From Streptomyces eurythermus (GTDB taxonomy: Bacteria > Actinomycetota > Actinomycetes > Streptomycetales > Streptomycetaceae), in NCBI RefSeq assembly GCF_014649115.1, contig NZ_BMSK01000014.1:62001-126000 (forward strand): a stretch of DNA of 64,000 bases. Reading direction: 5' to 3'. A program made the position numbers and the translations under genes. The notes under the pieces were generated by a model. The model worked only from the letters and a program-made list of their open reading frames with translations, was not told the origin of the DNA and did no database searches. Position 1 is the stretch's first letter. Every line of letters begins with the position of its first letter. Shown here in pieces: positions 1 to 64,000 of this stretch.

Positions 1-342
1 ACGTACCTCAGACCGGTCAAACCCACCGCGTCGAACACGTCGTACTTCATCGAGTGGCAGCACCCTCAGCACGGGCGGGGCTGTCTGACCGCGCGGCGCG
101 AGGGACCCGGCAAGGACCTGCTGGAACCGTGGCCGTGGAAGAGCTGTGACGCCACTCGCGCCTACCAGCACTTCCGCATCGAGCCCGCCGCCACGACCGA
201 CGCCCGCTACCGCCTGCGCCTCGAGGGCACTCAGCGCTGCGTGGGCCTCCGCGACGACTCCACCGAGACCGGAGCCGACGCGACGGTGGAACCCTGTAGC
301 AAGGCAGCGGACCAGGAATTCCTCATCAGAGCGGCGGCCTGA
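1..342 (+). CDS. C-terminal part of a ricin-type (RICIN-like) protein, 5' end outside the window
   Basis: The frame is open from base 1 to a TGA at 340-342 and gives 113 residues. The end of the protein has the pattern of a beta-trefoil carbohydrate-binding repeat: aromatic and cysteine residues spaced around RCVGLRDD, then an acidic stretch, a second Cys (EPCSKAADQEF) and a short tail. Four cysteines are visible and could form disulfides. Beta-trefoils of this kind usually sit at the C-terminus of secreted hydrolases or of HTH proteins in Streptomyces; the N-terminal part that would decide between them is missing. Family assignment is by pattern only. Confidence 0.6.
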   Translation, partial: TYLRPVKPTASNTSYFIEWQHPQHGRGCLTARREGPGKDLLEPWPWKSCDATRAYQHFRIEPAATTDARYRLRLEGTQRCVGLRDDSTETGADATVEPCSKAADQEFLIRAAA

Positions 343-393
343 CACCGGAGACCGGTGCGGTATCGCTGGGATGGCGGCCGCGGGGCCTTCGTC

Positions 394-428
394 GTGCGGG
401 CGCGAGTTCGGCTGACCCGCGCCCGCAC
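394..428. terminator. Bidirectional hairpin terminator between the ricin-like gene and trxA
   Basis: A perfect 11-bp stem (GTGCGGGCGCG at 394-404 against CGCGCCCGCAC at 418-428) closes a 13-nt loop between two convergent genes. A smaller hairpin, CACCGG-AGA-CCGGTG, lies at 343-357 directly after the plus-strand stop codon. There is no U-tract, which is normal for Streptomyces. Confidence 0.6.
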
Positions 429-437
429 CAGGGCGTC

Positions 438-815
<378 letters not shown>

Positions 816-955
816 GGCGTGATTCCCTCTTCCTGGTGTGGGGTGTGCCGACGGCGCAAACACGGCCGCCGGGCCGCCTATTCCATCCGTGCACGCCGCT
901 GTTCCGCGCGCGTACCCATGTGGCCGTGGCGCACACCACCCACCAGACTGACCCC

Positions 956-2386
956 ATGACGGAAACGGAATCGAACACGTACGACGTCGTGGTGATCGGG
1001 GCGGGACCGGTGGGCGAGAACATCGCCGACCGGACCCGGGCAGCCGGGCTGACCACCGCCGTCGTGGAGAGCGAACTGCTCGGCGGCGAGTGCTCGTACT
1101 GGGCCTGCATGCCCAGCAAGGCCCTGCTCAGGCCGGTCATCGCCCAGGCCGACGCCCGCCGCCTGCCCGGCCTCGCCGAGGCCGCGCGGGGCCCGCTCGA
1201 CACCCCGGCCGTGCTGGCCCGCCGCGACGAGTACACCTCCCACTGGCAGGACGACGGGCAGGCCGACTGGCTCGCGGGCACCGGCGCCGACCTGTACCGC
1301 GGCCACGGCCGGCTCGCCGGTCCGCGCACGGTCACCGTCACCGGCCCCGACGGCACCCTGACCACGCTCACCGCCCGGCACGCCGTCGCCGTCGCCACCG
1401 GAACCCGCGCCCAACTGCCCGACCTGCCCGGCCTCGCCGACGTCAGGCCCTGGACCAGCCGCGAGGCCACCAGCGCCAAGGCGGCCCCCGGGCGGCTCAT
1501 CGTCGTCGGCGGCGGGGTCGTCGCCACCGAGATGGCCACCGCCTGGCAGGCCCTCGGCTCCCGGGTCACCCTGCTGGTCCGCGGCAAGGGCCTGCTGAAC
1601 CGGATGGAGCCGTTCGCCGGGGAACTGGTCGCCGAGGCCCTCACCGAGGCGGGCGCCGACATCCGCACCGGCACCTCCGTGGAGTCCGTCCGCCGCGAGA
1701 ACGGCACCGTCGTGGCGGTCACCTCCGCCGGCGACCGGATCGAGGCCGACGAGATCCTCTTCGCCACCGGACGCGCCCCGCGCACCGACGACCTCGGCCT
1801 GGAGAGCGTCGGCCTGGAACCCGGCTCCTGGTTGGACACCGACGACAGCCTCCGCGTCACCGGCACCGACTGGCTGTACGCGGTCGGCGACGTCAACCAC
1901 CGCGCCCTCCTCACCCACCAGGGCAAGTACCAGGCCCGCATCGCCGGCGCCGCGATCGCCGCCCGCGCCGCCGGCGACACCCTCCTGGAGGAGCCCTGGG
2001 GCGCCCACGCCGCGACGGCCGACCACCACGCCGTACCCCAGGTCGTCTTCACCGACCCCGAGGCCGCCGCCGTCGGCCTCTCCCTCGCCGAGGCCGAGCA
2101 GGCCGGGCACCGGGTGCGCGCCGTGGACGTCGAGTTCTCCTCCGTGGCGGGCGCCGGCCTGTACGGCGACGGCTACCGGGGCCGCGCCCGCATGGTCGTC
2201 GACCTGGAGGACGAGATCCTGCGCGGAGTCACCTTCGTCGGCCCCGGCGTCGGCGAGCTGATCCACTCGGCCACCATCGCGATCACCGGCCGGGTCCCGG
2301 TCGGCCGCCTGTGGCACGCGGTCCCGTCCTACCCGACCCTGAGCGAGGTCTGGCTGCGGCTCCTGGAGGCGTACCGGGACAACTGA
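956..2386 (+). CDS. Pyridine nucleotide-disulfide oxidoreductase (mercuric reductase/lipoamide dehydrogenase fold)
   Basis: A 476-residue flavoprotein. The N-terminal FAD-binding glycine motif GAGPVG is at 15-20 and the redox-active pair is CSYWAC (Cys46 and Cys51, followed by PSKALL). The NAD(P) motif is VGGGVVATE, the second FAD motif ends AVGDV, and a C-terminal dimerisation domain starts at VPQVVFTDPE. In classical family members the C-terminus carries an active-site His in HPTxSE; here the sequence is SYPTLSE, so that His is replaced by Tyr. The dithiol is intact but the substrate is unknown. It is divergent from thioredoxin. ATG 956 precedes the FAD domain by a normal short leader. Confidence 0.85.
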   Translation: MTETESNTYDVVVIGAGPVGENIADRTRAAGLTTAVVESELLGGECSYWACMPSKALLRPVIAQADARRLPGLAEAARGPLDTPAVLARRDEYTSHWQDDGQADWLAGTGADLYRGHGRLAGPRTVTVTGPDGTLTTLTARHAVAVATGTRAQLPDLPGLADVRPWTSREATSAKAAPGRLIVVGGGVVATEMATAWQALGSRVTLLVRGKGLLNRMEPFAGELVAEALTEAGADIRTGTSVESVRRENGTVVAVTSAGDRIEADEILFATGRAPRTDDLGLESVGLEPGSWLDTDDSLRVTGTDWLYAVGDVNHRALLTHQGKYQARIAGAAIAARAAGDTLLEEPWGAHAATADHHAVPQVVFTDPEAAAVGLSLAEAEQAGHRVRAVDVEFSSVAGAGLYGDGYRGRARMVVDLEDEILRGVTFVGPGVGELIHSATIAITGRVPVGRLWHAVPSYPTLSEVWLRLLEAYRDN

Positions 2387-2395
2387 CCGCGGCGA

Positions 2396-3037
2396 CTACG
2401 GCAGCCGGAAGCCCAGGGCCTCGGCCGCCGGGTGCGGGGTCGGCTGGGACCACAGGGACGCCACCGCCTCGTTCGTCGACAGCGAGCGCGGCTCCGCGCG
2501 GTCCAGGTACAGCGTGCCGTCGAGGTGGTCCGTCTCGTGCTGGACGATCCGGGCCGGCCAGCCGGTGAACACCTCGTCCAGCGGGCGGCCGTGCTCGTCC
2601 TCGCCGCGCAGCCGCACCTCGGCGTGCCGGGCCACCACAGCCTGCCAGCCCGGCACGCTCAGACAGCCCTCGAAGAACGCGGCCCGGGCGGTGCCCACCG
2701 GCTCGTACACCGGGTTGACCAGCACCCGGAACGGCTGCGGGACCCGGCCCCGGGCCGCCGCCACCTCCGGCGGCACCGGTGCCGGGTCCTCGATGACCGC
2801 GATCCGGAGCGGGATGCCGACCTGCGGGGCGGCCAGGCCCACACCGGGCGCCGCGCGCATGGTGGCGCGCAGCGCCTCGACGAACCGGGCCAGCAGCGCG
2901 GGGCCGAGCTGACCGTCGTACGGCTCGGTGCCGCGCCGCAGCACCGGCCGGCCGGCCGCGACGATGGGCAAGGGACCGCCGGCGGCGAGGAGTTCCTCGA
3001 CCCGCTCGGCGAGCGGTGTGTCATCACGGGGTGCCAT
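2396..3037 (-). CDS. def: Peptide deformylase
   Basis: A 213-residue metalloenzyme that removes the formyl group from the N-terminal Met of new proteins. All three family motifs are present: GVGLAAPQ (residues 65-72), EGCLS (123-127, metal-ligand Cys125) and QHETDH (166-171, ligands His167 and His171, catalytic Glu168). The ATG at 3037 is chosen because the longer frame upstream is low-complexity Arg/Pro sequence across the intergenic repeats. It ends 9 bp from the convergent oxidoreductase gene. Streptomyces usually carry several deformylases; this one may be an accessory copy. Confidence 0.93.
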   Translation of the reverse strand: MAPRDDTPLAERVEELLAAGGPLPIVAAGRPVLRRGTEPYDGQLGPALLARFVEALRATMRAAPGVGLAAPQVGIPLRIAVIEDPAPVPPEVAAARGRVPQPFRVLVNPVYEPVGTARAAFFEGCLSVPGWQAVVARHAEVRLRGEDEHGRPLDEVFTGWPARIVQHETDHLDGTLYLDRAEPRSLSTNEAVASLWSQPTPHPAAEALGFRLP

Positions 3038-3100
3038 CGCGTCAGCATGCCACGCCCGGCCCCGCACCCGGTGGCACCCCCGGGCACCGGCGCGCACCCG

Positions 3101-3164
3101 GCGCGGGCCGCGCGGGGCCGGGGCACTGTCGGTGCGCGGGCCGCGCGGCCGGGGCACTGTCAGT
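3101..3164. repeat. Tandem duplication of about 32 bp upstream of the BlaI-type gene
   Basis: Two adjacent copies (3101-3133 and 3134-3164) share the core GCGCGGGCCGCGCGG and the tail CCGGGGCACTGTC; the second copy is 2 bp shorter. It lies between def and the BlaI-type gene. Confidence 0.7.
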
Positions 3165-3227
3165 GGCGTGAAGTAGCGTGGGACGGGTCGGTGAGAGAGC
3201 AGTGGGAGACGGGGGAGGGGACCGGAG

Positions 3228-3626
3228 ATGACAGGGCAGGACGGCCGGGCCCGGCGGCGCGGCCAGGGCGAACTGGAAGGCCAGGTGCTCGGCGTGCTGC
3301 GCGAGGCGGACGGGCCGGTCAGCGCCGCCTGGGTGCAGCGGCGCCTCGGCGGCGACCTCGCCTACACCACGGTCGTCACCATCCTGACCCGGCTGCTCGC
3401 CAAGGACGTCGTCTCCCGCGAGCGGCACGGCCGGTCCTTCCTGTGGACGCCGACGGCCGACGTCGCCCGGCTCGCCGCCCTGCGCATGCGCCGTCTGCTG
3501 GACGGCGAGCGGGACCGCGAGGCGGTCCTGGCCAGCTTCGTCACCGCCCTGCCGCCCGGCGACGAACAGGTGCTGCGGGCCCTGCTCGACATCCCGGCCC
3601 CGGACGCCGGCCGCCCGGAGGACTGA
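3228..3626 (+). CDS. BlaI/MecI-family winged-helix repressor
   Basis: A 132-residue DNA-binding protein. The winged-helix region runs through residues 13-75: helix ELEGQVLGVLREA, recognition segment YTTVVTILTRLLAKD, then a wing RERHGRSFLWTP. The C-terminal helices (LAALRMRRLLDG and onwards) match the dimerisation part of BlaI/MecI. In the classical systems the repressor is cleaved when a membrane metalloprotease senses a signal. The next gene, 6 bp downstream, is just such a protease. The SD is in GGGGACCGGAG directly before ATG 3228. The controlled genes are not shown by sequence; the nearby ctaG/DUF2243 pair is a guess from context. Confidence 0.9.
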   Translation: MTGQDGRARRRGQGELEGQVLGVLREADGPVSAAWVQRRLGGDLAYTTVVTILTRLLAKDVVSRERHGRSFLWTPTADVARLAALRMRRLLDGERDREAVLASFVTALPPGDEQVLRALLDIPAPDAGRPED

Positions 3627-3632
3627 GCGCCG

Positions 3633-4562
3633 ATGGGGGTCTTCGTCTTCCTGCCGCTGGTGCTGCCGCTGTCCGCGTGGCCGGTCGCCCGGCTCGCCGA
3701 GAACCGGCTGCACCCGCGCACCGCCACCCGGCTGCTGACCGTGGTCGCCGTGGTCATGGCCGTGTGCAGCACGCTGTGCCTGGCCCTGCTCATGGTGGTC
3801 GGCACCGCGCAACTGCCCGGAAACCCGCTGCCCGACGGCTGGTCCGACCCCGAGGTGCGGGCCGCCGTCCCGCACGACGAGGTGGCCGGCCGGGCCGCGA
3901 TACCGGCGCTCGCCGTGGTCGCCGCCGCCTGCGCCCGTACCCTGTGGCGGCACCGCCGGGTCACCCGCCGCGCCCGCCGGGCCCTGGCCGGAGTGCCGGG
4001 CCCCACGGTGGCCGTCCTGCCCGACAGCACGCCGTACGCGTACGCGCTGCCCGGCGGCCGGGGCCGGATCGTGGCCAGCACGGCCCTGCTGGACGGGCTC
4101 GCCCCGGCCGAGCGGCGCGCCCTGTTCGCGCACGAACGCGCCCATCTGACCGCCCGTCACCACCGTCATCTGCTCGCCGCGCACCTGGCCGCCCGCGCCA
4201 ACCCGTTCCTGCGCCCGCTGCGCACCGCCGTCGTCTACACGGCCGAGCGGTGGGCGGACGAGGAGGCGGCCCGCGCGGTGGGCGACCGGCGCACGGTCGC
4301 CCGTGCCATCGGCAAGGCGGCGCTGCTGTCCCCGCGCACCCCGGCGCCCACCCTGGCCGCGCTCGCCGCGCCCGGACCCGTGCCGCGCCGGGTGGCCGCG
4401 CTGCTGGCGCCCGCACCGGCGGCCCGCACCTGGCCGTCGGCGTTCACCGCGGTCGGCCTGGCCGCCTGGGGCGCCGCCGCCGGGGCGCTGGCCTCCGCGA
4501 TGTCGTCGGCGAACTCGGCCGTCACCCTGGTCCTGATCCTGCGCGCGGCCACCCCTTTGTGA
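3633..4562 (+). CDS. M56-family (BlaR1-like) membrane zinc metallopeptidase
   Basis: A 309-residue membrane protease. Hydrophobic segments lie at about residues 2-20, 33-57, 88-101 and near the C-terminus (437-residue class BlaR1 has more). The zinc site HERAH is at 167-171 (HExxH), and a downstream Glu in ERWADEEA is the probable third ligand. Unlike BlaR1 there is no C-terminal penicillin-binding sensor domain, so the inducer is unknown. It starts 6 bp after the BlaI-type stop, with GGAGGAC inside the upstream gene as SD, so the two are probably one operon. This two-gene arrangement is common in actinomycetes. Confidence 0.88.
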   Translation: MGVFVFLPLVLPLSAWPVARLAENRLHPRTATRLLTVVAVVMAVCSTLCLALLMVVGTAQLPGNPLPDGWSDPEVRAAVPHDEVAGRAAIPALAVVAAACARTLWRHRRVTRRARRALAGVPGPTVAVLPDSTPYAYALPGGRGRIVASTALLDGLAPAERRALFAHERAHLTARHHRHLLAAHLAARANPFLRPLRTAVVYTAERWADEEAARAVGDRRTVARAIGKAALLSPRTPAPTLAALAAPGPVPRRVAALLAPAPAARTWPSAFTAVGLAAWGAAAGALASAMSSANSAVTLVLILRAATPL

Positions 4563-4648
4563 ACCGGAGGCATCCATGGCTCACACGATGTGACCGCGGG
4601 TCCGTTCGAGGGCCGGGGCCTCCGGCGTACCCGGCGGCCGGTCAGGAG

Positions 4649-4732
4649 CCACCGGGTGGTCAACCGGCGGGTCGCGCCCGGGGCCGGGAACCACCGGGTG
4701 GTCACCCGGACGGTCGCGCCCGCGGCCTGAGG
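4649..4732. repeat. 42-bp tandem duplication spanning the 3' end of ctaG
   Basis: Copy 1 (4649-4690) and copy 2 (4691-4732) both begin CCACCGGGTGGTCA and share GGTCGCGCCCG. Copy 2 contains the last codons and the stop of the minus-strand ctaG. Each copy holds a small palindrome (CCACC-G-GGTGG; extended to ACCACC-G-GGTGGT at 4690-4702) that could act as a terminator between convergent genes. Confidence 0.75.
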
Positions 4733-5559
4733 GAGACGGGCCGCGCGAACGGGCGGCGGCCGGGACGCGGCCGCGCGAACGGGCGGTGCCCGGGGCGCCA
4801 GGTGGCGACCAGCGCCGCCGCCAGCAGCAGTTCGGCGATGTCACCGCCGTAGTACATGATCTCCGCGCCGCCCCGGACCTCGGACGCGGGAGCGTGGACG
4901 GCCACCCCGAAGCCGCCGTACATCAGTTGCGCGGCGACCGCGTGCACGGCGATCGCGCAGCCCAGCCAGACCAGCCGGGCGGGCACGCCGGGCCGGGCCG
5001 GGGCGGGGTCGGGACCGGCGACGGCGTGCGCGAACAGGCACCCCGACAGCAGGAAGTGCGCGTGCACCAGCCAGTGCCCGGCCGGGTGGGCCATGGCGGT
5101 GTCGTACAGCGGGGTGAAGTACAGCACCGGAAGGCTGCCGACCGACAGCAGTACGGCCACCGGCGGGCGGCTCAGCAGGCGCGCCGGGGCACTGTGCAGC
5201 ACCGCGCTCAGCCGGCGCGCGCGGGGCGCGGAAACGGCGCGCAGCACGAGGGTGACCGGGGCGCCGAGCACCAGGGCGAGCGGCGCGTACATCCCGATGA
5301 GCAGGTGCTGGACCATATGACCGCGGAAGTCCCGGTGCGCGAAGGGCGCGACCGGCGGCAGCAGCGCCGCCGCCAGCAGCACCACGCCGGCGCAGAACGC
5401 GGCGGTGCGCCAGCGACTCCAGGCCCGCACCGGGTTGCGCCGGCGCGCCCGGAGGACCAGCAGCGGATAGCCGCCCGCGCACACCAGCAGGGCCAGGACC
5501 GGCAGGACGACGCCCAGCGCGCCACCGCCCGCCGGGTGGGAGGTGTGGTGGTGGTCCAT
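4702..5559 (-). CDS. ctaG: Cytochrome c oxidase assembly protein, caa3_CtaG family
   Basis: A 285-residue polytopic membrane protein with about seven hydrophobic helices, an N-terminal MDHHHTSHP, and conserved HMVQHLL and HWLVHAHFLLSG motifs with several in-membrane histidines that suit copper handling. Family members assist copper insertion into, or assembly of, caa3-type oxidases. The C-terminal 30 residues are low-complexity Arg/Pro and may come from local duplication. The start ATG at 5559 overlaps the TGA of the upstream DUF2243 gene by one base (TGATG), which indicates translational coupling. Its 3' end is duplicated in tandem at 4649-4732. Confidence 0.88.
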   Translation of the reverse strand: MDHHHTSHPAGGGALGVVLPVLALLVCAGGYPLLVLRARRRNPVRAWSRWRTAAFCAGVVLLAAALLPPVAPFAHRDFRGHMVQHLLIGMYAPLALVLGAPVTLVLRAVSAPRARRLSAVLHSAPARLLSRPPVAVLLSVGSLPVLYFTPLYDTAMAHPAGHWLVHAHFLLSGCLFAHAVAGPDPAPARPGVPARLVWLGCAIAVHAVAAQLMYGGFGVAVHAPASEVRGGAEIMYYGGDIAELLLAAALVATWRPGHRPFARPRPGRRPFARPVSLRPRARPSG

Positions 5560-6119
5560 CAGTCGAGGCGTCCCGCACCGACCGCGCCCGGCGCCGCCGG
5601 GTCGAAGGAGCGGCCGCCCCGCCGGAGCAGCAGACCGCCGGCCACCAGCAGCGCCCCGAGGACCAGGAAGGCCACGTCCCACCACACCTGGTACGAACCG
5701 CCGCGCACATGGTGGATGCCCAGGATCTGGTGGTCCAGCAGACCCTCCACCAGGTTGAACAGGCCCCAGCCGGCCAGGATCCAGCCCCACAGCACCCGCG
5801 AGGCCCACACCCGCCGCCGGCCGGTGGTCACCCGGGCGTACAGCACGGCGAGCCCGGACAGGACGGCCAGCCAGCACACGGTGTGGAAGACGCCGTCCCA
5901 CACGGTGTTCATCTCCAGCCCGGAGACGCTCTTCGGGTCGTAGTACTTCACCCCGATGCGGTCGTGGTCGGTGCTGGTCAGCATGTGGTGCCACCGAAGG
6001 AGCTGGTGCAGCAGGATCCCGTCGACGAATCCGCCGAGCCCCACTCCCAGCAGGATGCCGGGCAGGCGCAGACTGGCGGGCGCGGTGTCGCTCCTGGTGT
6101 CGCGTACGGTCGTTGCCAT
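5559..6119 (-). CDS. DUF2243 membrane protein
   Basis: A 186-residue integral membrane protein with four hydrophobic helices. The diagnostic family motif is GFVDGILLHQLLRWHHM near residues 30-46, with a later NLVEGLLDHQILGIHH; the paired histidines suggest metal or heme contact. The family has no defined function but is regularly found beside caa3_CtaG proteins, as here. ATG 6119 is chosen over an upstream Met because the preceding residues look like leader sequence and GAGCG lies just upstream. It is the first gene of a two-gene operon with ctaG. Confidence 0.88.
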   Translation of the reverse strand: MATTVRDTRSDTAPASLRLPGILLGVGLGGFVDGILLHQLLRWHHMLTSTDHDRIGVKYYDPKSVSGLEMNTVWDGVFHTVCWLAVLSGLAVLYARVTTGRRRVWASRVLWGWILAGWGLFNLVEGLLDHQILGIHHVRGGSYQVWWDVAFLVLGALLVAGGLLLRRGGRSFDPAAPGAVGAGRLD

Positions 6120-6316
6120 CGCTCCTCGTCTCGGTCGATTCGGGTGGATCGGTTCCGGCTGAGGTGCCCTCACGACAGCTATCAGTTCCCGGACGCCACC
6201 GCTGCCTCGGGCTCGGCCAACTGCGCGGCCCGGTGGAACGGCCGACTTCCGACGGGCCGGGGACGCCCGCCGGGCGCGCGCGTTCGTATCCGGTACCCGG
6301 CGAATGATTGATAAGC

Positions 6317-6345
6317 CATAACTTGCGCGCTTTCACCCGCGTTTC
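6317..6345 (+). promoter_or_regulatory. Candidate sigma-BldN-type promoter of the chaplin gene
   Basis: CATAAC (6317-6322), a 17-bp spacer and CGTTTC (6340-6345) resemble the BldN consensus CGTAAC-N16-CGTTGA (5/6 and 4/6). Chaplin genes are known BldN targets. The spacing is 1 bp longer than consensus, so this is a suggestion only. Confidence 0.35.
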
Positions 6346-6395
6346 ACCGGGTGCGGGCAAGTGCCCGCGACCGTATCTGGAAGGACAGGGAACCG

Positions 6396-7115
6396 ATGAA
6401 ACGGGTTACCCGAAACAGTGTCATCGCCGTCGCCGCCGCCTCGGGCGCGATGGCAGTGGCCGGGCCGGCGCACGCCGACTCCGCCGCGGGCGGGTACGCG
6501 GGCGGCTCGCCCGGGCTGATCTCCGGCAACGGCATCCAGTTGCCGGTGCACGTTCCGGTGAACGCGTGCGGGAACACGGTGGACGTGGTGGGACTGCTCA
6601 ACCCCGCCATGGGCAACCGCTGCGCCAACCAGGGTGACCGCACCGGGGGCAAGGAAGGCGCCGCGACATCGGGCGGGGCCACGGCCGTGGGCAAGGAGCA
6701 GGGCTCGCCCGGGGTGATCTCCGGCAACGGCCTCCAGCTCCCGGCCGATCTGCCGGTGAACGTCAGCGGCAACACCGTGGACGTGGTGGGGGTGCTCAAC
6801 CCGGTCTTCGGGAACCAGTCCGTGAACACCTCCGGCACCCGCCCCGACACCCCCGGCCGGTCCACACCGCCCGCGCCGCAGCCGCCCACCCGGCACACAC
6901 CGCCGGCGCGCCACCAGCCGCACCAGCCGCCGCACCACGCGACCCCGACCCGCCCGGCGCCCCACCCGTCGTCCAGCGTCGTACGGCAGCGCCCGCCCGG
7001 CACCCTGGCCCGCACCGGAACGGACGGCACCTGGACGGCCGCCGTCGCGGGCCTGGCGTCGCTGGCGGGCGGAACCGTGCTGTACCGGCGCTTCCGGCCG
7101 AGGACCGAGCGCTGA
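6396..7115 (+). CDS. Long chaplin with two chaplin domains and a sortase sorting signal
   Basis: A 239-residue secreted, wall-anchored surface protein. A signal peptide ends near AHA-DS (about residue 28). Chaplin domain 1 is at about 38-78 (SPGLISGNGIQLP ... VNACGNTVDVVG ... GNRCANQ) with the usual two cysteines (58, 76). Domain 2 at about 103-143 repeats the pattern but has Ser in place of both Cys. A Pro/His-rich wall spacer leads to LARTG (204-208, an LAxTG signal of class E sortase), a hydrophobic helix and a basic tail RRFRPRTER. Chaplins coat aerial hyphae with amyloid-like fibres, and the long anchored ones hold the short ones at the wall. The SD is AAGGACAGGGA. Confidence 0.95.
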   Translation: MKRVTRNSVIAVAAASGAMAVAGPAHADSAAGGYAGGSPGLISGNGIQLPVHVPVNACGNTVDVVGLLNPAMGNRCANQGDRTGGKEGAATSGGATAVGKEQGSPGVISGNGLQLPADLPVNVSGNTVDVVGVLNPVFGNQSVNTSGTRPDTPGRSTPPAPQPPTRHTPPARHQPHQPPHHATPTRPAPHPSSSVVRQRPPGTLARTGTDGTWTAAVAGLASLAGGTVLYRRFRPRTER

Positions 7116-7152
7116 CCCCGGCCGCCCCCTCCGGTGCCGGTAGGGGGCGGCC

Positions 7153-7272
7153 GCACGACCACGTACGCCCGCACGACCACGTACGCCCGCACGACCACGT
7201 ACGCCCGCGCGACCACGTACGCCCGCGCGACCGTGCAAGCCCATACGACCGTGTACGCCCGTACGACCGCGC
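7153..7272. repeat. 18-bp tandem array next to the 3' end of the sigma factor gene
   Basis: Six consecutive 18-bp units fill 7153-7260, followed by a partial unit. Units 1-3 are identical (GCACGACCACGTACGCCC); units 4-6 drift at a few positions. The array begins about 40 bp after the chaplin stop and ends about 15 bp from the stop of the minus-strand sigma factor. Every unit contains the near-palindrome CGTACG or a variant. It has no spacers and is not CRISPR. Confidence 0.9.
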
Positions 7273-7286
7273 GGCCGGGGGCGGAC

Positions 7287-8217
7287 TCAGCGGCGCAGGG
7301 TGACCTCCTGGTCCATACGGGCCAGCTTCTCGGGGTTGCGCACGGCGTACAGGCCGGTGACACGGCCGTCGGCGATGCGCAGGGCGAGGACGGTGTCCAC
7401 CCTGCCGTCGAGCCGGAGGACCAGCGCCGGGCAGCCGTTGACCAGGGCCGGCCGGAGCGCCGCCGCGCCGAACCTGCGCAACCCGGCGGCCAGCGGGGCG
7501 ACCCGCTCGGCGCCCACGACCGGCTCCGGCGCGGCCTGGGCGATCCCCCCGCCGTCACCCAGGAAGACGACGTCAGGCGCCAGGATGCCGAGCAGCCCGC
7601 GCAGGTCGCCCGTGTCGACGGCCTGCCGGAACGCCTCCAGCACGGCCTGCGTCTCGGCGGCGGAGACCGCGCGGCCGGCGGGCGGCGACATGGGCGCGGG
7701 CCCGGTGGGTGATCTGCCGGACCGCGGCCAGGCTCTTGCCGACGGCCCCGGCTATCTCCTCGTACTCCACCCCGAACACCTCGCGGAGCACGAACACCGC
7801 CCGTTCGGTGGGGGTGAGCGTCTCCAGCACCAGCAGCATCGCCATCGAGACGCTGTCGGCCAGTTCGACGTCCTCCGCCACGTCGGGCGCGGTCAGCAGC
7901 GGTTCGGGCAGCCAGGGACCGACGTAGGACTCCTTGCGCCGGGCGAGCGTCCGCAGCCGGGCCAGTGCCTGGCGGGTGGTGATCCGGACCAGGTACGCCC
8001 GCGGGTTGCGCACGGTTCCCGGATCGACGTCCGCCCAGCGCAGCCAGGTCTCCTGGAGGACGTCCTCGGCGTCGGCGGCCGAGCCGAGGATCTCGTAGGC
8101 GACGGTGAACAGCAGGTTGCGGTGGGCGACGAACGCCCCGGTGGCCACGTCCACGCGCGACACCGGGGGTTCCGCCGTACCCGCACCCGTACCCGCGCCC
8201 GTGTCGCGCTCGCTCAT
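7287..8217 (-). pseudogene. ECF41/SigJ-type sigma factor with SnoaL-like C-terminal domain, split by a frameshift
   Basis: Two frames together make one family member. The first frame (ATG 8217 to a stop at 7573) has sigma region 2 (AYEILGSAADAEDVLQETWLRW) and region 4 (LTPTERAVFVLREVFGVEYEEIA ... VRQITHRARAHVAARRPR). It then turns into low-complexity Arg/Gly sequence. The expected C-terminal extension (VSAAETQAVLEAFRQAVDTGD ... LRIADGRVTGLYAVRNPEKL, SnoaL fold) is intact in another frame from about 7680 to the stop at 7287. The jump lies in the GC run at about 7665-7690 and needs a 2-nt loss or 1-nt gain. It could be a true mutation, a sequencing error or, less likely, recoding. SD GGGAG precedes 8217. 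Confidence 0.8.
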
Positions 8218-8348
8218 GCCCGCTCCCGCCTGTTCGCCCCTCGGCCCCGTCACACCCACGAGATGCCGGCGGGCACCGCCGTGTGACAACCAAGGCCGGT
8301 GACGTGCCTCACAGAGGGAGGCGCGGTCTCAGAGGGAAGGGAGGGGCC

Positions 8349-9563
8349 TCACCAGGTGACCGGCAGCCGCACCGGGAAGCGGCGGATCGTGCCGGTGTCC
8401 CACTCGATCTCGTCGGGGGCCACCGCGAGACGCAGCGTGGGGAAGCGGGTCAGCAGGCCGGAGACCGCGCTGTCCAGCTCCGCCCGGGCGAGCGGTGCGG
8501 CCAGGCAGTGGTGTCCGCCCCAGCCGAACGTCATGTGCGGGCGCACCGGCCGCTCCAGGTCCAGCCGGTGCGGGTCGGGGAAGACGGCGGGGTCCCGGTT
8601 GGCCGCCAGGTACGACACGTGGACGTAGTCGCCGGCGCTGATGCGGGTGCCCTCGATCTCCGTGTCCTCCAGGGCGATCCGGGGGATGCCCACGCCCTTG
8701 CGGAACGGGATGAACCGCAGCAGCTCCTCCAGCGCGCCGGGGAACCGGCCGGGGTCGCGGGCGAGCGCGGCACGCTGCTCGGGATGGGTCAGCAGCACGT
8801 AGGCGATGTCGCTGATCTGGCAGGTCGCGGTGTCGTTGCCGCTGAGGATGAGCGTCACGGCCAGCACCGCCAGCTCGTCGTCGCTCAGCGGCTCCTCACC
8901 CTCCGGCACCGGGGCCGTGGCCAGCGTGCTGAGCAGGTCCTCACCCGGCGCCCGCCGCCGCTCAGGGACCAGCCCGGCGAAGTACGCCCGCAGGGACGCC
9001 TTGGCCTCGGCCGCGGTCTGCCGGGCGTCGGCGGAGGTGGCCAGCAGCCGCATGGTGCGGTCCCGCAGCTCGTCACGGTCGGCCTCGGGTACGGCGAGCA
9101 GCTCGCAGATCGTCAGGTGGGGCAGCGGCACCGACAGATGGGTCACCAGGTCGGCGGGCGGGCCCGCCTCGGCCATCTCCGTGAGCAGGCCGGCCACCAC
9201 CCGGTCCACCGCCGGCCGCATGGCCGCCACCCGGTCCCGGGTGAACGCCTGGGCCGCCACGTGCCGCAGCCGGGTGGCGTGCGGCGGGTCCGTCACGTTG
9301 ATGGACTCCGGTGACACGATGGGCTCGGGCGTCATCCTCGGGTAGTCGCGCCCGACGATCGCCGCCCGGCTGAACCGGGGATCGCACGTCACCTGACGCA
9401 CGCCGGCGAAGCTGGTCACGAGCCATGCCTCGGCCTCGCCGTAGGGCAGCCGGATCCGGCTGACCGGGCCGCGCCGCGCCAGCGCGTCCAGCTCCGGGTC
9501 GAACTCCAGCGCCTCAGCGAAGTCGAAGGGGCATTCGAGCACGGTCGGTTCCTGGAACGACAT
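8349..9563 (-). CDS. Cytochrome P450 (bacterial class I type)
   Basis: A 404-residue soluble P450 that would use separate ferredoxin and ferredoxin reductase. The I-helix reads SGNDTA (241-246), the ExxR motif is in EELLRF (Glu280, Arg283), and the heme-binding loop is FGWGGHHCLAAPLAR with ligand Cys353. The loop lacks the Gly that usually follows two residues after Cys. ATG 9563 has an excellent SD (AAAGGAGG), while the longer frame upstream is only Arg/Pro/Ala sequence. No ferredoxin gene is adjacent. The gene stands alone between the sigma factor and the MFS exporter; its substrate cannot be inferred. Confidence 0.93.
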   Translation of the reverse strand: MSFQEPTVLECPFDFAEALEFDPELDALARRGPVSRIRLPYGEAEAWLVTSFAGVRQVTCDPRFSRAAIVGRDYPRMTPEPIVSPESINVTDPPHATRLRHVAAQAFTRDRVAAMRPAVDRVVAGLLTEMAEAGPPADLVTHLSVPLPHLTICELLAVPEADRDELRDRTMRLLATSADARQTAAEAKASLRAYFAGLVPERRRAPGEDLLSTLATAPVPEGEEPLSDDELAVLAVTLILSGNDTATCQISDIAYVLLTHPEQRAALARDPGRFPGALEELLRFIPFRKGVGIPRIALEDTEIEGTRISAGDYVHVSYLAANRDPAVFPDPHRLDLERPVRPHMTFGWGGHHCLAAPLARAELDSAVSGLLTRFPTLRLAVAPDEIEWDTGTIRRFPVRLPVTW

Positions 9564-9954
9564 CACAGCCTCCTTTGTGCGCCGCCGGGCGCGCTCGTGG
9601 GTGTCCGGCCGGGCGCGCTCCTCGCACGCGGCCGGGCGCGTCCGCCGGCGACCCCGACGGCCACGCCAAGGAGGCGCCGCCGACCGGCGTACGGCCGGCC
9701 GGAGCAGGGCCGGCGGGGGTACGGCCGACCGGGCCTCGGTGGCTCGTGCGGCTCCCATGGCCGTACGGCTCCGAGGCGCCGCCTCGTCCCTGGCAGAGTC
9801 ACTTCCCCAATATGCGGGAGGCCGACGGGCTTCGCACGACAGACGCGGGCGGCGCGGGCGGGTCGCGGGCGCCGGCCACGCGGGGCCGGCGTCGGATCCG
9901 CGGGCATCGGACACGCGGATTCGGCGTCGGTCCGCGGGCGCAGGCCCGGCGGGC
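9564..9954. other. Non-coding gap of 391 bp
   Basis: Upstream region of the P450 and downstream region of the MFS gene. It holds three loosely repeated GCCGGGCGCG elements about 23 bp apart near 9584-9640 and is otherwise GC-rich without a convincing gene, promoter or strong hairpin. Long open frames across it are shadows of codon bias. Confidence 0.6.
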
Positions 9955-11433
9955 TCAGGCGTCGACCCGGTCCCGTCGGCGCCTGAGGAGGGCGGGCCGG
10001 CCGGGCGCGGCGGCGGCGGCGCGGGCGGCGGCGCGGGCGGGGCCGTCGGGCATCGTGAAGGTGAAGACCGCCGTGGCCGCGGCGATCGCGGCAAGGGCGA
10101 GGAAGGCGTGCTGGTACGCGGCGACGGGCGGGGCCGCGGCGGCGCCCGACGGGGTGCCGAGCACGAGGGCCGTGGTCACCGCCGCCGGCGCGAGCGCGCC
10201 ACCGGTCTGGCGTACGACGGTGTTCAGCATGGTGGCCTGGGCCAGATCGGCCCGGTCGATGGTGGCCAGCGAGGCGACCGTCGTAGGGATGAAGAAGCAG
10301 CCGATCGCGGCTCCGAACAGGAACATGTAGCCGCGGACCGTCCACAGGCCGGTGCCGGCGTCGCAGCCGGCGAGCAGCACCAGGGTCGCGCTGACCCCGG
10401 CCAGTCCCAGGCCGACGATCAGGCGCGGACCGACCCGGGCGTACAGCGCGCCGGTGATCTGCACGGTCAGCAGGACGCCGAACGCCTCGGGGAAGGTGGT
10501 CAGGCCCGACTCCAGCGCCGTACGGCCCTGGGCCTGCTGGAGAAACAGGGGCCCCAGGTACAGGGCGCCCATGATGGGTATCAGACCGACCAGGTTGATC
10601 AGGTTGGTGTCGCGGAAGAGCCGGTCGGTGAACAGGCGCAGCCGCAGCAGGGGGTGGGCCGTGCGCAGTTCGACGGCGACGGCGGCGGCCAGCAGCACGG
10701 CGCCCAGGACCAGGCAGACGACGACGGCGGGGGAGGACCAGCCGCGGTTGGGCCCCTCGCAGACGCCGAACATCACGGTGCCCAGGGCCCCCGCGCTCAG
10801 CAGCAGGCCGGGCAGGTCGAACCGGCCGGGCCGGCCGCCGCGGTCGCCGGCCAGGAACAGCGCGCCGAACAGCACGGCCGGGAGCCCCACGGGCAGGTTG
10901 ACGTAGAACACCCACCGCCAGGACAGGTGGTCCACCAGCAGCCCGCCCAGGACGGGGGCCGCGGCCGGGGCGATCTGCTGCGGAATGATCATGTAGCGGG
11001 AGACGCGCACCTGTTCGGCGGGGGTGAAGGTGCCGAACAGCAGCGCGGCGGAGGCCGGGAAGAGGACGCCGGCCGACAGCCCCTGCACCGCGCGGTAGGC
11101 GACCAGCTGACCGAGCCCGGCCGCCGCCCCGCACAGCAGCGAGGAGCCGAGGAAGCCGGCCAGGGCGGCCAGCAGCACGCGTTTGCCGCCGAACCGCTCG
11201 ACCAGCCAGGCGGAAGCGGGGATGGCCATGGCCAGGCAGACCGGGTAGGCGACGACCACGCCGTCCAGCGCGGCGGTCGTCAGATGGAACTGACGGGCGA
11301 TCGAGGGCAGGGCCACGGTGGTGATCGCTCCGTCGACGATCGCGATGAACGTCACGCTGACGCAGACGACGGGGACGACCAGACGCTGACTGAGCGAGGG
11401 CAGGGCGAACGGCACGGAGGGACGACGAGGCAT
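9955..11433 (-). CDS. MFS exporter of the DHA2 (EmrB/QacA) family
   Basis: A 492-residue drug:proton antiporter with about 14 hydrophobic helices. The DHA2 hallmark FIAIVDGAITTVALPSI lies in helix 1, the loop WLVERFGGKRV follows helix 2, AVQGLSAGVLFPAS is in helix 4 and PVLGGLLVDHLSWRWVFYVNLP spans motif C and the following loop. Such pumps export toxic organic compounds or the cell's own antibiotics. The start codon (ATG 11433) lies inside a 13-bp palindrome and has no SD, so translation may be leaderless. It is divergent from a MarR regulator that probably represses it. Confidence 0.93.
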   Translation of the reverse strand: MPRRPSVPFALPSLSQRLVVPVVCVSVTFIAIVDGAITTVALPSIARQFHLTTAALDGVVVAYPVCLAMAIPASAWLVERFGGKRVLLAALAGFLGSSLLCGAAAGLGQLVAYRAVQGLSAGVLFPASAALLFGTFTPAEQVRVSRYMIIPQQIAPAAAPVLGGLLVDHLSWRWVFYVNLPVGLPAVLFGALFLAGDRGGRPGRFDLPGLLLSAGALGTVMFGVCEGPNRGWSSPAVVVCLVLGAVLLAAAVAVELRTAHPLLRLRLFTDRLFRDTNLINLVGLIPIMGALYLGPLFLQQAQGRTALESGLTTFPEAFGVLLTVQITGALYARVGPRLIVGLGLAGVSATLVLLAGCDAGTGLWTVRGYMFLFGAAIGCFFIPTTVASLATIDRADLAQATMLNTVVRQTGGALAPAAVTTALVLGTPSGAAAAPPVAAYQHAFLALAAIAAATAVFTFTMPDGPARAAARAAAAAPGRPALLRRRRDRVDA

Positions 11434-11445
11434 ATGCTGAGCATA
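11433..11445. promoter_or_regulatory. Perfect 13-bp palindrome over the MFS start codon: probable MarR operator
   Basis: TATGCT-G-AGCATA is a perfect 6-1-6 inverted repeat that contains the last base of the MFS start codon. On the minus strand its TATGCT also fits a -10 box whose start point would be at or near the ATG. A related half site (TTGCTCAGTA) lies at about 11459-11468. MarR binding here would block the exporter promoter directly. Confidence 0.6.
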
Positions 11446-11594
11446 CGCACTATGTTGTTGCTCAGTACATGGCTTTCGGAGTGCGCGGTGCGCGACGGGG
11501 TGACGGGCCGCCGACGGCAGAGCAGCGCTTGACGGGCGGTCAGCGGGCAGGGCTCGATGGCCCCGGCCGCGCGGGACAGGGGAGACTGGGCACC

Positions 11595-12026
11595 ATGGCA
11601 GTGCACGGCAGCAGCGACATCCTCATCGACGAGCTGTACGAGACGACCAACCGGCTACGGCAGTTCGTGGAGGCCCGGCTGCGGGAGAAGGGCGCCTCGG
11701 TGGCCCGGCTGCGCGCCCTGCGCATGCTGGCCAGGGCGCCGGAGCCGCTGCGGATGCGGGACCTCGGCGAGATGGCCGGGATCGCCGCCCGTACCACCAC
11801 CACGATCGTGGACAGCCTGGAACGCGACGGCCTGGTGGAGCGGGTACGGCACCCCACGGACCGGCGCGCGTTCCTGCTGCGGCTCACCGAGGACGGGTTG
11901 CGCTGCCACCGCGAGGCGGAGGAGACCGACCGTCTCGCCCTCGCCGAGGCCACGGCGACGCTGGACGCGGCCGAACGCGAGCAACTGCGGGCTCTGCTGG
12001 CCCGCATCCGGGAGAACACGGGCTGA
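11595..12026 (+). CDS. MarR-family transcriptional regulator
   Basis: A 143-residue winged-helix regulator. The recognition region is MRDLGEMAGIAARTTTTIVDSLERDGLVER and the wing is RHPTDRRAFLLRLTEDG, with dimerisation helices at both ends. ATG 11595 follows GGGGAGA and starts the conserved region; the frame upstream has no family similarity. It is divergent from the DHA2 exporter with 161 bp between starts. In this common arrangement the ligand of the regulator is usually an exporter substrate and releases repression. Confidence 0.93.
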   Translation: MAVHGSSDILIDELYETTNRLRQFVEARLREKGASVARLRALRMLARAPEPLRMRDLGEMAGIAARTTTTIVDSLERDGLVERVRHPTDRRAFLLRLTEDGLRCHREAEETDRLALAEATATLDAAEREQLRALLARIRENTG

Positions 12027-12107
12027 GAGTGCGCTCCCGGTGACGCCGTACGGTCTCGACTCACCGCCCTGAAACGGGTGCTGGAGGTGTGGCACCCCGG
12101 GCGCGGT

Positions 12108-12132
12108 GACACCGGCGCGCGTGGCGGGTGTC
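12108..12132. terminator. Weak hairpin between convergent marR-type gene and the membrane partner gene
   Basis: GACACC (12108-12113) pairs with GGTGTC (12127-12132) around a 13-nt loop in the 119-bp convergent gap. Confidence 0.35.
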
Positions 12133-12145
12133 AGGCGCTCACCGC

Positions 12146-12508
12146 TCAGGGATGCGCCGCCCTCGGTGTGGGTGTCGAGGGGGCCGGGCTCGGGGTCGCG
12201 GGGCTCGGCGCCGGGGACGGGGTCGCGGTCCGCGGGTGCGGTGAGCGGGCCGGAGGGGCCGGGGCCGGGTGCCCGTCGCGCGTCGTGAAGAGCGCGAGCG
12301 TGAGGAAGACCAGCGCGGCGACGGCGGCCAGGGTCATCCCGCCCACCACCATCCGGCGCACCCGCGTGCGCCGCGACCGCACCGGCGCGGCGGGCGGTGA
12401 CAGGGGCCGCAGGTCGGCCGGACCGACGGCGTGCGCCCGCGCGGCCAGGGCGGCCCGCAGGCGCTCCTCGACGGGCGCCGCCCCGCTCCTCGTACCGTAC
12501 TCGTTCAT
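12146..12508 (-). CDS. Small single-pass membrane protein, probable partner of the ECF sigma factor
   Basis: A 120-residue protein with a charged cytoplasmic N-terminus (EERLRAALAARAHAVGP), one transmembrane helix (about residues 53-70, after RRTRVRRM) and an outer tail of Pro/Ser/Thr repeats. Its ATG overlaps the stop of the sigma gene (ATGA, 12505-12508), so the two are made together. The layout is that of anti-sigma or sigma-associated proteins that follow SigE-family ECF genes in Streptomyces, but there is no zinc-binding ZAS motif, so anti-sigma activity is inferred only from context. Confidence 0.75.
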   Translation of the reverse strand: MNEYGTRSGAAPVEERLRAALAARAHAVGPADLRPLSPPAAPVRSRRTRVRRMVVGGMTLAAVAALVFLTLALFTTRDGHPAPAPPARSPHPRTATPSPAPSPATPSPAPSTPTPRAAHP

Positions 12509-13179
12509 CGCAGCCCCTCCAGACGCCGGCCCAGAGCGTCCAGCGCCCTGCTGGCCGTGGACTTGACGGCACCGCGCGACAGTCCGAGCGCCGCCGCGAT
12601 CTCGGCCTCGGTCAGATGCGACCAGTACCGCAGCACCAGCACCTCCCGCTGCCGCCGGGTCAGCGTGCGCAGCGCCGCCAGCACCTCCCGGTGGTCCTCG
12701 TGCAGCAGCACATCCTCCTCAGGGGCGGGCGCGTGCCCCTCCGGCGCGGGAACGTGCGCCCGTACGGTCCTGCGGCGGCGCAGCACCGAGCGGGCCCCGT
12801 TGACGACGCTGGTCCGCAGATACGCCTCCGGGTCGTCCAGCGCGGCGAGCCGGTGGCCGTGCCGCCGGAACAGCGCGGTGAACGCGTCCTGCACGACGTC
12901 CTCGGCGGTGGGCAGGTCGTCCACCAGCAGCACCGCCAGGCGCACCAGGGACAGCCTGCGGTGGTGGTACAACTCCTCGATGCCCGGCGGGGTTCCGGCC
13001 GCGACGGCGCCGGCCGGAGCGCCGGTGCGGGGCGCGGCCGGTGACGTATCCGCGGGGGTCCGGGCGAGGACGCGGGCGCGGAGCAGGTGGGTGAGCCGCC
13101 GCGGCCAGGACGCGGAGGGCTTCGGGGTGCCGGCGCGTTCCCAGGGCAGGGCCGTGGCCGGTGGTGTCGCTGTCGTCAT
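12505..13179 (-). CDS. ECF sigma factor, SigE family
   Basis: A 224-residue sigma-70 family protein with regions 2 and 4 only. Region 2 includes LVDDLPTAEDVVQDAFTALF and the stretch DDPEAYLRTSVVNGARS; region 4 includes LTRRQREVLVLRYWSHL and the helix-turn-helix EAEIAAALGLSRGAVKST. About 65 residues of low-complexity Ala/Pro sequence precede region 2, so the true start could be later. ATG 13179 has the SD GGGAGACCC and is preferred. It is coupled to the membrane protein downstream, and a secreted Pro-rich protein lies upstream on the same strand, a likely regulon member. Confidence 0.85.
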   Translation of the reverse strand: MTTATPPATALPWERAGTPKPSASWPRRLTHLLRARVLARTPADTSPAAPRTGAPAGAVAAGTPPGIEELYHHRRLSLVRLAVLLVDDLPTAEDVVQDAFTALFRRHGHRLAALDDPEAYLRTSVVNGARSVLRRRRTVRAHVPAPEGHAPAPEEDVLLHEDHREVLAALRTLTRRQREVLVLRYWSHLTEAEIAAALGLSRGAVKSTASRALDALGRRLEGLR

Positions 13180-13250
13180 GGGTCTCCCGGTGCCGGGTCC
13201 CGGTGCGGGGGGAGCCGCCGCGCGACGGCTCCCCCCGTACCGGACCTGCC

Positions 13251-13736
13251 TCAGTGCTGCTGCGGAACCGGAACCGGTGCCGGTGTGGCGTGGTGGTGCG
13301 GGACGGGCGCCGGGCGGGCCGGGGCGGGAACGGGGGAGGGGACGGCCGTGGCCGGGGCCGGCGCGGGGGTCGCCGTACCCGTCGGCGGCGGCACCGGGGC
13401 GGGGGTACCCGTCCGAACCGGCGACGGCACCGGGGACGGGGTCGCGGTGTGGGTCGGCGGGACCGGGGCCGGGGACGGGGTCGCCGTATGGGTCGGCGGG
13501 ACCGGGGCCGGGGTGGACGCCTGGTGGTCCTCCGGGGCCGGGGCCGGGGTGGACACGTGGGCGTCCTCCGGGGCCGGGGCCGCGGACGAGCGGTCGGCCT
13601 TGGCGGGCGCGCTGTCCTGGGCCGCCTGCGCGGTCATCGCGCCGGCGACGGTCAGGGCGGCGCCTACGGCGGAGACCCCCAGGGCGGCGCGCAGCCGGTG
13701 CGTACGGTGCTGGCGTGGGGCACGGTGTGCGGACAT
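13251..13736 (-). CDS. Secreted Pro/Thr/Ala-rich repeat protein
   Basis: A 161-residue protein with a signal peptide (basic RAPRQHRTHRLR, hydrophobic core, cleavage near AQA-AQ at about 38). The rest is low-complexity with imperfect repeats of PAPVPPTHTATPSP and PAPEDxxxSTPAP. No folded domain can be seen; such sequences act as wall spacers or are heavily O-glycosylated. The SD is GAAGGA at 13744-13749. The upstream region carries a large hairpin (13755-13807) and a possible ECF promoter, and the next gene downstream on the strand is the ECF sigma factor. Confidence 0.75.
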   Translation of the reverse strand: MSAHRAPRQHRTHRLRAALGVSAVGAALTVAGAMTAQAAQDSAPAKADRSSAAPAPEDAHVSTPAPAPEDHQASTPAPVPPTHTATPSPAPVPPTHTATPSPVPSPVRTGTPAPVPPPTGTATPAPAPATAVPSPVPAPARPAPVPHHHATPAPVPVPQQH

Positions 13737-13754
13737 GTGTTCCTTCGGTCGCTA

Positions 13755-13807
13755 GGGTCGGACATCTGGTCGAAGTGGAGGCCTCCACCCCGACAGACGT
13801 CCGACCC
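13755..13807 (-). other. 53-bp hairpin: RNA structure on the minus strand
   Basis: The arms GGGTCGGAC...TCG and their partners form an almost continuous 26-pair helix. The centre is the perfect palindrome GTGGAGGCCTCCAC (13775-13788). Read as minus-strand RNA, the three mismatches of the DNA become G-U pairs and only one C is bulged. It lies about 80 nt after the pfpI-like stop and 18 nt before the start of the secreted protein. It may be the terminator of the former or a leader structure of the latter. Confidence 0.65.
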
Positions 13808-13820
13808 CGGGCGAGGTTGC
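13796..13820 (-). promoter_or_regulatory. Possible ECF-type promoter of the secreted protein gene
   Basis: On the minus strand GCAACC (13815-13820) is followed after 15 bp by CGTC (13796-13799), the AAC/CGTC pattern of many ECF sigma factors. If used, transcription would start inside the 13755-13807 hairpin. Confidence 0.3.
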
Positions 13821-13886
13821 GGGTCGCGGCCGACGAAATTCTCCGCCGCGCTCGCGCGCCACCCACCGCCGGCCGGCCCGGGCGTC

Positions 13887-14582
13887 TCAGCCCAGCAGCT
13901 TCAGCAGTTCCTCCGCGACCGGAGCCGAGGACGCCGGGTTCTGGCCGGTGACCAGATTGCGGTCCACCACCACGTGCGGCGCCCACGGCTCGCCCGCGCG
14001 CACGTCGACGCCCGCCTCGGTCAGCCGGTCCTGGAGCAGCCACCTGGCCTGCCCGGCCAGCCCGCCCTGCACCTCCTCCTCGTTGGTGAAGGCCGCCGCG
14101 CGGTAGCCGGCGAAGGCGTTGGTACCGTCCGGCCGGACCGCGGCGAGCAGCGCGGCCGGCCCGTGGCACACCACGGCCAGCGGCTTGCCGGAGTCCAACG
14201 CCCCGATCAGCAGCCGGCCCGACCCGGCGTTCACCGCCAGGTCCTCCATGGGGCCGTGACCGCCCGGGTAGAAGACGGCCGCGAAGTCGTCGAGGTCCAC
14301 CTCCGCGAGCTTCGCCGGCGTCCGCAGCTCGGTCATCTCCTCCAGGGCGCGGGCGAGTTCACCGGCCTTCTCCTGGCCGCCGTTGACCTCGGCGGACAGG
14401 CTGGCCCGGTCGACCGGCGGCACGACACCGCCCGGCGTGGCGACGACGATCTCGTGGCCGGCGGCCTTGAGGGCGCGGTAGGGGACCACGGCCTCCTCGG
14501 CCCAGAAGCCGGTCGGATGCGCGGTGCCGTCGGCGAGCGTCCAGTGGTCGGCGCCGGTCAGCACGAAAAGGATCTTCGACAT
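13887..14582 (-). CDS. DJ-1/PfpI family protein (class I glutamine amidotransferase-like, Hsp31 type)
   Basis: A 231-residue protein. The nucleophile elbow is AVVCHGPAAL with the Cys at about residue 138, and the acidic partner is in FWAEEAVVPY. PGGHGPMEDL forms the oxyanion-side loop, and the C-terminal region (TGQNPASSAPVAEELL) is typical of the Hsp31/ThiJ branch. These enzymes are glyoxalase III or chaperone-like stress proteins. ATG 14582 is preceded by GGAGAGAACCACC. It is divergent from a LysR regulator, with nested inverted repeats between them, so it is the likely target of that regulator. Confidence 0.9.
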   Translation of the reverse strand: MSKILFVLTGADHWTLADGTAHPTGFWAEEAVVPYRALKAAGHEIVVATPGGVVPPVDRASLSAEVNGGQEKAGELARALEEMTELRTPAKLAEVDLDDFAAVFYPGGHGPMEDLAVNAGSGRLLIGALDSGKPLAVVCHGPAALLAAVRPDGTNAFAGYRAAAFTNEEEVQGGLAGQARWLLQDRLTEAGVDVRAGEPWAPHVVVDRNLVTGQNPASSAPVAEELLKLLG

Positions 14583-14653
14583 GGTGGTTCTCTCCAGAAA
14601 GCCGGGATCCCAGGGAACTGGGGTCTGCTACTGCGAACGTAGACCGGCACACC

Positions 14654-14707
14654 CATAGGCATCCAATGAAGGACCGTATGGCCGGCATTGGTTTTCCTAT
14701 GGATGCC
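14654..14707. promoter_or_regulatory. Nested inverted repeats in the pfpI/lysR divergent promoter
   Basis: Outer pair CATAGG (14654-14659) with CCTATG (14696-14701); inner pair CCAATG (14663-14668) with CATTGG (14686-14691); and GGCATCC (14658-14664) with GGATGCC (14701-14707). All three are exact. LysR regulators usually bind such dyads in the shared promoter. Confidence 0.55.
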
Positions 14708-14736
14708 GGGGAGGGGCCGCGGCCATACTCGGAGCC

Positions 14737-15747
14737 GTGGAGACCGCTTCCCTCGACCTCAACCTGCTGCGCACCTTTCTCGCGGTGTACCGGACCGGCT
14801 CCTTCACCGGCGCCGCCCGGCTGCTCGGGCTGTCGCAGCCGACGGTGACGACGCAGATGCGGGCGCTGGAGCGGCAGACCGGCCGGGAGCTGTTCGAGCG
14901 GCTGCCGCGCGGCGTCACACCGACCCCGGTGGCCGACGGGCTGGCCGCCCGCGTCGCCGCGCCGCTGGACGAGCTGGCCGCCGTCGCGGGTCCCGCCCCG
15001 GCGGCCGGGAGCAGGGCCGAGCCCGTCCATCTGGCCGGCCCGGCGGAACTGCTGTGCACCACCGTGCTGCCGGCCCTGGCGCCGCTGGTCGCCGACGGCG
15101 TACGGCTGCGGGTGTCGACCGGGCTGACCGATCCCCTGCTGGACGAACTGCGCGCCGGCCGCCACGACCTGGTGATCGCCACCACCCGTCCACGCGGCCG
15201 GACCCTGCACGCCGTGCCGCTCACCGACGAGGAGTTCGTCCTGGTCACCGCCCCGGTGTGGGCCGACCGGCTGAGGGAACCGCGGCACGCCCGGGACACC
15301 GGTGAGGAGGATCCGGAAGACAGGGGAGCGGACGACGGGCCGCGGGCCGAGAGCTCCGCCGGTCCGGAGCCGCCTGCCGGAGACCCGGGCCGTTCCTTCG
15401 ACCCCGCCCTCCTGCACGATGTCCCGCTCGTCACCTACGCCGAGGACCTGCCGATCACCCGCCGCTACTGGCGGCACGTCTTCGGCCGGCGCCTCACCCG
15501 TACCGCCGCCGTGACCGTGCCCGACCTGCGCGGGGTGCTCGCCGCCGTCGCCGCGGGCGCCGGGTTCGGCGTGCTGCCCCGGTACCTGTGCCAGGACCTG
15601 CTGGAGTCCGGCGCGCTCGTGGCGCTGCTGGAACCGGAGGACCCGCCGATCAACACCGGCTTCCTCGTCCAGCGCCCCGGCGTCTACGACAACCCCGACG
15701 TGACCCGCGTCCGTACGTTCCTGCTGCGGGCGGCGCGCGATGGGTAG
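14737..15747 (+). CDS. LysR-family transcriptional regulator with an acidic insert
   Basis: A 336-residue regulator starting at GTG 14737. The N-terminal HTH is SFTGAARLLGLSQPTVTTQMRALERQTGRELFER, and the rest is a periplasmic-binding-like effector domain with GVLAAVAAGAGFGVLPRYL near its end. Between the two halves of the effector domain, about residues 183-221 form a low-complexity acidic insert rich in Glu, Asp, Gly and Pro, which is not part of the usual fold and makes the protein longer than the normal 300. It is divergent from the DJ-1/PfpI gene with 154 bp between starts; autoregulation and control of that gene are likely. Confidence 0.9.
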   Translation: METASLDLNLLRTFLAVYRTGSFTGAARLLGLSQPTVTTQMRALERQTGRELFERLPRGVTPTPVADGLAARVAAPLDELAAVAGPAPAAGSRAEPVHLAGPAELLCTTVLPALAPLVADGVRLRVSTGLTDPLLDELRAGRHDLVIATTRPRGRTLHAVPLTDEEFVLVTAPVWADRLREPRHARDTGEEDPEDRGADDGPRAESSAGPEPPAGDPGRSFDPALLHDVPLVTYAEDLPITRRYWRHVFGRRLTRTAAVTVPDLRGVLAAVAAGAGFGVLPRYLCQDLLESGALVALLEPEDPPINTGFLVQRPGVYDNPDVTRVRTFLLRAARDG

Positions 15748-15907
15748 CCCGCCGTCGGGCGGCACCCGTGGTTGGCGGGGAGAGGACGCCGGGCCGACGA
15801 TGGTGGGATGGGGTACGGCCGCCGCCGCAGCGCCGGTGCCGTCCGAGGCCGCCGGGGGACGGGGCCGGCCCCGGCCGCGGTGAGCGGCCGGAAGGGAGGA
15901 CACCGTC

Positions 15908-16264
15908 ATGCTGGAAGTGAAGACGGTCGACAAGCCGGACGAACGGCGTGACTTCCCCCGCGGCCACCTCGAAGCGCTGCACCTGACCGGGCTCGACTTC
16001 GCGGTGGGCACGTTCGAGCCGGGCTGGCGCTGGTCGGAGTCCGTGGCACCGATCGCGGGAACCGGGAGCTGCATGGTCCACCACAACGGATACGTGGTGC
16101 GCGGGCGGCTGCACATCCGCATGGACGACGGCGGTGAGGGCGAGGTCGGACCGGGAGACGTCTTCGTGTGCCCGCCCGGCCACGACGCCTGGGTGGTCGG
16201 CGACGAGCAGGTCGTCGTCCACGACTTCGCGGGCACCATGGCGAACGAGTACGCGAAGGAGTAG
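15908..16264 (+). CDS. Small cupin-domain protein
   Basis: A 118-residue single cupin. The two beta-barrel motifs are visible as a hydrophobic strand pattern with VHHNGYVVRGRLHIRMDDG and GPGDVFVCPPGHDAWVVG (cupin motif 2, conserved PPGHD). The histidines in HHN and GHD could bind one metal ion. Proteins of this size are binding or simple dioxygenase/isomerase modules; the substrate is not evident. The SD GGAAGGAGGA is strong. The last codons and the stop belong to the first unit of a three-copy tandem repeat. Confidence 0.88.
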   Translation: MLEVKTVDKPDERRDFPRGHLEALHLTGLDFAVGTFEPGWRWSESVAPIAGTGSCMVHHNGYVVRGRLHIRMDDGGEGEVGPGDVFVCPPGHDAWVVGDEQVVVHDFAGTMANEYAKE

Positions 16265-16322
16265 AAGAACCGAGTACGCGGAGGAGCGGAAGAAATCGAG
16301 TACGCGAAGGAGCGGAAGACCT
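16246..16322. repeat. Three tandem 25-26 bp repeats at the 3' end of the cupin gene
   Basis: Units at 16246-16270, 16271-16296 and 16297-16322 share CGAGTACGCG(A/G)AGGAG and GGAAGA. The stop codon of the cupin (TAG at 16262-16264) is in unit 1; the matching position of units 2 and 3 reads CGG. Confidence 0.85.
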
Positions 16323-16333
16323 GACCGTCACGC

Positions 16334-17305
16334 CTAGAAGGCCGCCGCCCCCTCCTCCGCGAAGGCCACCGCCGCCGGATGGCCGAAGAGGCCCGGCAGG
16401 CCGCCGGTGTGCAGGAAGACCGTCTTCTCACCCGGGCGGATGTCACCGTCCCGGACGGCCGCGCGGAGGCCCGCCAGGGCCCGGCCCGTGTAGGTCGGGT
16501 CCAGGACCAGCCCCTCGGTGCGGGCGGCGAGCCGGAGCGCCTCCGTCACCGGGCCGGTCAGGGCCGCGTACCCGGCGCCCACCTGGTCCCGGCGCACCCG
16601 CAGCCCCTCCGGCACGACCTCCTCGTGCGTGAGCGGTGCGGCGAACTCGGCCACCGCGGCGGCCGGGTCGGCCAGCGCGCCCACGTCGACACCGAGCACC
16701 GAGCCCCTGCCCAGGGCCGCGACCAGCCCCGCCATGGTGCCGCCCGAACCGAGCGCGACCACCACCGTGCGCAGCCGGGGCACCTGCTCGCGCAGTTCCG
16801 CCCCGCAGTCCGCGTAGCCCCTGGCCGACAGGGTGCTGGAGCCGCCGAACGGGATCAGCGCCGGACGGGCGCCGGCGGTCCGCAGCCGCGCGCAGACCTC
16901 CTCGGCCGTCGCGTCCAGCGCGGCCCGGTCCACCTCGCCGGCCCAGGCGAGCCGCGCCCCGAACAGCCCGTCCAGGGCGAGGTTTCCGGAGCGTGAGCCG
17001 CCCGGGGAGCCGCGCAGGACGAGGACGACGTCGAGCCCCAGCCGGGCGCCCGCGGCGGCGGTCAGCCGGGCGTGGTTGCTCTGCGGGGCACCGGTCGTGA
17101 CGAGGGTGTCCGCGCCCTCGGCGAGGGCCGCGCCGACCGTCCACTCCAGTTTGCGGACCTTGTTCCCGCCGCCGCCCGGTCCGGTCAGGTCGTCCCGCTT
17201 CACCCACAGGTCGTCCGGCTCCAGCCCGAGCGCGACGGCCAGCCGGGGCGCCGGTTCGACGGGGGTGGGGAAGGTGCCCAGCGGCACGGGCGGGTGCTGG
17301 CTCAT
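16334..17305 (-). CDS. PLP-dependent D-cysteine desulfhydrase / ACC deaminase family enzyme
   Basis: A 323-residue tryptophan-synthase-beta-fold enzyme. The PLP lysine is in GGGGNKVRKLEW, the amino acid carboxylate loop in TTGAPQSNHARLTAA, and the PLP phosphate loop in LGSGGTMAGL. The family contains 1-aminocyclopropane-1-carboxylate deaminase and D-cysteine desulfhydrase, which release ammonia and pyruvate or a ketoacid. The sequence alone does not let me choose, though D-cysteine desulfhydrase is the safer label for non-plant-associated species. ATG 17305 is chosen at the start of homology (MSQHPPVPLG), with GAGGAC upstream. It is convergent with the cupin gene. Confidence 0.88.
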   Translation of the reverse strand: MSQHPPVPLGTFPTPVEPAPRLAVALGLEPDDLWVKRDDLTGPGGGGNKVRKLEWTVGAALAEGADTLVTTGAPQSNHARLTAAAGARLGLDVVLVLRGSPGGSRSGNLALDGLFGARLAWAGEVDRAALDATAEEVCARLRTAGARPALIPFGGSSTLSARGYADCGAELREQVPRLRTVVVALGSGGTMAGLVAALGRGSVLGVDVGALADPAAAVAEFAAPLTHEEVVPEGLRVRRDQVGAGYAALTGPVTEALRLAARTEGLVLDPTYTGRALAGLRAAVRDGDIRPGEKTVFLHTGGLPGLFGHPAAVAFAEEGAAAF

Positions 17306-17424
17306 CGCGATGTCCTCGGTGCTCGGTGCTCGATGTCGGCGGGCGGGGAGGGCGCGCCGAGCCCAGTCGATCACGGGGGGCGGCCCGTCGTCACCCACGT
17401 CGGCGGGCGCGCCCCGGGCTCGTC

Positions 17425-18801
17425 TCACACCGGCAGCAACCGGGCGATCAGCGCGCCGAGTTGCCGGGCCGTGCGGCACTCGTGCATCTCCACCAGGCCG
17501 GCGTACGCGGGCGCCGCCGAGTCGCCGGTGCCCCAGCGGTCGCGCGGCTCGGGGTTCAGCCAGTGGACGCGCCGGGCCCGCCGGGCGATATCCCGTACGG
17601 CGGGGAGGTTCGGGTCGCTCATGTTCGTCCGGGCGTCACCGAGGACGAACACCGTGGTACGCGGGCCGACCGCGCCGCCGTACCGTTCGGCGAACTCGCC
17701 CAGCGCCATGCCGTAGTCGCTGCTGCCGTGCCAGCCGGTGAGCGTGGCCTCGGCCCGGATGCGGGCGCCCAGCCCGTCCGGGTCGGCGCGGCCGTGGTCG
17801 AGCAGACCGGTGACCTCGTCCAGCCGGTTGACGAAGGCGAACACACGGACCTTGGTGAACTCCTCGTGCAGCGCCTGGACGAGGAGCATGGTGAAGTCGG
17901 AGAACCCGGACACCGAGCCGGACACATCGCACAGCAGCACCAGTTCGGGGCGGACCGGGCGGCGCCGGCGCAGCACCGGCCGCATCGGCACCCCGCCCGT
18001 GGACAGCGACGAGCGCAGGGTGCGGCGCAGGTCGATCGTGCCGCGTGCGGCCCGGCGGCGGCGCGCGGCCAGCCGGGTGGCCAGCTTGCGCGCGAGCGGC
18101 TGGACGGTCCTGCGCAGTTCGGCGAGCTGGTCCCGGCCGGCGTACAGGAAGTCGACCCGGTCGGCGGTCGGGCGGACGCCCCGCCGGGCGATCTCGTCGC
18201 GCCCGCGCCGCTCCGCCACCCGGCGCCGCGCCTCCGCCCCGACCATCCGCCGGAACTCCTCGATGCGGCGCCGGATCTCGTCGTCCAGCAGCCGGTCCGC
18301 GAAGTCCGCCCCGCCCGTGCCGTTCCCGCCCGTGCCGTTCCCGCCCTGGCCCCGGATGTCGGCCCGTACCCGGGCCAGCAGGGTCTGCGGACGCAGCCGG
18401 TCCAGGGTCTGGTACGCCGACCAGCCGTCCGAGCCGGGTGAACTCCCGTACCCGCCCAGCCCGTCGACCGCCTCGGCCGCCAGCCGGGCCAGCAGCGCCC
18501 GGTCGTCGGCGGCCAGCGCCCCGGCGAGCCGGTCGCGCAGATCGTCCCGGTCCCCGGAAGCGCTCCGCGGACCGCCGACACCGCGCGGGAAGTACAGGTC
18601 GAAGACCGAGTCGAACAGGGCCCGTTGGCCCGGACCGTGCAGCAGGGTCGCGGCCAGCCCCTCGCGCAGCAGCTCCCGGTCCGCCAGCCCCAGCGCCGCC
18701 ACCGCCCGCGCCGCGTCCACGGTCTCCCCGGTGCCGATCCGCACCCCGTGCGCGCGCAGCGCCCCGACCAGGCCGGTGATCCGGTCGGCCACGGCGGTCA
18801 C
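17425..18801 (-). CDS. VWA-domain protein of the CoxE/MoxR-partner family
   Basis: A 458-residue protein. The first 220 residues are helical and charged, with a GGNGTGG duplication at about 153-164. The C-terminal von Willebrand A domain starts at about 285 and has the metal-ion site DVSGSVS (Asp292, Ser294, Ser296) and a later GDARTN. It overlaps the preceding MoxR ATPase gene by 4 bp (ATGA). MoxR-VWA pairs work as chaperone-like modules that insert metal cofactors or mature enzyme complexes. No metalloenzyme client gene lies beside it here, so the client is unknown. Confidence 0.9.
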   Translation of the reverse strand: MTAVADRITGLVGALRAHGVRIGTGETVDAARAVAALGLADRELLREGLAATLLHGPGQRALFDSVFDLYFPRGVGGPRSASGDRDDLRDRLAGALAADDRALLARLAAEAVDGLGGYGSSPGSDGWSAYQTLDRLRPQTLLARVRADIRGQGGNGTGGNGTGGADFADRLLDDEIRRRIEEFRRMVGAEARRRVAERRGRDEIARRGVRPTADRVDFLYAGRDQLAELRRTVQPLARKLATRLAARRRRAARGTIDLRRTLRSSLSTGGVPMRPVLRRRRPVRPELVLLCDVSGSVSGFSDFTMLLVQALHEEFTKVRVFAFVNRLDEVTGLLDHGRADPDGLGARIRAEATLTGWHGSSDYGMALGEFAERYGGAVGPRTTVFVLGDARTNMSDPNLPAVRDIARRARRVHWLNPEPRDRWGTGDSAAPAYAGLVEMHECRTARQLGALIARLLPV

Positions 18802-19655
18802 AGCGCGTCCAAGTCCAGCTTGGCTGCCGCCTTCTGGATGTCGTCCTGGTGCTTGAGGATCACCCCGAGGGTGTCCCGTACGACGCTCTCGGCCAGGGTG
18901 TCCGCGCCCAGGGCCAGCAGGGTGCGCGCCCAGTCGACGGTCTCGGCGACGGAGGGCGCCTTGCGCAGGTCCATCGCGCGCAGCGCCCCGGCCACCCGCA
19001 CCACCGACTCGGTCAGCGCGGCACCGAGGCCCGGCACCTTCAGCCGTACGATCCGCCGCTCGAGTTCCTCCTCCGGGAACCCGATGTGCAGGAACAGGCA
19101 GCGGCGGCGCAGCGCCTCGGAGAGTTCCCGGCCGGCGTTGGAGGTGAGGACCACGAACGGGCGGCGGGTGGCGGTGACCGTGCCCAGTTCGGGGACCGTG
19201 ATCTGGAAGTCGCTGAGCACCTCCAGCAGCAGTCCCTCCATCTCGACGTCGGCCTTGTCGGTCTCGTCGATGAGCAGCACCGTCGGCTCGTCACCGCGGA
19301 TGGCGGTCAGCAGCGGGCGGGGGAGCAGGAACTCCTCGCTGAAGATGTCGGTACGGGTCTCGTCCCAGCTCTCGTCGCGGCCCGCGCTGATGCGCAGCAG
19401 CTGCTTGGCGTGGTTCCACTCGTACAGTGCCCGGGACTCGTCCACGCCCTCGTAGCACTGGAGCCGCACCAGCCGGGCGCCGGCCACCTGGGCGACGGCC
19501 TTGGCCAGTTCCGTCTTGCCGACCCCGGCGGGCCCCTCCACCAGCAGCGGCTTGCCCAGCCGGGCGGCGAGGAACACGGTGGTGGCGACAGCGGGCGAGG
19601 CGAGGTAGCCGGCCTCGGCGAGGCGGACGGAGACGTCGTCGACGGACGTGAACAA
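18798..19655 (-). CDS. MoxR-family AAA+ ATPase
   Basis: A 285-residue AAA+ protein. Walker A is GPAGVGKTE (41-49), Walker B is VLLIDETDK, sensor 1 is LTSNAGRELSEALRRRC with the arginine finger region, and the C-terminal lid follows. The start codon appears to be TTG at 19655: GGAGG sits exactly 5 nt upstream and no ATG or GTG fits as well. A small hairpin (CCCTGG/CCAGGG, 19688-19708) lies in the leader. It is followed with 4-bp overlap by its VWA partner. Confidence 0.92.
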   Translation of the reverse strand: MFTSVDDVSVRLAEAGYLASPAVATTVFLAARLGKPLLVEGPAGVGKTELAKAVAQVAGARLVRLQCYEGVDESRALYEWNHAKQLLRISAGRDESWDETRTDIFSEEFLLPRPLLTAIRGDEPTVLLIDETDKADVEMEGLLLEVLSDFQITVPELGTVTATRRPFVVLTSNAGRELSEALRRRCLFLHIGFPEEELERRIVRLKVPGLGAALTESVVRVAGALRAMDLRKAPSVAETVDWARTLLALGADTLAESVVRDTLGVILKHQDDIQKAAAKLDLDAL

Positions 19656-19879
19656 CGGGCCCTCCGGCGGGTCGGGAGCAGCAGAAGCCCTGGAAACACG
19701 CCCCAGGGAAACGTTCCTTGGCCCTATCTAAGCGCTTGTTCAGCTCTCGCGCCACGGTCCTGCCGTCGGCGCCGACCGGTCCCGCCGACGGTCACCGGCC
19801 CGCCCGCCACCACCTTCACCGGGGGCGTACGCCCCCGGCCCGACCGGGACTGTCGGACCCGTGTGACAGGATCCGCCGC

Positions 19880-22102
19880 ATGGATCTCGCCTCCGTCTTC
19901 GCCGGTCTCGACCGCATCGCCTGGCCGGAACTGCACCACGCGTACGGGCCCGCCGCCGACGTCCCCGGGACGCTGCGCGCCCTGGCCGCCGGGGACGAGG
20001 AGGCCGCGGCGGAGGCGGAGCAGGCGGTGTGGGACAGCCTCGTCCACCAGGGCACGGTGTACCCGGCCACCGTGCCGGCCGTCGCCTTCCTGGCCCGCCT
20101 GGCGGCGGCGGGGGTGCGCACCGCCGACCTGCTCGCCGTGCTGGGCGTCATCGCGGACAGCGCGGACGAGCGCGCCCTGGACCGGCCGGGCGCGGCGCGC
20201 GCCGCCGTCGTGGCGCAACTGCCCCTGCTGCTGCCCCTGCTCTCGGACGGCACCGCCGAGGTCCGGCAGTGCGCGGCCTGGACGGTGGCCCAGTGCGGAC
20301 CGGACGCGGGCCCGGCCGCCCGGACGGCGCTCGGGCGGCGCTGGGCGGCGGAGACCGATCCCGTGGTCCGCGCGGACGTGCTGACCGCGTGCGTCCTGGT
20401 CGACCCGGACGCGGCCGGGGAGCTGTGCGCGGCGGGCCTGGGCCCGGCCGAGCCCGCGCCGGTGCGGGTGGCGGCGGTCCTGGCCGGGGTGGAGGCCGGC
20501 CTCCCGTGGGACGCCGCCTCGGCCGCCGCGGTCGCGGCACTGGCACCGCTGGAGCGGCACAGCGAGGGCAGCCAGTGGGAGCGCGAGCCGCTGCGGGACC
20601 TCGTCGTCGCCCTGTACGAGCGCGGGGAGGCGGCCGCGGCGGCCGAGGTCGTCGTCTCCGCGCTGGACCGCGCGGTGGCGGCCGTACGCGCCGGGGCGGA
20701 TTCCGGCCCGGCGGTCACCGAGGCGACCTGGGCGGCCGAGGCGCTCGCCCTGCGCTCGCGTAGCGCGCCGGGGCGCCTGCTGCCCGCGATGCTGCCCCTG
20801 CTGGACTTCCCGGCCATCGCCGGCACCGTCATCACCGCGCTGCGCGACTGGTCCGAGCCCGCCCCGGACGCGGTCCCGGCCCTGGTCCGTCTCGCCGAGG
20901 GCACCGGAGAACCGGCCGACCACGCCCTCGCGGCCCTGGTGTCCCTGGGCACGCCCGAGGCGGCGGACCTCCTCGCGCGGTGGCTCGCGGACCGGCCGGA
21001 CGCCCTGCGCGCCGCCTTCCAGCGGACCCTGCGGCACCCTCCGGCCCCGCTGCCGTGCACGCCGGCGCTGCTGGACGCGGTCCGGGCGCGGCTGGCCGCC
21101 GTGACCGCGGGGAGCCCGGCACCGGGCGAGCGCCGGCCGCTGACGGCGGGCGGACTGGTGGCCGTGAACGAACCGGTGTGGCTGGCCGGCCTCCTGGCCG
21201 GCTGGGGGCCCGCCGCCCGCGCCGCGACACCCGAGCTGGTCGCCGCGCTGCCCCGGCACCCGGTCGCGGTGAGCCGGGCGCTCGCCGCCGTGACCGACGG
21301 GACGGACGCCGCCGCGGTCGCCGCCCTGCGGGCCTGCGCCGGGGCCGGCTCCCGGACGAACCGCGAGGCTGCCGCGACCGCGCTGCACACCCTCACGGGC
21401 GACGCCGGCCCGCTGCTCGATGTCCTGGAGACCGGGCTGGGAGAGCCGGGCGACGCACGTGAACGGTGCGCCCAGGCCGCCGCCGCGCTCGGCGAGCGGG
21501 CCCGCCCGCTGCTGCCCCGCCTCCTGGACCTGCTGGCCGAACCGGCCGGCACCCGGACCGGTGACCCGGCGATCCGGGCGGGGCTGGCGGCGGCCACCGC
21601 GGTATGGCACCTGACCGGCGACGCCGAGCGGGTCCTGCCGATGGTCCTGGAGGGACTGGGCCGGGCGGCCGAACCGTGGGGCGACCGGATCGCCGACCTC
21701 GCGGCCGGGGCCGCCGCGCTCCTCGGGCCCGCCGCCCGCCCCGCCGTCCCCCACCTGCTGGCCATGCTCGACCGGGCACGCACGGCCGCGGCCGCCGCGC
21801 GGGCGCTGGCGGCCGTGTACCCGGGCAGCGACCGCCCCGCCGGAGTCCCGCTCACCGAGCTGGCCGACCGCGTCCTCGCGGCCGTCGCGCCCGGTGCGTC
21901 CCGCAACCCCGCGTGTGCCGCGGTCGAGGCCCTCGCCGCCCTCGGCCCCGCCGCGTTCACCCCGGCCCTGCGCGAGCGGATACGGCTGCTCGCCGAGGGG
22001 GACCGCCGCGTCATCGGCTCGGGCCTGCAGACCCAGCTCATCCACGAGGACGAGGAGTTCCGCGCCACCGTGCGACGCCTGACGGCGGACCTGGCCGGCT
22101 GA
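19880..22102 (+). CDS. HEAT-repeat protein
   Basis: A 740-residue, Ala/Leu-rich helical repeat protein. The N-terminus (WPELHHAYGPAADVPGTLRAL ... VHQGTVYPATVPAVAFLARLAA) is the recognisable signature of a large actinobacterial HEAT-repeat family. Some members are annotated near contact-dependent toxin systems as immunity proteins, but this one has no toxin gene nearby. No catalytic motif, signal peptide or membrane segment is visible, so a protein-binding scaffold is the safe inference. ATG 19880 starts the signature; the SD is only AGGAT. Confidence 0.85.
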   Translation: MDLASVFAGLDRIAWPELHHAYGPAADVPGTLRALAAGDEEAAAEAEQAVWDSLVHQGTVYPATVPAVAFLARLAAAGVRTADLLAVLGVIADSADERALDRPGAARAAVVAQLPLLLPLLSDGTAEVRQCAAWTVAQCGPDAGPAARTALGRRWAAETDPVVRADVLTACVLVDPDAAGELCAAGLGPAEPAPVRVAAVLAGVEAGLPWDAASAAAVAALAPLERHSEGSQWEREPLRDLVVALYERGEAAAAAEVVVSALDRAVAAVRAGADSGPAVTEATWAAEALALRSRSAPGRLLPAMLPLLDFPAIAGTVITALRDWSEPAPDAVPALVRLAEGTGEPADHALAALVSLGTPEAADLLARWLADRPDALRAAFQRTLRHPPAPLPCTPALLDAVRARLAAVTAGSPAPGERRPLTAGGLVAVNEPVWLAGLLAGWGPAARAATPELVAALPRHPVAVSRALAAVTDGTDAAAVAALRACAGAGSRTNREAAATALHTLTGDAGPLLDVLETGLGEPGDARERCAQAAAALGERARPLLPRLLDLLAEPAGTRTGDPAIRAGLAAATAVWHLTGDAERVLPMVLEGLGRAAEPWGDRIADLAAGAAALLGPAARPAVPHLLAMLDRARTAAAAARALAAVYPGSDRPAGVPLTELADRVLAAVAPGASRNPACAAVEALAALGPAAFTPALRERIRLLAEGDRRVIGSGLQTQLIHEDEEFRATVRRLTADLAG

Positions 22103-22184
22103 CCACCGGGCGGCGGGGCCCACCACCCCCCCATCCGGCCCACGCCGACGCGCACCGCCCGTCCCCGCCCGCTGCAATGGACCC

Positions 22185-22865
22185 GTGACACCGCTCCCCG
22201 ACGACTGCCTGGCGCGCAACGAGTGGATCTGCGGGGTCTATCTGAGCACCCGTCGGCAGATCCTGCTCGACGCGGTCGTCCAGCATCTCCAGCTCACCTC
22301 TGTGTCGGTGCTGACCGGCCTGGTCGTCGCGGTGCCGCTCGCGGTGCTGGCCCGGCGCTGGGGCTGGGCGGCCGGCCCGGTGCTGGCCGTGACCACGATC
22401 CTGTACACCATCCCGTCGCTGGCCATGTACTCCCTCCTCCTGCCCCTGTACGGCCTGTCCGCCGCCCTCGTCGTCGCCGGGCTGGCGCTGTACTCGCTCA
22501 CCGTGCTCGTCCGGAACATCCTCGCGGGCCTGCGCGCCGTCCCCGAGGAGACCCGGCAGGCAGCGCGCGGCCTCGGCTACGGCCCCGTCCGCCTGCTCCT
22601 CGCCGTGGAACTGCCGCTCGCCCTGCCCGCCGCGATGGCGGGCCTGCGCATCGCCACCGTCTCGGCGGTCTCCCTGGCCACGGTCGGCGCGATCGTCGGC
22701 TACGGCGGGCTCGGCAACCTCATCTACGCGGGCATGAACAGTTACTTCAAGGCCCAGGTGCTCACCGCGTCCGTGCTGTGTGTGCTGATCGCCGTCGCCG
22801 CGGACCTGCTCCTGCTGGCCGTGCAGCGGCTGATCACCCCCTGGACCAGGACGGCCCGCGCATGA
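22185..22865 (+). CDS. ABC importer permease, glycine betaine/choline (OpuB) type
   Basis: A 226-residue inner-membrane permease with five to six helices. The ATPase-contact loop reads EETRQAARGLGYGPVRLLLAVELPLALPAAMAGLR (EAA motif), followed by GYGGLGNLIYAG. The proposed start is GTG 22185, although no clear SD precedes it and a shorter start cannot be excluded. It is the first of three coupled genes (4-bp overlaps) for a compatible-solute importer; the ATPase is encoded convergently at 24487. Confidence 0.9.
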   Translation: MTPLPDDCLARNEWICGVYLSTRRQILLDAVVQHLQLTSVSVLTGLVVAVPLAVLARRWGWAAGPVLAVTTILYTIPSLAMYSLLLPLYGLSAALVVAGLALYSLTVLVRNILAGLRAVPEETRQAARGLGYGPVRLLLAVELPLALPAAMAGLRIATVSAVSLATVGAIVGYGGLGNLIYAGMNSYFKAQVLTASVLCVLIAVAADLLLLAVQRLITPWTRTARA

Positions 22866-23536
22866 GCACCCTCGCCGCCGCCTGGGACTGGCTCACCGAC
22901 CCCGCGCACTGGCCGGGCGAGGACGGCATCCGGCACCGGCTGCTCCAGCACCTGCTGCTCACCGCCGTCTGCCTCCTGCTGAGCTGTGCGATCGCCCTGC
23001 CCGTCGCGCTGGTCCTCGGCCACCTCGGCAAGGGCGGCGCGCTCGCCGTGAACCTCGCCAACGCGGGCCGGGCCGTTCCCACCTTCGCCGTCCTGGTCCT
23101 GCTGCTGCTCACCCCCGTCGGACGCTGGGGCGACGGCCCCACCGTGGTCGCCCTGGTGCTGTTCGCCGTACCGCCGCTGCTCACCAACGCCTACGTCGGC
23201 GTGCGCGAGGTCGACCGCGGTGTCGTCCAGGCCGCCCGGGGCATGGGGATGACCGGCCGCCAGTTGCTGTTCCACGTGGAACTGCCCCTTTCGCTCCCCC
23301 TGCTGCTGAACGGGGTCCGGATCGCCGCGGTGCAGCTCGTCGCCACCGCCACCATCGCCGCGCTCGCGGGCGGCGGCGGCCTCGGACGGATCATCACGGC
23401 CGGTTTCAACCTGGCCAGCACCCCCCAGGTGGTCGCGGGCGCGTTCCTCGTCGCCGCCTTCGCCCTCGTGGTGGAGGCCGTCTTCGAACTCGCCGAGCGG
23501 CTGGCGCCGGCCCGGGCCAGGGGCGGTGGGCCATGA
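22862..23536 (+). CDS. ABC importer permease, glycine betaine/choline (OpuB) type, second subunit
   Basis: A 224-residue permease. The EAA loop is VDRGVVQAARGMGMTGRQLLFHVELPLSLPLLLNGVR, followed by GGGGLGRIITAGFN. Its start overlaps the first permease stop (ATGA at 22862-22865) and its own stop overlaps the binding-protein start in the same way, so the three subunits are translated together. It would form a heterodimeric channel with the first permease. Uptake of betaine, choline or carnitine for osmoprotection is the family role. Confidence 0.9.
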   Translation: MSTLAAAWDWLTDPAHWPGEDGIRHRLLQHLLLTAVCLLLSCAIALPVALVLGHLGKGGALAVNLANAGRAVPTFAVLVLLLLTPVGRWGDGPTVVALVLFAVPPLLTNAYVGVREVDRGVVQAARGMGMTGRQLLFHVELPLSLPLLLNGVRIAAVQLVATATIAALAGGGGLGRIITAGFNLASTPQVVAGAFLVAAFALVVEAVFELAERLAPARARGGGP

Positions 23537-24480
23537 GAAACCCCAGGACACCCGCCCTCGCCCTCCTCGCCCTTCTCCTGCTCGGCGCCTGTGCCGCCGG
23601 CCCCGCCCTGGAGGACCGCGGCCAGGTCACCGCCGCGCCCGGTGACAGCGGCCGGCTGACCATCGGATCGGCCGGTTTCACCGAGAGCGACCTGCTCGCC
23701 CAGCTGTACGCCCGGCTGCTCGGCGACGCCGGATACCGGACCTCCATCCTCACGGTCGCCAACCGGGAACTGTACGAACCGGCCCTGGAATCCGGCCGGA
23801 TCGACGTCGTACCCGAGTACGCGGCCACCTTCGCCGACTGGCTGAACGCCAAGACGCACGGCGCCGACGCGGCCCCGGTCGGCTCGCCCGACCTCGGCGC
23901 CACGATGAAGGCCCTGCGCGCCCTCGCCACGCCCCGGGGCCTGACCGTCCTCGCGCCGGGCCGGGCCGTCGACCAGAACGCCTTCGCGGTGAGTGCCGCC
24001 TACGCCCGCCGGCACCGCCTGAAGACCCTCGGCGACCTCGGCGCCAGGAAACTGCCGGTACGGCTCGCGGCGGGCGACGAGTGCGTACGGCGGCCGTACT
24101 GCGCCCCGGGCCTGCGCAAGGTGTACGGCATCCACATCACCGGGATCGATCCCAAGGGCGTCGGCACCACCCAGGCCAAACGGGCCGTGCAGCAGGGCCG
24201 GGACCAGATGGTGCTGACCACCACCACCGACGCCACCCTCGACTCCTTCGGCCTGGTCCTGCTCGCCGACGACAAGCGGCTGCAGAACGCCGACCACGTC
24301 GTCCCGGTCGTCAACCGCGCCCGCGCGGGCGGCGCACGGGTGGCGAAGGCTCTGGGACGGCTCGACGCCGTCCTGACCACCGCCGACCTCGCCGCCATGA
24401 ACCGGCAGGTCGACGCCGCGCGCCGGCTGCCCGCCGACGTGGCCCGCGCCTACCTCCAGGAGAAGGGGCTGACCGGGTAG
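23533..24480 (+). CDS. Substrate-binding lipoprotein of the OpuB-type importer
   Basis: A 315-residue OpuAC-type binding protein. A lipoprotein signal ends in LLGAC (Cys20), so it is membrane anchored outside the cell. The mature domain starts LTIGSAGFTESDLLAQLY and has the hinge segment DVVPEYAATFADWLN; two lobes are predicted. Four-base overlap with the second permease. The stop is 6 bp before the end of the convergent ATPase gene. Confidence 0.92.
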   Translation: MRNPRTPALALLALLLLGACAAGPALEDRGQVTAAPGDSGRLTIGSAGFTESDLLAQLYARLLGDAGYRTSILTVANRELYEPALESGRIDVVPEYAATFADWLNAKTHGADAAPVGSPDLGATMKALRALATPRGLTVLAPGRAVDQNAFAVSAAYARRHRLKTLGDLGARKLPVRLAAGDECVRRPYCAPGLRKVYGIHITGIDPKGVGTTQAKRAVQQGRDQMVLTTTTDATLDSFGLVLLADDKRLQNADHVVPVVNRARAGGARVAKALGRLDAVLTTADLAAMNRQVDAARRLPADVARAYLQEKGLTG

Positions 24481-24486
24481 GCCGCC

Positions 24487-25641
24487 TCAGGCGTCCGCCA
24501 CCGAGTCGAACGGCACCTGCCCCCGCGTCACCCCGCGCGCGTCCGCGTCCACCGAGCGGCGCAGCGCCTCGTGCAGCTTCGCCGGGGTCAGCACGCCGAG
24601 GAACCGCGCCCCGTCCAGCACGGCCACCCACCCGGCGTCGTGCTGGAGCATCACCCCGAACGCCTGCTTCAGCGGCGCCCCGACCGGCACCCAGGCGGTC
24701 ATCCGGTGGGCCCGGTCCCCGACCGTGCCGCCCGCCGCCAGCTCCCCGACGCCGGCCCAGCCGCGCAGATCACCGTCCGCGTCCAGGACCACCGCCCACC
24801 GGGCGCCCTGACCGAGCAGCCGCTCCCGGGCCCGCGCGGCGGACTCCTCCGGGCGGGCCACCGGCGGCTGCTCCAGGTCGTCCGGCTCGATCGCGGTGAC
24901 CGACAGCCGCTTCAGCCCCCGGTCGGCGCCCACGAAGGAGGCGACGTACGGCGTGGCGGGCGCCCCGAGGACCGCGCCGGGCGTGTCGAACTGCTCGACG
25001 CGGCCCTGCCCGTACACGGCGATGCGGTCACCGAGCCGGACGGCCTCCTCGATGTCGTGCGTGACCAGCAGCACCGTCTTGCGCACCTCGGCCTGCATGC
25101 GCAGGAACTCGTCCTGCAACTGCTCGCGCACCACCGGGTCGACCGCGCCGAACGGCTCGTCCATCAGCAGCACCGGCGGGTCGGCGGCCAGCGCGCGGGC
25201 CACCCCGACCCGCTGCCGCTGCCCGCCGGACAGCTGGTGGGGATAGCGCGGCCCGTACGTCTTCGGGTCCAGGCCCACCAGGTCCAGCAGCTCGGCCGCC
25301 CGGGCCCGGGCGCGCGCCCGCTTCCAGCCGAGCAGCGCGGGCACGGTCGCGGTGTTGTCCAGGACGGTGCGGTGCGGGAAGAGGCCCACCTGCTGGATGA
25401 CGTACCCGATGCGGCGGCGCAGCCGCACCGGGTCGACGCCGGCGATGTCCCGGCCGCCGACGAGGATCCGGCCGGAGGTCGGCTCGATGAGCCGGTTCAC
25501 CATCATCATGGTCGTCGTCTTGCCGCACCCGGACGGCCCGACGAGCGTCACCAGTTCGCCCTCGGCGACCTCGAAGGAGAGGTCGTCCACGGCCGTCGTA
25601 CCGTCCGGATACCGCTTGGTGACCTGCTCGAACCGGATCAT
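24487..25641 (-). CDS. ABC importer ATPase of the OpuA/ProV type with C-terminal CBS region
   Basis: A 384-residue ATPase. Walker A is GPSGCGKTT, the Q-loop VIQQVGLFPHRT, the signature LSGGQRQRVGVARAL, Walker B VLLMDEPFGAVD and the H-loop VTHDIEEA. Residues from about 260 on form paired CBS domains (ARWAVVLDADGDLRGWAGV; GWVAVLDGARFLGVLTP), which in OpuA-type transporters sense ionic strength. It is on the opposite strand, tail to tail with the permease/binding-protein operon and 6 bp away, so the importer comes from two transcripts. Confidence 0.93.
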   Translation of the reverse strand: MIRFEQVTKRYPDGTTAVDDLSFEVAEGELVTLVGPSGCGKTTTMMMVNRLIEPTSGRILVGGRDIAGVDPVRLRRRIGYVIQQVGLFPHRTVLDNTATVPALLGWKRARARARAAELLDLVGLDPKTYGPRYPHQLSGGQRQRVGVARALAADPPVLLMDEPFGAVDPVVREQLQDEFLRMQAEVRKTVLLVTHDIEEAVRLGDRIAVYGQGRVEQFDTPGAVLGAPATPYVASFVGADRGLKRLSVTAIEPDDLEQPPVARPEESAARARERLLGQGARWAVVLDADGDLRGWAGVGELAAGGTVGDRAHRMTAWVPVGAPLKQAFGVMLQHDAGWVAVLDGARFLGVLTPAKLHEALRRSVDADARGVTRGQVPFDSVADA

Positions 25642-25716
25642 TCCCCCACGCTACGGCAGCCGGCCCGCCCCCTCATCCCGTCGTGCCCCGACCGGCGGAC
25701 CCCGCGTGCCCGGCGG

Positions 25717-26358
25717 TCAGCCGAACAGGATCACCTCCAGCGTGCGGGGGCCGTGCACGCCCTCCACCCGGTCCAGTTCGATGTCGCTGGTGGCCGACGG
25801 CCCCGAGATCCAGGTCAACGGGCGGGCCGGGTCGAGGCGTTCGAGGGCCTGCGGGACGGAGGAGACGACCTGGTCCGGGACGCGGACGACGCAGATGTGG
25901 TGGTCCGGGATCAGCGAGACGCGGCGCCGGCCCTGGTCCGGGGAGCCGTCGAGCACGAGGGTGCCGGTCTCCGCGATCGCCACGGCGCAGCCGGTGACCA
26001 CGCTGTCCACCCGGTCCAGCCGCCCGGCCGTGTCCGCCGGTGCGTCGGGGACCCGTACCGCGTCCGTGGCGGCCAGCCACTCCTCGGGCAACCCCGGCGG
26101 GACCAGCACCTCCCGGGAGCCGTGCGCGGCGAGCAGCCGCATGACGAGCGTCGGCAGCTCCTCGGCGTCCGTGCGGTGCACGATCGCCCGGTAGTCCGCG
26201 AGGTTCTCCGCCAGCAGGTCCACCGTCTCCCCGGCGGTCCGCTCCCCGTGCGCGCGCAGGTAGTCCCGGGGCACGGCCTGCTCGTACGGCCGCTCGTCCG
26301 GGGTCACGTCCGCGAGGGCCCGCCGCACCCGGCCCAGGATCCGTTCCCTGCTGTTCAC
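25717..26358 (-). CDS. lutC: LutC, LUD-domain subunit of L-lactate oxidation complex
   Basis: A 213-residue LUD-domain protein (NSRERILGRVRRAL at the start; VTGCAVAIAETGTLVLDGSPDQGRR; LIPDHHICVV; LTWISGPSATSDIEL near the end, all family motifs). It starts at GTG 26358, which overlaps the stop of lutB (GTGA). LutABC oxidises L-lactate to pyruvate in the absence of a flavin lactate dehydrogenase. It is the last gene of the operon. Length is normal. Confidence 0.94.
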   Translation of the reverse strand: MNSRERILGRVRRALADVTPDERPYEQAVPRDYLRAHGERTAGETVDLLAENLADYRAIVHRTDAEELPTLVMRLLAAHGSREVLVPPGLPEEWLAATDAVRVPDAPADTAGRLDRVDSVVTGCAVAIAETGTLVLDGSPDQGRRRVSLIPDHHICVVRVPDQVVSSVPQALERLDPARPLTWISGPSATSDIELDRVEGVHGPRTLEVILFG

Positions 26359-27833
26359 CTGTCGCCGTCCTTTCCGCCGCGGGTGCGCTGCCACCAGTCC
26401 CGGAAGGGCTCCGGGGGCACGGCCGGCAGATCCCGCGCGCCGCTCCACGCCCGGCCCGGACCCGGCAGGGTGCGCGGATGCAGCCGGCGCGTCCGGGAGG
26501 CCAGCCGCTGGCCCGCGCGCAGGGCGCCGGGGTGGGCGAACGCCCAGCGCGCCGCCCGCATCGCCGCCCGCTCGGCCGCGTGCCCCTTCGCCGGCTTCAG
26601 CAGCACCTTGTTGCCCCGGCGCACGGCCGGACCGCCTTCCACCACCCGCTCCCGCAGGTGCACCAGCACCTCGGGGATGTCGATGGCCACCGGGCACACC
26701 TCGTAGCAGGCCCCGCACAGCGACGAGGCGTACGGCAGGGAGGCGTCGATCTCGCTTCCCGTGCCCCGCAGCTGGGGGCTGAGGATGGCGCCGATGGGGC
26801 CCGGGTACACCGAGCCGTAGGCGTGCCCGCCCGCCCGCTCGTACACCGGGCACACGTTCAGGCAGGCCGAGCAGCGGATGCAGCGCAGCGCCTGGCGGCC
26901 CACGGTGTCGGCGAGGGTGTCGGTGCGACCGTTGTCGAGCAGCACCAGGTGGAAGGCGCGCGGGCCGTCCTCGTCCGTGGTGCCGGTCCACATGCTGGTG
27001 TACGGGTTCATGCGCTCGGCGGTCGAGGAGCGGGGCAGGGTCTGCAGGAAGACCTCCAGGTCCCGCCAGGTGGGCACGATCTTCTCGATGCCGACGACCG
27101 AGATCAGCGTCTCGGGCAGGGTCAGACACATCCGGCCGTTGCCCTCGGACTCGACGACCACGAGCGTGCCGGTCTCGGCGACCATGAAGTTGGCGCCGGA
27201 GATGCCGACCTTCGCCCGCAGGAACTTCTCCCGCAGGTGCAGCCGGGCCGCCTCGGCCAGGTCGGCGGGCGTGTCCGTCAGGTCCTCGGGCGCCGGCCGG
27301 CCCCACTCGCGCATCTCCCGCGCGAAGATGTCCCGGATCTCGCCCCGGTTGCGGTGGATGGCGGGGACGAGGATGTGCGAGGGGCGGTCCTTGCCCAACT
27401 GCACGATCAGCTCGGCGAGATCGGTCTCGTAGGCGCGGATGCCCGCCGCCGCGAGGGCCTCGTTCAGCTCGATCTCCTGGGTGGCCATCGACTTGACCTT
27501 GACGACCTCCGACTCGCCGGTGGCCCGGACCAGTTCGGTGACGATCCGGTTGGCCTCCTCGGCGTCGGCCGCCCAGTGCACCGTACCGCCGGCCGCGGTG
27601 ACCGACTCCTCCAACTGCTCCAGGTACCGGTCGAGATGGCGCAGGGTGTGGTCCTTGATCCGGCGGCCCGCCTCGCGCAGCCCCGCCCAGTCGGACAACT
27701 CGCCGACGGCCCGGGCCCGTTTGGCGCGGATGGTGTGCGTGGCGTGGCGCAGGTTGCCGCGCAGGGTGGGGTTGCGGACGGCCTCCCGCGCGGCCTCCGG
27801 AAACGCGGGCATGCCGACGAACGTGGCGCTCAT
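26355..27833 (-). CDS. lutB: LutB, iron-sulfur LUD-domain subunit of L-lactate oxidation complex
   Basis: A 492-residue protein: an N-terminal LUD domain (VVKVKSMATQEIELNEAL; VGISGANFMVAETGTLV; IVPTWRDLEVFLQ) and a C-terminal ferredoxin-like part with two [4Fe-4S] motifs, CIRCSACLNVCPVY and CGACYEVCPVAID. It passes electrons from lactate oxidation towards the membrane pool together with LutA. The start (27833) and stop overlap both neighbours by 4 bp, so lutABC is tightly coupled. Usual length and gene order. Confidence 0.95.
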   Translation of the reverse strand: MSATFVGMPAFPEAAREAVRNPTLRGNLRHATHTIRAKRARAVGELSDWAGLREAGRRIKDHTLRHLDRYLEQLEESVTAAGGTVHWAADAEEANRIVTELVRATGESEVVKVKSMATQEIELNEALAAAGIRAYETDLAELIVQLGKDRPSHILVPAIHRNRGEIRDIFAREMREWGRPAPEDLTDTPADLAEAARLHLREKFLRAKVGISGANFMVAETGTLVVVESEGNGRMCLTLPETLISVVGIEKIVPTWRDLEVFLQTLPRSSTAERMNPYTSMWTGTTDEDGPRAFHLVLLDNGRTDTLADTVGRQALRCIRCSACLNVCPVYERAGGHAYGSVYPGPIGAILSPQLRGTGSEIDASLPYASSLCGACYEVCPVAIDIPEVLVHLRERVVEGGPAVRRGNKVLLKPAKGHAAERAAMRAARWAFAHPGALRAGQRLASRTRRLHPRTLPGPGRAWSGARDLPAVPPEPFRDWWQRTRGGKDGDR

Positions 27834-28585
27834 ACCGCCGGTTCCTCCTCCGTGCTCGCCAGGATCTCCGCGATGTGCACCGGCCGCATGCCGCTGCCCA
27901 GCCGGCTCATCGTGCCGCCGATGTGCATCAGGCAGGAGTTGTCGGCCGCGCACAGCACCTCGGCGCCCGTCGCCTCCGCGTCGCGCACCTTGTCCACGCC
28001 CATCGCCGCCGACACCGCGGCGTTCTTCACCGCGAACGTCCCGCCGAACCCGCAGCACTCCGCGGCGCCCGGCAGTTCGGCCAGTTCCAGCCCCTGCACC
28101 GCCTTCAGCAGCCGGCGCGGCCGGTCCCCGAGGCCGAGTCCGCGCAGCCCGTGACAGGTGGGGTGGTAGGTGACCTTGTGCGGGTAGTAGGCGCCCACGT
28201 CCGTCACGCCGAGCACATCCACCAGGAACTCCGTCAGCTCGTACGTCTTCGGCACCACCGGCGCCAGCGCCCGGGCGAGACCGTCCCCGCGCCCCTCGGC
28301 CCGGGCCCGTTCGCCGAGTCGCGGATACAGCTCCCGCACCATCGCCCCGCACGAGCCGGACGGGGTCACGATCGCCTCGTAGTCGCGGAAGACATCGGAG
28401 AAATGCCGGGCCAGCGGCTCGGCCTCATGCCGGTAGCCGGTGTTGTAGTGCGCCTGCCCGCAGCAGGTCTGGTCCATCGGGAAGTCGACGTCGACACCCA
28501 GTCTGGTCAGCAGCTTCACCACGGCCCGGCCGGTGTCCGGATACAGCGTGTCGTTGACACAGGTCAGGAACAGGGCGACACGCAT
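27830..28585 (-). CDS. lutA: LutA, CCG-domain Fe-S oxidoreductase subunit of L-lactate oxidation complex
   Basis: A 251-residue protein with two cysteine-rich CCG domains: TCCGQAHYNTG at about 39-49 and ECCGFGGTFAVK in the second half, with upstream FLTCVND and YHPTCHGLRGLG Cys contributing. ATG 28585 has the SD GAGGAGC. It is first in the lutABC operon, 140 bp after rhaB on the same strand. Rhamnose breakdown through lactaldehyde gives L-lactate, so the location makes metabolic sense. Confidence 0.95.
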   Translation of the reverse strand: MRVALFLTCVNDTLYPDTGRAVVKLLTRLGVDVDFPMDQTCCGQAHYNTGYRHEAEPLARHFSDVFRDYEAIVTPSGSCGAMVRELYPRLGERARAEGRGDGLARALAPVVPKTYELTEFLVDVLGVTDVGAYYPHKVTYHPTCHGLRGLGLGDRPRRLLKAVQGLELAELPGAAECCGFGGTFAVKNAAVSAAMGVDKVRDAEATGAEVLCAADNSCLMHIGGTMSRLGSGMRPVHIAEILASTEEEPAV

Positions 28586-28625
28586 CGCGGCTCCTCGGTG
28601 TCGGTGGTCGGACGGGGAGAGAAGG

Positions 28626-28638
28626 ATCATCGGACGAT
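28626..28638. promoter_or_regulatory. Candidate operator upstream of lutA
   Basis: ATCATC-G-GACGAT (5 of 6 positions symmetrical) lies 41 bp upstream of lutA and could be a GntR-type site. No lut regulator gene is in the window. Confidence 0.25.
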
Positions 28639-28725
28639 TGCAGGGTAGTCGGCGGCGTACGGCCGCGGGGAGAGCGCGGCTCACCGAGCCGCGTTCCGGC
28701 CGCCCGCCACCGGCCGGGACACGGC

Positions 28726-30189
28726 TCACCGGGCGGCGAGCCGTGCCTCGGCCGCCCGCCAGCGGCCGGTGTCACCCCGGGGCGAGTACCGGGTGAGCGG
28801 CTGGGTGCGGGTGAGCAGCCGGCGCAGCGCGGGCAGGTCACCGGCGAGTCCGTGCGCGCGGGCCTGCACCAGCACATTGCCCAGGGCCGCCGCCTCGGTC
28901 GCGCCCGCGACGACCGGCAGCCCGCAGGCGTCGGCCGTCAGCTGGCACAGCAGCGCGTTGCGGGTGCCGCCGCCGACGAGGTACACCACGTCCACCGGAT
29001 GGTCGGCCAGCCGGGCCGCGTCCAGCACCGCCCGCCGGTGGGCGAGGGCCAGCGAGTCCAGGATGCACCGGGTCACCTCGGCCGGGGTCACCGGCACCGG
29101 CTGCCCCGACGCCCGGCACGCTTCCGCGATCCGCTCCGGCATCCGGCCCGGCGCGAGGAACGCCGCGTCCCCGGCGTCCACCACCGAACGCAGCGTCGGC
29201 ACGGCCGCCGCCTGCCGCAGCAGCAGTCCCAAGTCCGGCTCCCCCCAGGTCCGTACGCACTCCTGGAGCAGCCACAGTCCCATGATGTTGCGCAGATAGC
29301 GGACCGTGCCGTCCAGCCCCAGCTCGTTGGTGAAGTTCGCCGCCCGGCTCTCCTCGGTCAGCACCGGCGCGGACAGTTCCAGGCCGGCCAGGGACCAGGT
29401 GCCGGTGCAGATGTAGGCGAACCGCTCACCCGTCGCCGGGACCGCCACCACCGCCGACGCGGTGTCGTGCGAGCCGACCGCCGTCACCGGCACCGGGCCG
29501 CGCAGCCCGGTCTCCGCCAGCACCTCGGGCCGCAGCGCCCCGGCCGGATCGCCCGGCTGCCGCAGCGGCGGGAACAGGGCGAGGTCGATGCCCAGCCGGC
29601 CGGCGACCCCGTGCGCCCAGGTCCGGGTCCGGGGGTCGACGAGCTGGGTGGTGGAGGCGTTGGTCAGCTCGGTGCCCTGCTCGCCGGTGAGCCAGTACGT
29701 CAGCAGGTCCGGGACGAGCAACACCCGTGCCGCGAGCGCGAACCTGGCGGTCGAGCGGTCCGCCGTGAGCTGGTACAGCGTGTTGAACGGCGCGTACTGG
29801 ATGCCGGTCGCCGCGTACAGCTCCGCCGCCGGCACGGTCGCCCACACCTTCTCCGCGACCCCCTCGGTGCGGGCGTCGCGATAGTGGACCGGGTTGCCGA
29901 GCAGCGCCCCCTCGCCGTCCAGCAGGCCGTAGTCGACGGCCCAGCTGTCGATGCCGGCCGAGGCGAGCCGGCCACCGCTGCGGGCGCCCGCCGCCCGCAG
30001 CCCGTCCAGGACACCGCCGTAGAGCGCGAGGATGTCCCAGCGCAGCCCCTCCGGGAGCCGCAGCGGCCGGTTCGGGAACCGGTGCGCCTCGGTCAGCTCC
30101 ACCGAGTCCGGGCCCACCCGGCCCACCATGACCCGCCCGCTGGACGCGCCCAGGTCGACGGCCGCGTACGCCTTCACGCCCGCGCTCAT
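28726..30189 (-). CDS. rhaB: L-rhamnulokinase
   Basis: A 487-residue FGGY-type kinase that phosphorylates L-rhamnulose. The N-terminal phosphate loop AAVDLGASSGRVMVG, the sugar-binding GIDSWAVDYGLLD, VGSHDTASAV and the ATP-site YICTGTWSLAG and VYLVGGGTRNALLCQLTAD are all typical of rhamnulokinases. ATG 30189 overlaps the upstream aldolase/dehydrogenase stop (ATGA). Length is normal for the family. Confidence 0.95.
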   Translation of the reverse strand: MSAGVKAYAAVDLGASSGRVMVGRVGPDSVELTEAHRFPNRPLRLPEGLRWDILALYGGVLDGLRAAGARSGGRLASAGIDSWAVDYGLLDGEGALLGNPVHYRDARTEGVAEKVWATVPAAELYAATGIQYAPFNTLYQLTADRSTARFALAARVLLVPDLLTYWLTGEQGTELTNASTTQLVDPRTRTWAHGVAGRLGIDLALFPPLRQPGDPAGALRPEVLAETGLRGPVPVTAVGSHDTASAVVAVPATGERFAYICTGTWSLAGLELSAPVLTEESRAANFTNELGLDGTVRYLRNIMGLWLLQECVRTWGEPDLGLLLRQAAAVPTLRSVVDAGDAAFLAPGRMPERIAEACRASGQPVPVTPAEVTRCILDSLALAHRRAVLDAARLADHPVDVVYLVGGGTRNALLCQLTADACGLPVVAGATEAAALGNVLVQARAHGLAGDLPALRRLLTRTQPLTRYSPRGDTGRWRAAEARLAAR

Positions 30190-32225
30190 CGCAGGAACGC
30201 GGCCGCCACACCCGCGTCGACCGGGATGTGCAGCCCGGTGGTGTGCGTGAGGTCCCCGCCGGTCAGCGCGAACACCGCGTTCGCCACGTGCTCGGGCAGC
30301 ACCTCGCGCTTGAGCAGGGTCCGCCGCGCGTAGAACTCGCCCAGCTTCTCCTCCGGCACCCCGTACACGGCGGCCCGCTGCGCGCCCCAGCCCCCGGCGA
30401 AGATGCCGGAGCCGCGCACCACACCGTCCGGGTTGACCCCGTTCACACGGATGCCGTGCTCGCCCAACTCGGCCGCGAGCAGCCGCACCTGGTGGGCCTG
30501 GTCGGCCTTGGTGGCGGAGTAGGCGATGTTGTTCGGCCCGGCGAAGACGCCGTTCTTGGAGACGATGTACACGAGATCGCCACCGAGTCCCTGGGCCGTC
30601 ATCACCCGGGCCGCCTCCCGGGACACCAGGAACGAGCCGCGGGCCATGATGTCGTGCTGGAGGTCCCAGTCCCGGGCGGTGGTCTCCAGCAGCGGCTTGG
30701 ACACGGAGATCCCGGCGTTGTTGACGACCAGGTCGACCCCGCCGAACGCGAGCACCGCCGACCGGAACGCGGCGGTGATCTGCTCCTCGGAGGTGACGTC
30801 CACGGTGACGGCGACGGCCTTGTCCGGACCGCCCAGTTCCTCGGCGACCCGCGCCGCGCCCTCGGCGTTCAGGTCGGCGACGACGACACACGCCCCCTCG
30901 GCGGCCAGCCGGTGCGCGATGGCCCTGCCGATCCCGCTGCCCGCCCCCGTGACCAGCGCGACACGGGTGGCGAGCGGCTTGGGCGCGGGCATCCGCCGGA
31001 GCTTGGCCTCCTCCAGCGCCCAGTACTCGATGCGGAACTTCTCCGCTTCCTCGATCGGCGCGTACGACGAGACCGCCTCGGCGCCCCGCATCACGTTGAT
31101 CGCGTTGACGTAGAACTCGCCGGCCACCCGGGCGGTCTGCTTGTCCTTGCCGAAGCTGAACATGCCGACCCCCGGGACCAGCACGACGGCCGGGTCGGCG
31201 CCGCGCATGGCGGGGGAGCCGGGCCGGGCGTGCCGCCGGTAGTAGGCGGCGTACTCCTCCCGGTAGGCGGCGTGCAGTTCCTTCAGCCGGGCGACGGCGT
31301 CCGCCGGCGGCGCCGTGGGCGGCAGGTCCAGCACGAGCGGCCGTACCTTGGTGCGCAGGAAGTGGTCCGGGCAGGAGGTGCCGAGGGCGGCCAGCCGGGG
31401 GTGCCCGGCGCGGGCCAGGAAGTCCAGGACCACGTCGGAGTCGTCGAAGTGCCCCACCTGCGGCCGGTCCTGTGAGGCGAGGCCCCGGACGTACGGCGCG
31501 AGCGCGGCGGCCCGCTCCCGTCGCTCCGCATCGGGCAGCGCCTCGTACCCCGCGACGACCGGCCCGAACGGCTCCGCCCTGCCCCTGTCGGCGAGGAACG
31601 CCTCGGCGGTCCTGATGATGTACAGCGAGTTGCGCTCGCACTCCTCGGACGTCTCGCCCCAGGCGGTGATGCCGTGCCCGCCGAGGACGCAGCCGACGGC
31701 CCGCGGGTTCGCCCGCTTGATCGCGGCGATGTCCAGCCCGAGCTGGAAGCCGGGCCGCCGCCACGGCACCCACACCACGCGGTCCCCGAAACACTCGGCG
31801 GTCAGCTTCTCCCCGTCGGCCGCGCAGGCGAGCGCGATACCGGAGTCCGGGTGCAGATGGTCCACGTGCGCGGCGTCCACCAGGGCGTGCATGGCGGTGT
31901 CGATGGAGGGCGCGGCCCCGCCCCTGCCGTGCAGGCAGTAGTCGAAGGCCCCGACCATCTCGTCCTCGCGCTCCACCCCGGGGTACACCTCCGCCAGGGC
32001 CCGCAACCGGTCCAGCCGCAGCACGGCCAGCCCGGCCCCGGTGAGCGTGCCGAGGTCGCCCCCGGACCCCTTGACCCACATCAGCTCCACCTCACCCCCG
32101 GTCACGGGATCGGTGGCGGTGCCCTTGGCGGAGGCGTTGCCGCCGGCGTAGTTGGTGTTGCGGGGGTCGGAGCCGAGGCGGTGGCAGCGGGAGAGGAGAG
32201 CGTCGACCGAGGGGTGGGTGGTCAT
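30186..32225 (-). CDS. rhaEW: Bifunctional rhamnulose-1-phosphate aldolase / lactaldehyde dehydrogenase
   Basis: A 679-residue fusion. The N-terminal class II aldolase half has the zinc site in HVDHLHPDS and the GGHG loop, and would split rhamnulose-1-phosphate into dihydroxyacetone phosphate and L-lactaldehyde. The C-terminal half (from about 430) is a short-chain dehydrogenase: TGAGSGIGRAIA for NAD, NNAG, and the active site YSATK. It oxidises lactaldehyde to lactate. This fusion is the Bacillus/actinobacterial RhaEW type. It is followed by rhaB in the same operon, and LutABC downstream would take the lactate. Confidence 0.95.
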   Translation of the reverse strand: MTTHPSVDALLSRCHRLGSDPRNTNYAGGNASAKGTATDPVTGGEVELMWVKGSGGDLGTLTGAGLAVLRLDRLRALAEVYPGVEREDEMVGAFDYCLHGRGGAAPSIDTAMHALVDAAHVDHLHPDSGIALACAADGEKLTAECFGDRVVWVPWRRPGFQLGLDIAAIKRANPRAVGCVLGGHGITAWGETSEECERNSLYIIRTAEAFLADRGRAEPFGPVVAGYEALPDAERRERAAALAPYVRGLASQDRPQVGHFDDSDVVLDFLARAGHPRLAALGTSCPDHFLRTKVRPLVLDLPPTAPPADAVARLKELHAAYREEYAAYYRRHARPGSPAMRGADPAVVLVPGVGMFSFGKDKQTARVAGEFYVNAINVMRGAEAVSSYAPIEEAEKFRIEYWALEEAKLRRMPAPKPLATRVALVTGAGSGIGRAIAHRLAAEGACVVVADLNAEGAARVAEELGGPDKAVAVTVDVTSEEQITAAFRSAVLAFGGVDLVVNNAGISVSKPLLETTARDWDLQHDIMARGSFLVSREAARVMTAQGLGGDLVYIVSKNGVFAGPNNIAYSATKADQAHQVRLLAAELGEHGIRVNGVNPDGVVRGSGIFAGGWGAQRAAVYGVPEEKLGEFYARRTLLKREVLPEHVANAVFALTGGDLTHTTGLHIPVDAGVAAAFLR

Positions 32226-32260
32226 GGCTATCAGTTCTTTCCAGGAGAGGGGACGCTACG

Positions 32261-32312
32261 AAGGGGCGCGGGGAACTGCGCGACCGGCCGAAGACGGCCC
32301 GCACCCCGCGAC
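32261..32312. repeat. Streptomyces interspersed intergenic repeat
   Basis: The stretch starting AAGGGGCGCGGGGAACTGCG is, from general knowledge, a very common intergenic repeat core of Streptomyces chromosomes. Here CGCGGGG (32267-32273) can pair with CCCCGCG (32304-32310). It lies between rhaI and the rhaEW gene. The leader after it holds only the weak SD GGAAAGAACTG. Confidence 0.5.
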
Positions 32313-32334
32313 GGAACAGCAACCCGGCAGACGC

Positions 32335-33495
32335 TCACGCCCCCCAGCCGGCCTGCTCCCCGCCGACCCGCTCGGCGACGATCTTCTCGGCCCACCCGGA
32401 CCGGGCGTACGCGGCCATCGGGTCGGGGTCCACCCCCATCTCCTCCCGGATCTCCCGGAGCAACGGCCGCACATCCGTGCCGTACGCGTCCATCAGCACG
32501 GCGTTGGCCCCGAGCACGTCCCCCGAAGCCTGCGCCTCGGCCAACGCGTCCCTGTCGACCAGCAGCGCCTTGGCCGTGGCCTCCTGGACGTTCATCACGG
32601 AGCGGATGATCGCCGGGATCTTCGGCTCGATGTTGTGGCACTGGTCGAGCATGAACGCGACCTCGGAGGTGAATCCCCCGCCGCGCACCACCTCGTACAT
32701 GATCCGGAACAGCTGGAAGGGATCCGCCGCCCCCGCCATCAGGTCGTCGTCGGCGTAGAACCGCGAGTTGAAGTCGAACCCGCCGAGCTTGCCCTCCCGC
32801 AGCAGCGTGGCGACGATGAACTCGATGTTGGTGCCGGGCGCGTGGTGCCCGGTGTCCACCACCACCCGCGCCTTGTCGCCGAGTCTGAGGCAGTGCGCGT
32901 AGGCGGTCCCCCAGTCCGGCACGTCCGTGGTGTAGAACGCCGGCTCGAAGAGCTTGTACTCCAGCAGCATCCGCTGCCCCTCACCGAGCCGCGCGTACAC
33001 CTCGGCCAGCCCCTCGGCCAGCCGGTCCTGGCGGGCGCGCACATCGTCCTGCCCGGGGTAGTTGGTGCCGTCCGCGAACCACAGCTTCAGATCGCGGGAC
33101 CCGGTCGCGTCCATGATGTCGACGCAGCGCAGCAGGTGGGCCACGGCCTTGCGCCGTACCGCCGCGTCCGGGTGACAGATGCTGCCCAGCTTGTAGGCGT
33201 CGTCCTGGAAGGTGTTGGAGTTGATCGTGCCCAGCCGCACCCCCCGCTCCTCGGCGTACTTCGCGAGCGCGGCGTAGTCCTCCACGGTGTCCCAGGGGAT
33301 GTGCAGGGCGACCGACGGCGCGACCCCGGTGAACTCGTGCACCCGCGCCGCGTCCTGGAGCTTCTCCCACGGCGAGCGCGGCACCCCGGCCTGCGCGAAC
33401 ACCTTGAACCGGGTGCCCGAGTTCCCGTACGCCCACGACGGCGTCTCGACGGCCTGGGTCTTGAGCGCGGCCTTCACCGCGGCGAGGTCGGTCAC
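32335..33495 (-). CDS. rhaI: L-rhamnose isomerase (TIM-barrel type)
   Basis: A 386-residue isomerase that converts L-rhamnose to L-rhamnulose. The TIM-barrel pattern of the xylose-isomerase superfamily is seen in ALHIPWDT, TINSNTFQDDAYKLGS, KLWFADGTNYPGQDD, VVVDTGHHAPGTNIEF, FDFNSRFYADDDLM and FMLDQCHNIEPK; the Asp, Glu and His residues of these blocks form the two-metal site. It starts the minus-strand operon: canonical promoter and an operator are directly upstream (33540-33587). Next genes are RhaEW, RhaB and then LutABC. Confidence 0.95.
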   Translation of the reverse strand: MTDLAAVKAALKTQAVETPSWAYGNSGTRFKVFAQAGVPRSPWEKLQDAARVHEFTGVAPSVALHIPWDTVEDYAALAKYAEERGVRLGTINSNTFQDDAYKLGSICHPDAAVRRKAVAHLLRCVDIMDATGSRDLKLWFADGTNYPGQDDVRARQDRLAEGLAEVYARLGEGQRMLLEYKLFEPAFYTTDVPDWGTAYAHCLRLGDKARVVVDTGHHAPGTNIEFIVATLLREGKLGGFDFNSRFYADDDLMAGAADPFQLFRIMYEVVRGGGFTSEVAFMLDQCHNIEPKIPAIIRSVMNVQEATAKALLVDRDALAEAQASGDVLGANAVLMDAYGTDVRPLLREIREEMGVDPDPMAAYARSGWAEKIVAERVGGEQAGWGA

Positions 33496-33539
33496 TTCAG
33501 GTCTCCTGTGGATGGCGGGCGGACGACGGACCGAGCATA

Positions 33540-33551
33540 TGAAACGATTCA
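33540..33551. promoter_or_regulatory. LacI-type operator of the rhaI operon
   Basis: TGAAACGATTCA reads as the palindrome TGAA-N-CG-N-TTCA and lies at the predicted start of transcription of rhaI. It matches the second site at 33706-33717 and should be bound by the LacI regulator at 36370. Confidence 0.7.
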
Positions 33552-33558
33552 GAACGGC

Positions 33559-33587
33559 AAGCTAGGGGCCGCCACCAGGGGTGTCAA
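33559..33587 (-). promoter_or_regulatory. Promoter of the rhaI operon
   Basis: On the minus strand a perfect -35 TTGACA (33582-33587) is followed after 17 bp by -10 TAGCTT (33559-33564). The operator at 33540-33551 overlaps or directly follows the start point. Confidence 0.75.
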
Positions 33588-33661
33588 GCACTCCGGGCGA
33601 ACCCGGCCGCGGCAACCTCGCCACACGCCCTACCAGTCGAAGGTTTTTCGATCCGGACCCA

Positions 33662-33691
33662 TTGACGTGACATGGTCACGGTGCCTACGGT
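33662..33691 (+). promoter_or_regulatory. Promoter of the plus-strand rhamnose transport operon
   Basis: TTGACG (33662-33667), an 18-bp spacer, then TACGGT (33686-33691). The operator at 33706 sits just after the expected start point. Confidence 0.65.
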
Positions 33692-33705
33692 CCCGGCAAT
33701 CCACT

Positions 33706-33717
33706 TGAAACCTTTCA
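33706..33717. promoter_or_regulatory. LacI-type operator of the transport operon
   Basis: TGAAACCTTTCA is the perfect palindrome TGAAA-CC-TTTCA, related to the site before rhaI. Regulation of this half seems intact even though the transporter genes are broken. Confidence 0.7.
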
Positions 33718-33770
33718 CGACATCGCGGGCGCCCCGACGGCCCCCACGCCAGTGTCGTCGAGGAGCCCCC

Positions 33771-34392
33771 ATGACCCGACCGCCCGACCCGGGACCGGTC
33801 CCGGTGCCGAAGGGCGTCCCCAAGTCCTTCGGCGCCGTACGCGCCCTGCGGGACGTCTCCCTGGAGCTGCGGCCCGGTGAGGTGCACGCCCTGGCCGGCG
33901 AGAACGGCGCGGGCCGGTCGACGCTGATCAAGACCCTCGCCGGGGTGCACCGCCCGGACACCGGACAGGTGCTGCTCGACGGCGCGCCCGTCGTCTCCCC
34001 CGGCCCCTGCGACGCCCGGGCCGCCGGCATCGCCGTCATCCGCCAGGAACCCACCCTGTTCCCGGACCTGTCGATCGCCGGAAACGTCTTCATGGGCCGC
34101 GGACCCACACGTTCCCCCGGCCGGACCGACCACAAGGCCGCCCGCGAGGCGACGGCCGCGCTGATGCGGCGGCTCGGTGTCGCCCTCGACCCCGAGCGGC
34201 CCGCGCGCGGACTGTCCATCGCCGGCCAGCAGTCGGGAGAGATCGCCAAGGCACTCTCCCCCGACGTCCGGGTCCTGATCACGGAGGAGCCGACCGCCGC
34301 GCTCACCGGCAGCGAGGTCGCCCGGCTCTTCGGCGTCGTGCGCACCCCGCGCGAGCAGGGCGCCGCCATGCTGTTCGTCTCCCACCGGCTTC
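33771..34392 (+). pseudogene. Rhamnose ABC importer ATPase, truncated N-terminal half
   Basis: From ATG 33771 (SD GAGGAGC) the first ATPase domain of a two-domain sugar ABC ATPase (about 500 residues in full) can be followed for about 208 residues to LFVSHRL, the H-loop. It then breaks off at about 34387-34396. Key residues are eroded: Walker A reads GENGAGRST (Lys to Arg), the Q-loop RQEPTLF, the signature SIAGQQSGEIAKAL, and Walker B LITEEPTAAL where MDEP is normal. After the break the frame runs through the remnant of the binding-protein gene out of frame and into rhaM in frame, so the longest reading would be a 397-residue chimera. Not functional as an ATPase. Confidence 0.85.
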
Positions 34393-34623
34393 AGGTACGT
34401 CGAGAACGGAACCGTCGAGGCCTTCGCGCTGTGGGACCCGGCCAGGCTCGGCGCGCTCGCGGCCCGCACCGCCGTCGCGCCGGCCTCCGGACAGATCAGC
34501 GGCAGGCGGGGCGAGACCTTCCGGCCCGGCGGGACGACGTACACCCTGGGCGACAACCGCGTGATCGACCTGGGCGAGCCGACCGTGTTCGACGCCCGCA
34601 CCATCGACCGGTACCACTTCCGA
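34387..34623 (+). pseudogene. C-terminal remnant of the rhamnose-binding protein (RhaS)
   Basis: In the +1 frame relative to the ATPase, bases 34393-34620 encode RYVENGTVEAFALWDPARLG, then LAARTAV, GQISGRRGETF, GTTYTLG and VFDARTIDRYHF. This is the normal C-terminal end of a RhaS-type sugar-binding protein, whose last residues are YHF or similar. The expected stop codon after YHF now reads CGA, a likely TGA-to-CGA change, so the frame continues to 34665. No signal peptide or N-terminal lobe is present. Confidence 0.8.
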
Positions 34624-34640
34624 GAGAACGGGGGCTGTTC

Positions 34641-34961
34641 ATGCGGCGCGTGTGCTTCCTGCTGAAGGTCAGGGCGGACCGGCTCGAGGAGTACCGGGCG
34701 CGGCACGCGGCCGTCTGGCCGGAGATGCTCGACGCCCTGAAGGCGGCCGGCTGGCACAACTACTCGCTGTTCCTGCGTGAGGACGGCCTGCTCGTCGGCT
34801 ATCTGGAGACCGAGGACTTCGCCGCCGCCCGGGCGCGGATGGCCGCCACGGAGGTCAACGCCCGCTGGCAGCGGGAGATGGCACCCTTCTTCGAGTCGCC
34901 GGACGGCGCCCGGCCCGACGAGGCCATGCGGCCGCTCGCCGAGGTGTTCCACCTCGCCTGA
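34641..34961 (+). CDS. rhaM: L-rhamnose mutarotase
   Basis: A 106-residue mutarotase that equilibrates the anomers of L-rhamnose for the isomerase. Recognisable segments are LLKVRADRLEEYRARHAAVWPEML (with the catalytic His), WHNYSLFLREDGLLVGYLE and WQREMAPFF. Length matches RhaM (about 104). ATG 34641 follows GGGGGC, an ordinary SD distance. It is intact although the upstream transporter genes are destroyed, and is in frame with the ATPase fragment. Expression would depend on the 33662 promoter. Confidence 0.93.
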   Translation: MRRVCFLLKVRADRLEEYRARHAAVWPEMLDALKAAGWHNYSLFLREDGLLVGYLETEDFAAARARMAATEVNARWQREMAPFFESPDGARPDEAMRPLAEVFHLA

Positions 34962-34977
34962 CCCGGGAGTCACGCGG

Positions 34978-36315
34978 ATGAGACCCTCGCTGACCGGTCC
35001 GGCCCGCACCCGGCTGGACGCCCGCGCCCTGTACTTCGTCTCCTACGACGGTCTGGTCAACACCAACTCCTTCCAGAAGCACGGCCTGTTGACCCACGGC
35101 GGTCACCAGTACGCCGTCTGGTACACGGCGAGCCGCGAGGCGGTCGTGGCCCGCCGCGGGCTCGGCACCACCACGTGGTCGGCCGTCACCCTGCCCCACC
35201 GGCTGAAGGCCGACGACTCCCACAACGTCATCTGCGTGGGCGTCTCCCCGGCGGACGGCCGCCTGCACCTGAACCTCGACTCCCACAGCGACGGCTTCCA
35301 CTACATCAAGTCCGTCGCCGGACTCCTGGACGACCCCTCCGGCACCGCCTGGGGCCCGTCCGCCTTCGGACCCGTACAGACCACCCTGGACGGTCTGCCG
35401 CTCACCGGGCGCTTCACCTATCCGCAGTTCCTCACCACCCCCGAGGGCCGGCTCCAGTTGGCCTACCGGTCCGGCGTCTCCGGCAACGGCCGCAACGCCC
35501 TCGCGGAGTACGACGGTTGCCGGTGGACCGCGCTGGGGGAGTGGTCCGGCGCCACCGGCACGTACACCAGCGCGCACGGCTCCAGCACCGCCCGCAACAT
35601 GTACCTGCACGGCCTCGACTACGACCGGCGCGGCCGGCTGCACGTCCTGTTCACCTGGCGGGAGCGGGACCCGGCCGTCCTCGCCGACGGCGGCGGACTG
35701 ACCAACCACGACACCGGCTACGTCACATCCGACGACCGCGGCCGGACCTGGCGCAACGACGCGGGCGCCGTGGTGGGCACCACCGGCGGGCCGGACCGGG
35801 TCCGCGTCACCGACGCCGGCCTGGTCGTCGACCCGCTGGGCCCGGACCACTGCCTGATGAACCAGGAGAGCCAGTGCGCCGACTCGGCCGGCCGGCCGCA
35901 CGCGATCGTCAGCCACCTCCCCGTCCGCCTCGGCCCGCCGGCCGGCGGCTACGCCGCGGCCCGCGCCGCCCACGCCCGCGCCCACCATCTGCGCAAGACC
36001 GGCTCCGGCACCTGGCTGAAGACCGAGATCCCCGTCCCGCTCCGCTCCAGCCAGCGCACCAGGCTGGTCCTGGACCGCCATGACAACGCCTACGCCGTGC
36101 TGCCCTACGGCCGGATCGCCGCCGCCTCCGCGGGCAGTGGGTACACCGACTGGGCGCTGCTGTTCGACGGCGCCGGGCTGAACGCGTTCGGCGAGGTCGT
36201 GGTGGACGAGACCCGCATCCGGGCGGACGACGTGCTGTCGTTCATGTACCAGGAGAAGTCCGCCGGTACGACGCCCTCGCCGCTGTACGTGGCCGACTTC
36301 GCCCTGCCGGCGTGA
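34978..36315 (+). CDS. BNR_4-type beta-propeller protein
   Basis: A 445-residue protein that resembles BNR_4 family propellers. Seven-bladed repeats can be followed: FVSYDGLVNTNSFQKHGLL, HGGHQYAVWYTA, DDSHNVICVGVSPADGRLHL, TYPQFLTTPEGRLQLAYRSG, YLHGLDYDRRGRLHVLFTW, HDTGYVTSDDRGRTW. Family members include lyases that act on rhamnose-uronic acid polymers such as ulvan. No signal peptide is visible, so it would work inside the cell, perhaps on imported oligosaccharides. It lies 16 bp after rhaM in the same operon. The catalytic residues cannot be assigned safely. Confidence 0.8.
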   Translation: MRPSLTGPARTRLDARALYFVSYDGLVNTNSFQKHGLLTHGGHQYAVWYTASREAVVARRGLGTTTWSAVTLPHRLKADDSHNVICVGVSPADGRLHLNLDSHSDGFHYIKSVAGLLDDPSGTAWGPSAFGPVQTTLDGLPLTGRFTYPQFLTTPEGRLQLAYRSGVSGNGRNALAEYDGCRWTALGEWSGATGTYTSAHGSSTARNMYLHGLDYDRRGRLHVLFTWRERDPAVLADGGGLTNHDTGYVTSDDRGRTWRNDAGAVVGTTGGPDRVRVTDAGLVVDPLGPDHCLMNQESQCADSAGRPHAIVSHLPVRLGPPAGGYAAARAAHARAHHLRKTGSGTWLKTEIPVPLRSSQRTRLVLDRHDNAYAVLPYGRIAAASAGSGYTDWALLFDGAGLNAFGEVVVDETRIRADDVLSFMYQEKSAGTTPSPLYVADFALPA

Positions 36316-36369
36316 CGGTAATGTGAGGCTCGTCCCGCCGCATCCCGTCCCCTGGAGGTCCGAAGCCCG

Positions 36370-37389
36370 ATGGCCCAGTCGGTGGGTATCAAGGACGTCG
36401 CCCGCGCCGCCGGAGTGTCGGTGGGCACGGTGTCCAATGTCATCAACCGCCCGGACACCGTCGCCGGCGAGACCCGGGCCCGGGTGCTGTCCGCGATCGA
36501 CCGGCTCGGTTACGTCCGCAGCGAGTCGGCGCGCCAGCTGCGGGCGGGCCGCAGCCGGATCATGGGGCTGCTCGTGCTCGACATGGGCAACCCGTTCTTC
36601 GTGGACGTGGCCCGCGGCGCCGAACGGGCCGCCCGGGACGCCGGGCTGGGCGTGATGGTGTGCAACAGCGCCCAGGACGCGGCCGAGGAGGCCGAGTACC
36701 TCTCGCTCTTCGCCGAACAGCGGGTGCGGGGAGTGCTGCTCACCCCGGCCGACGCCACCGGCCGCAACATCGCCGCCTTCCGCCGGCACGGCATCCCGTT
36801 CGTGCTGGTCGACCGGGTCGCCGAGGGCACCACCGAGTGCTCGGTGTCGGTGGACGACGTCGCGGGCGGCGCGCTCGCGGTGCGCCACCTGGTGGACGCC
36901 GGGCACCGCTCCATCGCCTACGTCAGCGGGCCGGGCGGGCTCAACCAGGTCCGCGACCGGCGCACCGGCGCGCTGTCCGCCCTCGCCGAGGCCGGACTCG
37001 GTCCCGAGGCGCTGCGCGAACTGCCCACCGAACGCCTCGACGTGGCCGCGGGCCGGGACGCGGGCGCCCGTCTGCTCGGCCTCGCCGACCGTCCCACCGC
37101 CGTCTTCTGCGCCAACGACCTGCTCGCCCTCGGCCTGCTCCAGGCCATGTACGCGGCGGGCGTCACCGTCCCCGACGACCTGGCGATCGTCGGCTACGAC
37201 GACATCGAGTTCGCCGCCGCGGCGGCCGTCCCGCTCACCTCCGTACGCCAGCCCGCCGTCACCCTGGGCGCCCTCGCCGCCGAACTGCTGCTGGAGGAGA
37301 CCGAGCGGGGCGAGCGGCCCCACGAGCACCGCCGGGTGGTGCTCCAGCCGGAGCTGGTGGTGCGCCGCTCCAGCCTGGTCGCGCGCTGA
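36370..37389 (+). CDS. rhaR: LacI-family regulator, probable rhamnose regulator
   Basis: A 339-residue repressor. The N-terminal HTH is GIKDVARAAGVSVGTVSNVINRPD with hinge RSESARQLRAGRS; the periplasmic-binding-like effector domain follows (GLLVLDMGNPFF; VLVDRVAEG; FCANDLLALGLLQAM; VGYDDIEFAAAAAVPLTSVRQP). The position inside the rha block and the two TGAAA-type palindromes in the divergent promoter (33540 and 33706) make rhamnose or a phosphorylated intermediate the likely inducer. ATG 36370 has the SD GGAGGT 10 nt upstream. Confidence 0.9.
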   Translation: MAQSVGIKDVARAAGVSVGTVSNVINRPDTVAGETRARVLSAIDRLGYVRSESARQLRAGRSRIMGLLVLDMGNPFFVDVARGAERAARDAGLGVMVCNSAQDAAEEAEYLSLFAEQRVRGVLLTPADATGRNIAAFRRHGIPFVLVDRVAEGTTECSVSVDDVAGGALAVRHLVDAGHRSIAYVSGPGGLNQVRDRRTGALSALAEAGLGPEALRELPTERLDVAAGRDAGARLLGLADRPTAVFCANDLLALGLLQAMYAAGVTVPDDLAIVGYDDIEFAAAAAVPLTSVRQPAVTLGALAAELLLEETERGERPHEHRRVVLQPELVVRRSSLVAR

Positions 37390-37488
37390 CCGCCCGCCCG
37401 GCGACCGCACCGTGATCCCGGGGTGCGGCCCGCGCGCGCCCATGTGCTGAACTGGGTCGCGTCCGTACCACTCGTCCCGGGAGACCCG

Positions 37489-38787
37489 TTGAGCCTCAGC
37501 TACCGCCAGCCCGGTGTGGTCCTCACCGACCACCACTTCACCGTGCCCCTCGACCATGCCGATCCCGGGGGCGAGACCATCGAGCTGTACGCCCGCGAGG
37601 CGGTGGCGAGCGGCAAGGCCGGGCAGGACCTGCCCTGGCTGGTGTATCTCACGGGTGGCCCCGGCTTCGGGGCGAACCGGTTCGTCGGGCGTCAGTCCTG
37701 GCTCGACCGGGCCCTGGAGGAGTACCGCGTCCTGCTGCTCGACCAGCGCGGCACCGGCCGCTCCACCCCCGCCACCCGGCAGACGCTCCCGCTGCGCGGC
37801 GGCCCCGCCGCCCAGGCCGACTACCTCACCCACTTCCGCGCCGACTCCATCGTCCGCGACTGCGAGGCCATCCGCCCCCGCCTCACCGGCGGCGCCCCCT
37901 GGACCGTGCTCGGCCAGAGCTACGGCGGCTTCTGCACGGTGTCGTACCTCTCCCTCGCCCCCGAGGGCGTGCACACCGCGCTGATCACCGGCGGCCTGCC
38001 CTCCCTGCACGCCCACGCCGACGACGTCTACCGGGCCGCCTACCCGCGCATCGAGCGCAAGGTCGCCGCCCACTACGACCGTTACCCCGAGGACGTGCGG
38101 CGGGCCCGCCGGATCGCCGACCACCTCCTCACCCACGAGGTGGTCCTGCCGAACGGCTACCGCTTCACCGTGGAGGCATTCCAGTCCCTCGGCCTGATGC
38201 TCGGCACGACCGACGGCAGCCACCGGCTGCACCTGCTGCTGGAGGACGCCTTCGTGCGCACACCCTCCGGCCACGAGCTGTCCGACGCCTTCCGGGAACA
38301 GGCGCAGACCCTGCTGTCGTACGCCGCCCACCCGCTCTACGCCCTCGTCCACGAGTCCATCTACGGCCAGGACGACCGCCCCACGGCCTGGGCCGCCGAA
38401 CGCGTCCGCGCCGAGTTCCCGCAGTTCGACGCGGCCAAGGCACTCGCCGGGGACGGCCCGGTGCTCTTCACCGGCGAGACCGTCCACCCCTGGATGTTCG
38501 AGACCGACCCCGCCCTGCGGCCCCTGCGCGAGACCGCCGGCCTGCTCGCCGCCCGCACCGACTGGCGCCCGCTGTACGACCCGGCCCGCCTCGCCGCCAA
38601 CGAGGTCCCCGTTGCCGCGGCCGTCTACCACGACGACATGTTCGTCGACGCCACCCACTCCCTTGAGACCGCCGCCGCGATCCGCGGCCTGCGCCCCTGG
38701 GTCACCAACGAGTACGAGCACGACGGCCTGCGCACGGCACCCCGGGTCCTGGACCGGCTGCTGTCCCTGGTCCGCGACGAGGTATGA
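37489..38787 (+). CDS. Alpha/beta hydrolase, proline iminopeptidase-like (S33 family)
   Basis: A 432-residue hydrolase of the S33 branch. The nucleophile elbow GQSYGGF carries the Ser, the oxyanion segment is LTGGPGFGANR, and DQRGTGRST is the conserved loop. The late Asp and His of the triad lie in AAVYHDDMFVDATHS and ITNEYEHDGLR-type tail (NEYEHDGL). The start is TTG 37489, giving MSLSYRQPG; GGGAG is 5-6 nt upstream and homologous proteins begin here. It is probably an aminopeptidase that removes N-terminal proline or a similar residue. No signal peptide is visible. Confidence 0.85.
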   Translation: MSLSYRQPGVVLTDHHFTVPLDHADPGGETIELYAREAVASGKAGQDLPWLVYLTGGPGFGANRFVGRQSWLDRALEEYRVLLLDQRGTGRSTPATRQTLPLRGGPAAQADYLTHFRADSIVRDCEAIRPRLTGGAPWTVLGQSYGGFCTVSYLSLAPEGVHTALITGGLPSLHAHADDVYRAAYPRIERKVAAHYDRYPEDVRRARRIADHLLTHEVVLPNGYRFTVEAFQSLGLMLGTTDGSHRLHLLLEDAFVRTPSGHELSDAFREQAQTLLSYAAHPLYALVHESIYGQDDRPTAWAAERVRAEFPQFDAAKALAGDGPVLFTGETVHPWMFETDPALRPLRETAGLLAARTDWRPLYDPARLAANEVPVAAAVYHDDMFVDATHSLETAAAIRGLRPWVTNEYEHDGLRTAPRVLDRLLSLVRDEV

Positions 38788-38805
38788 CGGGCGGCCCGGA
38801 CCGGC

Positions 38806-38836
38806 TTGACCCTCCCCTTACGTCAGGCCGCAGCCT
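38806..38836 (+). promoter_or_regulatory. MerR-type promoter of the merR/glycosyltransferase operon
   Basis: TTGACC (38806-38811) is followed after 19 bp by a CAGCCT -10-like box, the long spacer typical of MerR-activated promoters. In the spacer lies CCT-T-ACGT-C-AGG (38816-38827), symmetrical at 10 of 12 positions, the probable binding site. Confidence 0.6.
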
Positions 38837-38860
38837 GTGACCGGACGAAAGGGCGGGCAC

Positions 38861-39661
38861 ATGGGCTACACGGTGGGCCAGGTCGCGGCGTTCGCCGGGG
38901 TGACCGTGCGGACGCTGCACCACTACGACAGGACAGGGCTGCTCTCGCCCGGCGAGCGCAGCCCCGCGGGCTACCGCCGCTACGGCGACGCCGACCTGGC
39001 CCGGCTCCAGCAGATCCTCTTCTACCGGGAACTGGGCTTCCCGCTCGAGGAGATCGCCGTCATCCTGCGCGACCCGCACGCCGACGCGCTCGGCCACCTC
39101 CGTGAGCGGCAGCGCCGGCTGCGCGAGGAGATCGCCCGGCTGGAACGGCTCGCGGAGGTGGCCGAGCAGGCCATCGAAGTGCAGCGCACCGGGGTACGGC
39201 TCAGCCCCGAGGAACGCTTCGAGGTCTTCGGGGAGATCTCCTTCGACCTCAGCTACGCCACCGAGGCACAGCTGAAGTGGCGGGACTCGGCCGCGTACCG
39301 GGAGGCGATGGCACGGGCGGCCGGCCACGGCAAGGAGGACTGGCGGCGGCTGATGGCCGAGGCCGCCGCCTGGCGGACCAGCCTGCTCGCCGCCTTCGAC
39401 GCCGGCGAACCCGCCGACGGCGAGCGGGCCATGGACCTCGCCGAGGAACACCGCCGCCATCTGACCCGCTGGTTCACCCCCTGCCCGCCGGACACGCACC
39501 GGCGCGTCGCCGACGACCTGGCCGCCGACCCGCGCGCCTTCGCCCTCCTCGTCCCGCCGTCACAGCAACGGCCCGGCCTCGCCGCGTACGTGAGCAAGGC
39601 GATCCACGCCAACGCCGCCCGCCGCGAAGCCGCCGGCCCGGATCCCGAGGAGCAGCCATGA
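38861..39661 (+). CDS. MerR-family activator with TipAS-like antibiotic-binding domain
   Basis: A 266-residue regulator. The MerR winged helix is at residues 1-75 (YTVGQVAAFAGVTVRTLHHYDRTGLLSP; GYRRYGDADLARLQQILFYRELGFPLEEIA), a coiled-coil runs through about 80-120, and the C-terminal helical domain from about 125 is TipAS-like (KWRDSAAYREAM; WFTPCPPDTHRRVADDL; AAYVSKAIHANA). TipAS domains bind thiopeptide or other antibiotics and drive activation. ATG 38861 is chosen; a GTG 24 nt upstream is possible. Its stop overlaps the glycosyltransferase start (ATGA). Confidence 0.9.
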   Translation: MGYTVGQVAAFAGVTVRTLHHYDRTGLLSPGERSPAGYRRYGDADLARLQQILFYRELGFPLEEIAVILRDPHADALGHLRERQRRLREEIARLERLAEVAEQAIEVQRTGVRLSPEERFEVFGEISFDLSYATEAQLKWRDSAAYREAMARAAGHGKEDWRRLMAEAAAWRTSLLAAFDAGEPADGERAMDLAEEHRRHLTRWFTPCPPDTHRRVADDLAADPRAFALLVPPSQQRPGLAAYVSKAIHANAARREAAGPDPEEQP

Positions 39662-40902
39662 GAATCCTGATCGCCACGGCCGGGTCGCGCGGCGACGTCG
39701 CCCCCTACACCGGCGTGGGCGCCGCGCTGGCCCGCGCCGGACACCAGGTGACGCTGGCCGCCACCGACGGCTTCGCCGGCCTCGCCCGCGGTGCCGGGCT
39801 GGGATTCCGGCCGCTGACCGCCGACCCAGGGGCGCACGGCGGGGCCGGGAGCCGGCGGGACCTCATGCGCACGGCCGCCGCCTTCGTCACGGAACTCGGC
39901 CGGGGGTTCGCCGACGCGGTCACCGACGACACGGACCTGCTCCTGCTGTCGGCCACCACCGCCCCGCTCGGCTGGCATCTCGCCGAGGCCGCCGGCCTGC
40001 CCAGCCTCGGCCTGTACCTCCAGCCGACCGCGCCCACCGGCGACTTCCCGCCCGTGGTCACGGGCGCCCGGTCGCTGGGCCGGGCCGGCAACCGGGCGGC
40101 CGGCCGGTTCGCGCTGCGCATGACCGACCGGATCTACGCACCGGCGGTCGCCGAGCTGCGCCGGCGGCTCGGGCTGCCCCCGCTCACCGCCGGCGCGATG
40201 CGCCGCCGCATGGAACGGGCGCACTGGCCGGTGCTGCACGGCTTCAGTACGGCCCTCGTCCCCCGGCCCGCCGACTGGCGGCCCGGCCTGGAGGTCGCCG
40301 GCACCTTCTGGCCCCACGTGGGCACCGGCGAACGGCTGCCCGCCGAGCTGGAGGACTTCCTGCGGGCCGGGCCCCGGCCGGTCCTCGTCGGCTTCGGCAG
40401 CATGGCCGCCGGGCAGGGCGAGCGGCTGAGCGAGATCGCCGTGGCGGCGCTGCGCCGGGCGGGGCTGCGCGGCATCCTGCAGTCGGGCGCGGCCCGGCTC
40501 GCCGCCGACGGGGACGACCTGTTCACCGTCGGCGAGGTGCCGCACGCCCTGCTGTTCCCGAGGCTGGCCGCCGTCGTCCACCACGCCGGGGCGGGCACCA
40601 CCGCCGCCACGCTGCGCGCCGCCGTGCCCTCCGTCGCCGTGCCCACCGCGGCCGACCAGCCGTTCTGGGCCGCCAGGCTCGCCTCGCTCGGTGCCGCCGC
40701 GGCCCCGGTCCCGCTGCGCGGCCTCACCGCGGAGCGGCTCGCCGCGGCGCTCACCGAGGTGACGAGCCGGCAGGCGTACGCGGCCGCCGCCGCGCGGGCC
40801 GCCCGTCACATGGCCCTGGAGGACGGCGCGGACCGGGTGCGGGCCGCCGTCGAAGGGGTGGCCGGGCGACGCGACGGACAGGGAGCTTTCGCAGGTCAGT
40901 AG
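39658..40902 (+). CDS. Glycosyltransferase family 1, macrolide-type
   Basis: A 414-residue GT-B enzyme. It begins RILIATAGSRGDVAPYTGVGAALARAGH, and the C-terminal nucleotide-sugar site is VVHHAGAGTTAATLRAAVPSVAVPTAADQPFWAARL. This is the UGT/antibiotic glycosyltransferase pattern, which uses UDP- or dTDP-sugars. Enzymes of this type decorate natural products or inactivate macrolides by glucosylation. Being translationally coupled to a TipAS-domain activator, a drug-inducible detoxification role is plausible. No biosynthetic cluster is beside it. Confidence 0.9.
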   Translation: MRILIATAGSRGDVAPYTGVGAALARAGHQVTLAATDGFAGLARGAGLGFRPLTADPGAHGGAGSRRDLMRTAAAFVTELGRGFADAVTDDTDLLLLSATTAPLGWHLAEAAGLPSLGLYLQPTAPTGDFPPVVTGARSLGRAGNRAAGRFALRMTDRIYAPAVAELRRRLGLPPLTAGAMRRRMERAHWPVLHGFSTALVPRPADWRPGLEVAGTFWPHVGTGERLPAELEDFLRAGPRPVLVGFGSMAAGQGERLSEIAVAALRRAGLRGILQSGAARLAADGDDLFTVGEVPHALLFPRLAAVVHHAGAGTTAATLRAAVPSVAVPTAADQPFWAARLASLGAAAAPVPLRGLTAERLAAALTEVTSRQAYAAAAARAARHMALEDGADRVRAAVEGVAGRRDGQGAFAGQ

Positions 40903-40912
40903 GCTGGTCCCC

Positions 40913-41767
40913 ATGCCGGAGAAGACAACCGACCCCGCCGACCTGCGGGGCGACTGCGCACAGTGCTTCGGACTGTGCTGCGTCGCCCTGCCCTTCGCCC
41001 GCTCCGCCGACTTCGCGGCGGACAAGCCCGCGGGCACCCCCTGCTCGAACCTCCGGGACGACCACCGCTGCGGCATCCACGCCCGCCTGCGGCAGCAGGG
41101 CTTCACCGGCTGCACGGTCTACGACTGCTTCGGCGCCGGGCAGAAGGTGTCCCAGGTCACCTTCGGCGGACGGGACTGGCGCGGCGCGCCGAAGGAGCAC
41201 GCGCGCCGCATGTTCGACGTGTTCCCGGTCGTCCGGCAGCTGCACGAGCTGCTGTGCTACCTGACGGAGGCGCTGGGACTGCCCGCCGCCGCGCCCGTCC
41301 ACCCCGAGCTGCGCGGGGCCCTGGAACACACCGAGCGGCTCACCCGGCAGGGTCCTGAGGAGCTGGCCGCGCTCGACGTGGCCGCGCACCGGCAGGAGGT
41401 GAACGTGCTCCTGCTGCGCACCAGCGAGCTGGTCCGGGCGGGCGCCACCGGCAAGGGCAAGGGCAAGGGGAAGGCGAAGGGCAAGGACCGGCGGGGCGCG
41501 GACCTGATCGGCGCCCGGCTCAGGGGCGCCGATCTGCGCGGGGCGAGCCTGCGCGGTGCCTGCCTCATCGCCGCCGACCTCACCGGGGCCGACCTGCGCG
41601 AGGCGGATCTGATCGGCGCGGACCTGCGGGACGCCGATCTCACCGACGCGGACCTGACCGGGGCCTTCTTCCTCACCCAGCCGCAGGTCAACTCCGCGCG
41701 GGGCGGCGCCGGTACGCGTCTGCCGGCGTCAGTCACCCGCCCCGCGCACTGGACAGCGGCTCGCTGA
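40913..41767 (+). CDS. Cys-cluster / pentapeptide-repeat fusion protein
   Basis: A 284-residue protein in three parts. Residues 14-73 hold eight cysteines (15, 18, 22, 23, 44, 53, 67, 72) in CxxCxxxCC...C...C...C...C, which resembles metal- or Fe-S-binding YkgJ-type clusters. A helical region follows, then a Lys/Gly linker (KGKGKGKAKGKD at about 181-192). Finally about 12 pentapeptide repeats (193-253, units of A(D/R)L(R/I/T)G), a right-handed beta-helix that can mimic DNA. The gene overlaps the convergent P450 by 39 bp. Function unknown; pentapeptide proteins sometimes protect DNA gyrase. Confidence 0.88.
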   Translation: MPEKTTDPADLRGDCAQCFGLCCVALPFARSADFAADKPAGTPCSNLRDDHRCGIHARLRQQGFTGCTVYDCFGAGQKVSQVTFGGRDWRGAPKEHARRMFDVFPVVRQLHELLCYLTEALGLPAAAPVHPELRGALEHTERLTRQGPEELAALDVAAHRQEVNVLLLRTSELVRAGATGKGKGKGKAKGKDRRGADLIGARLRGADLRGASLRGACLIAADLTGADLREADLIGADLRDADLTDADLTGAFFLTQPQVNSARGGAGTRLPASVTRPAHWTAAR

Positions 41768-43300
41768 ACGGGGTTCGGCCGGGTGCTGCCGCCGGGCGGT
41801 GGCGGGTTCGTCCTGGCCCAGGGGGACCGTCTGCGGGGTTCCTCCGGGGGGCCGGTGCCGTCGCTCCAGCCGTAGCCGCAGCCCCTCCGGCATCAGGGTC
41901 AGGCGTTCGGTGACGGTCAGGCGGTAGCCGGGGTCGGCGTGCAGCTCGTAGCGGCGCAGCAGCAGACCGAGGACCAGGGTCGCCTCGTGCAGGGCGAATT
42001 GCCGTCCGATGCAGGCCCGGGCCCCGGTGCCGAACGGCTTGAAGGTGTGCGGCGGACGGGCGCGTACGGCCGCCGGGGTGAAGCGGTCCGGGTCGAACCG
42101 CTCGGGGTCCGGGCCCCACACCTCCGGCGCGCGGTGCAGCATCGGCGTCAGCACCAGGGCCCACGCGCCCCGGCGCATCGGGTGCTCCCCGGCCAGGACG
42201 GTGTCCTCGCGGGCCTCCCGGGCGAAGGCGGGCGCGGTCGGCCACAGCCTGAGCGACTCGTCCAGCACCCGGCGGACGTAGCGCAGCCGGGCGACCTGGT
42301 CGTAGCGGGGGTGCGGGGTGTCGCCCCAGACGCGGTCCACCTCGGCCCGGGCCCGCGCGGCGATCTCCGGGTGCCGGGCGAGGTAGTACAGGGCGAAGGA
42401 GAGCGCGCCCGAGGTGGTCTCGTGGCCCGCCACCAGGAACGTGATGACCTGCTTGCGGACGTTCTGCGCGGACAGCCGTTCCCCGGTCACCGGGTGCGCG
42501 GTGGCCAGCATGCGGTCCAGCAGGTCCCCCTCGCCGGGCCCGGACCGGCGCCGGGCCGCGACCAGTTCGTCCACCGTGCGGTTCAGGCAGGCCATGTCGG
42601 CCGCGTTGCGCCGGGTCGCGCCGCGCAGCAGCAGCGGGGCCAGCGGGACGGGGACGGTGTTGAGGCGCTGGGCGTAGCCGAGGGTGCCGACCATCGCGGT
42701 GACGAAGGGGTGCGGCCGGTCGCGTTCGAAGGAGCCGAAGTCGTGTCCGAAGCCGGTGCGCGCGATGGTCTCCAGGGTCAGCCGGGTCATGTCGCCGGGC
42801 ACGTCCACCGTGTGCCCGGCCGCCAGCCGCCGGTCCCAGTGGTCGGTGAGCCGGCCGGCCACGGACAGCATCATGCCGTGGTAGCCCTCCATGGCCTCCC
42901 GGCTGAACCCGGGCGCCAGGACGTCGTGCGCCAGCTGCCAGTTGGGCTCGTGGTTGTAGGCGGTGAACAGGCCGTCCCCGGCCACCGGCCGCAGGTTGGC
43001 GACGCCCAGCCCGACGTGCTTGGCGAACCGTGTCTCGTCGGCGAGGTCGGCGACCAGCCGGGCCCCCCACACGAGCACGAACTCGTTGCCGAAGACCCGC
43101 CGCCGGAAGATCGGGCCCAGCTCGCGGGCGTGCCGCAGGGAGTCCTGGAGCGGGCGGTGCCGGTCGATGCCGAGCACATCGCCGAGCAGCGGCAGCCGGC
43201 GCGGCGGGTGCGGTATGCGATGTAGCTCGGGCCAGCCCCGCTCGGCGCTCCGGAAGCCCTTCGGCGGCCGGTTCCCCCTGGTCTTCGTCGTCTCCGCCAT
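41729..43300 (-). CDS. Cytochrome P450 resembling the heme domain of CYP102 enzymes, without reductase
   Basis: A 523-residue P450. The I-helix is AGHETT (291-296), ExxR is Glu348/Arg351, and the heme loop FGTGARACIGRQF has ligand Cys430. It has the same segments as the heme domain of the CYP102-type protein at 49000 (FTAYNxEPNWxxAHDxL; DFGSFERxxPHPFV), so it belongs to the same lineage but has no FMN/FAD part, only a 50-residue disordered tail. It must use a separate reductase. An N-terminal Pro-rich segment (IPHPPRRLPLLGD) is as in fatty-acid hydroxylases. Divergent from a TetR regulator. Confidence 0.92.
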   Translation of the reverse strand: MAETTKTRGNRPPKGFRSAERGWPELHRIPHPPRRLPLLGDVLGIDRHRPLQDSLRHARELGPIFRRRVFGNEFVLVWGARLVADLADETRFAKHVGLGVANLRPVAGDGLFTAYNHEPNWQLAHDVLAPGFSREAMEGYHGMMLSVAGRLTDHWDRRLAAGHTVDVPGDMTRLTLETIARTGFGHDFGSFERDRPHPFVTAMVGTLGYAQRLNTVPVPLAPLLLRGATRRNAADMACLNRTVDELVAARRRSGPGEGDLLDRMLATAHPVTGERLSAQNVRKQVITFLVAGHETTSGALSFALYYLARHPEIAARARAEVDRVWGDTPHPRYDQVARLRYVRRVLDESLRLWPTAPAFAREAREDTVLAGEHPMRRGAWALVLTPMLHRAPEVWGPDPERFDPDRFTPAAVRARPPHTFKPFGTGARACIGRQFALHEATLVLGLLLRRYELHADPGYRLTVTERLTLMPEGLRLRLERRHRPPGGTPQTVPLGQDEPATARRQHPAEPRSASRCPVRGAGD

Positions 43301-43398
43301 GCCTGATCCCCCTTGATCCAGCGGATGGTTGACGCCGCCCCCGCACGTGTTGGACGTGGGTTCAATAACGCGTTTCAGTGTGGTGCCGTATGAGAACC

Positions 43399-43419
43399 GG
43401 CGTCAAGTAGAGTGACGCC
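43399..43419. promoter_or_regulatory. Perfect inverted repeat abutting the tetR-type start codon
   Basis: GGCGTCA-N7-TGACGCC, with both 7-bp arms exact, ends one base before the ATG at 43420. It is the probable operator of the TetR regulator for itself and the divergent P450. Confidence 0.65.
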
Positions 43420-44028
43420 ATGCCCGCGAACGAGGGGGAGCGCGCCCGGCGCCGGCTCAGTACCGAAGAGCGCCGTGAGCAGTTGCTGTCGGTCGGCGCG
43501 AAGCTGTTCTCCGAGAGCGCCTACGACGATGTGTGGGTGGAGCGGGTCGCCGAGATCGCCGGGGTGTCGCGGGGGCTGCTGTATCACTACTTCCCCACCA
43601 AGCGGGAGTTCTTCGCCGCGGTCGTGGAGCGCGAGAGCGAGCGGATGCTGCGGATGACGGCGGCCGTGCCCGGGGTGCCGGTGCGCGAGCAGCTGACCGC
43701 CGGCCTCGACGCCTATCTCGGCTATGTCGAGGCCCACGCACACGGCTTCCGCGCCTTCCATCGCGCCGCCGCGGCCGGCGACCCCGCCGTGCGCCGCGTC
43801 TACCGGCGGGCGCTGGCCGCGCAGGAGCGGCAGATCCTGGCCGCGTTCGCCGCCGACCCCGAGTTCGGGCCGGTCGTCGAGAACGCCCCCGAGATGTGCC
43901 TGGCGGTGCGCGGCTGGCTCGCCTTCACCACCGCCGTGTGTCTGGAATGGCTCGGCGGGAAGGGCGAGTTGGGCCGTGAGCGGGTGCGCGACCTGTGCGC
44001 CCGCGCGCTGCTGGGCGTCCTCGCGTGA
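43420..44028 (+). CDS. TetR-family regulator
   Basis: A 202-residue repressor. The N-terminal HTH is EERREQLLSVGAKLFSESAYDDVWVERVAEIAGVSRGLLYHYFPTKREFF (the classical TetR DNA-binding domain); the remaining helices form the ligand pocket. It is divergent from the P450 at 43300, with 119 bp between starts, and probably represses it until a substrate-like ligand binds. The operator (43399-43419) touches its own start codon. Confidence 0.93.
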   Translation: MPANEGERARRRLSTEERREQLLSVGAKLFSESAYDDVWVERVAEIAGVSRGLLYHYFPTKREFFAAVVERESERMLRMTAAVPGVPVREQLTAGLDAYLGYVEAHAHGFRAFHRAAAAGDPAVRRVYRRALAAQERQILAAFAADPEFGPVVENAPEMCLAVRGWLAFTTAVCLEWLGGKGELGRERVRDLCARALLGVLA

Positions 44029-44088
44029 CCCGGACCGGCTCCGTCCGCCGGTGCGGCGCGGTTGGCGCGCGCCCCGAACTCCGATAGG

Positions 44089-44107
44089 TTAGGCAAGGCT
44101 TACCTAA
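44089..44107. promoter_or_regulatory. Iron box (IdeR/DmdR-type site)
   Basis: TTAGGCAAGGCTTACCTAA matches the consensus TTAGGTTAGGCTAACCTAA at 16 of 19 positions and lies just before the SD of the next gene. It predicts repression by iron-loaded DmdR. Confidence 0.85.
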
Positions 44108-44118
44108 GGAGGTCTGGG

Positions 44119-44844
44119 ATGGGTGACACGCAGGACTGGACGGCCGCCCCCGGCGCGGCGGAACGGGCGCGCTCGGTGCTGTCCCTCGCGTGGTCGTGCG
44201 CGGTGACCGCGGACGGCGTCCGCGAGGAGTACGCCGGAGCGCACACCGTCACCGAGGACGGCCGGGTGCGGCTGACGGTCCCCGACGACAGCGGCCTGTT
44301 CGCCGCGTCCCTGTGCGCCCCCCGCCAGGAGCCCTCCGCCCTGCTGGAGTTCGCCGACGTCGCCCCCGTACCGGTGTGCCACCGGATCCGGGCCCGGCTC
44401 TGGCTCTCCGGCCGGCTCGCCCCCTCCGAGGGCACCCTGCTCTTCAGCCCCACCCGCGTCGTGCTCCGGCAGGCATCCGGGCCCGTCGTCGTCGACCTCG
44501 ACGAGTTCGCCGCCGCCCGGCCCGACCCCCTCGCCGGGGCCGAGGCACGGCTGCTCACCCACCTCGCCGACGCCCACCCGGACGCCGTCGAGCGGCTCAG
44601 CCGCCTGGTGCGGCCGGAGAGCCTGCACGCCGCGACCCGGGTGGTCCCGCTCGCCGTCGACCGGCACGGACTGACCCTGCGCATCGAACGCACCCGCGCC
44701 CACGGTGATGTACGACTGCCCTTCCACGCGCCCGCCGACGACGTCCCCCAGCTCACCGAGCGCGTGCACGCCCTGCTGGCCCAGGCCGCCGCCACGGGCT
44801 GCCCCCGGGCGCTACAGCGGCAGCGCGCAGACGGCGACGGGTGA
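44119..44844 (+). CDS. DUF2470-domain protein, iron regulated
   Basis: A 241-residue protein. Its C-terminal part (EARLLTHLADAHPDAVERLSRL; GLTLRIERTRAHGDVRLPFHAPADD) is a DUF2470 domain, also found at the end of heme-oxygenase-like HugZ and pyridoxamine oxidase-like proteins. The N-terminal half looks like a beta-barrel. ATG 44119 has the SD AAGGAGG that overlaps the iron box end. Expression under iron starvation is predicted; heme or siderophore iron handling is the likely area, but the exact role is unknown. Ends 33 bp inside the convergent lactonase gene. Confidence 0.82.
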   Translation: MGDTQDWTAAPGAAERARSVLSLAWSCAVTADGVREEYAGAHTVTEDGRVRLTVPDDSGLFAASLCAPRQEPSALLEFADVAPVPVCHRIRARLWLSGRLAPSEGTLLFSPTRVVLRQASGPVVVDLDEFAAARPDPLAGAEARLLTHLADAHPDAVERLSRLVRPESLHAATRVVPLAVDRHGLTLRIERTRAHGDVRLPFHAPADDVPQLTERVHALLAQAAATGCPRALQRQRADGDG

Positions 44845-46029
44845 CGCGAACGGCTCGCCGGCCGGGCTCAGCCGCCCACTGCCCGCGTCGACGTGGAAGA
44901 CGGTGACCGTGCCGGAACGCTGGTTCGCCGCGAACAGCAGCCGGCCGTCCGGGGAGAACGCGATCTGCCGCGGGAAGTCCCCGCCCACCGGCACCGTCCC
45001 CAGCAGCCGCAGCCGGGCCCCGGCCGATTCCACGGCGTACCGGGCGAGGCTGTTGTGGCCCCGGTTGGCCAGGAACGCGAACCGGCCGTCCGCCGTCACC
45101 AGCAGCTGCGCCGGATAGTTGGTGCCGCCGTCCGAGCCCGTAGGCTGCGGCGCGCCGACGCTCAGCCGCCCGGAGCGCGGGTCGTAGGCGCACACGGCCA
45201 CCGTGTCGTCCAGCTCGTTGGCCAGGTAGGCGTACCGGCCGCCGGGATGGAAGGCCAGATGGCGCGGGCCCGCGCCGGGCCGGGTCTGCGCCCGGGCGGC
45301 CTCCGCGAGCGTGCCCCGCACCGGATCCAGGCGGTAGGTGTAGACGGTGTCGGTGCCCAGGTCCACGGCGAGCACGTGCCGTCCGTCGGGACTGGTGACG
45401 AACTGGTGCGCGTGCGGCCCCTGTTGGCCGGGACCGGGCGGCGGCGAGGTGTGCGTGACCCGGTCGGTGCGCTCGCCCAGGGCCCCCGAGGCGTCGATCG
45501 GGTGCACCGCGACGCTGCCCGAGCCGTAGTCGGCGCTCAGCAGCCAGCGGCCGGTGGGATGCACCGACAGATGGCAGGGACCCGCGCCGCCGGTGCTCCG
45601 GGTGCCGAGGACCCGCCGGTCGGCCAGGCGCACGGCCGTCACCGCGCCGTCCTGCCGCTCGGCCACCGCGTACAGTGTCCGGCCGTCCGGGTGCACGGCC
45701 AGATACGACGGGTCGGACACCCCGGTCAGCGTGCCCTCCCCGGTGATCCGGCCCGTCCGGGGGTCGTACGACGCGATGCCGATGCCGGTGCCGCCGCCCG
45801 CCACGGAGGTGTAGGTGCCGATGTACAGCGGGCGCGGCCCCGACGCACCCCGGGACGGCGCGGCGGGTTCCGGCGCACCCCGCGTCGCCCGGACGTCCGC
45901 CGCCGGGGTCGCCCGGCCCGTGCACGCGGTGACCGCGGCCGTGCCGGCCACGGCCCCGACGAACCGGCGCCTGGTCCACCCGCCGCCGCTCTCCCGGCTG
46001 CCCGCGGACGTCCGTGACTGCGTCTCCAT
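44812..46029 (-). CDS. Tat-exported lactonase-family beta-propeller lipoprotein
   Basis: A 405-residue protein of the 6-phosphogluconolactonase-like (Lactonase) family, a seven-bladed propeller: LYIGTYTS, VSDPSYLAVHPDGRTLYAV, GAGPCHLSVHPTGRWLLSADY, PHAHQFVTSPDGRHVLAVD, PRHLAFHPGGRYAYLANE, PRQIAFSPDGRLLFAANQ. The N-terminus has a twin-arginine signal (TRRRFVG) and a lipobox-like AVTAC, so it is probably a Tat lipoprotein and not the cytoplasmic pentose-pathway enzyme. The SD is GAGGTGGGG. Substrate unknown. Confidence 0.88.
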   Translation of the reverse strand: METQSRTSAGSRESGGGWTRRRFVGAVAGTAAVTACTGRATPAADVRATRGAPEPAAPSRGASGPRPLYIGTYTSVAGGGTGIGIASYDPRTGRITGEGTLTGVSDPSYLAVHPDGRTLYAVAERQDGAVTAVRLADRRVLGTRSTGGAGPCHLSVHPTGRWLLSADYGSGSVAVHPIDASGALGERTDRVTHTSPPPGPGQQGPHAHQFVTSPDGRHVLAVDLGTDTVYTYRLDPVRGTLAEAARAQTRPGAGPRHLAFHPGGRYAYLANELDDTVAVCAYDPRSGRLSVGAPQPTGSDGGTNYPAQLLVTADGRFAFLANRGHNSLARYAVESAGARLRLLGTVPVGGDFPRQIAFSPDGRLLFAANQRSGTVTVFHVDAGSGRLSPAGEPFASPVAVCALPL

Positions 46030-46121
46030 GCCCCACCTCAGGTCGTCGGCCGGCCCGCTCCTGACAGGACACCTTGGCCCGCACCCGCCGCCAGGGGCAA
46101 CCCGTGCGGCCCCGGCGCACC

Positions 46122-47372
46122 TCACCGGGAACGGCTGCCGAGGCCCGCGCGATTGCGCCACAGCTCCTCCTGGACGCCGAGCCAGTCGCGCAGCCGGGCC
46201 AGCCGGGGCAGCTTGGCCCGGTGCTCGCGGGAGACCCGGTCCAGCTCCTCCAGCAGGCGCCGGGTGCGGTGCTCGGTGTTCAGCTCGTCGATGATCCTGG
46301 TCGTCTCGGTCAGCACGGCACCCAGCAGCTGCCAGTCCGTCCAGTCCTTGGCGATCTCCTCCCGGAGCAGCTCCGCCAGCCGGTCCCGGGTGCCGGCCGC
46401 CGTGTGCAGCTCGGCCGACAGCCGGGCCTCGGCCGACTCGGCGTCCTCGCTCAGATGCGTGGTCACCAGCACCGCGAAGCTGACCACCGCGTCGGCGATC
46501 TCCGACAGCAGTTGCTCCACGGTCGCCCCCACCCGGGGCGGGAACAGGTCCTGCGCGCCACGGGCCTTCGCCAGGTCGGTGAACGAGCGGGCCAGCACCC
46601 GCAGCACCACCGTGCAGATCTCCAGCGTGTCCAGACCGGTGCGCAGCACCACCCGGTGCAGCAGCCCCTCCTTCACCCGCGGATTGAGCCGCAGACTGTC
46701 CTCCGCCTGCCGCAGCGCCGCGTCCACCCCCGTGATGTCGTGGTCCAGCCGGCGTGCCTCGTGCAGCCGCTCGGCCGCCCGCTGCCAGGGGACCCGGCCC
46801 GCGGCCTCCTCGCCCATCCGCAGCATCAGCTGCCGCACCCGCCGGGCCAGGCCCTCGATGGACCGGCCCGCCTCGTCCACCCACACGGGCGGTGGCAGCA
46901 GCAGATTGCAGGCGGTGCCGACGGCCGCGCCGATCAGCGTCTCCACGATCCGGGCCCACGCGGTGTACCCGACCGTGGCGCCGAGCACCAGCATGGCGCT
47001 GATCGCCACCTCGGCCGTGTACTCGTCCACCCGTACCAGCCGGCCCACGCCCAGCGAGGCCACGATGAGCAGCGCCAGGCTCCACCAGGTCAGCCCCACC
47101 AGCACACTGAACGCGATGGCGACCAGCACACCGGCGACCACCGAGTTCACCCGGCGGATGCCGTTGGTCAGCGTGGCGTAGAACGTCACCTGGACGACCA
47201 GCAGCGCGGTCAGCGGCGCGGTGAGCGGGGCCGGCTCCGGGCTCAGCCGGAGCGCGATGACATAGGCGACCGACGCGGCCGCGGCCGACCGCAGCGTCTG
47301 GACGACCGCCGGGTCCCGGCGACGCCTCAGTACCTGCCGCAGGTCCGGGCTCCACTTCCGTACGTTGATCAT
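46122..47372 (-). CDS. FUSC-type aromatic acid exporter family membrane protein
   Basis: A 416-residue protein. The N-terminal half has about six hydrophobic helices (ALTALLVVQVTFYATLTNGIRR; VVAGVLVAIAFSVLVGL) with the conserved NGIRRVNSVVAG. The C-terminal half is a long helical cytoplasmic part rich in Glu, Leu and Arg. FUSC/ArAE-type proteins export aromatic acids or related compounds. It stands alone; its regulator is not evident. Confidence 0.85.
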   Translation of the reverse strand: MINVRKWSPDLRQVLRRRRDPAVVQTLRSAAAASVAYVIALRLSPEPAPLTAPLTALLVVQVTFYATLTNGIRRVNSVVAGVLVAIAFSVLVGLTWWSLALLIVASLGVGRLVRVDEYTAEVAISAMLVLGATVGYTAWARIVETLIGAAVGTACNLLLPPPVWVDEAGRSIEGLARRVRQLMLRMGEEAAGRVPWQRAAERLHEARRLDHDITGVDAALRQAEDSLRLNPRVKEGLLHRVVLRTGLDTLEICTVVLRVLARSFTDLAKARGAQDLFPPRVGATVEQLLSEIADAVVSFAVLVTTHLSEDAESAEARLSAELHTAAGTRDRLAELLREEIAKDWTDWQLLGAVLTETTRIIDELNTEHRTRRLLEELDRVSREHRAKLPRLARLRDWLGVQEELWRNRAGLGSRSR

Positions 47373-47464
47373 CCTTTGGCCTGTTCCCGTTACCCGGGCA
47401 GGTCGAACGTGGCCGTTCGCGGTCTGTTTCCGGCCACGCCCGCCACGGCGTGGGCCGGACGGCC

Positions 47465-47520
47465 CTCAGATGTACGGCTTGTCCGGGAAGGGCTCAGACA
47501 TACAGCTTGTCCAGGAAGGC
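47465..47520. repeat. 28-bp tandem duplication of the 3' end of the FBP gene
   Basis: Copy 1 (47465-47492) and copy 2 (47493-47520) agree at 23 of 28 positions. Copy 2 includes the stop codon of the minus-strand gene; copy 1 is a second version of its last codons placed downstream. Confidence 0.85.
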
Positions 47521-47988
47521 GAAGAGGTTGTCCCGGGTCCGGGCGATCTGTTCCTCCAGGGTCAGGCTCTCCTCGAACCGCACCCCGGACTCCGGCACCT
47601 TCCTGCCTCGCACATACAGCGAACACGCCAGGTCGGTGCACATGTACAGCCCGACCGAGTTCCCCTCCCGGCCGGCCGCGCCCGCCTTGCGCGCGGTCAT
47701 CAGCGACACCCCGCCGCCGGGATGCGTGGTCAGGCACACCGAGCACAGGCTGCGGTGCAGGAAACTGCGCTGCGAGGACGGGTAGCGCAGGGCCACACCG
47801 GTGAGACGGCCGTCGCGCTCGGTGACCAGATAGCTGCGGTCGGGCGCGCCGGGATCGCGCCAGCCGAGGAAGTCCAGATCGTCCCAGGGGCGTTCCCCGA
47901 GATCGCGCGGCACGGCCAGACGCTTGGCCTCGCCCTTGGAGCAGTTGACGAAGGAGGCGCGGATGTCCTGCTCGGTGAGCGGTCTCAT
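47494..47988 (-). CDS. FBP-domain zinc protein (FusB/FusC-like elongation factor G binding protein)
   Basis: A 164-residue protein. The N-terminal helical part is followed by a treble-clef zinc site CSVC (Cys82, Cys85) and CTDLAC (Cys117, Cys122). Actinobacterial proteins of this type are related to the C-terminal zinc domain of FusB/FusC, which bind EF-G on the ribosome and give fusidic acid resistance. ATG 47988 follows GGAAGGA. Whether it binds EF-G here is inference. The 3' end is tandemly duplicated. Confidence 0.82.
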   Translation of the reverse strand: MRPLTEQDIRASFVNCSKGEAKRLAVPRDLGERPWDDLDFLGWRDPGAPDRSYLVTERDGRLTGVALRYPSSQRSFLHRSLCSVCLTTHPGGGVSLMTARKAGAAGREGNSVGLYMCTDLACSLYVRGRKVPESGVRFEESLTLEEQIARTRDNLFAFLDKLYV

Positions 47989-48018
47989 GGGGGGTCCTTC
48001 CGGATGCGACGACACGCT

Positions 48019-48035
48019 GCCTAGGGGTCCTAGGC
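48019..48035. promoter_or_regulatory. Inverted repeat upstream of the FBP gene
   Basis: GCCTAG-N5-CTAGGC with exact 6-bp arms lies 31 bp upstream of ATG 47988. On the minus strand TACGAT, a good -10 box, is just upstream at about 48048-48053, so the repeat sits near the start point and may be an operator or a 5' hairpin. Confidence 0.45.
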
Positions 48036-48089
48036 GGACAGCTATCGTATTTAGCCCCAATGGAGTGTGCTAATGGTTTTCCGCAGGGG

Positions 48090-48731
48090 CTACTCGGACT
48101 CCTCCGCCCGCGCCCTCGGGGGCCAGACCCCGGGCAGCAGCACGCCCAAGGCGTAGGCGCGGGCGACCAGTTCGGTACGGTTGGCGGCGCCCCAGCGCGC
48201 CGACAGCCGCCGCAGGTGATACGTGACACCGTCCCTGCTGAGACCCAGCTCACGGGCGGCGCGGGCGGTGGTGGCCCCGCCGGCCAGCAGCGCCAGCACC
48301 TGCCGCTCCACCTCCGTGGTCGGCGCCGGCTCGGACCCGGGCGCGGTGCGCTCGCCCAGCACCCGCAGCATCACCAGCAGCGCCGGTGTCTCCTGCGCGC
48401 TGTCGCTCACCGGATCCGCGGTCAGTTCCCCGTACCGCTCCGCCCCGCCGGGCGCCCGCCAGCACACCGACACCTGGTAGCGGGAACGGTGCCGCAGCCG
48501 CAGCGCCTCGGCGATCCGCTCCACCTGGCCGGCCTCCTGCGGCCGGAACAGCTCCAGCACCTGCCGGCCGCGCAGCCGGCCCGGGGTGGTACCGCACTCC
48601 GTGGCCATCGCGGGGTTCGCCAGCACCACCTGGCCGTACACATCGCACACGGCCACCGGCACCGACACCCGGTCGAACACCAGCAGCGCGCGATTGCGCC
48701 AGGTCACCGCGTCGGCCCGTCCCGCCTCCAT
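48090..48731 (-). CDS. PAS-LuxR regulator
   Basis: A 213-residue regulator. Residues 15-125 form a PAS-like sensor domain (RVSVPVAVCDVYGQVVLANPAMATECGT; RPQEAGQVERIAEALRL), and the C-terminus has a LuxR helix-turn-helix (VERQVLALLAGGATTARAARELGLSRDGVTYHLRRLSARWGAANRTELVARA). PAS-LuxR proteins such as PimM control secondary metabolite genes. ATG 48731 has the SD GGGAGGTGCG. It is divergent from the CYP102-type gene, the obvious candidate target. Confidence 0.88.
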   Translation of the reverse strand: MEAGRADAVTWRNRALLVFDRVSVPVAVCDVYGQVVLANPAMATECGTTPGRLRGRQVLELFRPQEAGQVERIAEALRLRHRSRYQVSVCWRAPGGAERYGELTADPVSDSAQETPALLVMLRVLGERTAPGSEPAPTTEVERQVLALLAGGATTARAARELGLSRDGVTYHLRRLSARWGAANRTELVARAYALGVLLPGVWPPRARAEESE

Positions 48732-48904
48732 CGCACCTCCCGGTCCGCCGGCCGCCCGCCCATCAAAGAGGAAGAGGCAGGTCAGCGGCAACTCGGGGCC
48801 TCGGCGGGCGCGGCCTTCCCGGCCGCGCGGCGATCAGCCGTACCCTGCCGCGGGCGGCAGGCGACGGGTGCGCGGGCGGCGCAAGGGCCGTCGCCGACTT
48901 TCCC

Positions 48905-48920
48905 CTACACGATCGTGTAG
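48905..48920. promoter_or_regulatory. Perfect 16-bp palindrome upstream of the CYP102-type gene
   Basis: CTACACGATCGTGTAG is fully self-complementary and lies 79 bp before the P450 start in the divergent region. PAS-LuxR operators are usually CTVGGGAWWTCCCBAG, which this is not, so another factor, for example a TetR-type regulator, may bind. Confidence 0.7.
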
Positions 48921-48999
48921 TGCCGTGGCGCCGGCCCGGCCCGTCCGTCGACCACCCTGGAACGCAGGAGTCCGTTCCCGCGAAAGGCAGTTGTCGCGC

Positions 49000-51900
49000 A
49001 TGCCCCCCACCGCACTGCACCCCGAGCCCGCCGCCACCCTGCCCGGCGTCCCCGTCGTCGACATCACCGCCACCGGCCCCGGCCGGACCCCCATCCAGCA
49101 GGTGATGGAGCTGATGCGGGAGCACGGACCGGTCCTGGTGCGCCGGCTGCACGGCCGGGACGCGCTGTTCGTCGCCGACACGGACCTGGTCGCTGACCTC
49201 GCCGACGAGGAGCGGTTCGCCAAGCACGTCGGACCCGCCCTGGAGAACGTCCGCGAGTTCGCTGCCGACGGCCTGTTCACCGCGTACAACGACGAGCCCA
49301 ACTGGGCCAAGGCGCACGACATCCTGATGCCCGCCTTCGCGCTCGGCTCGATGCGCACCTACCACCCGGTGATGCTGAAGGTGGCCCGCCGCCTCATCGA
49401 CTCCTGGGACCGGGCGGCCCGGGACGGCCGGCCCGTCGACGTGCCCGACGACATGACCCGCATGACCCTCGACACCATCGGACTGGCCGGATTCGACTAC
49501 GACTTCGGCTCCTTCGAGCGCGCCGAACCGCACCCCTTCGTGGAGTCGATGGTCCGCTGCCTGGAGTGGAGCATGACCCGCCTGGCCCGCACCCCCGACG
49601 GGGACCACACGGCCGCCGACGCCGCCTTCCGGGCCGACGCCGACTACCTCGCCCGGGTCGTGGACGACGTCATCGCCGCCCGCACCGGCACCGACCAGAG
49701 CGGCGCGCAGGACCTGCTCGGGCTGATGCTCAGCGCCCCGCACCCCGCCGACGGCACCACCCTGGACCCGGCCAACATCCGCAACCAGGTCATCACCTTC
49801 CTGATCGCCGGCCACGAGACCACCTCCGGCGCCATGTCCTTCGCCCTGTACTACCTCGCCAAGCACCCCGCCGTGCTCCGGCTCGTCCAGCGCGAGGCCG
49901 ACGCGCTGTGGGGCGGCGCCCCCGACCCCGAGCCGACGTACGACGACATCGGCCGGCTCACCTACACCCGCCAGGTCCTGAACGAGGCGCTGCGGCTGTG
50001 GCCGACGGCCGCCGCGTTCAGCCGGCACGCCCGCGAGGACACCCTGCTCGGCGGCCGGCTCCCGCTGCGCGCCGGGCAGGCCGTCACCGTGCTCGCGCCG
50101 ATGCTGCACCGCCAGACCGTGTGGGGCGACAACCCCGAGCTGTTCGACCCCGAGCGGTTCACCCCCGAGGCCGAGGCGGCCCGCCCGGTGCACGCCTACA
50201 AGCCGTTCGGCACCGGCGAACGCGCCTGCATCGGACGGCAGTTCGCGCTGCACGAGGCGACCATGCTGCTCGCCCTGCTGGTCCACCGCTACCGGCTGCA
50301 CGACCACACCGGCTACCGGCTCACCGTGAAGGAGACCCTCACCCTCAAGCCCGAGGGCTTCACCCTCACGCTCACCCCGCGCACCGCCGCCGACCGCGCG
50401 CACGCCCCGCTGCCCGGTACCGCCCCCGCGCCCGTCCAGGACACCCCGGCCCCGGACACGCTCCCGGCCCGGGTCCGCCCCGGCACCCGCGCCCTGTTCC
50501 TGCACGGCAGCAACTACGGCACCTGCCGTGACTTCGCCGCCCGGCTCGCCGACGAGGCCGCCGCCGTCGGCTGCGCCACCGAGGTCGCCGCGCTGGACGC
50601 CTACGCGGACGGCCTGCCCGCCGACCGGCCCGTGATCATCACCGCCGCCTCCTACAACGGCCGCCCCACCGACGACGCCACCGCCTTCACCGCCTGGCTC
50701 GACGGCACCCCCGACCTGACCGGCGTGACCTACGCCGTCCTCGGCGTCGGCGACCGCAACTGGGCCGCCACCTACCAGCAGGTCCCCACCCGCGTCGACG
50801 CCCGCCTCGCCGAACTCGGCGCCACCCGGCTCACCGAGCGCGCCGCCGCCGACGCCTCCGGCGATCTCACCGGCGCCGTACGGGAGTTCACGGACCGCCT
50901 GCGCACCGCGCTGCTCATCCAGTACGGCGACCCGGACGCCGGGACCGGCACCCCGGAGGAGCCCGCCCACGCCTACGCGGTACGCACCCTGACCGGCGGC
51001 CCGCTGGACGCCCTCGCCGAACGCCACGGCCTGGTCCCGATGACCGTCACCGAGGCCCACGACCTCACCGCGCCCGGCCACCCCCGCACCAAGCGGTTCC
51101 TGCGCATCGCCCTGCCCGAGGGCGTCACCTACCGCACCGCCGACCACCTGACCGTGCTGCCCGCCAACGCGCCGGAGCTGGTGGACCGGGCGGTCGCCGC
51201 GTTCGGTCTCGACGCCGACGCCGTCCTGGACATCCGGGCCACCCGCCCGCGCCGAGACGGCCTTGCTGTCGACCGGCCGCTGACGGTACGCGAACTCCTC
51301 ACCCACCACGTGGAGTTGCAGGAACGACCGACCGACCGGCAGCGGGCCCTGCTCGCCGAGGCCAACCCCTGCCCGCCCGAGCGCGCCGCCCTCGCCGCCC
51401 TGCCCGGCGACGACCCGCGCACCCTGCTGGAGCTGGCCGAGGACCACCCCGCGCTGCGCGGCGCCCTCGACTGGCCGGCCCTGCTCGACCTGCTCACCCC
51501 GCTGCGCCCCCGCCACTACTCCATCTCCTCCGCGCCCGCGGCCGACGCCCGCCACGCCGACCTCATGGTGTCCGTGCTCGACGCCCCGGCACGCTCCGGC
51601 AGGGGCCGCTACCGGGGCACCGGTTCCGGCCACCTCGCCTCGCTGCGGCCCGGCGACACCGTGTACGCCCGGGTCCAGCCCTGCCGTGAGGCGTTCCGCG
51701 TCGACGGCTCGGCGCCGGTGGTGATGGTCGCCGCCGGCACCGGTCTCGCGCCGTTCCGGGGCGCCGTCGCCGACCGGCTGGCCGCCCTCCGCTCGGGCGC
51801 CGAACTCCCGCCCGCCCTGCTGTACTTCGGCTGCGACGCGCCCGACGCCGACTTCCTGCACGCCGACGAGCTGCGGGCCGCCGAGCGGGCCGGTGCCATC

Positions 51901-52179
51901 GCGCTGCGGCCGGCCTTCAGCGCCGCCCCCGTGAACGGGGCCGCCTTCGTCCAGCACCGCATCGCCGCCGAGGCCGACGAGGTGTGGCGGCTGCTGAGCG
52001 CCGGGGCGCGGGTGTACGTGTGCGGCGACGGCGCCCGCATGGCACCCGGCGTCCGCGAGGCGTTCCGTACCCTGTACCGGGAACACACCCCGGACGCCGA
52101 CGCCGAGCGGGCCGAGCGCTGGCTCGACGCGCTGGTGGCGGACGGACGTTACGTGGAGGACGTGTACGCGGCCGGCTGA
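49000..52179 (+). CDS. Self-sufficient cytochrome P450/NADPH-P450 reductase (CYP102 type)
   Basis: A 1059-residue fusion. The heme domain (1-460) has AGHETT (270-275), ExxR and FGTGERACIGRQF with Cys410. A Pro-rich linker leads to the FMN domain (from about 497: LFLHGSNYGTCRDFA; TAASYNGRPTDDATAFTAWL; GVGDRNWAATYQ). The FAD/NADPH domain has RHYSISSAP, MVAAGTGLAPFRGAV and a late GDGARMAPGVREAF. All features match P450-BM3-like fatty acid hydroxylases. ATG 49000 is preferred; AAAGG is a distant SD. A TTG 9 nt upstream is possible. Divergent from the PAS-LuxR regulator. Confidence 0.94.
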   Translation: MPPTALHPEPAATLPGVPVVDITATGPGRTPIQQVMELMREHGPVLVRRLHGRDALFVADTDLVADLADEERFAKHVGPALENVREFAADGLFTAYNDEPNWAKAHDILMPAFALGSMRTYHPVMLKVARRLIDSWDRAARDGRPVDVPDDMTRMTLDTIGLAGFDYDFGSFERAEPHPFVESMVRCLEWSMTRLARTPDGDHTAADAAFRADADYLARVVDDVIAARTGTDQSGAQDLLGLMLSAPHPADGTTLDPANIRNQVITFLIAGHETTSGAMSFALYYLAKHPAVLRLVQREADALWGGAPDPEPTYDDIGRLTYTRQVLNEALRLWPTAAAFSRHAREDTLLGGRLPLRAGQAVTVLAPMLHRQTVWGDNPELFDPERFTPEAEAARPVHAYKPFGTGERACIGRQFALHEATMLLALLVHRYRLHDHTGYRLTVKETLTLKPEGFTLTLTPRTAADRAHAPLPGTAPAPVQDTPAPDTLPARVRPGTRALFLHGSNYGTCRDFAARLADEAAAVGCATEVAALDAYADGLPADRPVIITAASYNGRPTDDATAFTAWLDGTPDLTGVTYAVLGVGDRNWAATYQQVPTRVDARLAELGATRLTERAAADASGDLTGAVREFTDRLRTALLIQYGDPDAGTGTPEEPAHAYAVRTLTGGPLDALAERHGLVPMTVTEAHDLTAPGHPRTKRFLRIALPEGVTYRTADHLTVLPANAPELVDRAVAAFGLDADAVLDIRATRPRRDGLAVDRPLTVRELLTHHVELQERPTDRQRALLAEANPCPPERAALAALPGDDPRTLLELAEDHPALRGALDWPALLDLLTPLRPRHYSISSAPAADARHADLMVSVLDAPARSGRGRYRGTGSGHLASLRPGDTVYARVQPCREAFRVDGSAPVVMVAAGTGLAPFRGAVADRLAALRSGAELPPALLYFGCDAPDADFLHADELRAAERAGAIALRPAFSAAPVNGAAFVQHRIAAEADEVWRLLSAGARVYVCGDGARMAPGVREAFRTLYREHTPDADAERAERWLDALVADGRYVEDVYAAG

Positions 52180-52296
52180 GCCCGGGCGTGGGGGAGGGGC
52201 ACGGTGGGCGATTCCGGCGGGTGCCGGAAGGGGCGGGGGTCCGCCCGCCCGTCCCTCCGTCCCTCCGGGCCTGCTGGACGACAGCACGCGTTCCGC

Positions 52297-52317
52297 TTAG
52301 CTCACAGCATGAACTAA
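52297..52317. promoter_or_regulatory. ROK-type operator upstream of the ROK regulator gene
   Basis: TTAGCTCA-N5-TGAACTAA is symmetrical at 7 of 8 positions of each arm, of the type bound by ROK repressors (TTAG(T)TCA...). It lies about 75 bp before the ATG; autoregulation is likely. Confidence 0.65.
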
Positions 52318-52392
52318 GGCGTGGGGTAATGTCGCGCACCGCTGCCCGAAGGAGTATGTTGCAGGTCGGGGACGGTTCGTGAAGGGAGCCAC

Positions 52393-53682
52393 ATGGCGGG
52401 GCGCAACGGACGCACGGTACGCGACCTGAGGCGGGGCAACCGCACGGCGGTGCTCCAGCGACTGTACTTCGACGGCCCGCTCAGCCGGTTCGAGCTGGGC
52501 CCGGCCACCGGACTCAGCTCCGGCTCGGTCAGCAACGTGGTCGCGGACCTGATCGCGGACGGCCTGGTGGAGGAGGCCGGCAGCGTCGACTCCGACGGCG
52601 GCCGGCCCCGCACCCTGCTGCGCGTCGCCCCTCGCAGCGGACAGATGATCGGCGTCGACGTCGGCGAAACCCGCGTCCGCGTCGAGCTGTTCGACCTGGC
52701 GCTGACCGAACTGGCCCGGGTGGAACGTCCGTTGACCCCGCAGGGCTACGACGTGGACGTCATCGCCGGTCACATCCGCGACGGCGTCGCCGAGGTCCTC
52801 ACCGCCGAACAGGCCGCCCCCGACCGGCTGCTGGGCGTCGGCGTCGGCGTCCCGGGCATCGTCGAACACACCCCGGACCAGGGCGCCGTCGTCCACGGGC
52901 AGACCATCGGCTGGGACGCCGTCCCGCTGGAGCGGCTGCTGCGCTCCGCCTCCCCGCTCCCCGACGGGGTGCCGTACCTCATCGACAACGGCGCCAAGAC
53001 CCTCGGCCAGGCCGAGATGTGGTTCGGCGCCGGGCGCGGCGCCCGCAACGCCGTGGTCGTGCTGTTCGGCTCCGGCGTCGGCGCCTGCCTGGTCACGCCC
53101 GAGGTGGAGCACGGGCGGGCCGTGGAATGGGGCCACCTGACGGTACGGGTGCGCGGCCGGCGCTGCCGCTGCGGTGCCCCCGGCTGCCTGGAGGCGTACG
53201 CCGGCGCCGAGTCGCTGCTCGCCCGCTGGCGCGAGGAGGGCGGCCGCCCGCCCGAGGACACGGACGAGGAGACCGCGCTCACCGCGATGCTCGCCGCCGC
53301 GTACCCGCCCGAGGGCACCGCGCCGGACCCGGTCGCGCTGGCCGTCCTGGAGGAGACCGCCGAGTACCTCGGCGCCGGCCTGTCCGACCTGATCAACCTC
53401 TTCCAGCCCGAGCGCATCCTGATCGGCGGCTGGGCGGGCCTCCAGCTGGGCACCCGCTTCCTGCCCGCCGTCCGCCGGCACGCGGCCACCTACGCCCTGC
53501 GTCATCCGGGCGACCAGGTGACCATCGACCTCGGCCGGCTCGGCCCGGACGCGGTGACCGTCGGCGCCGCGATCCTCCCCCTGGCCGACTTCTTCGCCAG
53601 CGGCGGCCGCCGCCCGGAACCGGCCGGCCGGACCCCGCTCCCCACCTGGCACACGGCCCTCCAGGAGAGGGCGCCGCACTGA
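52393..53682 (+). CDS. ROK-family transcriptional regulator
   Basis: A 429-residue protein with an N-terminal winged helix (VLQRLYFDGPLSRFELGPATGLSSGSVSNVVADLIADGL) and a sugar-kinase-like ROK domain. The Zn motif is CRCGAPGCLEAYAG and EWGHLTV keeps the Glu/His pair. The catalytic Asp of the usual ENDxNAA motif is replaced (YLIDNGAKTLGQAEMW), so it is a regulator without kinase activity. ATG 52393 has the SD GAAGGGAG. Target sugar genes are not adjacent; it may act at a distance. Confidence 0.88.
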   Translation: MAGRNGRTVRDLRRGNRTAVLQRLYFDGPLSRFELGPATGLSSGSVSNVVADLIADGLVEEAGSVDSDGGRPRTLLRVAPRSGQMIGVDVGETRVRVELFDLALTELARVERPLTPQGYDVDVIAGHIRDGVAEVLTAEQAAPDRLLGVGVGVPGIVEHTPDQGAVVHGQTIGWDAVPLERLLRSASPLPDGVPYLIDNGAKTLGQAEMWFGAGRGARNAVVVLFGSGVGACLVTPEVEHGRAVEWGHLTVRVRGRRCRCGAPGCLEAYAGAESLLARWREEGGRPPEDTDEETALTAMLAAAYPPEGTAPDPVALAVLEETAEYLGAGLSDLINLFQPERILIGGWAGLQLGTRFLPAVRRHAATYALRHPGDQVTIDLGRLGPDAVTVGAAILPLADFFASGGRRPEPAGRTPLPTWHTALQERAPH

Positions 53683-53697
53683 TCCCGGACGCGACCC

Positions 53698-53740
53698 GGG
53701 GGGCGCGTGCGGTCCGGCACGGAACCGACAGGCGCCCCCC
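53698..53740. terminator. Bidirectional hairpin terminator between the ROK gene and the small acidic protein gene
   Basis: GGGGGGCGC (53698-53706) pairs exactly with GCGCCCCCC (53732-53740), a 9-bp G+C stem, with a smaller GTGC/GCAC hairpin possible inside the loop. Confidence 0.65.
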
Positions 53741-53748
53741 ACGCGGTC

Positions 53749-54000
53749 CTACGCCGGTGACTCGTCCGGGCCGGGGTGCTCCGGGTGCACCGTGCCCGTC
53801 CGGGGCGCGCCACGCGGGCCGGTGCCGGCCTCGTCCGTGTCCGGCGCGGTGTCCTCGCCGTCCTCGCCCCGCCCGTCCTCGGCAGACCGCCCCGGGGCGG
53901 TGACGTCCCACCGGTCCTCCCCGGCGCCGACCTGCTGGTCGGGCATGTCCCTGGGCACCGGCCGCTCCTCGCCGCCGGACCCGGGTTCCCGTACTGCCAT
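53749..54000 (-). CDS. Small acidic, disordered protein
   Basis: An 83-residue protein rich in Asp, Glu, Gly and Pro. It begins MAVREPGSGGEERPVPRDMP and has a stretch DGRGEDGEDTAPDTDEAG. There is no hydrophobic segment or known domain. The SD GGAGAG 7 nt before ATG 54000 and its position between a terminator hairpin and the epimerase argue that it is real. Short disordered acidic proteins are common in Streptomyces and unassigned. Confidence 0.6.
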   Translation of the reverse strand: MAVREPGSGGEERPVPRDMPDQQVGAGEDRWDVTAPGRSAEDGRGEDGEDTAPDTDEAGTGPRGAPRTGTVHPEHPGPDESPA

Positions 54001-54040
54001 GGTGTCTCTCCGCTCCTCCGTGGGGCCCGTCAGGGCCCGT

Positions 54041-55072
54041 TCAGCCGACCTTGCGTCCCCGCATCGGCTCGGTCTCCATCCCGCCGCCCTGCCGCAGGCC
54101 CTCCAGGAACTCCTGGATCACCTCGGTCGCCGTACGCCGGGGACGCCAGCCCAGTTCGGTGTGGGCCCGCGCGCAGTCCATCAGCGGCAGCCGCAGTACG
54201 GCGTCGAACAGGTGCGGGGACGCGGGCAGCAGGTGCAGCCCCCAGGCGGCGGCGATCGCCGAGCGGGCCGCCGTACGCGGAAGCCGGACCGGCCGGGAGC
54301 CGAGCAGCCCGGCCAGGACGGCGGCGTCCAGCGGGGGATCGGCGGCCAGATTGAAGGGGCCCCGGGCGTTGTCCGAACGCACCGCGAGCCGGTAGGCCTC
54401 GGCCGCGTCGTCGGTGTGCAGCGCCTGTACCCGCAGCCCGGGGATGTCCGGCAGGAACGGCAGCAGCTCCGGCCGGGCCAGCGGACCGGGCAGGAACCGC
54501 CCGCCGAAGATCCGCCGCTGCTCGCTCGCCGACTGCCACTTGAACAGGAACGCCGGGCGCATGCGCACCACCCGCACCTCGGGGTGGTCGCGCTCGAACA
54601 CGTCCAGCGTGCGCTCCAGATAGGCCTTCTCCCGGCAGTACGCCGCGTCCGGCCAGCCGTGGGTCGGCCAGGACTCGTCCACCGCGTGGTCCTTCGGTCC
54701 CGGCGAGTACGCGCCGACGGAGGAGGCGTGCACCAGCACGGGCACCCGGGCCGCCGCGACCGCCTCGAACACCCGGATACCGCCCAGCACATTGGTCCGC
54801 CAGGTCCGGGCCGGGTCGTGCGTCGGCTGGAACGCCCAGGCGAGGTGGATCACGGCGTCCGCGCCCTCGAACCGCTCGGCGAGGTCCTCCTGGTCCGAAC
54901 CGAGGTCCACGGCGGACCACTCCGTCTTCGGCGGCGACCACTGCGGCGTCCGCCGGGCCAGCCCGCGCACCGACTCCACCTCGGGGTCCTCGGAGAGCAG
55001 GCGCACCACGCTGGTCCCGACATTGCCGGTGGCGCCGGTCACGACCACCCTGCTGCCCGCTGAGCTGCTCAC
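54041..55072 (-). CDS. NAD(P)-dependent sugar epimerase/dehydratase-type SDR
   Basis: A 343-residue extended short-chain dehydrogenase. The nucleotide site is VVVTGATGNVGTSVVRLL, followed by AVDLGS, GADAVIHLAW and HASSVGAY; the usual active-site YxxxK is seen as YCREKAY. The C-terminal substrate part differs from classical epimerases, so the substrate is open. GTG 55072 is preferred because GAGGAGC is directly upstream. Confidence 0.86.
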   Translation of the reverse strand: MSSSAGSRVVVTGATGNVGTSVVRLLSEDPEVESVRGLARRTPQWSPPKTEWSAVDLGSDQEDLAERFEGADAVIHLAWAFQPTHDPARTWRTNVLGGIRVFEAVAAARVPVLVHASSVGAYSPGPKDHAVDESWPTHGWPDAAYCREKAYLERTLDVFERDHPEVRVVRMRPAFLFKWQSASEQRRIFGGRFLPGPLARPELLPFLPDIPGLRVQALHTDDAAEAYRLAVRSDNARGPFNLAADPPLDAAVLAGLLGSRPVRLPRTAARSAIAAAWGLHLLPASPHLFDAVLRLPLMDCARAHTELGWRPRRTATEVIQEFLEGLRQGGGMETEPMRGRKVG

Positions 55073-55232
55073 CTTCGGCTCCTCTCGTCGGCACGGCCGG
55101 GCTGTGACGAGCGCCCGGGTACCCGGACCCCCGGCGCGCACACGCGGCGCGCCGGCGGCTCCGCCGGTGCCCTACGGCGCGGTGAGGGTTTATCCCGTTG
55201 AGGGCGGGGGAGCGCGGGCATAAGGTCACCGC

Positions 55233-55595
55233 ATGTCTCTACGTCTTCGTATGCGTCAGGCACTGCCGGAAGCCATGCGTGCCCGTGACAAGGCCGCCGT
55301 GAGCGCCCTGCGGTCGACCCTGGCCGCACTGGACAACGCCGAGGCGGTGCCCGTGAGCGAGGACCGACTCCGTGGCGTCGCCCTCGAACAGTCACCGGTC
55401 GGCGCCGGCACCACCGAAGCCGCGCGGCGCGAGCTGAGCGAGCGCGACGTGATCGACGTCGTCCGTGCCGAAGCCGGCGAACGGCTCGATGCCGCCGCGC
55501 GGTTGACGGCACCGGCCCACGCGGACCGGGCCGCCCGGCTCCGCGCGGAGGCCGACGTACTGCTCGGCTTCCTCGACGGCCTGGAACCCGCGTAG
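55233..55595 (+). CDS. GatB/YqeY-domain protein
   Basis: A 120-residue helical protein with the YqeY beginning LRLRMRQALPEAMRARDKAAVSALRSTLAALDNAEAV. Typical members have about 150 residues and a C-terminal helical bundle related to GatB; this one has a shorter version ending LRAEADVLLGFLDGLEP. YqeY proteins may help amidate tRNA-bound amino acids, but a role for stand-alone copies is not established. It is divergent from the epimerase. Confidence 0.83.
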   Translation: MSLRLRMRQALPEAMRARDKAAVSALRSTLAALDNAEAVPVSEDRLRGVALEQSPVGAGTTEAARRELSERDVIDVVRAEAGERLDAAARLTAPAHADRAARLRAEADVLLGFLDGLEPA

Positions 55596-55790
55596 GACAC
55601 ACCGCCGCGGCACCTCGGGAGCGTGCAGGCGCCGGATGGGGAGAAGGCACATCACGCCGGGCGGGCCCGGCCCAACGGCGCCGGCTGCGCCGTGGACACC
55701 GCTGCTACGGCCTCGCCGCCCGCCGCTACCAGGAGTGGCGCCGGCGCCGCACCGGCCGGGTCCCCGCCCGGCCACCCTCGTGACGCGCGG
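55596..55790. other. Short non-coding stretch between the YqeY gene and the small membrane protein
   Basis: 195 bp, very GC-rich. One plus frame (RRRLRRGHRCYGLAARRYQEW and similar) looks protein-like but has no start codon, so no gene is called. Confidence 0.5.
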
Positions 55791-55979
55791 TCACCGACGG
55801 CCCCACCACCTCCGCCAGGACGCGAACCGCGGGCCGTGGACCAGCCGGGTGCGTACGGGGCGCCGGGCCGGGGGCAGCGGCAGCCGCGTCTGCCGGACGT
55901 AGGCCTTCCATTCCTCGTACACGCCGGGCGCGAGCACGACGGCGAGCAGTATCGCGGGGATCACGACGGCGGACAGCAC
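55791..55979 (-). CDS. Small membrane protein at the end of the dnaK-grpE operon
   Basis: A 62-residue protein starting at GTG 55979, with GGAAGGAG 8 nt upstream. It has one transmembrane helix near the N-terminus (about residues 2-18), then EEWKAYVRQTRLPLPP and a basic Trp/Arg-rich end (RFASWRRWWGRR). It begins 32 bp after the grpE stop on the same strand and so is probably the third gene of that operon. No known family was recognised. Confidence 0.65.
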   Translation of the reverse strand: MLSAVVIPAILLAVVLAPGVYEEWKAYVRQTRLPLPPARRPVRTRLVHGPRFASWRRWWGRR

Positions 55980-56010
55980 GGCGACAACTCCTTCCGCACG
56001 GCAAGCGGCT

Positions 56011-56592
56011 TCATATCCGGACGGGTTCCGCCACCTCCACCTGGGCCGGCCGCAGCAGCTGCTCGCCGACCCGGTAGCCGGGGCGGAGGACGACGGCACA
56101 GGTGGGCTGCCGGACGGCGGCGGTGAACGTGCAGGAGACGGCCTCGTGCACGGCCGGGTCGAACGGCTCGCCCGCCGTGCCGAACGACCGCAGCCCCAGG
56201 GCCGCGAGCTCGCGCTCCAGGACCTCGGCCACCCGCCGGAAGCCACCCGTGACCTCGCCCTGCCCGCGGGCCTGGTCGATGGCGTCGAGGACGGGCAGGA
56301 GACCGGTGAGCACATTGGCCACCGCTATCTCGCGGACCGCCAGACGGTCGCGGCCGACCCGTCCGCGGTAGGTGTCGTACTCGGCCTTCACGCGCCGCAG
56401 GTCCGCCGTGCACTCGCGCAGCCGCGCGCGCAGCACGGCGGCCTCGTCGCCGGCCGGGGCCGGCGGGCGGGCGGGCTCGACATCGCCACGGCGGCGGGGT
56501 TCCAGGCTGTTTCCCGGATCCCGCCGCCGGGTGTCCCCGACGACCGACAGCGAGGGCCTGCCACGGCGGCCGGTGCCGCTCGGACCGCTCAT
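56011..56592 (-). CDS. grpE: GrpE nucleotide exchange factor (accessory copy)
   Basis: A 193-residue GrpE. A disordered N-terminal 45 residues precede the long coiled-coil ([33 protein letters not shown]) and the beta-wing region ([31 protein letters not shown]). It releases ADP from the partner DnaK. It overlaps the stop of dnaK (4 bp). The main dnaK-grpE-dnaJ-hspR operon of Streptomyces is elsewhere. Confidence 0.92.
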
Positions 56593-58472
56593 CCGGCACC
56601 GTCCTGCCGCTTGTCCTCGTCGACGATCTCGGCGTCCACCACGTCCTCGTCCGGCCCGCCCGCACCGGACGCGCCGTCGTCCGCACCCCCGCCGGCCGCC
56701 TGCGCGCCCTGTGCCTGCTGCGCCTGGGCGTACATGGCGGTGCCCACCTTCTGGGCGGCGGCGGTGACCTTGTCCGTGGCCTGCCGCAGGACCGCGGTGT
56801 CCGCCTGCTCCGCCTTCAGCGCCTGCTTCAGCTCCGCCAGAGCCGTGTCGACCTCACCCCTGATGTCGGCGGGGATCTTGTCGGCGTTGTCGCTCAGCAG
56901 CTTCTCGGTCTGATAGGCGACCTGCTCGGCACGGTTGCGGGTCTCGGCGGTCTCGCGCCGGTGCCGGTCCTCCTCGGCGTGCTGCTCCGCCTCCCGCATC
57001 ATGCGGTCGATGTCGTCCTTCGCGAGCGAGGAGCCGCCGGTGACGGTCATCTTCTGCTCCCTGCCGGTGCCGAGGTCCTTCGCCGTGACGTGCATGATGC
57101 CGTTGGCGTCGATGTCGAAGGACACCTCGATCTGCGGGACGCCGCGCGGCGCCGGCGGCAGACCGGTCAGCTCGAACATGCCGAGCCTCTTGTTGTACGC
57201 CGCGATCTCGCGCTCGCCCTGGAAGACCTGGATCTGCACCGACGGCTGGTTGTCCTCGGCCGTGGTGAAGATCTCCGAGCGCTTGGTCGGGATCGTGGTG
57301 TTGCGCTCGATCAGCTTGGTCATGATGCCGCCCTTGGTCTCGATGCCGAGGGACAGCGGGGTGACGTCGAGCAGCAGGACGTCCTTGACCTCGCCCTTGA
57401 GGACACCGGCCTGCAGGGCCGCGCCGACGGCCACGACCTCGTCCGGGTTGACGCCCTTGTGCGGGTCCTTGCCGGTCAGCTCCCGCACCAGGCCGGTCAC
57501 CGCCGGCATCCGCGTGGAGCCGCCGACCAGGATGACGTGGTCGATGTCGGACACCTTGATCCCGGCGTCCTTGACCGCGTTGTGGAACGGGCCCTTGCAC
57601 CGCTCCAGGAGATCGCTGGTCAGCTGTTCGAACTGGGCGCGGGTGAGTTTCTCGTCCAGGTGCAGCGGGCCTTCGGCGGACGCGGTGATGTAGGGCAGGT
57701 TGATCGTCGTCTCCGAGGACGACGACAGCTCGATCTTCGCCCGCTCCGCCGCCTCCCGCAGCCGCTGCACGGCCATCTTGTCCTTGGCCAGGTCGACGCC
57801 GTAGTGGTTCTTGAACTGCTGGACCAGGTGGTCGACGATCCGCTGGTCCCAGTCGTCGCCGCCCAGAAGGGTGTCGCCGTTGGTGGCCTTGACCTCGACC
57901 ACGCCGTCGCCGATCTCCAGGAGCGACACGTCGAAGGTGCCGCCGCCGAGGTCGAAGACGAGGACCGTCTGGTCGTTCTCCTTGTCCAGCCCGTAGGCCA
58001 GGGCGGCCGACGTGGGCTCGTTGATGATCCGCAGCACCTTCAGCCCGGCGATCTCCCCGGCCTCCTTGGTCGCGGTGCGCTGGGAGTCGTTGAAGTACGC
58101 CGGTACGGTGATCACCGCGTCCGTGACGTCCTCGCCGAGGTACGCCTCCGCGTCCCGCTTCAGCTTCTGCAGCACCCGCGCGGAGATCTCCTGCGCCGTG
58201 TACCGCTTGCCGTCCACGCTCCCGGTCGCGGGGAACCTCCACTGCGCGTCACCCATGTGCCGCTTGACCGAGCGCACGGTGCGCTCCACGTTCGTGACGG
58301 CCTGCCGCTTGGCGACCTCGCCGACGAGCACCTCGCCGTTCTTGGCGAACGCCACGACCGACGGGGTGGTGCGGGCGCCCTCCGTGTTGGTGATGACGGT
58401 GGGCTCGCCGCCCTCCAGGACCGAGACCACCGAGTTCGTCGTGCCGAGGTCGATTCCTACCGCGCGTGCCAT
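56589..58472 (-). CDS. dnaK: Hsp70 chaperone DnaK (accessory copy)
   Basis: A 627-residue Hsp70. The nucleotide domain has [25 protein letters not shown] and [12 protein letters not shown]; the substrate-binding domain has [15 protein letters not shown] and the C-terminal lid ends in [15 protein letters not shown] 58472 has the SD GGAGGGAGGAGAGG. Together with grpE it forms a two-gene chaperone operon without dnaJ or hspR. No HAIR or CIRCE element was found upstream, only a canonical vegetative promoter. Confidence 0.95.
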
Positions 58473-58529
58473 GGCCCTCTCCTCCCTCCGTGTCCCAGAC
58501 CCCGGAGCGGACACACGTCACTGAGAGTC

Positions 58530-58558
58530 TGGATAAAGTCCCCACGCCAGCTTGTCAA
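58530..58558 (-). promoter_or_regulatory. Vegetative promoter of the dnaK-grpE operon
   Basis: On the minus strand TTGACA (58553-58558) and TATCCA (58530-58535) are separated by 17 bp. AGCTTGT (58549-58555) also pairs with ACAAGCT (58582-58588), a possible operator arm in the divergent region. Confidence 0.65.
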
Positions 58559-58642
58559 GAAATCCCGGTTTCCACCTCTTTACAAGCTTTTGCGGAGGGC
58601 GGTAGCTGTGGAGGCGGGCCCGGGCCGGAAGGAGGTAGGCCG

Positions 58643-59026
58643 ATGATCACCGAACTGGCTGTCGAGCGCGTCGAATTCACCTGCGGCCACTGCTGGCACA
58701 CGTGGAGCGCCGATTACGACGTGCAGTACTACCGCGACGAGAACGGCGACGAATGGGAGTACTTCACCCGCGACGGAGACGCCGTGCCGTCCCCCTACGA
58801 GCCCCAGGGCGCTCCGCCCTGCCCGCTCTGCGGCCGTCGCTGGGTGGGCCGGCTCACCGCCCGCCGGCCCGTCCCCGTGCCGCCCGGCCCGGCCGGGACG
58901 CCCCGGCAGCGGCTCGCCACGACCCGCGAGCGGCACCGCACCGACCGCCACGCCGCGCCACCGCTGGGCAGGGACGCCCCCGAGCGGCCCCGGGACACCA
59001 CGGCGGGGGCACCCGGCGAGCCGTGA
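58643..59026 (+). CDS. Small zinc-ribbon-like protein divergent from dnaK
   Basis: A 127-residue protein with two Cys pairs, CGHC at 14-17 and CPLCG at 61-65, which suggest a zinc ribbon. Between them lies an aromatic segment (WHTWSADYDVQYYRDENG). The C-terminal half is disordered and Arg/Pro-rich. The SD GGAAGGAGG is strong. It shares the divergent promoter region with dnaK. A stress-related role is only suggested by location. Confidence 0.75.
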   Translation: MITELAVERVEFTCGHCWHTWSADYDVQYYRDENGDEWEYFTRDGDAVPSPYEPQGAPPCPLCGRRWVGRLTARRPVPVPPGPAGTPRQRLATTRERHRTDRHAAPPLGRDAPERPRDTTAGAPGEP

Positions 59027-59034
59027 GGCTCCCC

Positions 59035-59059
59035 GAGCGCGGCGGGCCGCCGCCCGCTC
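59035..59059. terminator. Hairpin between convergent zinc-ribbon and VOC genes
   Basis: GAGCG-CGGCGG pairs with CCGCCG-C-CGCTC with one bulge; it overlaps the stop of the VOC gene. Confidence 0.45.
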
Positions 59060-59870
59060 AGCCTGCGGGTCGCGGCCCGGCCGCCGAGATCACGGTGAAC
59101 CGGGCGCCGTCGGGATCGCGCAGGACGGCCTCGTGCTCGCTCTCCTCCAGGACGCCTCCGCCGTGCCGCAGCGCGGCCCGCGCGCACTCCGGCACATCGT
59201 CCACCAGGAAGGTGACCTGCCAGTGCGGCCGTACCGAGGGGTCGGGGGCGGTGTCCGACTCGCCCGACTCGATGCGTGCGACGACGTGGCCCTGGCTGCG
59301 CAGCAGCACCTCGTCGGCCTCGTACTCGACCTCACAGCTGCCGGGGCGGTCCGAGGCCCAGTCGAGGACGCCGCCGTAGAACATGGCGGCGTCGAAGGCG
59401 TCGCGGGTGTGCAGGGTGATGAAGGCCGGTGCCGCACGCCGCCGGGGCTCCCAGCGGCCGAACAGCTCCCCCTCCCAGATGCCGAAGGTGGCCCCGTGCC
59501 GGTCGGAGAGGAGTGCCACCCGCCCGGGCGGCAGCCGCAGCGGGCCGACGCCCGCCGTGCCGCCCCGCTCCCGGGCCCGCGCCGCGGCCTGGTCGGCGTC
59601 CGGGACGGCGAAGTACGGCGTCCAGGCCACCCCCGTCTGCCGCAGGGCGGGCAGTACGGCGATCCCGGCGACCGGTGCCGAGTCCGCCAGCGCGATGCGG
59701 AAGTGGTCGCCCGCCCCGGCCGGGCGCCACTGCCAGCCGAGCACGGCCCCGTAGAACCGCTGTGACGCCTCGAGACCGTGACTGGTCAGGCTGACCCAGC
59801 ACGGCGCGCCGCACGCGGAGCCGGCGTCCGTGGCCCCGGGGGACTGTGTCTTGCCGTGATTCATGGCCAT
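59058..59870 (-). CDS. Two-domain VOC (glyoxalase/bleomycin resistance) protein
   Basis: A 270-residue protein made of two vicinal-oxygen-chelate modules. The first begins CGAPCWVSLTSHGLEASQRFYGAVLGWQW and ends ALLSDRHGATFGIWEG; the second begins AFITLHTRDAFDAAMFYGGVLDW and ends AVLRDPDGARFTVISA. The metal positions of classical glyoxalase are not all kept, so a binding or resistance role is as likely as catalysis. ATG 59870 follows AGGAGG at good distance; an ATG 6 nt later is possible. No regulator is adjacent. Confidence 0.88.
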   Translation of the reverse strand: MAMNHGKTQSPGATDAGSACGAPCWVSLTSHGLEASQRFYGAVLGWQWRPAGAGDHFRIALADSAPVAGIAVLPALRQTGVAWTPYFAVPDADQAAARARERGGTAGVGPLRLPPGRVALLSDRHGATFGIWEGELFGRWEPRRRAAPAFITLHTRDAFDAAMFYGGVLDWASDRPGSCEVEYEADEVLLRSQGHVVARIESGESDTAPDPSVRPHWQVTFLVDDVPECARAALRHGGGVLEESEHEAVLRDPDGARFTVISAAGPRPAG

Positions 59871-59992
59871 CGCGCCCGGCCTCCTGTGTCCCAACCGCCA
59901 GCGCTGTGAGACCGATGTCCGACGGGAATGCGAAACCTGAAACGTCAGCGTACCCACAGCACTCCCGGGGAAACGGCTCCTGTCGCGTGTCG

Positions 59993-60586
59993 CTAGCGGC
60001 TGGTGAGGCGGGTGAGGGTGACGCCGTTGGGGAAGGCGGTGCGCTCGGCGACCTCGAAGACGGTGGGGTCGAACGCGCCGTCGAAGGCGGGGATCCCGGC
60101 GCCGGCAACCACCGGGTAGTTCTTGATCACCAGTTCGTCGATCTCGGGCAGCAGGGCCCCCGCGAGCTTTCCGCCGCCGCACAGCCAGATGTCCAGCCCG
60201 CTGCCCTCCTCCCGCTTGAGCGCGCGGACCAGGCCGAGCGGGTCGCCCGGGACGACGGTGACGGCCGGGTCGGTGTCCGGGGCGAGGGTGCTGGAGACCA
60301 CGTACTGGCGCAGGTGCGCGTACGGGCTGGTGATCCCCGCGTCGAGCGCGGGGCGGTAGGCGCCGAGGCCCATGACGACGGTGTCGAAGTGCCGGTTGGG
60401 CGCGTCGCCCAGGCCGACGGCGGCGCGGTGGGCCGTCGGGACCGTCTCGGGATACAGGGTGTTGGCCCAGCCGGAGTAGGCGGTGGCCTGCTGTTCGTCG
60501 CCGGCCGGGAAGAAGTCGTACTCGCCGCCGGGGCCGGCGATGCGGCCGTCGAGCGTGACGGCGACGTAGTACACGAGCTTGCGCAA
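59993..60586 (-). CDS. RibD-C/dihydrofolate reductase-like protein
   Basis: A 197-residue DHFR-superfamily protein (RibD C-terminal domain type). The start is LVYYVAVTLDGRIAGPGGEYDFFPAG, the mid part VVMGLGAYRPAL, then DIWLCGGGKLAGALLPEIDELVI for the NADPH site. TTG 60586 is chosen since GGGGAGG lies 7 nt upstream and the strand pattern starts here. It is divergent from the TetR regulator, with an AGTACT-based operator pair between the two. Confidence 0.85.
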   Translation of the reverse strand: MRKLVYYVAVTLDGRIAGPGGEYDFFPAGDEQQATAYSGWANTLYPETVPTAHRAAVGLGDAPNRHFDTVVMGLGAYRPALDAGITSPYAHLRQYVVSSTLAPDTDPAVTVVPGDPLGLVRALKREEGSGLDIWLCGGGKLAGALLPEIDELVIKNYPVVAGAGIPAFDGAFDPTVFEVAERTAFPNGVTLTRLTSR

Positions 60587-60602
60587 GCTGGTACCTCCCC
60601 AC

Positions 60603-60640
60603 GTAGTACTCTGTCTGAAGTGGTTTGACCGTAGTACTAC
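60603..60640. promoter_or_regulatory. Repeated palindromic operator of the DHFR-like/TetR pair
   Basis: GTAGTACT occurs at 60603-60610 and within the perfect palindrome GTAGTACTAC at 60631-60640, 28 bp apart, in the 70-bp divergent region. It is the likely TetR binding site. Confidence 0.65.
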
Positions 60641-60656
60641 AGCTGGAGTGGTGTCA

Positions 60657-61235
60657 ATGGTGAGACGGAACGACGAGCGGCGGGCCGCCCTCGTGGACGC
60701 GGCGATCGAGGTGCTGGCCAGGGACGGCGCGCGGGGCCTGACGTTCCGGGCGGTGGACACAAAGGCCGCCGTGCCCGTCGGCACCGCCTCCAACTACTTC
60801 GCCGACCGCGACGACCTGCTCACCCAGGCCGGGGCCCGGGTCTACGAGCGGCTCCGGCCCGACGAGGCCACGCTCACCCGTCTGCGGACGGTCGGCCGCG
60901 ACCGGGAGACCTACGCGGAGCTGATGCGGGAACTCGTCGGCCGCGTGGCCGCGTTCCGCACCGGCTACCTCGCGCTGCTCGAACTGCGCCTCGAGGCCAC
61001 CCGCCGCCCCGGACTCCGCGAGGTCCTCACCGAGCGGGTCCGGGCCGACCTGGACGCCAACGTCGCCTATCACGAGGCGTCCGGCTTCCCCGGCGACGCC
61101 ACGGCGGTCAAGCTCCTCGTACTGACGCTCAACTGGCTGATCGTCGAGCAGCTCACCCTGCCGGACGTCTTCACGGAGGCGGAGCGCGACCAGCTGGTGG
61201 CGGCGGCCGTCGAACGCATCGTCACCGAGGAGTAG
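60657..61235 (+). CDS. TetR-family regulator
   Basis: A 192-residue repressor. HTH: RRAALVDAAIEVLARDGARGLTFRAVDTKAAVPVGTASNYFADRDDLL. The C-terminal helices include TAVKLLVLTLNWLIVEQL. ATG 60657 has the SD TGGAG 8 nt upstream. It is divergent from the DHFR-like gene, which it probably represses through the two GTAGTACT sites. Confidence 0.92.
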   Translation: MVRRNDERRAALVDAAIEVLARDGARGLTFRAVDTKAAVPVGTASNYFADRDDLLTQAGARVYERLRPDEATLTRLRTVGRDRETYAELMRELVGRVAAFRTGYLALLELRLEATRRPGLREVLTERVRADLDANVAYHEASGFPGDATAVKLLVLTLNWLIVEQLTLPDVFTEAERDQLVAAAVERIVTEE

Positions 61236-61287
61236 GGGGGAGCAGGCGGCCGGGACCGGTCCGTACACGCTGTCCCGGAGCGCCCGC

Positions 61288-63774
61288 TCAGCGCCGTAGC
61301 GCCGCCCGCGCCGGGAGCGTCACCGCCAGCATGCCGAGCCCCACCGCGCCCCCGGCGAAGGCCGCGTACACCAGCGGGGGCACGTACGGGTCCTCGCCGG
61401 TCAGGCCGCGCGTCATCGGTATCAGGGTGGCCGCGGCGATGGCCGTGCCGAGGACCACACCGGCCCCCGCCACCAGCAGCCCCTCCCAGCGCAGCATGCC
61501 CATCACCTGGCGCCGGGTGGCGCCGACGAGACGGAGCACGCCGAGTTCCCGACGGCGGTCGAGGACGGTCATCACCAGGGTGTTGACGGCGGCCACGGCG
61601 GCGAAGCCGCCCAGGACCGCGGCCATCGTGTAGTTGGCCCAGGCGTTCAGCTCGCGACCGGCGCTCCGCCCGGCCGCGTAACCGGACCCGTCGGCGACCT
61701 CGCCCAGCGGGGCGAGGTCCCGCGCGTCTCCGCCGCGTACCAGCAGCGTGCTGTCGAAGCCCGAGGAGACGTGCGCGGCCAGCGACGCGCGGTCCATGGT
61801 CACGGCCGGCAGGCCGAGCCCGCGGCCGTAGACGGCGACGACCTCGGGGCGCGCCCGGGTGCCGTCCGGGAGGTACAGCGGCAGCCTGTCGCCGACCGCG
61901 ACCCCGGCCGACGCGGCCAGCGTGGTGTCGACGGCGATCCGGCCCCCGCCGATCCGGTCCAGGCCGCCGTCACGCACATCGAGGTCCTGCACCTCGGCCA
62001 GCCGGGCGCCGGAGCCGGAGACACCCTGGGCCGCCGCGTCCTGCAACCAGCGGTCGCCGCCCGACCCCACGGGCACCAGCACCTGGGTGTCCAGCAGGCC
62101 CACGGCCGCCCGGACGCCGGGCACGCGGGCGGCGCGCCCGACGGAACCGGGGGACAGCCCGGCGGGGTGGGTGACGACGTGGTCCGCGATGATGCCGGCG
62201 CGCAACTGCCCGGCGGCGACGTGGCTTTCGCTCGTGTGCAGGAAGGTGAGCGTCGAGGCGAAGGCCATGGCCAGCACGATCGGGGTGAGCGCCGAGGCCA
62301 GCCGGCGGGCGTTCGTACGGGAGTTGGCGACGGCGAGCGAGGCCGCGGCGCCCAGACCGCGCAGCAACAGCCCGGACAGGGCCGCGCACAGCCGCGCCAC
62401 CAGCGGGCCGAGCAACGCCACCGCCAGCATGAACAGCATGACGACACCGAGGGCGGCGTTGGCCGCGTCGTCCCCGGCCGAACGGGCGGCGAGCACGGTG
62501 AGGAACCCGCCGCCGGCCAGCGCGCCCAGACCCAGCGTGGTACGGATCACGCCCGGACGCCGCCGTTCCAGCGAGGCCTCGGTGAGTGCCTGCCCCGGCT
62601 TGATCCTCGCGGGCCGGCGTCCGGCCGCCCAGCCGGCGGCGAGCGCGGTCAGCAGCCCCGTGCCGACGGCGACGACGAACGGGATCCACGACACGTGCAG
62701 GCGCACGGGTTCCGGGATGGCCCCGCGGTCCTCCAACTGCCCGAACCACCAGTGTGCGAGCCCGATCCCGGGCAGGCAGCCGGCGAGCCCGGCGACGGGC
62801 GCGACGAGCAGCCCCTCGGCGGCGACCGCCCGCCGGATCTGCCGCGGCGTGGCGCCGATGGCACGCAGCAGCGCGAACTCCCGGGCGCGCTGGGCGACCG
62901 ACAGGGCCACCGTGCCGGCGGCGGTGAAGACGGCGACCATGGCGGCGACCCCGCCGAAGGAACCGCCGAGCCCGGTGAGCGTTTCCTTCGCGTACCCGAG
63001 CCCGTGGTTCTCCACGGCGCCGCGGTCGTCACCGGTGTGCACCCCGGCGCCGGACCCGGCGAGCGCCTTGCGCACACCGGCGGCGAGGGCACCGGTGTCC
63101 GTCCCGTCGTCGGCCAGTACGGCGATGGCGTCGGCCTTGCCGGGATGCCCGGCGAGCGCGGGGGACCGGGCGTCGGCGAACCAGCCCACGGGACCCCCGG
63201 CCCGGTCGCCGGGCCCGGCCTGCGCCAGTCCGGAGACGCGGAAGCGGGCGCGTCCGGCGGCGGTTTCCAGCACGACGGTGTCGCCCACCCCGGCCCGCGC
63301 GGCCCGTGCGGCGGCGGCGTCGAGGACGACCTCCCCGGCACGGGGCGCGGTCCCGGAGCGGAGCGCGGTTCCGGTGAAGGCGTGCGATCCCCAGCCATGC
63401 CCCGTGAACGAGCGGCCGCCCTGGCGCACGGGGAACGTGAAGTCCGCCACGGCCGCCCGGACACCGGGCACGCGGGCCGCCCGCCCGGCCAGCGCGGTGT
63501 CCACACGGGCGGTGTCCGGCAGCGGGACCGACTCCTCGGAGCGGCCGTCCCCGCTGCCCATGACGAAGTGGGCGTACTGGTCGGCCGCCGCGACGACCGG
63601 CGCCTTCGCGTACCGCGCGGGCGGGACCGAGGCGCGGATGCCGGTCTCCAGGAGGATGCCGCAGGCGGAGACGATCAGCGACGCCATCATCAGCGCCACG
63701 AAGGTGCCGGCGAACGAGGCGGGCTTGAAGCGTACGGCCGCGCGGGCGAGGCCGTTGGGGGCGAGGGTCCTCAC
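61288..63774 (-). CDS. MacB-type ABC exporter permease (FtsX-like, two-domain)
   Basis: An 828-residue permease starting at GTG 63774, which overlaps the stop of the ATPase gene (GTGA). It has about ten transmembrane helices and two FtsX-like domains: the first around 280-400 (LLRAIGATPRQIRRAVAAEGLLVAPVAGL) and the second around 720-828 (ELGVLRLVGATRRQVMGMLRWEGLLVAGAG). Large extracellular loops connect the helices. With the upstream ATPase it would form an exporter of the MacB/LolE-like type, typical of antibiotic or peptide export in actinomycetes. Confidence 0.9.
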   Translation of the reverse strand: MRTLAPNGLARAAVRFKPASFAGTFVALMMASLIVSACGILLETGIRASVPPARYAKAPVVAAADQYAHFVMGSGDGRSEESVPLPDTARVDTALAGRAARVPGVRAAVADFTFPVRQGGRSFTGHGWGSHAFTGTALRSGTAPRAGEVVLDAAAARAARAGVGDTVVLETAAGRARFRVSGLAQAGPGDRAGGPVGWFADARSPALAGHPGKADAIAVLADDGTDTGALAAGVRKALAGSGAGVHTGDDRGAVENHGLGYAKETLTGLGGSFGGVAAMVAVFTAAGTVALSVAQRAREFALLRAIGATPRQIRRAVAAEGLLVAPVAGLAGCLPGIGLAHWWFGQLEDRGAIPEPVRLHVSWIPFVVAVGTGLLTALAAGWAAGRRPARIKPGQALTEASLERRRPGVIRTTLGLGALAGGGFLTVLAARSAGDDAANAALGVVMLFMLAVALLGPLVARLCAALSGLLLRGLGAAASLAVANSRTNARRLASALTPIVLAMAFASTLTFLHTSESHVAAGQLRAGIIADHVVTHPAGLSPGSVGRAARVPGVRAAVGLLDTQVLVPVGSGGDRWLQDAAAQGVSGSGARLAEVQDLDVRDGGLDRIGGGRIAVDTTLAASAGVAVGDRLPLYLPDGTRARPEVVAVYGRGLGLPAVTMDRASLAAHVSSGFDSTLLVRGGDARDLAPLGEVADGSGYAAGRSAGRELNAWANYTMAAVLGGFAAVAAVNTLVMTVLDRRRELGVLRLVGATRRQVMGMLRWEGLLVAGAGVVLGTAIAAATLIPMTRGLTGEDPYVPPLVYAAFAGGAVGLGMLAVTLPARAALRR

Positions 63775-64000
63775 GCGGCGGCCACCGCCACCGTGCCCGT
63801 ACGGGAGGTGAGGGCGGCCATGCGCGCCGCGATCTGCTCCGCCGTGCCGCGGTCGAGACCGCTGGCGAAGACACCGTCGGCGAGGAACAGCACGCGGTCG
63901 GCCCAGGCGGCGGCGGCCGGATCGTGGGTGACCATGACGACGGTCGCCCCCAGGGTGTCCACCGCCTGCCGGAGCAGGCCGAGGACCTCGGCGGCGGTCC
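63771..64000 (-). CDS. ABC exporter ATPase, MacB type, 3' part only
   Basis: The frame is open from the window end to the stop at 63771. It contains AAEVLGLLRQAVDTLGATVVMVTHDPAAAAWADRVLFLADG (H-loop THD), the end of an ABC ATPase of the MacB family. The gene is the first of the operon with the permease at 61288; its Walker motifs lie outside the window. Confidence 0.85.
   Translation of the reverse strand, partial: TAAEVLGLLRQAVDTLGATVVMVTHDPAAAAWADRVLFLADGVFASGLDRGTAEQIAARMAALTSRTGTVAVAAA

Follow-up and report, generated by a model that had tools for sequence, protein, structure and literature searches.

An ABC importer for rhamnose, RhaSTPQ, is described in Rhizobium leguminosarum, where it lies beside the genes for rhamnose isomerase and mutarotase and is named RhaFGHJ in PMC3870299. 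For the Actinomycetales, the same source gives alternatives, namely, RhaY, a putative rhamnose permease of the MFS type in some members, and the rhiLFG oligosaccharide importers. We analyzed a 64,000-nucleotide stretch of Streptomyces eurythermus DNA (here called the window), which comprises bases 62001 to 126000 of a 293,855-bp contig in a 9.17-Mb draft genome of 70 contigs. It contains the same kind of importer locus, again beside the isomerase and mutarotase genes. However, compared with the R. leguminosarum system, the window retains only 206 codons of the ATPase and approximately 78 codons of the binding protein RhaS, both of them decayed. We read the feature as the relic of the rhamnose ABC importer RhaFGHJ, also called RhaSTPQ.

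As the best explanation of this relic, in which we have high although not complete confidence, an importer that was already damaged would have been cut by one deletion of about 3.9 kb, with the enzymes kept and with such losses repeated in the genus. A single pseudogene is ordinary; the points of interest are the recurrence and the GC-ward decay.

A deletion scar in the rhamnose locus

Three complete catabolic genes lie on the minus strand of the window. They are rhaB (28726 to 30189), encoding a 487-aa rhamnulokinase with its start located (TIGR02627, E 5e-137); rhaEW (30186 to 32225), encoding a 679-aa bifunctional rhamnulose-1-phosphate aldolase/dehydrogenase (TIGR02632, 1105 bits); and rhaI (32335 to 33495), encoding a 386-aa L-rhamnose isomerase (TIGR02635, 664 bits). 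RhaEW and RhaI are both over the curated cut-offs, and RhaB is under its own. On the plus strand follow the decayed importer ATPase (33771 to 34390; alignments and Pfam ABC_tran), represented by its first 206 codons up to the H-loop; a single junction base at 34391; the RhaS relic (34392 to 34640), which holds approximately 78 codons from the 3′ end of the gene, in a frame other than that of the ATPase relic; and a complete rhaM (34641 to 34961), encoding L-rhamnose mutarotase, in frame with the ATPase relic. The rhaM product matched PF05336 over the Pfam cut-off and TIGR02625 under the NCBIfam cut-off. Further downstream on the same strand are an accessory gene of the locus for a BNR_4 family protein (34978 to 36315; PF15892, E 1e-77) and a conserved gene identified by family match as a LacI-family regulator (36370 to 37389), which is possibly the rha repressor.

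The scar was delimited by comparison with 16 close relatives taken from the top of the homologue list (loci L038 to L053). Each of the 16 carries an ATPase gene, a pair of permease genes, and rhaS, whole or for the greater part, and in all of them the gene order, with rhaI on the opposite strand followed by ATPase, permease, permease, and RhaS, is complete; the RhaS of one of them, L038, passes TIGR02637. In blastn alignments with each of the 16, the window fell into two blocks, the first ending at 34390 and the second starting at 34392 to 34396. Between these two points, the relatives hold 3,810 to 3,912 bp encoding what the window lacks: the remainder of the ATPase, both permeases, and the greater part of RhaS. 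No complete set of an ATPase with two NBDs, two permeases, and RhaS is present at the window locus. The ATPase relic terminates in an SHRL motif, base 34391 is a T that fits neither flank, and no microhomology was seen at the junction.

These comparisons bear out much of the original prediction, which had described an ATPase fragment running at its H-loop into the out-of-frame C-terminal end of RhaS, the order of ATPase, permeases, and binding protein in related clusters, the removal of everything between by one deletion, and intact genes for catabolism. The last of these was seen in the complete reading frames of rhaB, rhaEW, rhaI, and rhaM. Taken together, sequence comparison supports an importer that was cut by one deletion of about 3.9 kb, with its catabolic genes predicted to be intact.

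Integrity of the assembly and search for a spare copy

A draft genome in 70 contigs leaves room for an assembly artefact, in which assembly would have collapsed 3.9 kb of an importer that is in fact complete. We consider this very improbable, since the junction lies far inside its 293,855-bp contig, away from the contig ends; the flanking pieces carry the substitutions of a dead gene, including K49R and a lost stop codon (see below); when the missing segment is compared with the remainder of the assembly, the top match by both length and score has only 71% identity; and a close relative, G102, has a scar of its own.

A full RhaS was not found elsewhere in this draft genome with either the RhaS protein or the RhaS family model, and no match passed the RhaS cut-off. 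These two queries and the DNA of the missing segment matched only distant sugar-importer paralogues and the relic itself, and the second permease gave no match at E 1e-40 in the same draft genome. The cell would therefore be unable to use this importer. The possibility that the importer had moved elsewhere in the genome was rejected, as the best paralogous block is a ribose operon by its gene layout (LacI regulator, ATPase, permease-binding protein fusion, and ribokinase-like gene).

Decay of the importer remnants

At residues invariant over the 16 relatives, 22 of 172 were altered in the ATPase relic, whereas the same count for each relative, left out in turn, gave 0 to 4, and rhaI of the window had 2 of 284 altered. 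Lineage pN/pS was 0.73 for the ATPase piece and for the RhaS piece alike, compared with 0.08 for rhaI, 0.05 for lacI, and 0.25 for rhaM next to them, and with 0.00 to 0.32 for the same genes on four other branches. The changes in the ATPase relic include K49R (AAG>CGG), which removes the Walker A lysine; Y91R; M171T and D172E in Walker B; and a 6-nt in-frame gap near codons 12 and 13. The former RhaS stop at 34621 to 34623 now reads CGA. The predicted exchange of the Walker A lysine for arginine and the predicted loss of the RhaS stop were both recovered in the alignments, but the proposed change of Walker B from MDEP to TEEP needs a correction, in that only the Met and the Asp are altered and the catalytic Glu is kept. 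By these measures, the relic appears dead and its remnants appear to evolve without protein constraint, and rhaI and rhaM seem to stay under purifying selection while the importer decays.

No stop interrupts the ATPase frame as it crosses the out-of-frame RhaS piece and continues in phase into rhaM (ORF 33672 to 34961, 429 aa), so that a gene caller may report an ATPase-RhaM fusion. It is exceedingly improbable that this open, in-phase frame encodes a new functional protein, as its ATPase part is under relaxed constraint and has the Walker A lysine changed, its middle stretch is out-of-frame RhaS, and the corresponding frame in the G102 relic hits a stop after the RhaS piece and is out of phase with rhaM. 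Open alternative frames are common at such a GC content, and we take this one for a product of chance in GC-rich DNA.

A second scar and the order of events

The closest relative found via RhaI, G102 (97% identical), has a scar at the same locus (L130) with rhaI and rhaM likewise kept; it lies on an 8,963-bp contig of an assembly that is 95% complete and has 1,420 contigs. Its breakpoints differ from those of the window: the ATPase up to about residue 85 is joined to residue 219 of RhaS, with approximately 8 bp of microhomology. ATPase residues 86 to 206 are kept in the window and absent in G102, while RhaS residues 219 to 280 are kept in G102 and absent in the window. Since each keeps a part that the other lost, the two deletions are not nested, and neither descends from the other. 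Two substitutions are nonetheless common to both scars: A>G at 33916, which turns the Walker A lysine into arginine, and T>C at 34621, which abolishes the RhaS stop. Lesions common to two different, non-nested deletions place the damage before both, so the importer was probably damaged before either deletion, unless the lesions arose twice. Changes on the branch shared by the window and G102 number 27 over 222 scored sites in the RhaS piece and 5 over 236 in the ATPase 5′ piece; RhaS is also more divergent in amino acid sequence among the intact relatives. This early damage perhaps began in RhaS first.

The original account had implied that decay followed the deletion, which the lesions shared by G102 despite its own non-nested deletion contradict. 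Its picture of a single event holds for the deletion but fails for the sequence in which decay set in. Nor is the junction common to sister strains as far as they were sampled: G102 does not have it, none of the relative loci compared for this purpose spans it, and among the other genomes of two homology searches (391 in the first), the best match listed, of 877 bits, ends at the junction.

Sequence comparison supports a course of events in which the common ancestor with G102 had already lost the Walker A lysine and the RhaS stop, with RhaS diverging fast. In the window lineage, one deletion of about 3.9 kb then took out both permeases together with the remaining ATPase and the greater part of RhaS. 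The catabolic genes stayed under purifying selection, as measured on rhaI and rhaM. Given the lack of microhomology and the one odd base, the break was probably joined without a template. Ku/LigD end-joining, which is known from Streptomyces, would give such template-free joining.

Importer loss across Streptomyces

We surveyed RhaI in 200 genomes of the genus, for which a minimum completeness of 95 was asked, and found it at E 1e-150 in 130. By RhaI position, we fetched 126 loci, including three second copies; adding the window and six of the initial 16 relatives gives the full set. A complete importer block was present in 75 of the 126 fetched loci. The 51 without it comprise three clear relics (G102, G146, and G117), one locus cut by a contig end (L255), one with a partly matched ATPase (L228), 13 in which the importer lies further away and is partly cut by the fetched stretch, 10 in which rhaI adjoins rhaM with nothing between, and 23 with neither importer nor rhaM near. 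Six genomes in which rhaI adjoins rhaM (G185, G156, G037, G120, G002, and G073) were rejected as losses, as their importer is elsewhere.

RhaS was found anywhere in the genome at E 1e-60, a threshold that differs in strictness from that for RhaI, in 118 of 200 genomes, with at most 10 candidates scored per genome. On these terms, RhaI occurred without a full RhaS in 17 of 130 genomes (15 without RhaS, and G117 and G146 with fragments only), and the reverse case, RhaS without RhaI, in 3 of 118. For 8 of the 17, all candidates were scored (G000, G102, G146, G117, G101, G174, G015, and G043), and for 9 of the 17, absence was called by the scoring of at most 10 candidates alone (G004, G006, G019, G042, G056, G070, G086, G113, and G134). 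On a RhaI gene tree of 145 tips, the importer state must change 15 times to account for the 19 importerless tips, which are the 17 genomes plus two named strains whose state was judged from the locus alone. Horizontal transfer could distort this count; since the RhaI type of G056 and G019 is that of the second copy in G115 and G202, 13 changes is the safer figure. In importerless genomes without a relic, absence is not proof of loss.

A public scan keyed on the relic, covering 61 loci, yielded two further scars, in S. flavidovirens DSM 40150 and S. altiplanensis HST21, bringing the scars to six with six distinct junctions (the window, G102, G146, G117, and these two strains). The loci of S. 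flaveolus NRRL B-1589 and S. sp. Ru62 have all importer genes complete. The five other internal deletions (L077, L101, L130, L131, and L159) all keep rhaI, and all except L159 keep rhaM. In S. flavidovirens (L077), the ATPase breaks off shortly after the H-loop and continues into the 3′ part of RhaS, and, like in the window, rhaI and rhaM are kept. Unlike in the window, its Walker motifs are intact and its breakpoints are other ones; with the motifs intact, this scar is probably younger. The six molecularly distinct junctions are the firm core of the recurrence claim, and, as read from these genomes, repeated loss of the importer, with retention of the enzymes, appears to have occurred in Streptomyces. 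We found no description of this loss in the titles and abstract openings of one literature collection.

The 5′ breakpoints of five of the six scars lie at L038 coordinates 2827 to 2845 and 3215 to 3234. They thus cluster in two spots, 4 pairs lying no more than 20 bp apart (for a uniform distribution, P is 0.001 across the ATPase gene and 0.011 across its first 710 bp, in a test that was chosen after the data were seen and so gives only a lead); the 3′ breakpoints of the six scars show no clustering. The two spots are possibly fragile sites.

GC-ward drift of the relics

Changes in the relics (33771 to 34640 and L130) were polarized by 14 relatives and assigned by parsimony to three branches; as 34019 to 34390 is absent in G102, the window branch there includes the shared branch. 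AT>GC changes occurred at 82 of 473 AT site-branches and GC>AT changes at 23 of 1,233, giving an equilibrium GC of 0.903 (bootstrap 0.860 to 0.941); third-position GC of the neighboring genes is 0.956 to 0.974. At sites where all relatives agree, the counts were 53 of 383 and 16 of 908. The GC>AT rate was equal at codon positions 1 and 2 (13/711) and position 3 (10/522), as dead DNA predicts. In the functional control rhaI, on the same branches, AT>GC changes were found at 17 of 978 and GC>AT changes at 16 of 2,058, so that the per-site ratio of the two is about 2 in rhaI versus 9 in the relic. Among the other relics, that of G117 was GC biased (10 of 291 AT sites and 1 of 585 GC sites), and that of G146 showed no GC bias (7 of 202 and 13 of 396); both look young, so their counts include changes from the functional period.

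As a standard for mutation, we used the mutation-accumulation spectra of S. ambofaciens, wild-type and without NucS, in Table 2 of PMC11109965, from which we computed, at 72% GC, mutational equilibria of 0.62 and 0.80 GC, respectively. An equilibrium GC below 0.5 is given for five clonal pathogen lineages in PMC2936535. Against the tabulated spectrum without NucS, the pooled relic spectrum was higher (p 1e-4), and the window branch alone was not (p 0.35). We rejected a mutator history as the source of the GC-ward changes, since all 6 genomes checked, including this genome and G102, have a NucS_C match. The excess over the wild-type mutation spectrum points to fixation bias as what the relic drift may reflect, for one locus, under parsimony, and with one related species as the mutation standard. 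The relics are close to neutral, their ancestors can be reconstructed, and the genus is very rich in GC; they bear on the old question of whether mutation or fixation is the source of high GC.

Possible causes of the repeated loss

One explanation of the recurrence is adaptive, in that the importer is a liability, as an entry for toxic sugar analogues or antibiotics or as a pump that is wasteful in the niche, and was repeatedly removed by selection while the enzymes keep a job. The six junctions, the 15 changes on the RhaI tree, the excess of enzymes without a full RhaS (17/130) over RhaS without RhaI (3/118), and the continued constraint on rhaI would all agree with it. However, simple dispensability combined with ordinary deletion yields the same pattern, and the survey covers the rhamnose importer alone, at a rate of loss that may be a usual one. 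Moreover, 5 of the 16 relatives have a truncated or absent BNR gene, rhaM, or both, which suggests that the whole accessory part of the locus is deletion prone and that deletion here perhaps does not single out the importer. We regard adaptive loss as unlikely. The five relatives are L038, L040, L044, L046, and L048; each lacks part or all of the BNR_4 gene located between rhaM and lacI, and L040, whose importer is complete, has no rhaM either.

That the whole pathway is decaying, with the enzymes merely lagging, seems to us quite unlikely. A GH78 rhamnosidase was found in 1 of 8 importerless genomes versus 6 of 8 with the importer (Fisher p 0.04), and this scarcity would also fit a pathway on its way out. 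On the other hand, the enzymes are complete, and the 2 of 284 invariant residues changed in rhaI stand against 22 of 172 in the ATPase relic. The lone GH78 match among the eight importerless genomes, in G146 (C25, 34790 to 35919), is split between two neighboring open frames and may thus be a broken gene as well.

Repeated deletion, with the enzymes kept, is our preferred reading. Beyond it, we would entertain only tentatively, and on balance doubt, the broader proposal that the importer is costly or dangerous and so was repeatedly discarded, with the enzymes serving sugar that arrives otherwise and with a GC-ward fixation bias in the relics. If this were true, the importer would be a port of entry and the enzymes would be under selection, and the dead copies would record a GC drive with a neutral equilibrium of about 0.90, in excess of the wild-type mutation spectrum as measured, e.g., GC-biased gene conversion acting on nonfunctional DNA. 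Parallel loss of a pump with persisting enzymes makes both the source of the sugar and selection against the pump testable.

Candidate routes of rhamnose

The constraint on rhaI along the very branch on which the importer decayed suggests that the enzymes still work on something, and their retention suggests that rhamnose probably enters otherwise or arises inside the cell. Their substrate would then be either sugar set free within the cell or sugar taken up by another transporter, e.g., a RhaY-like MFS permease or a promiscuous importer of sugars. RhaY, as given in PMC3870299, is a candidate substitute uptake route for importerless strains.

By gene layout, no recurrent substitute transporter was found beside rhaI in 11 importerless loci; apart from L234, these showed no sugar transporter, whether on visual inspection or among the neighbors examined with Pfam. 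Eight neighbors examined with Pfam included one MFS sugar porter (L234) and one weak DctM match (L224), the rest being nontransporters. The porter (L234, 892 to 2283; PF00083), from the importerless genome G086, lies approximately 5 kb from rhaI and near a LacI-type gene, and it is a candidate for a RhaY-like substitute.
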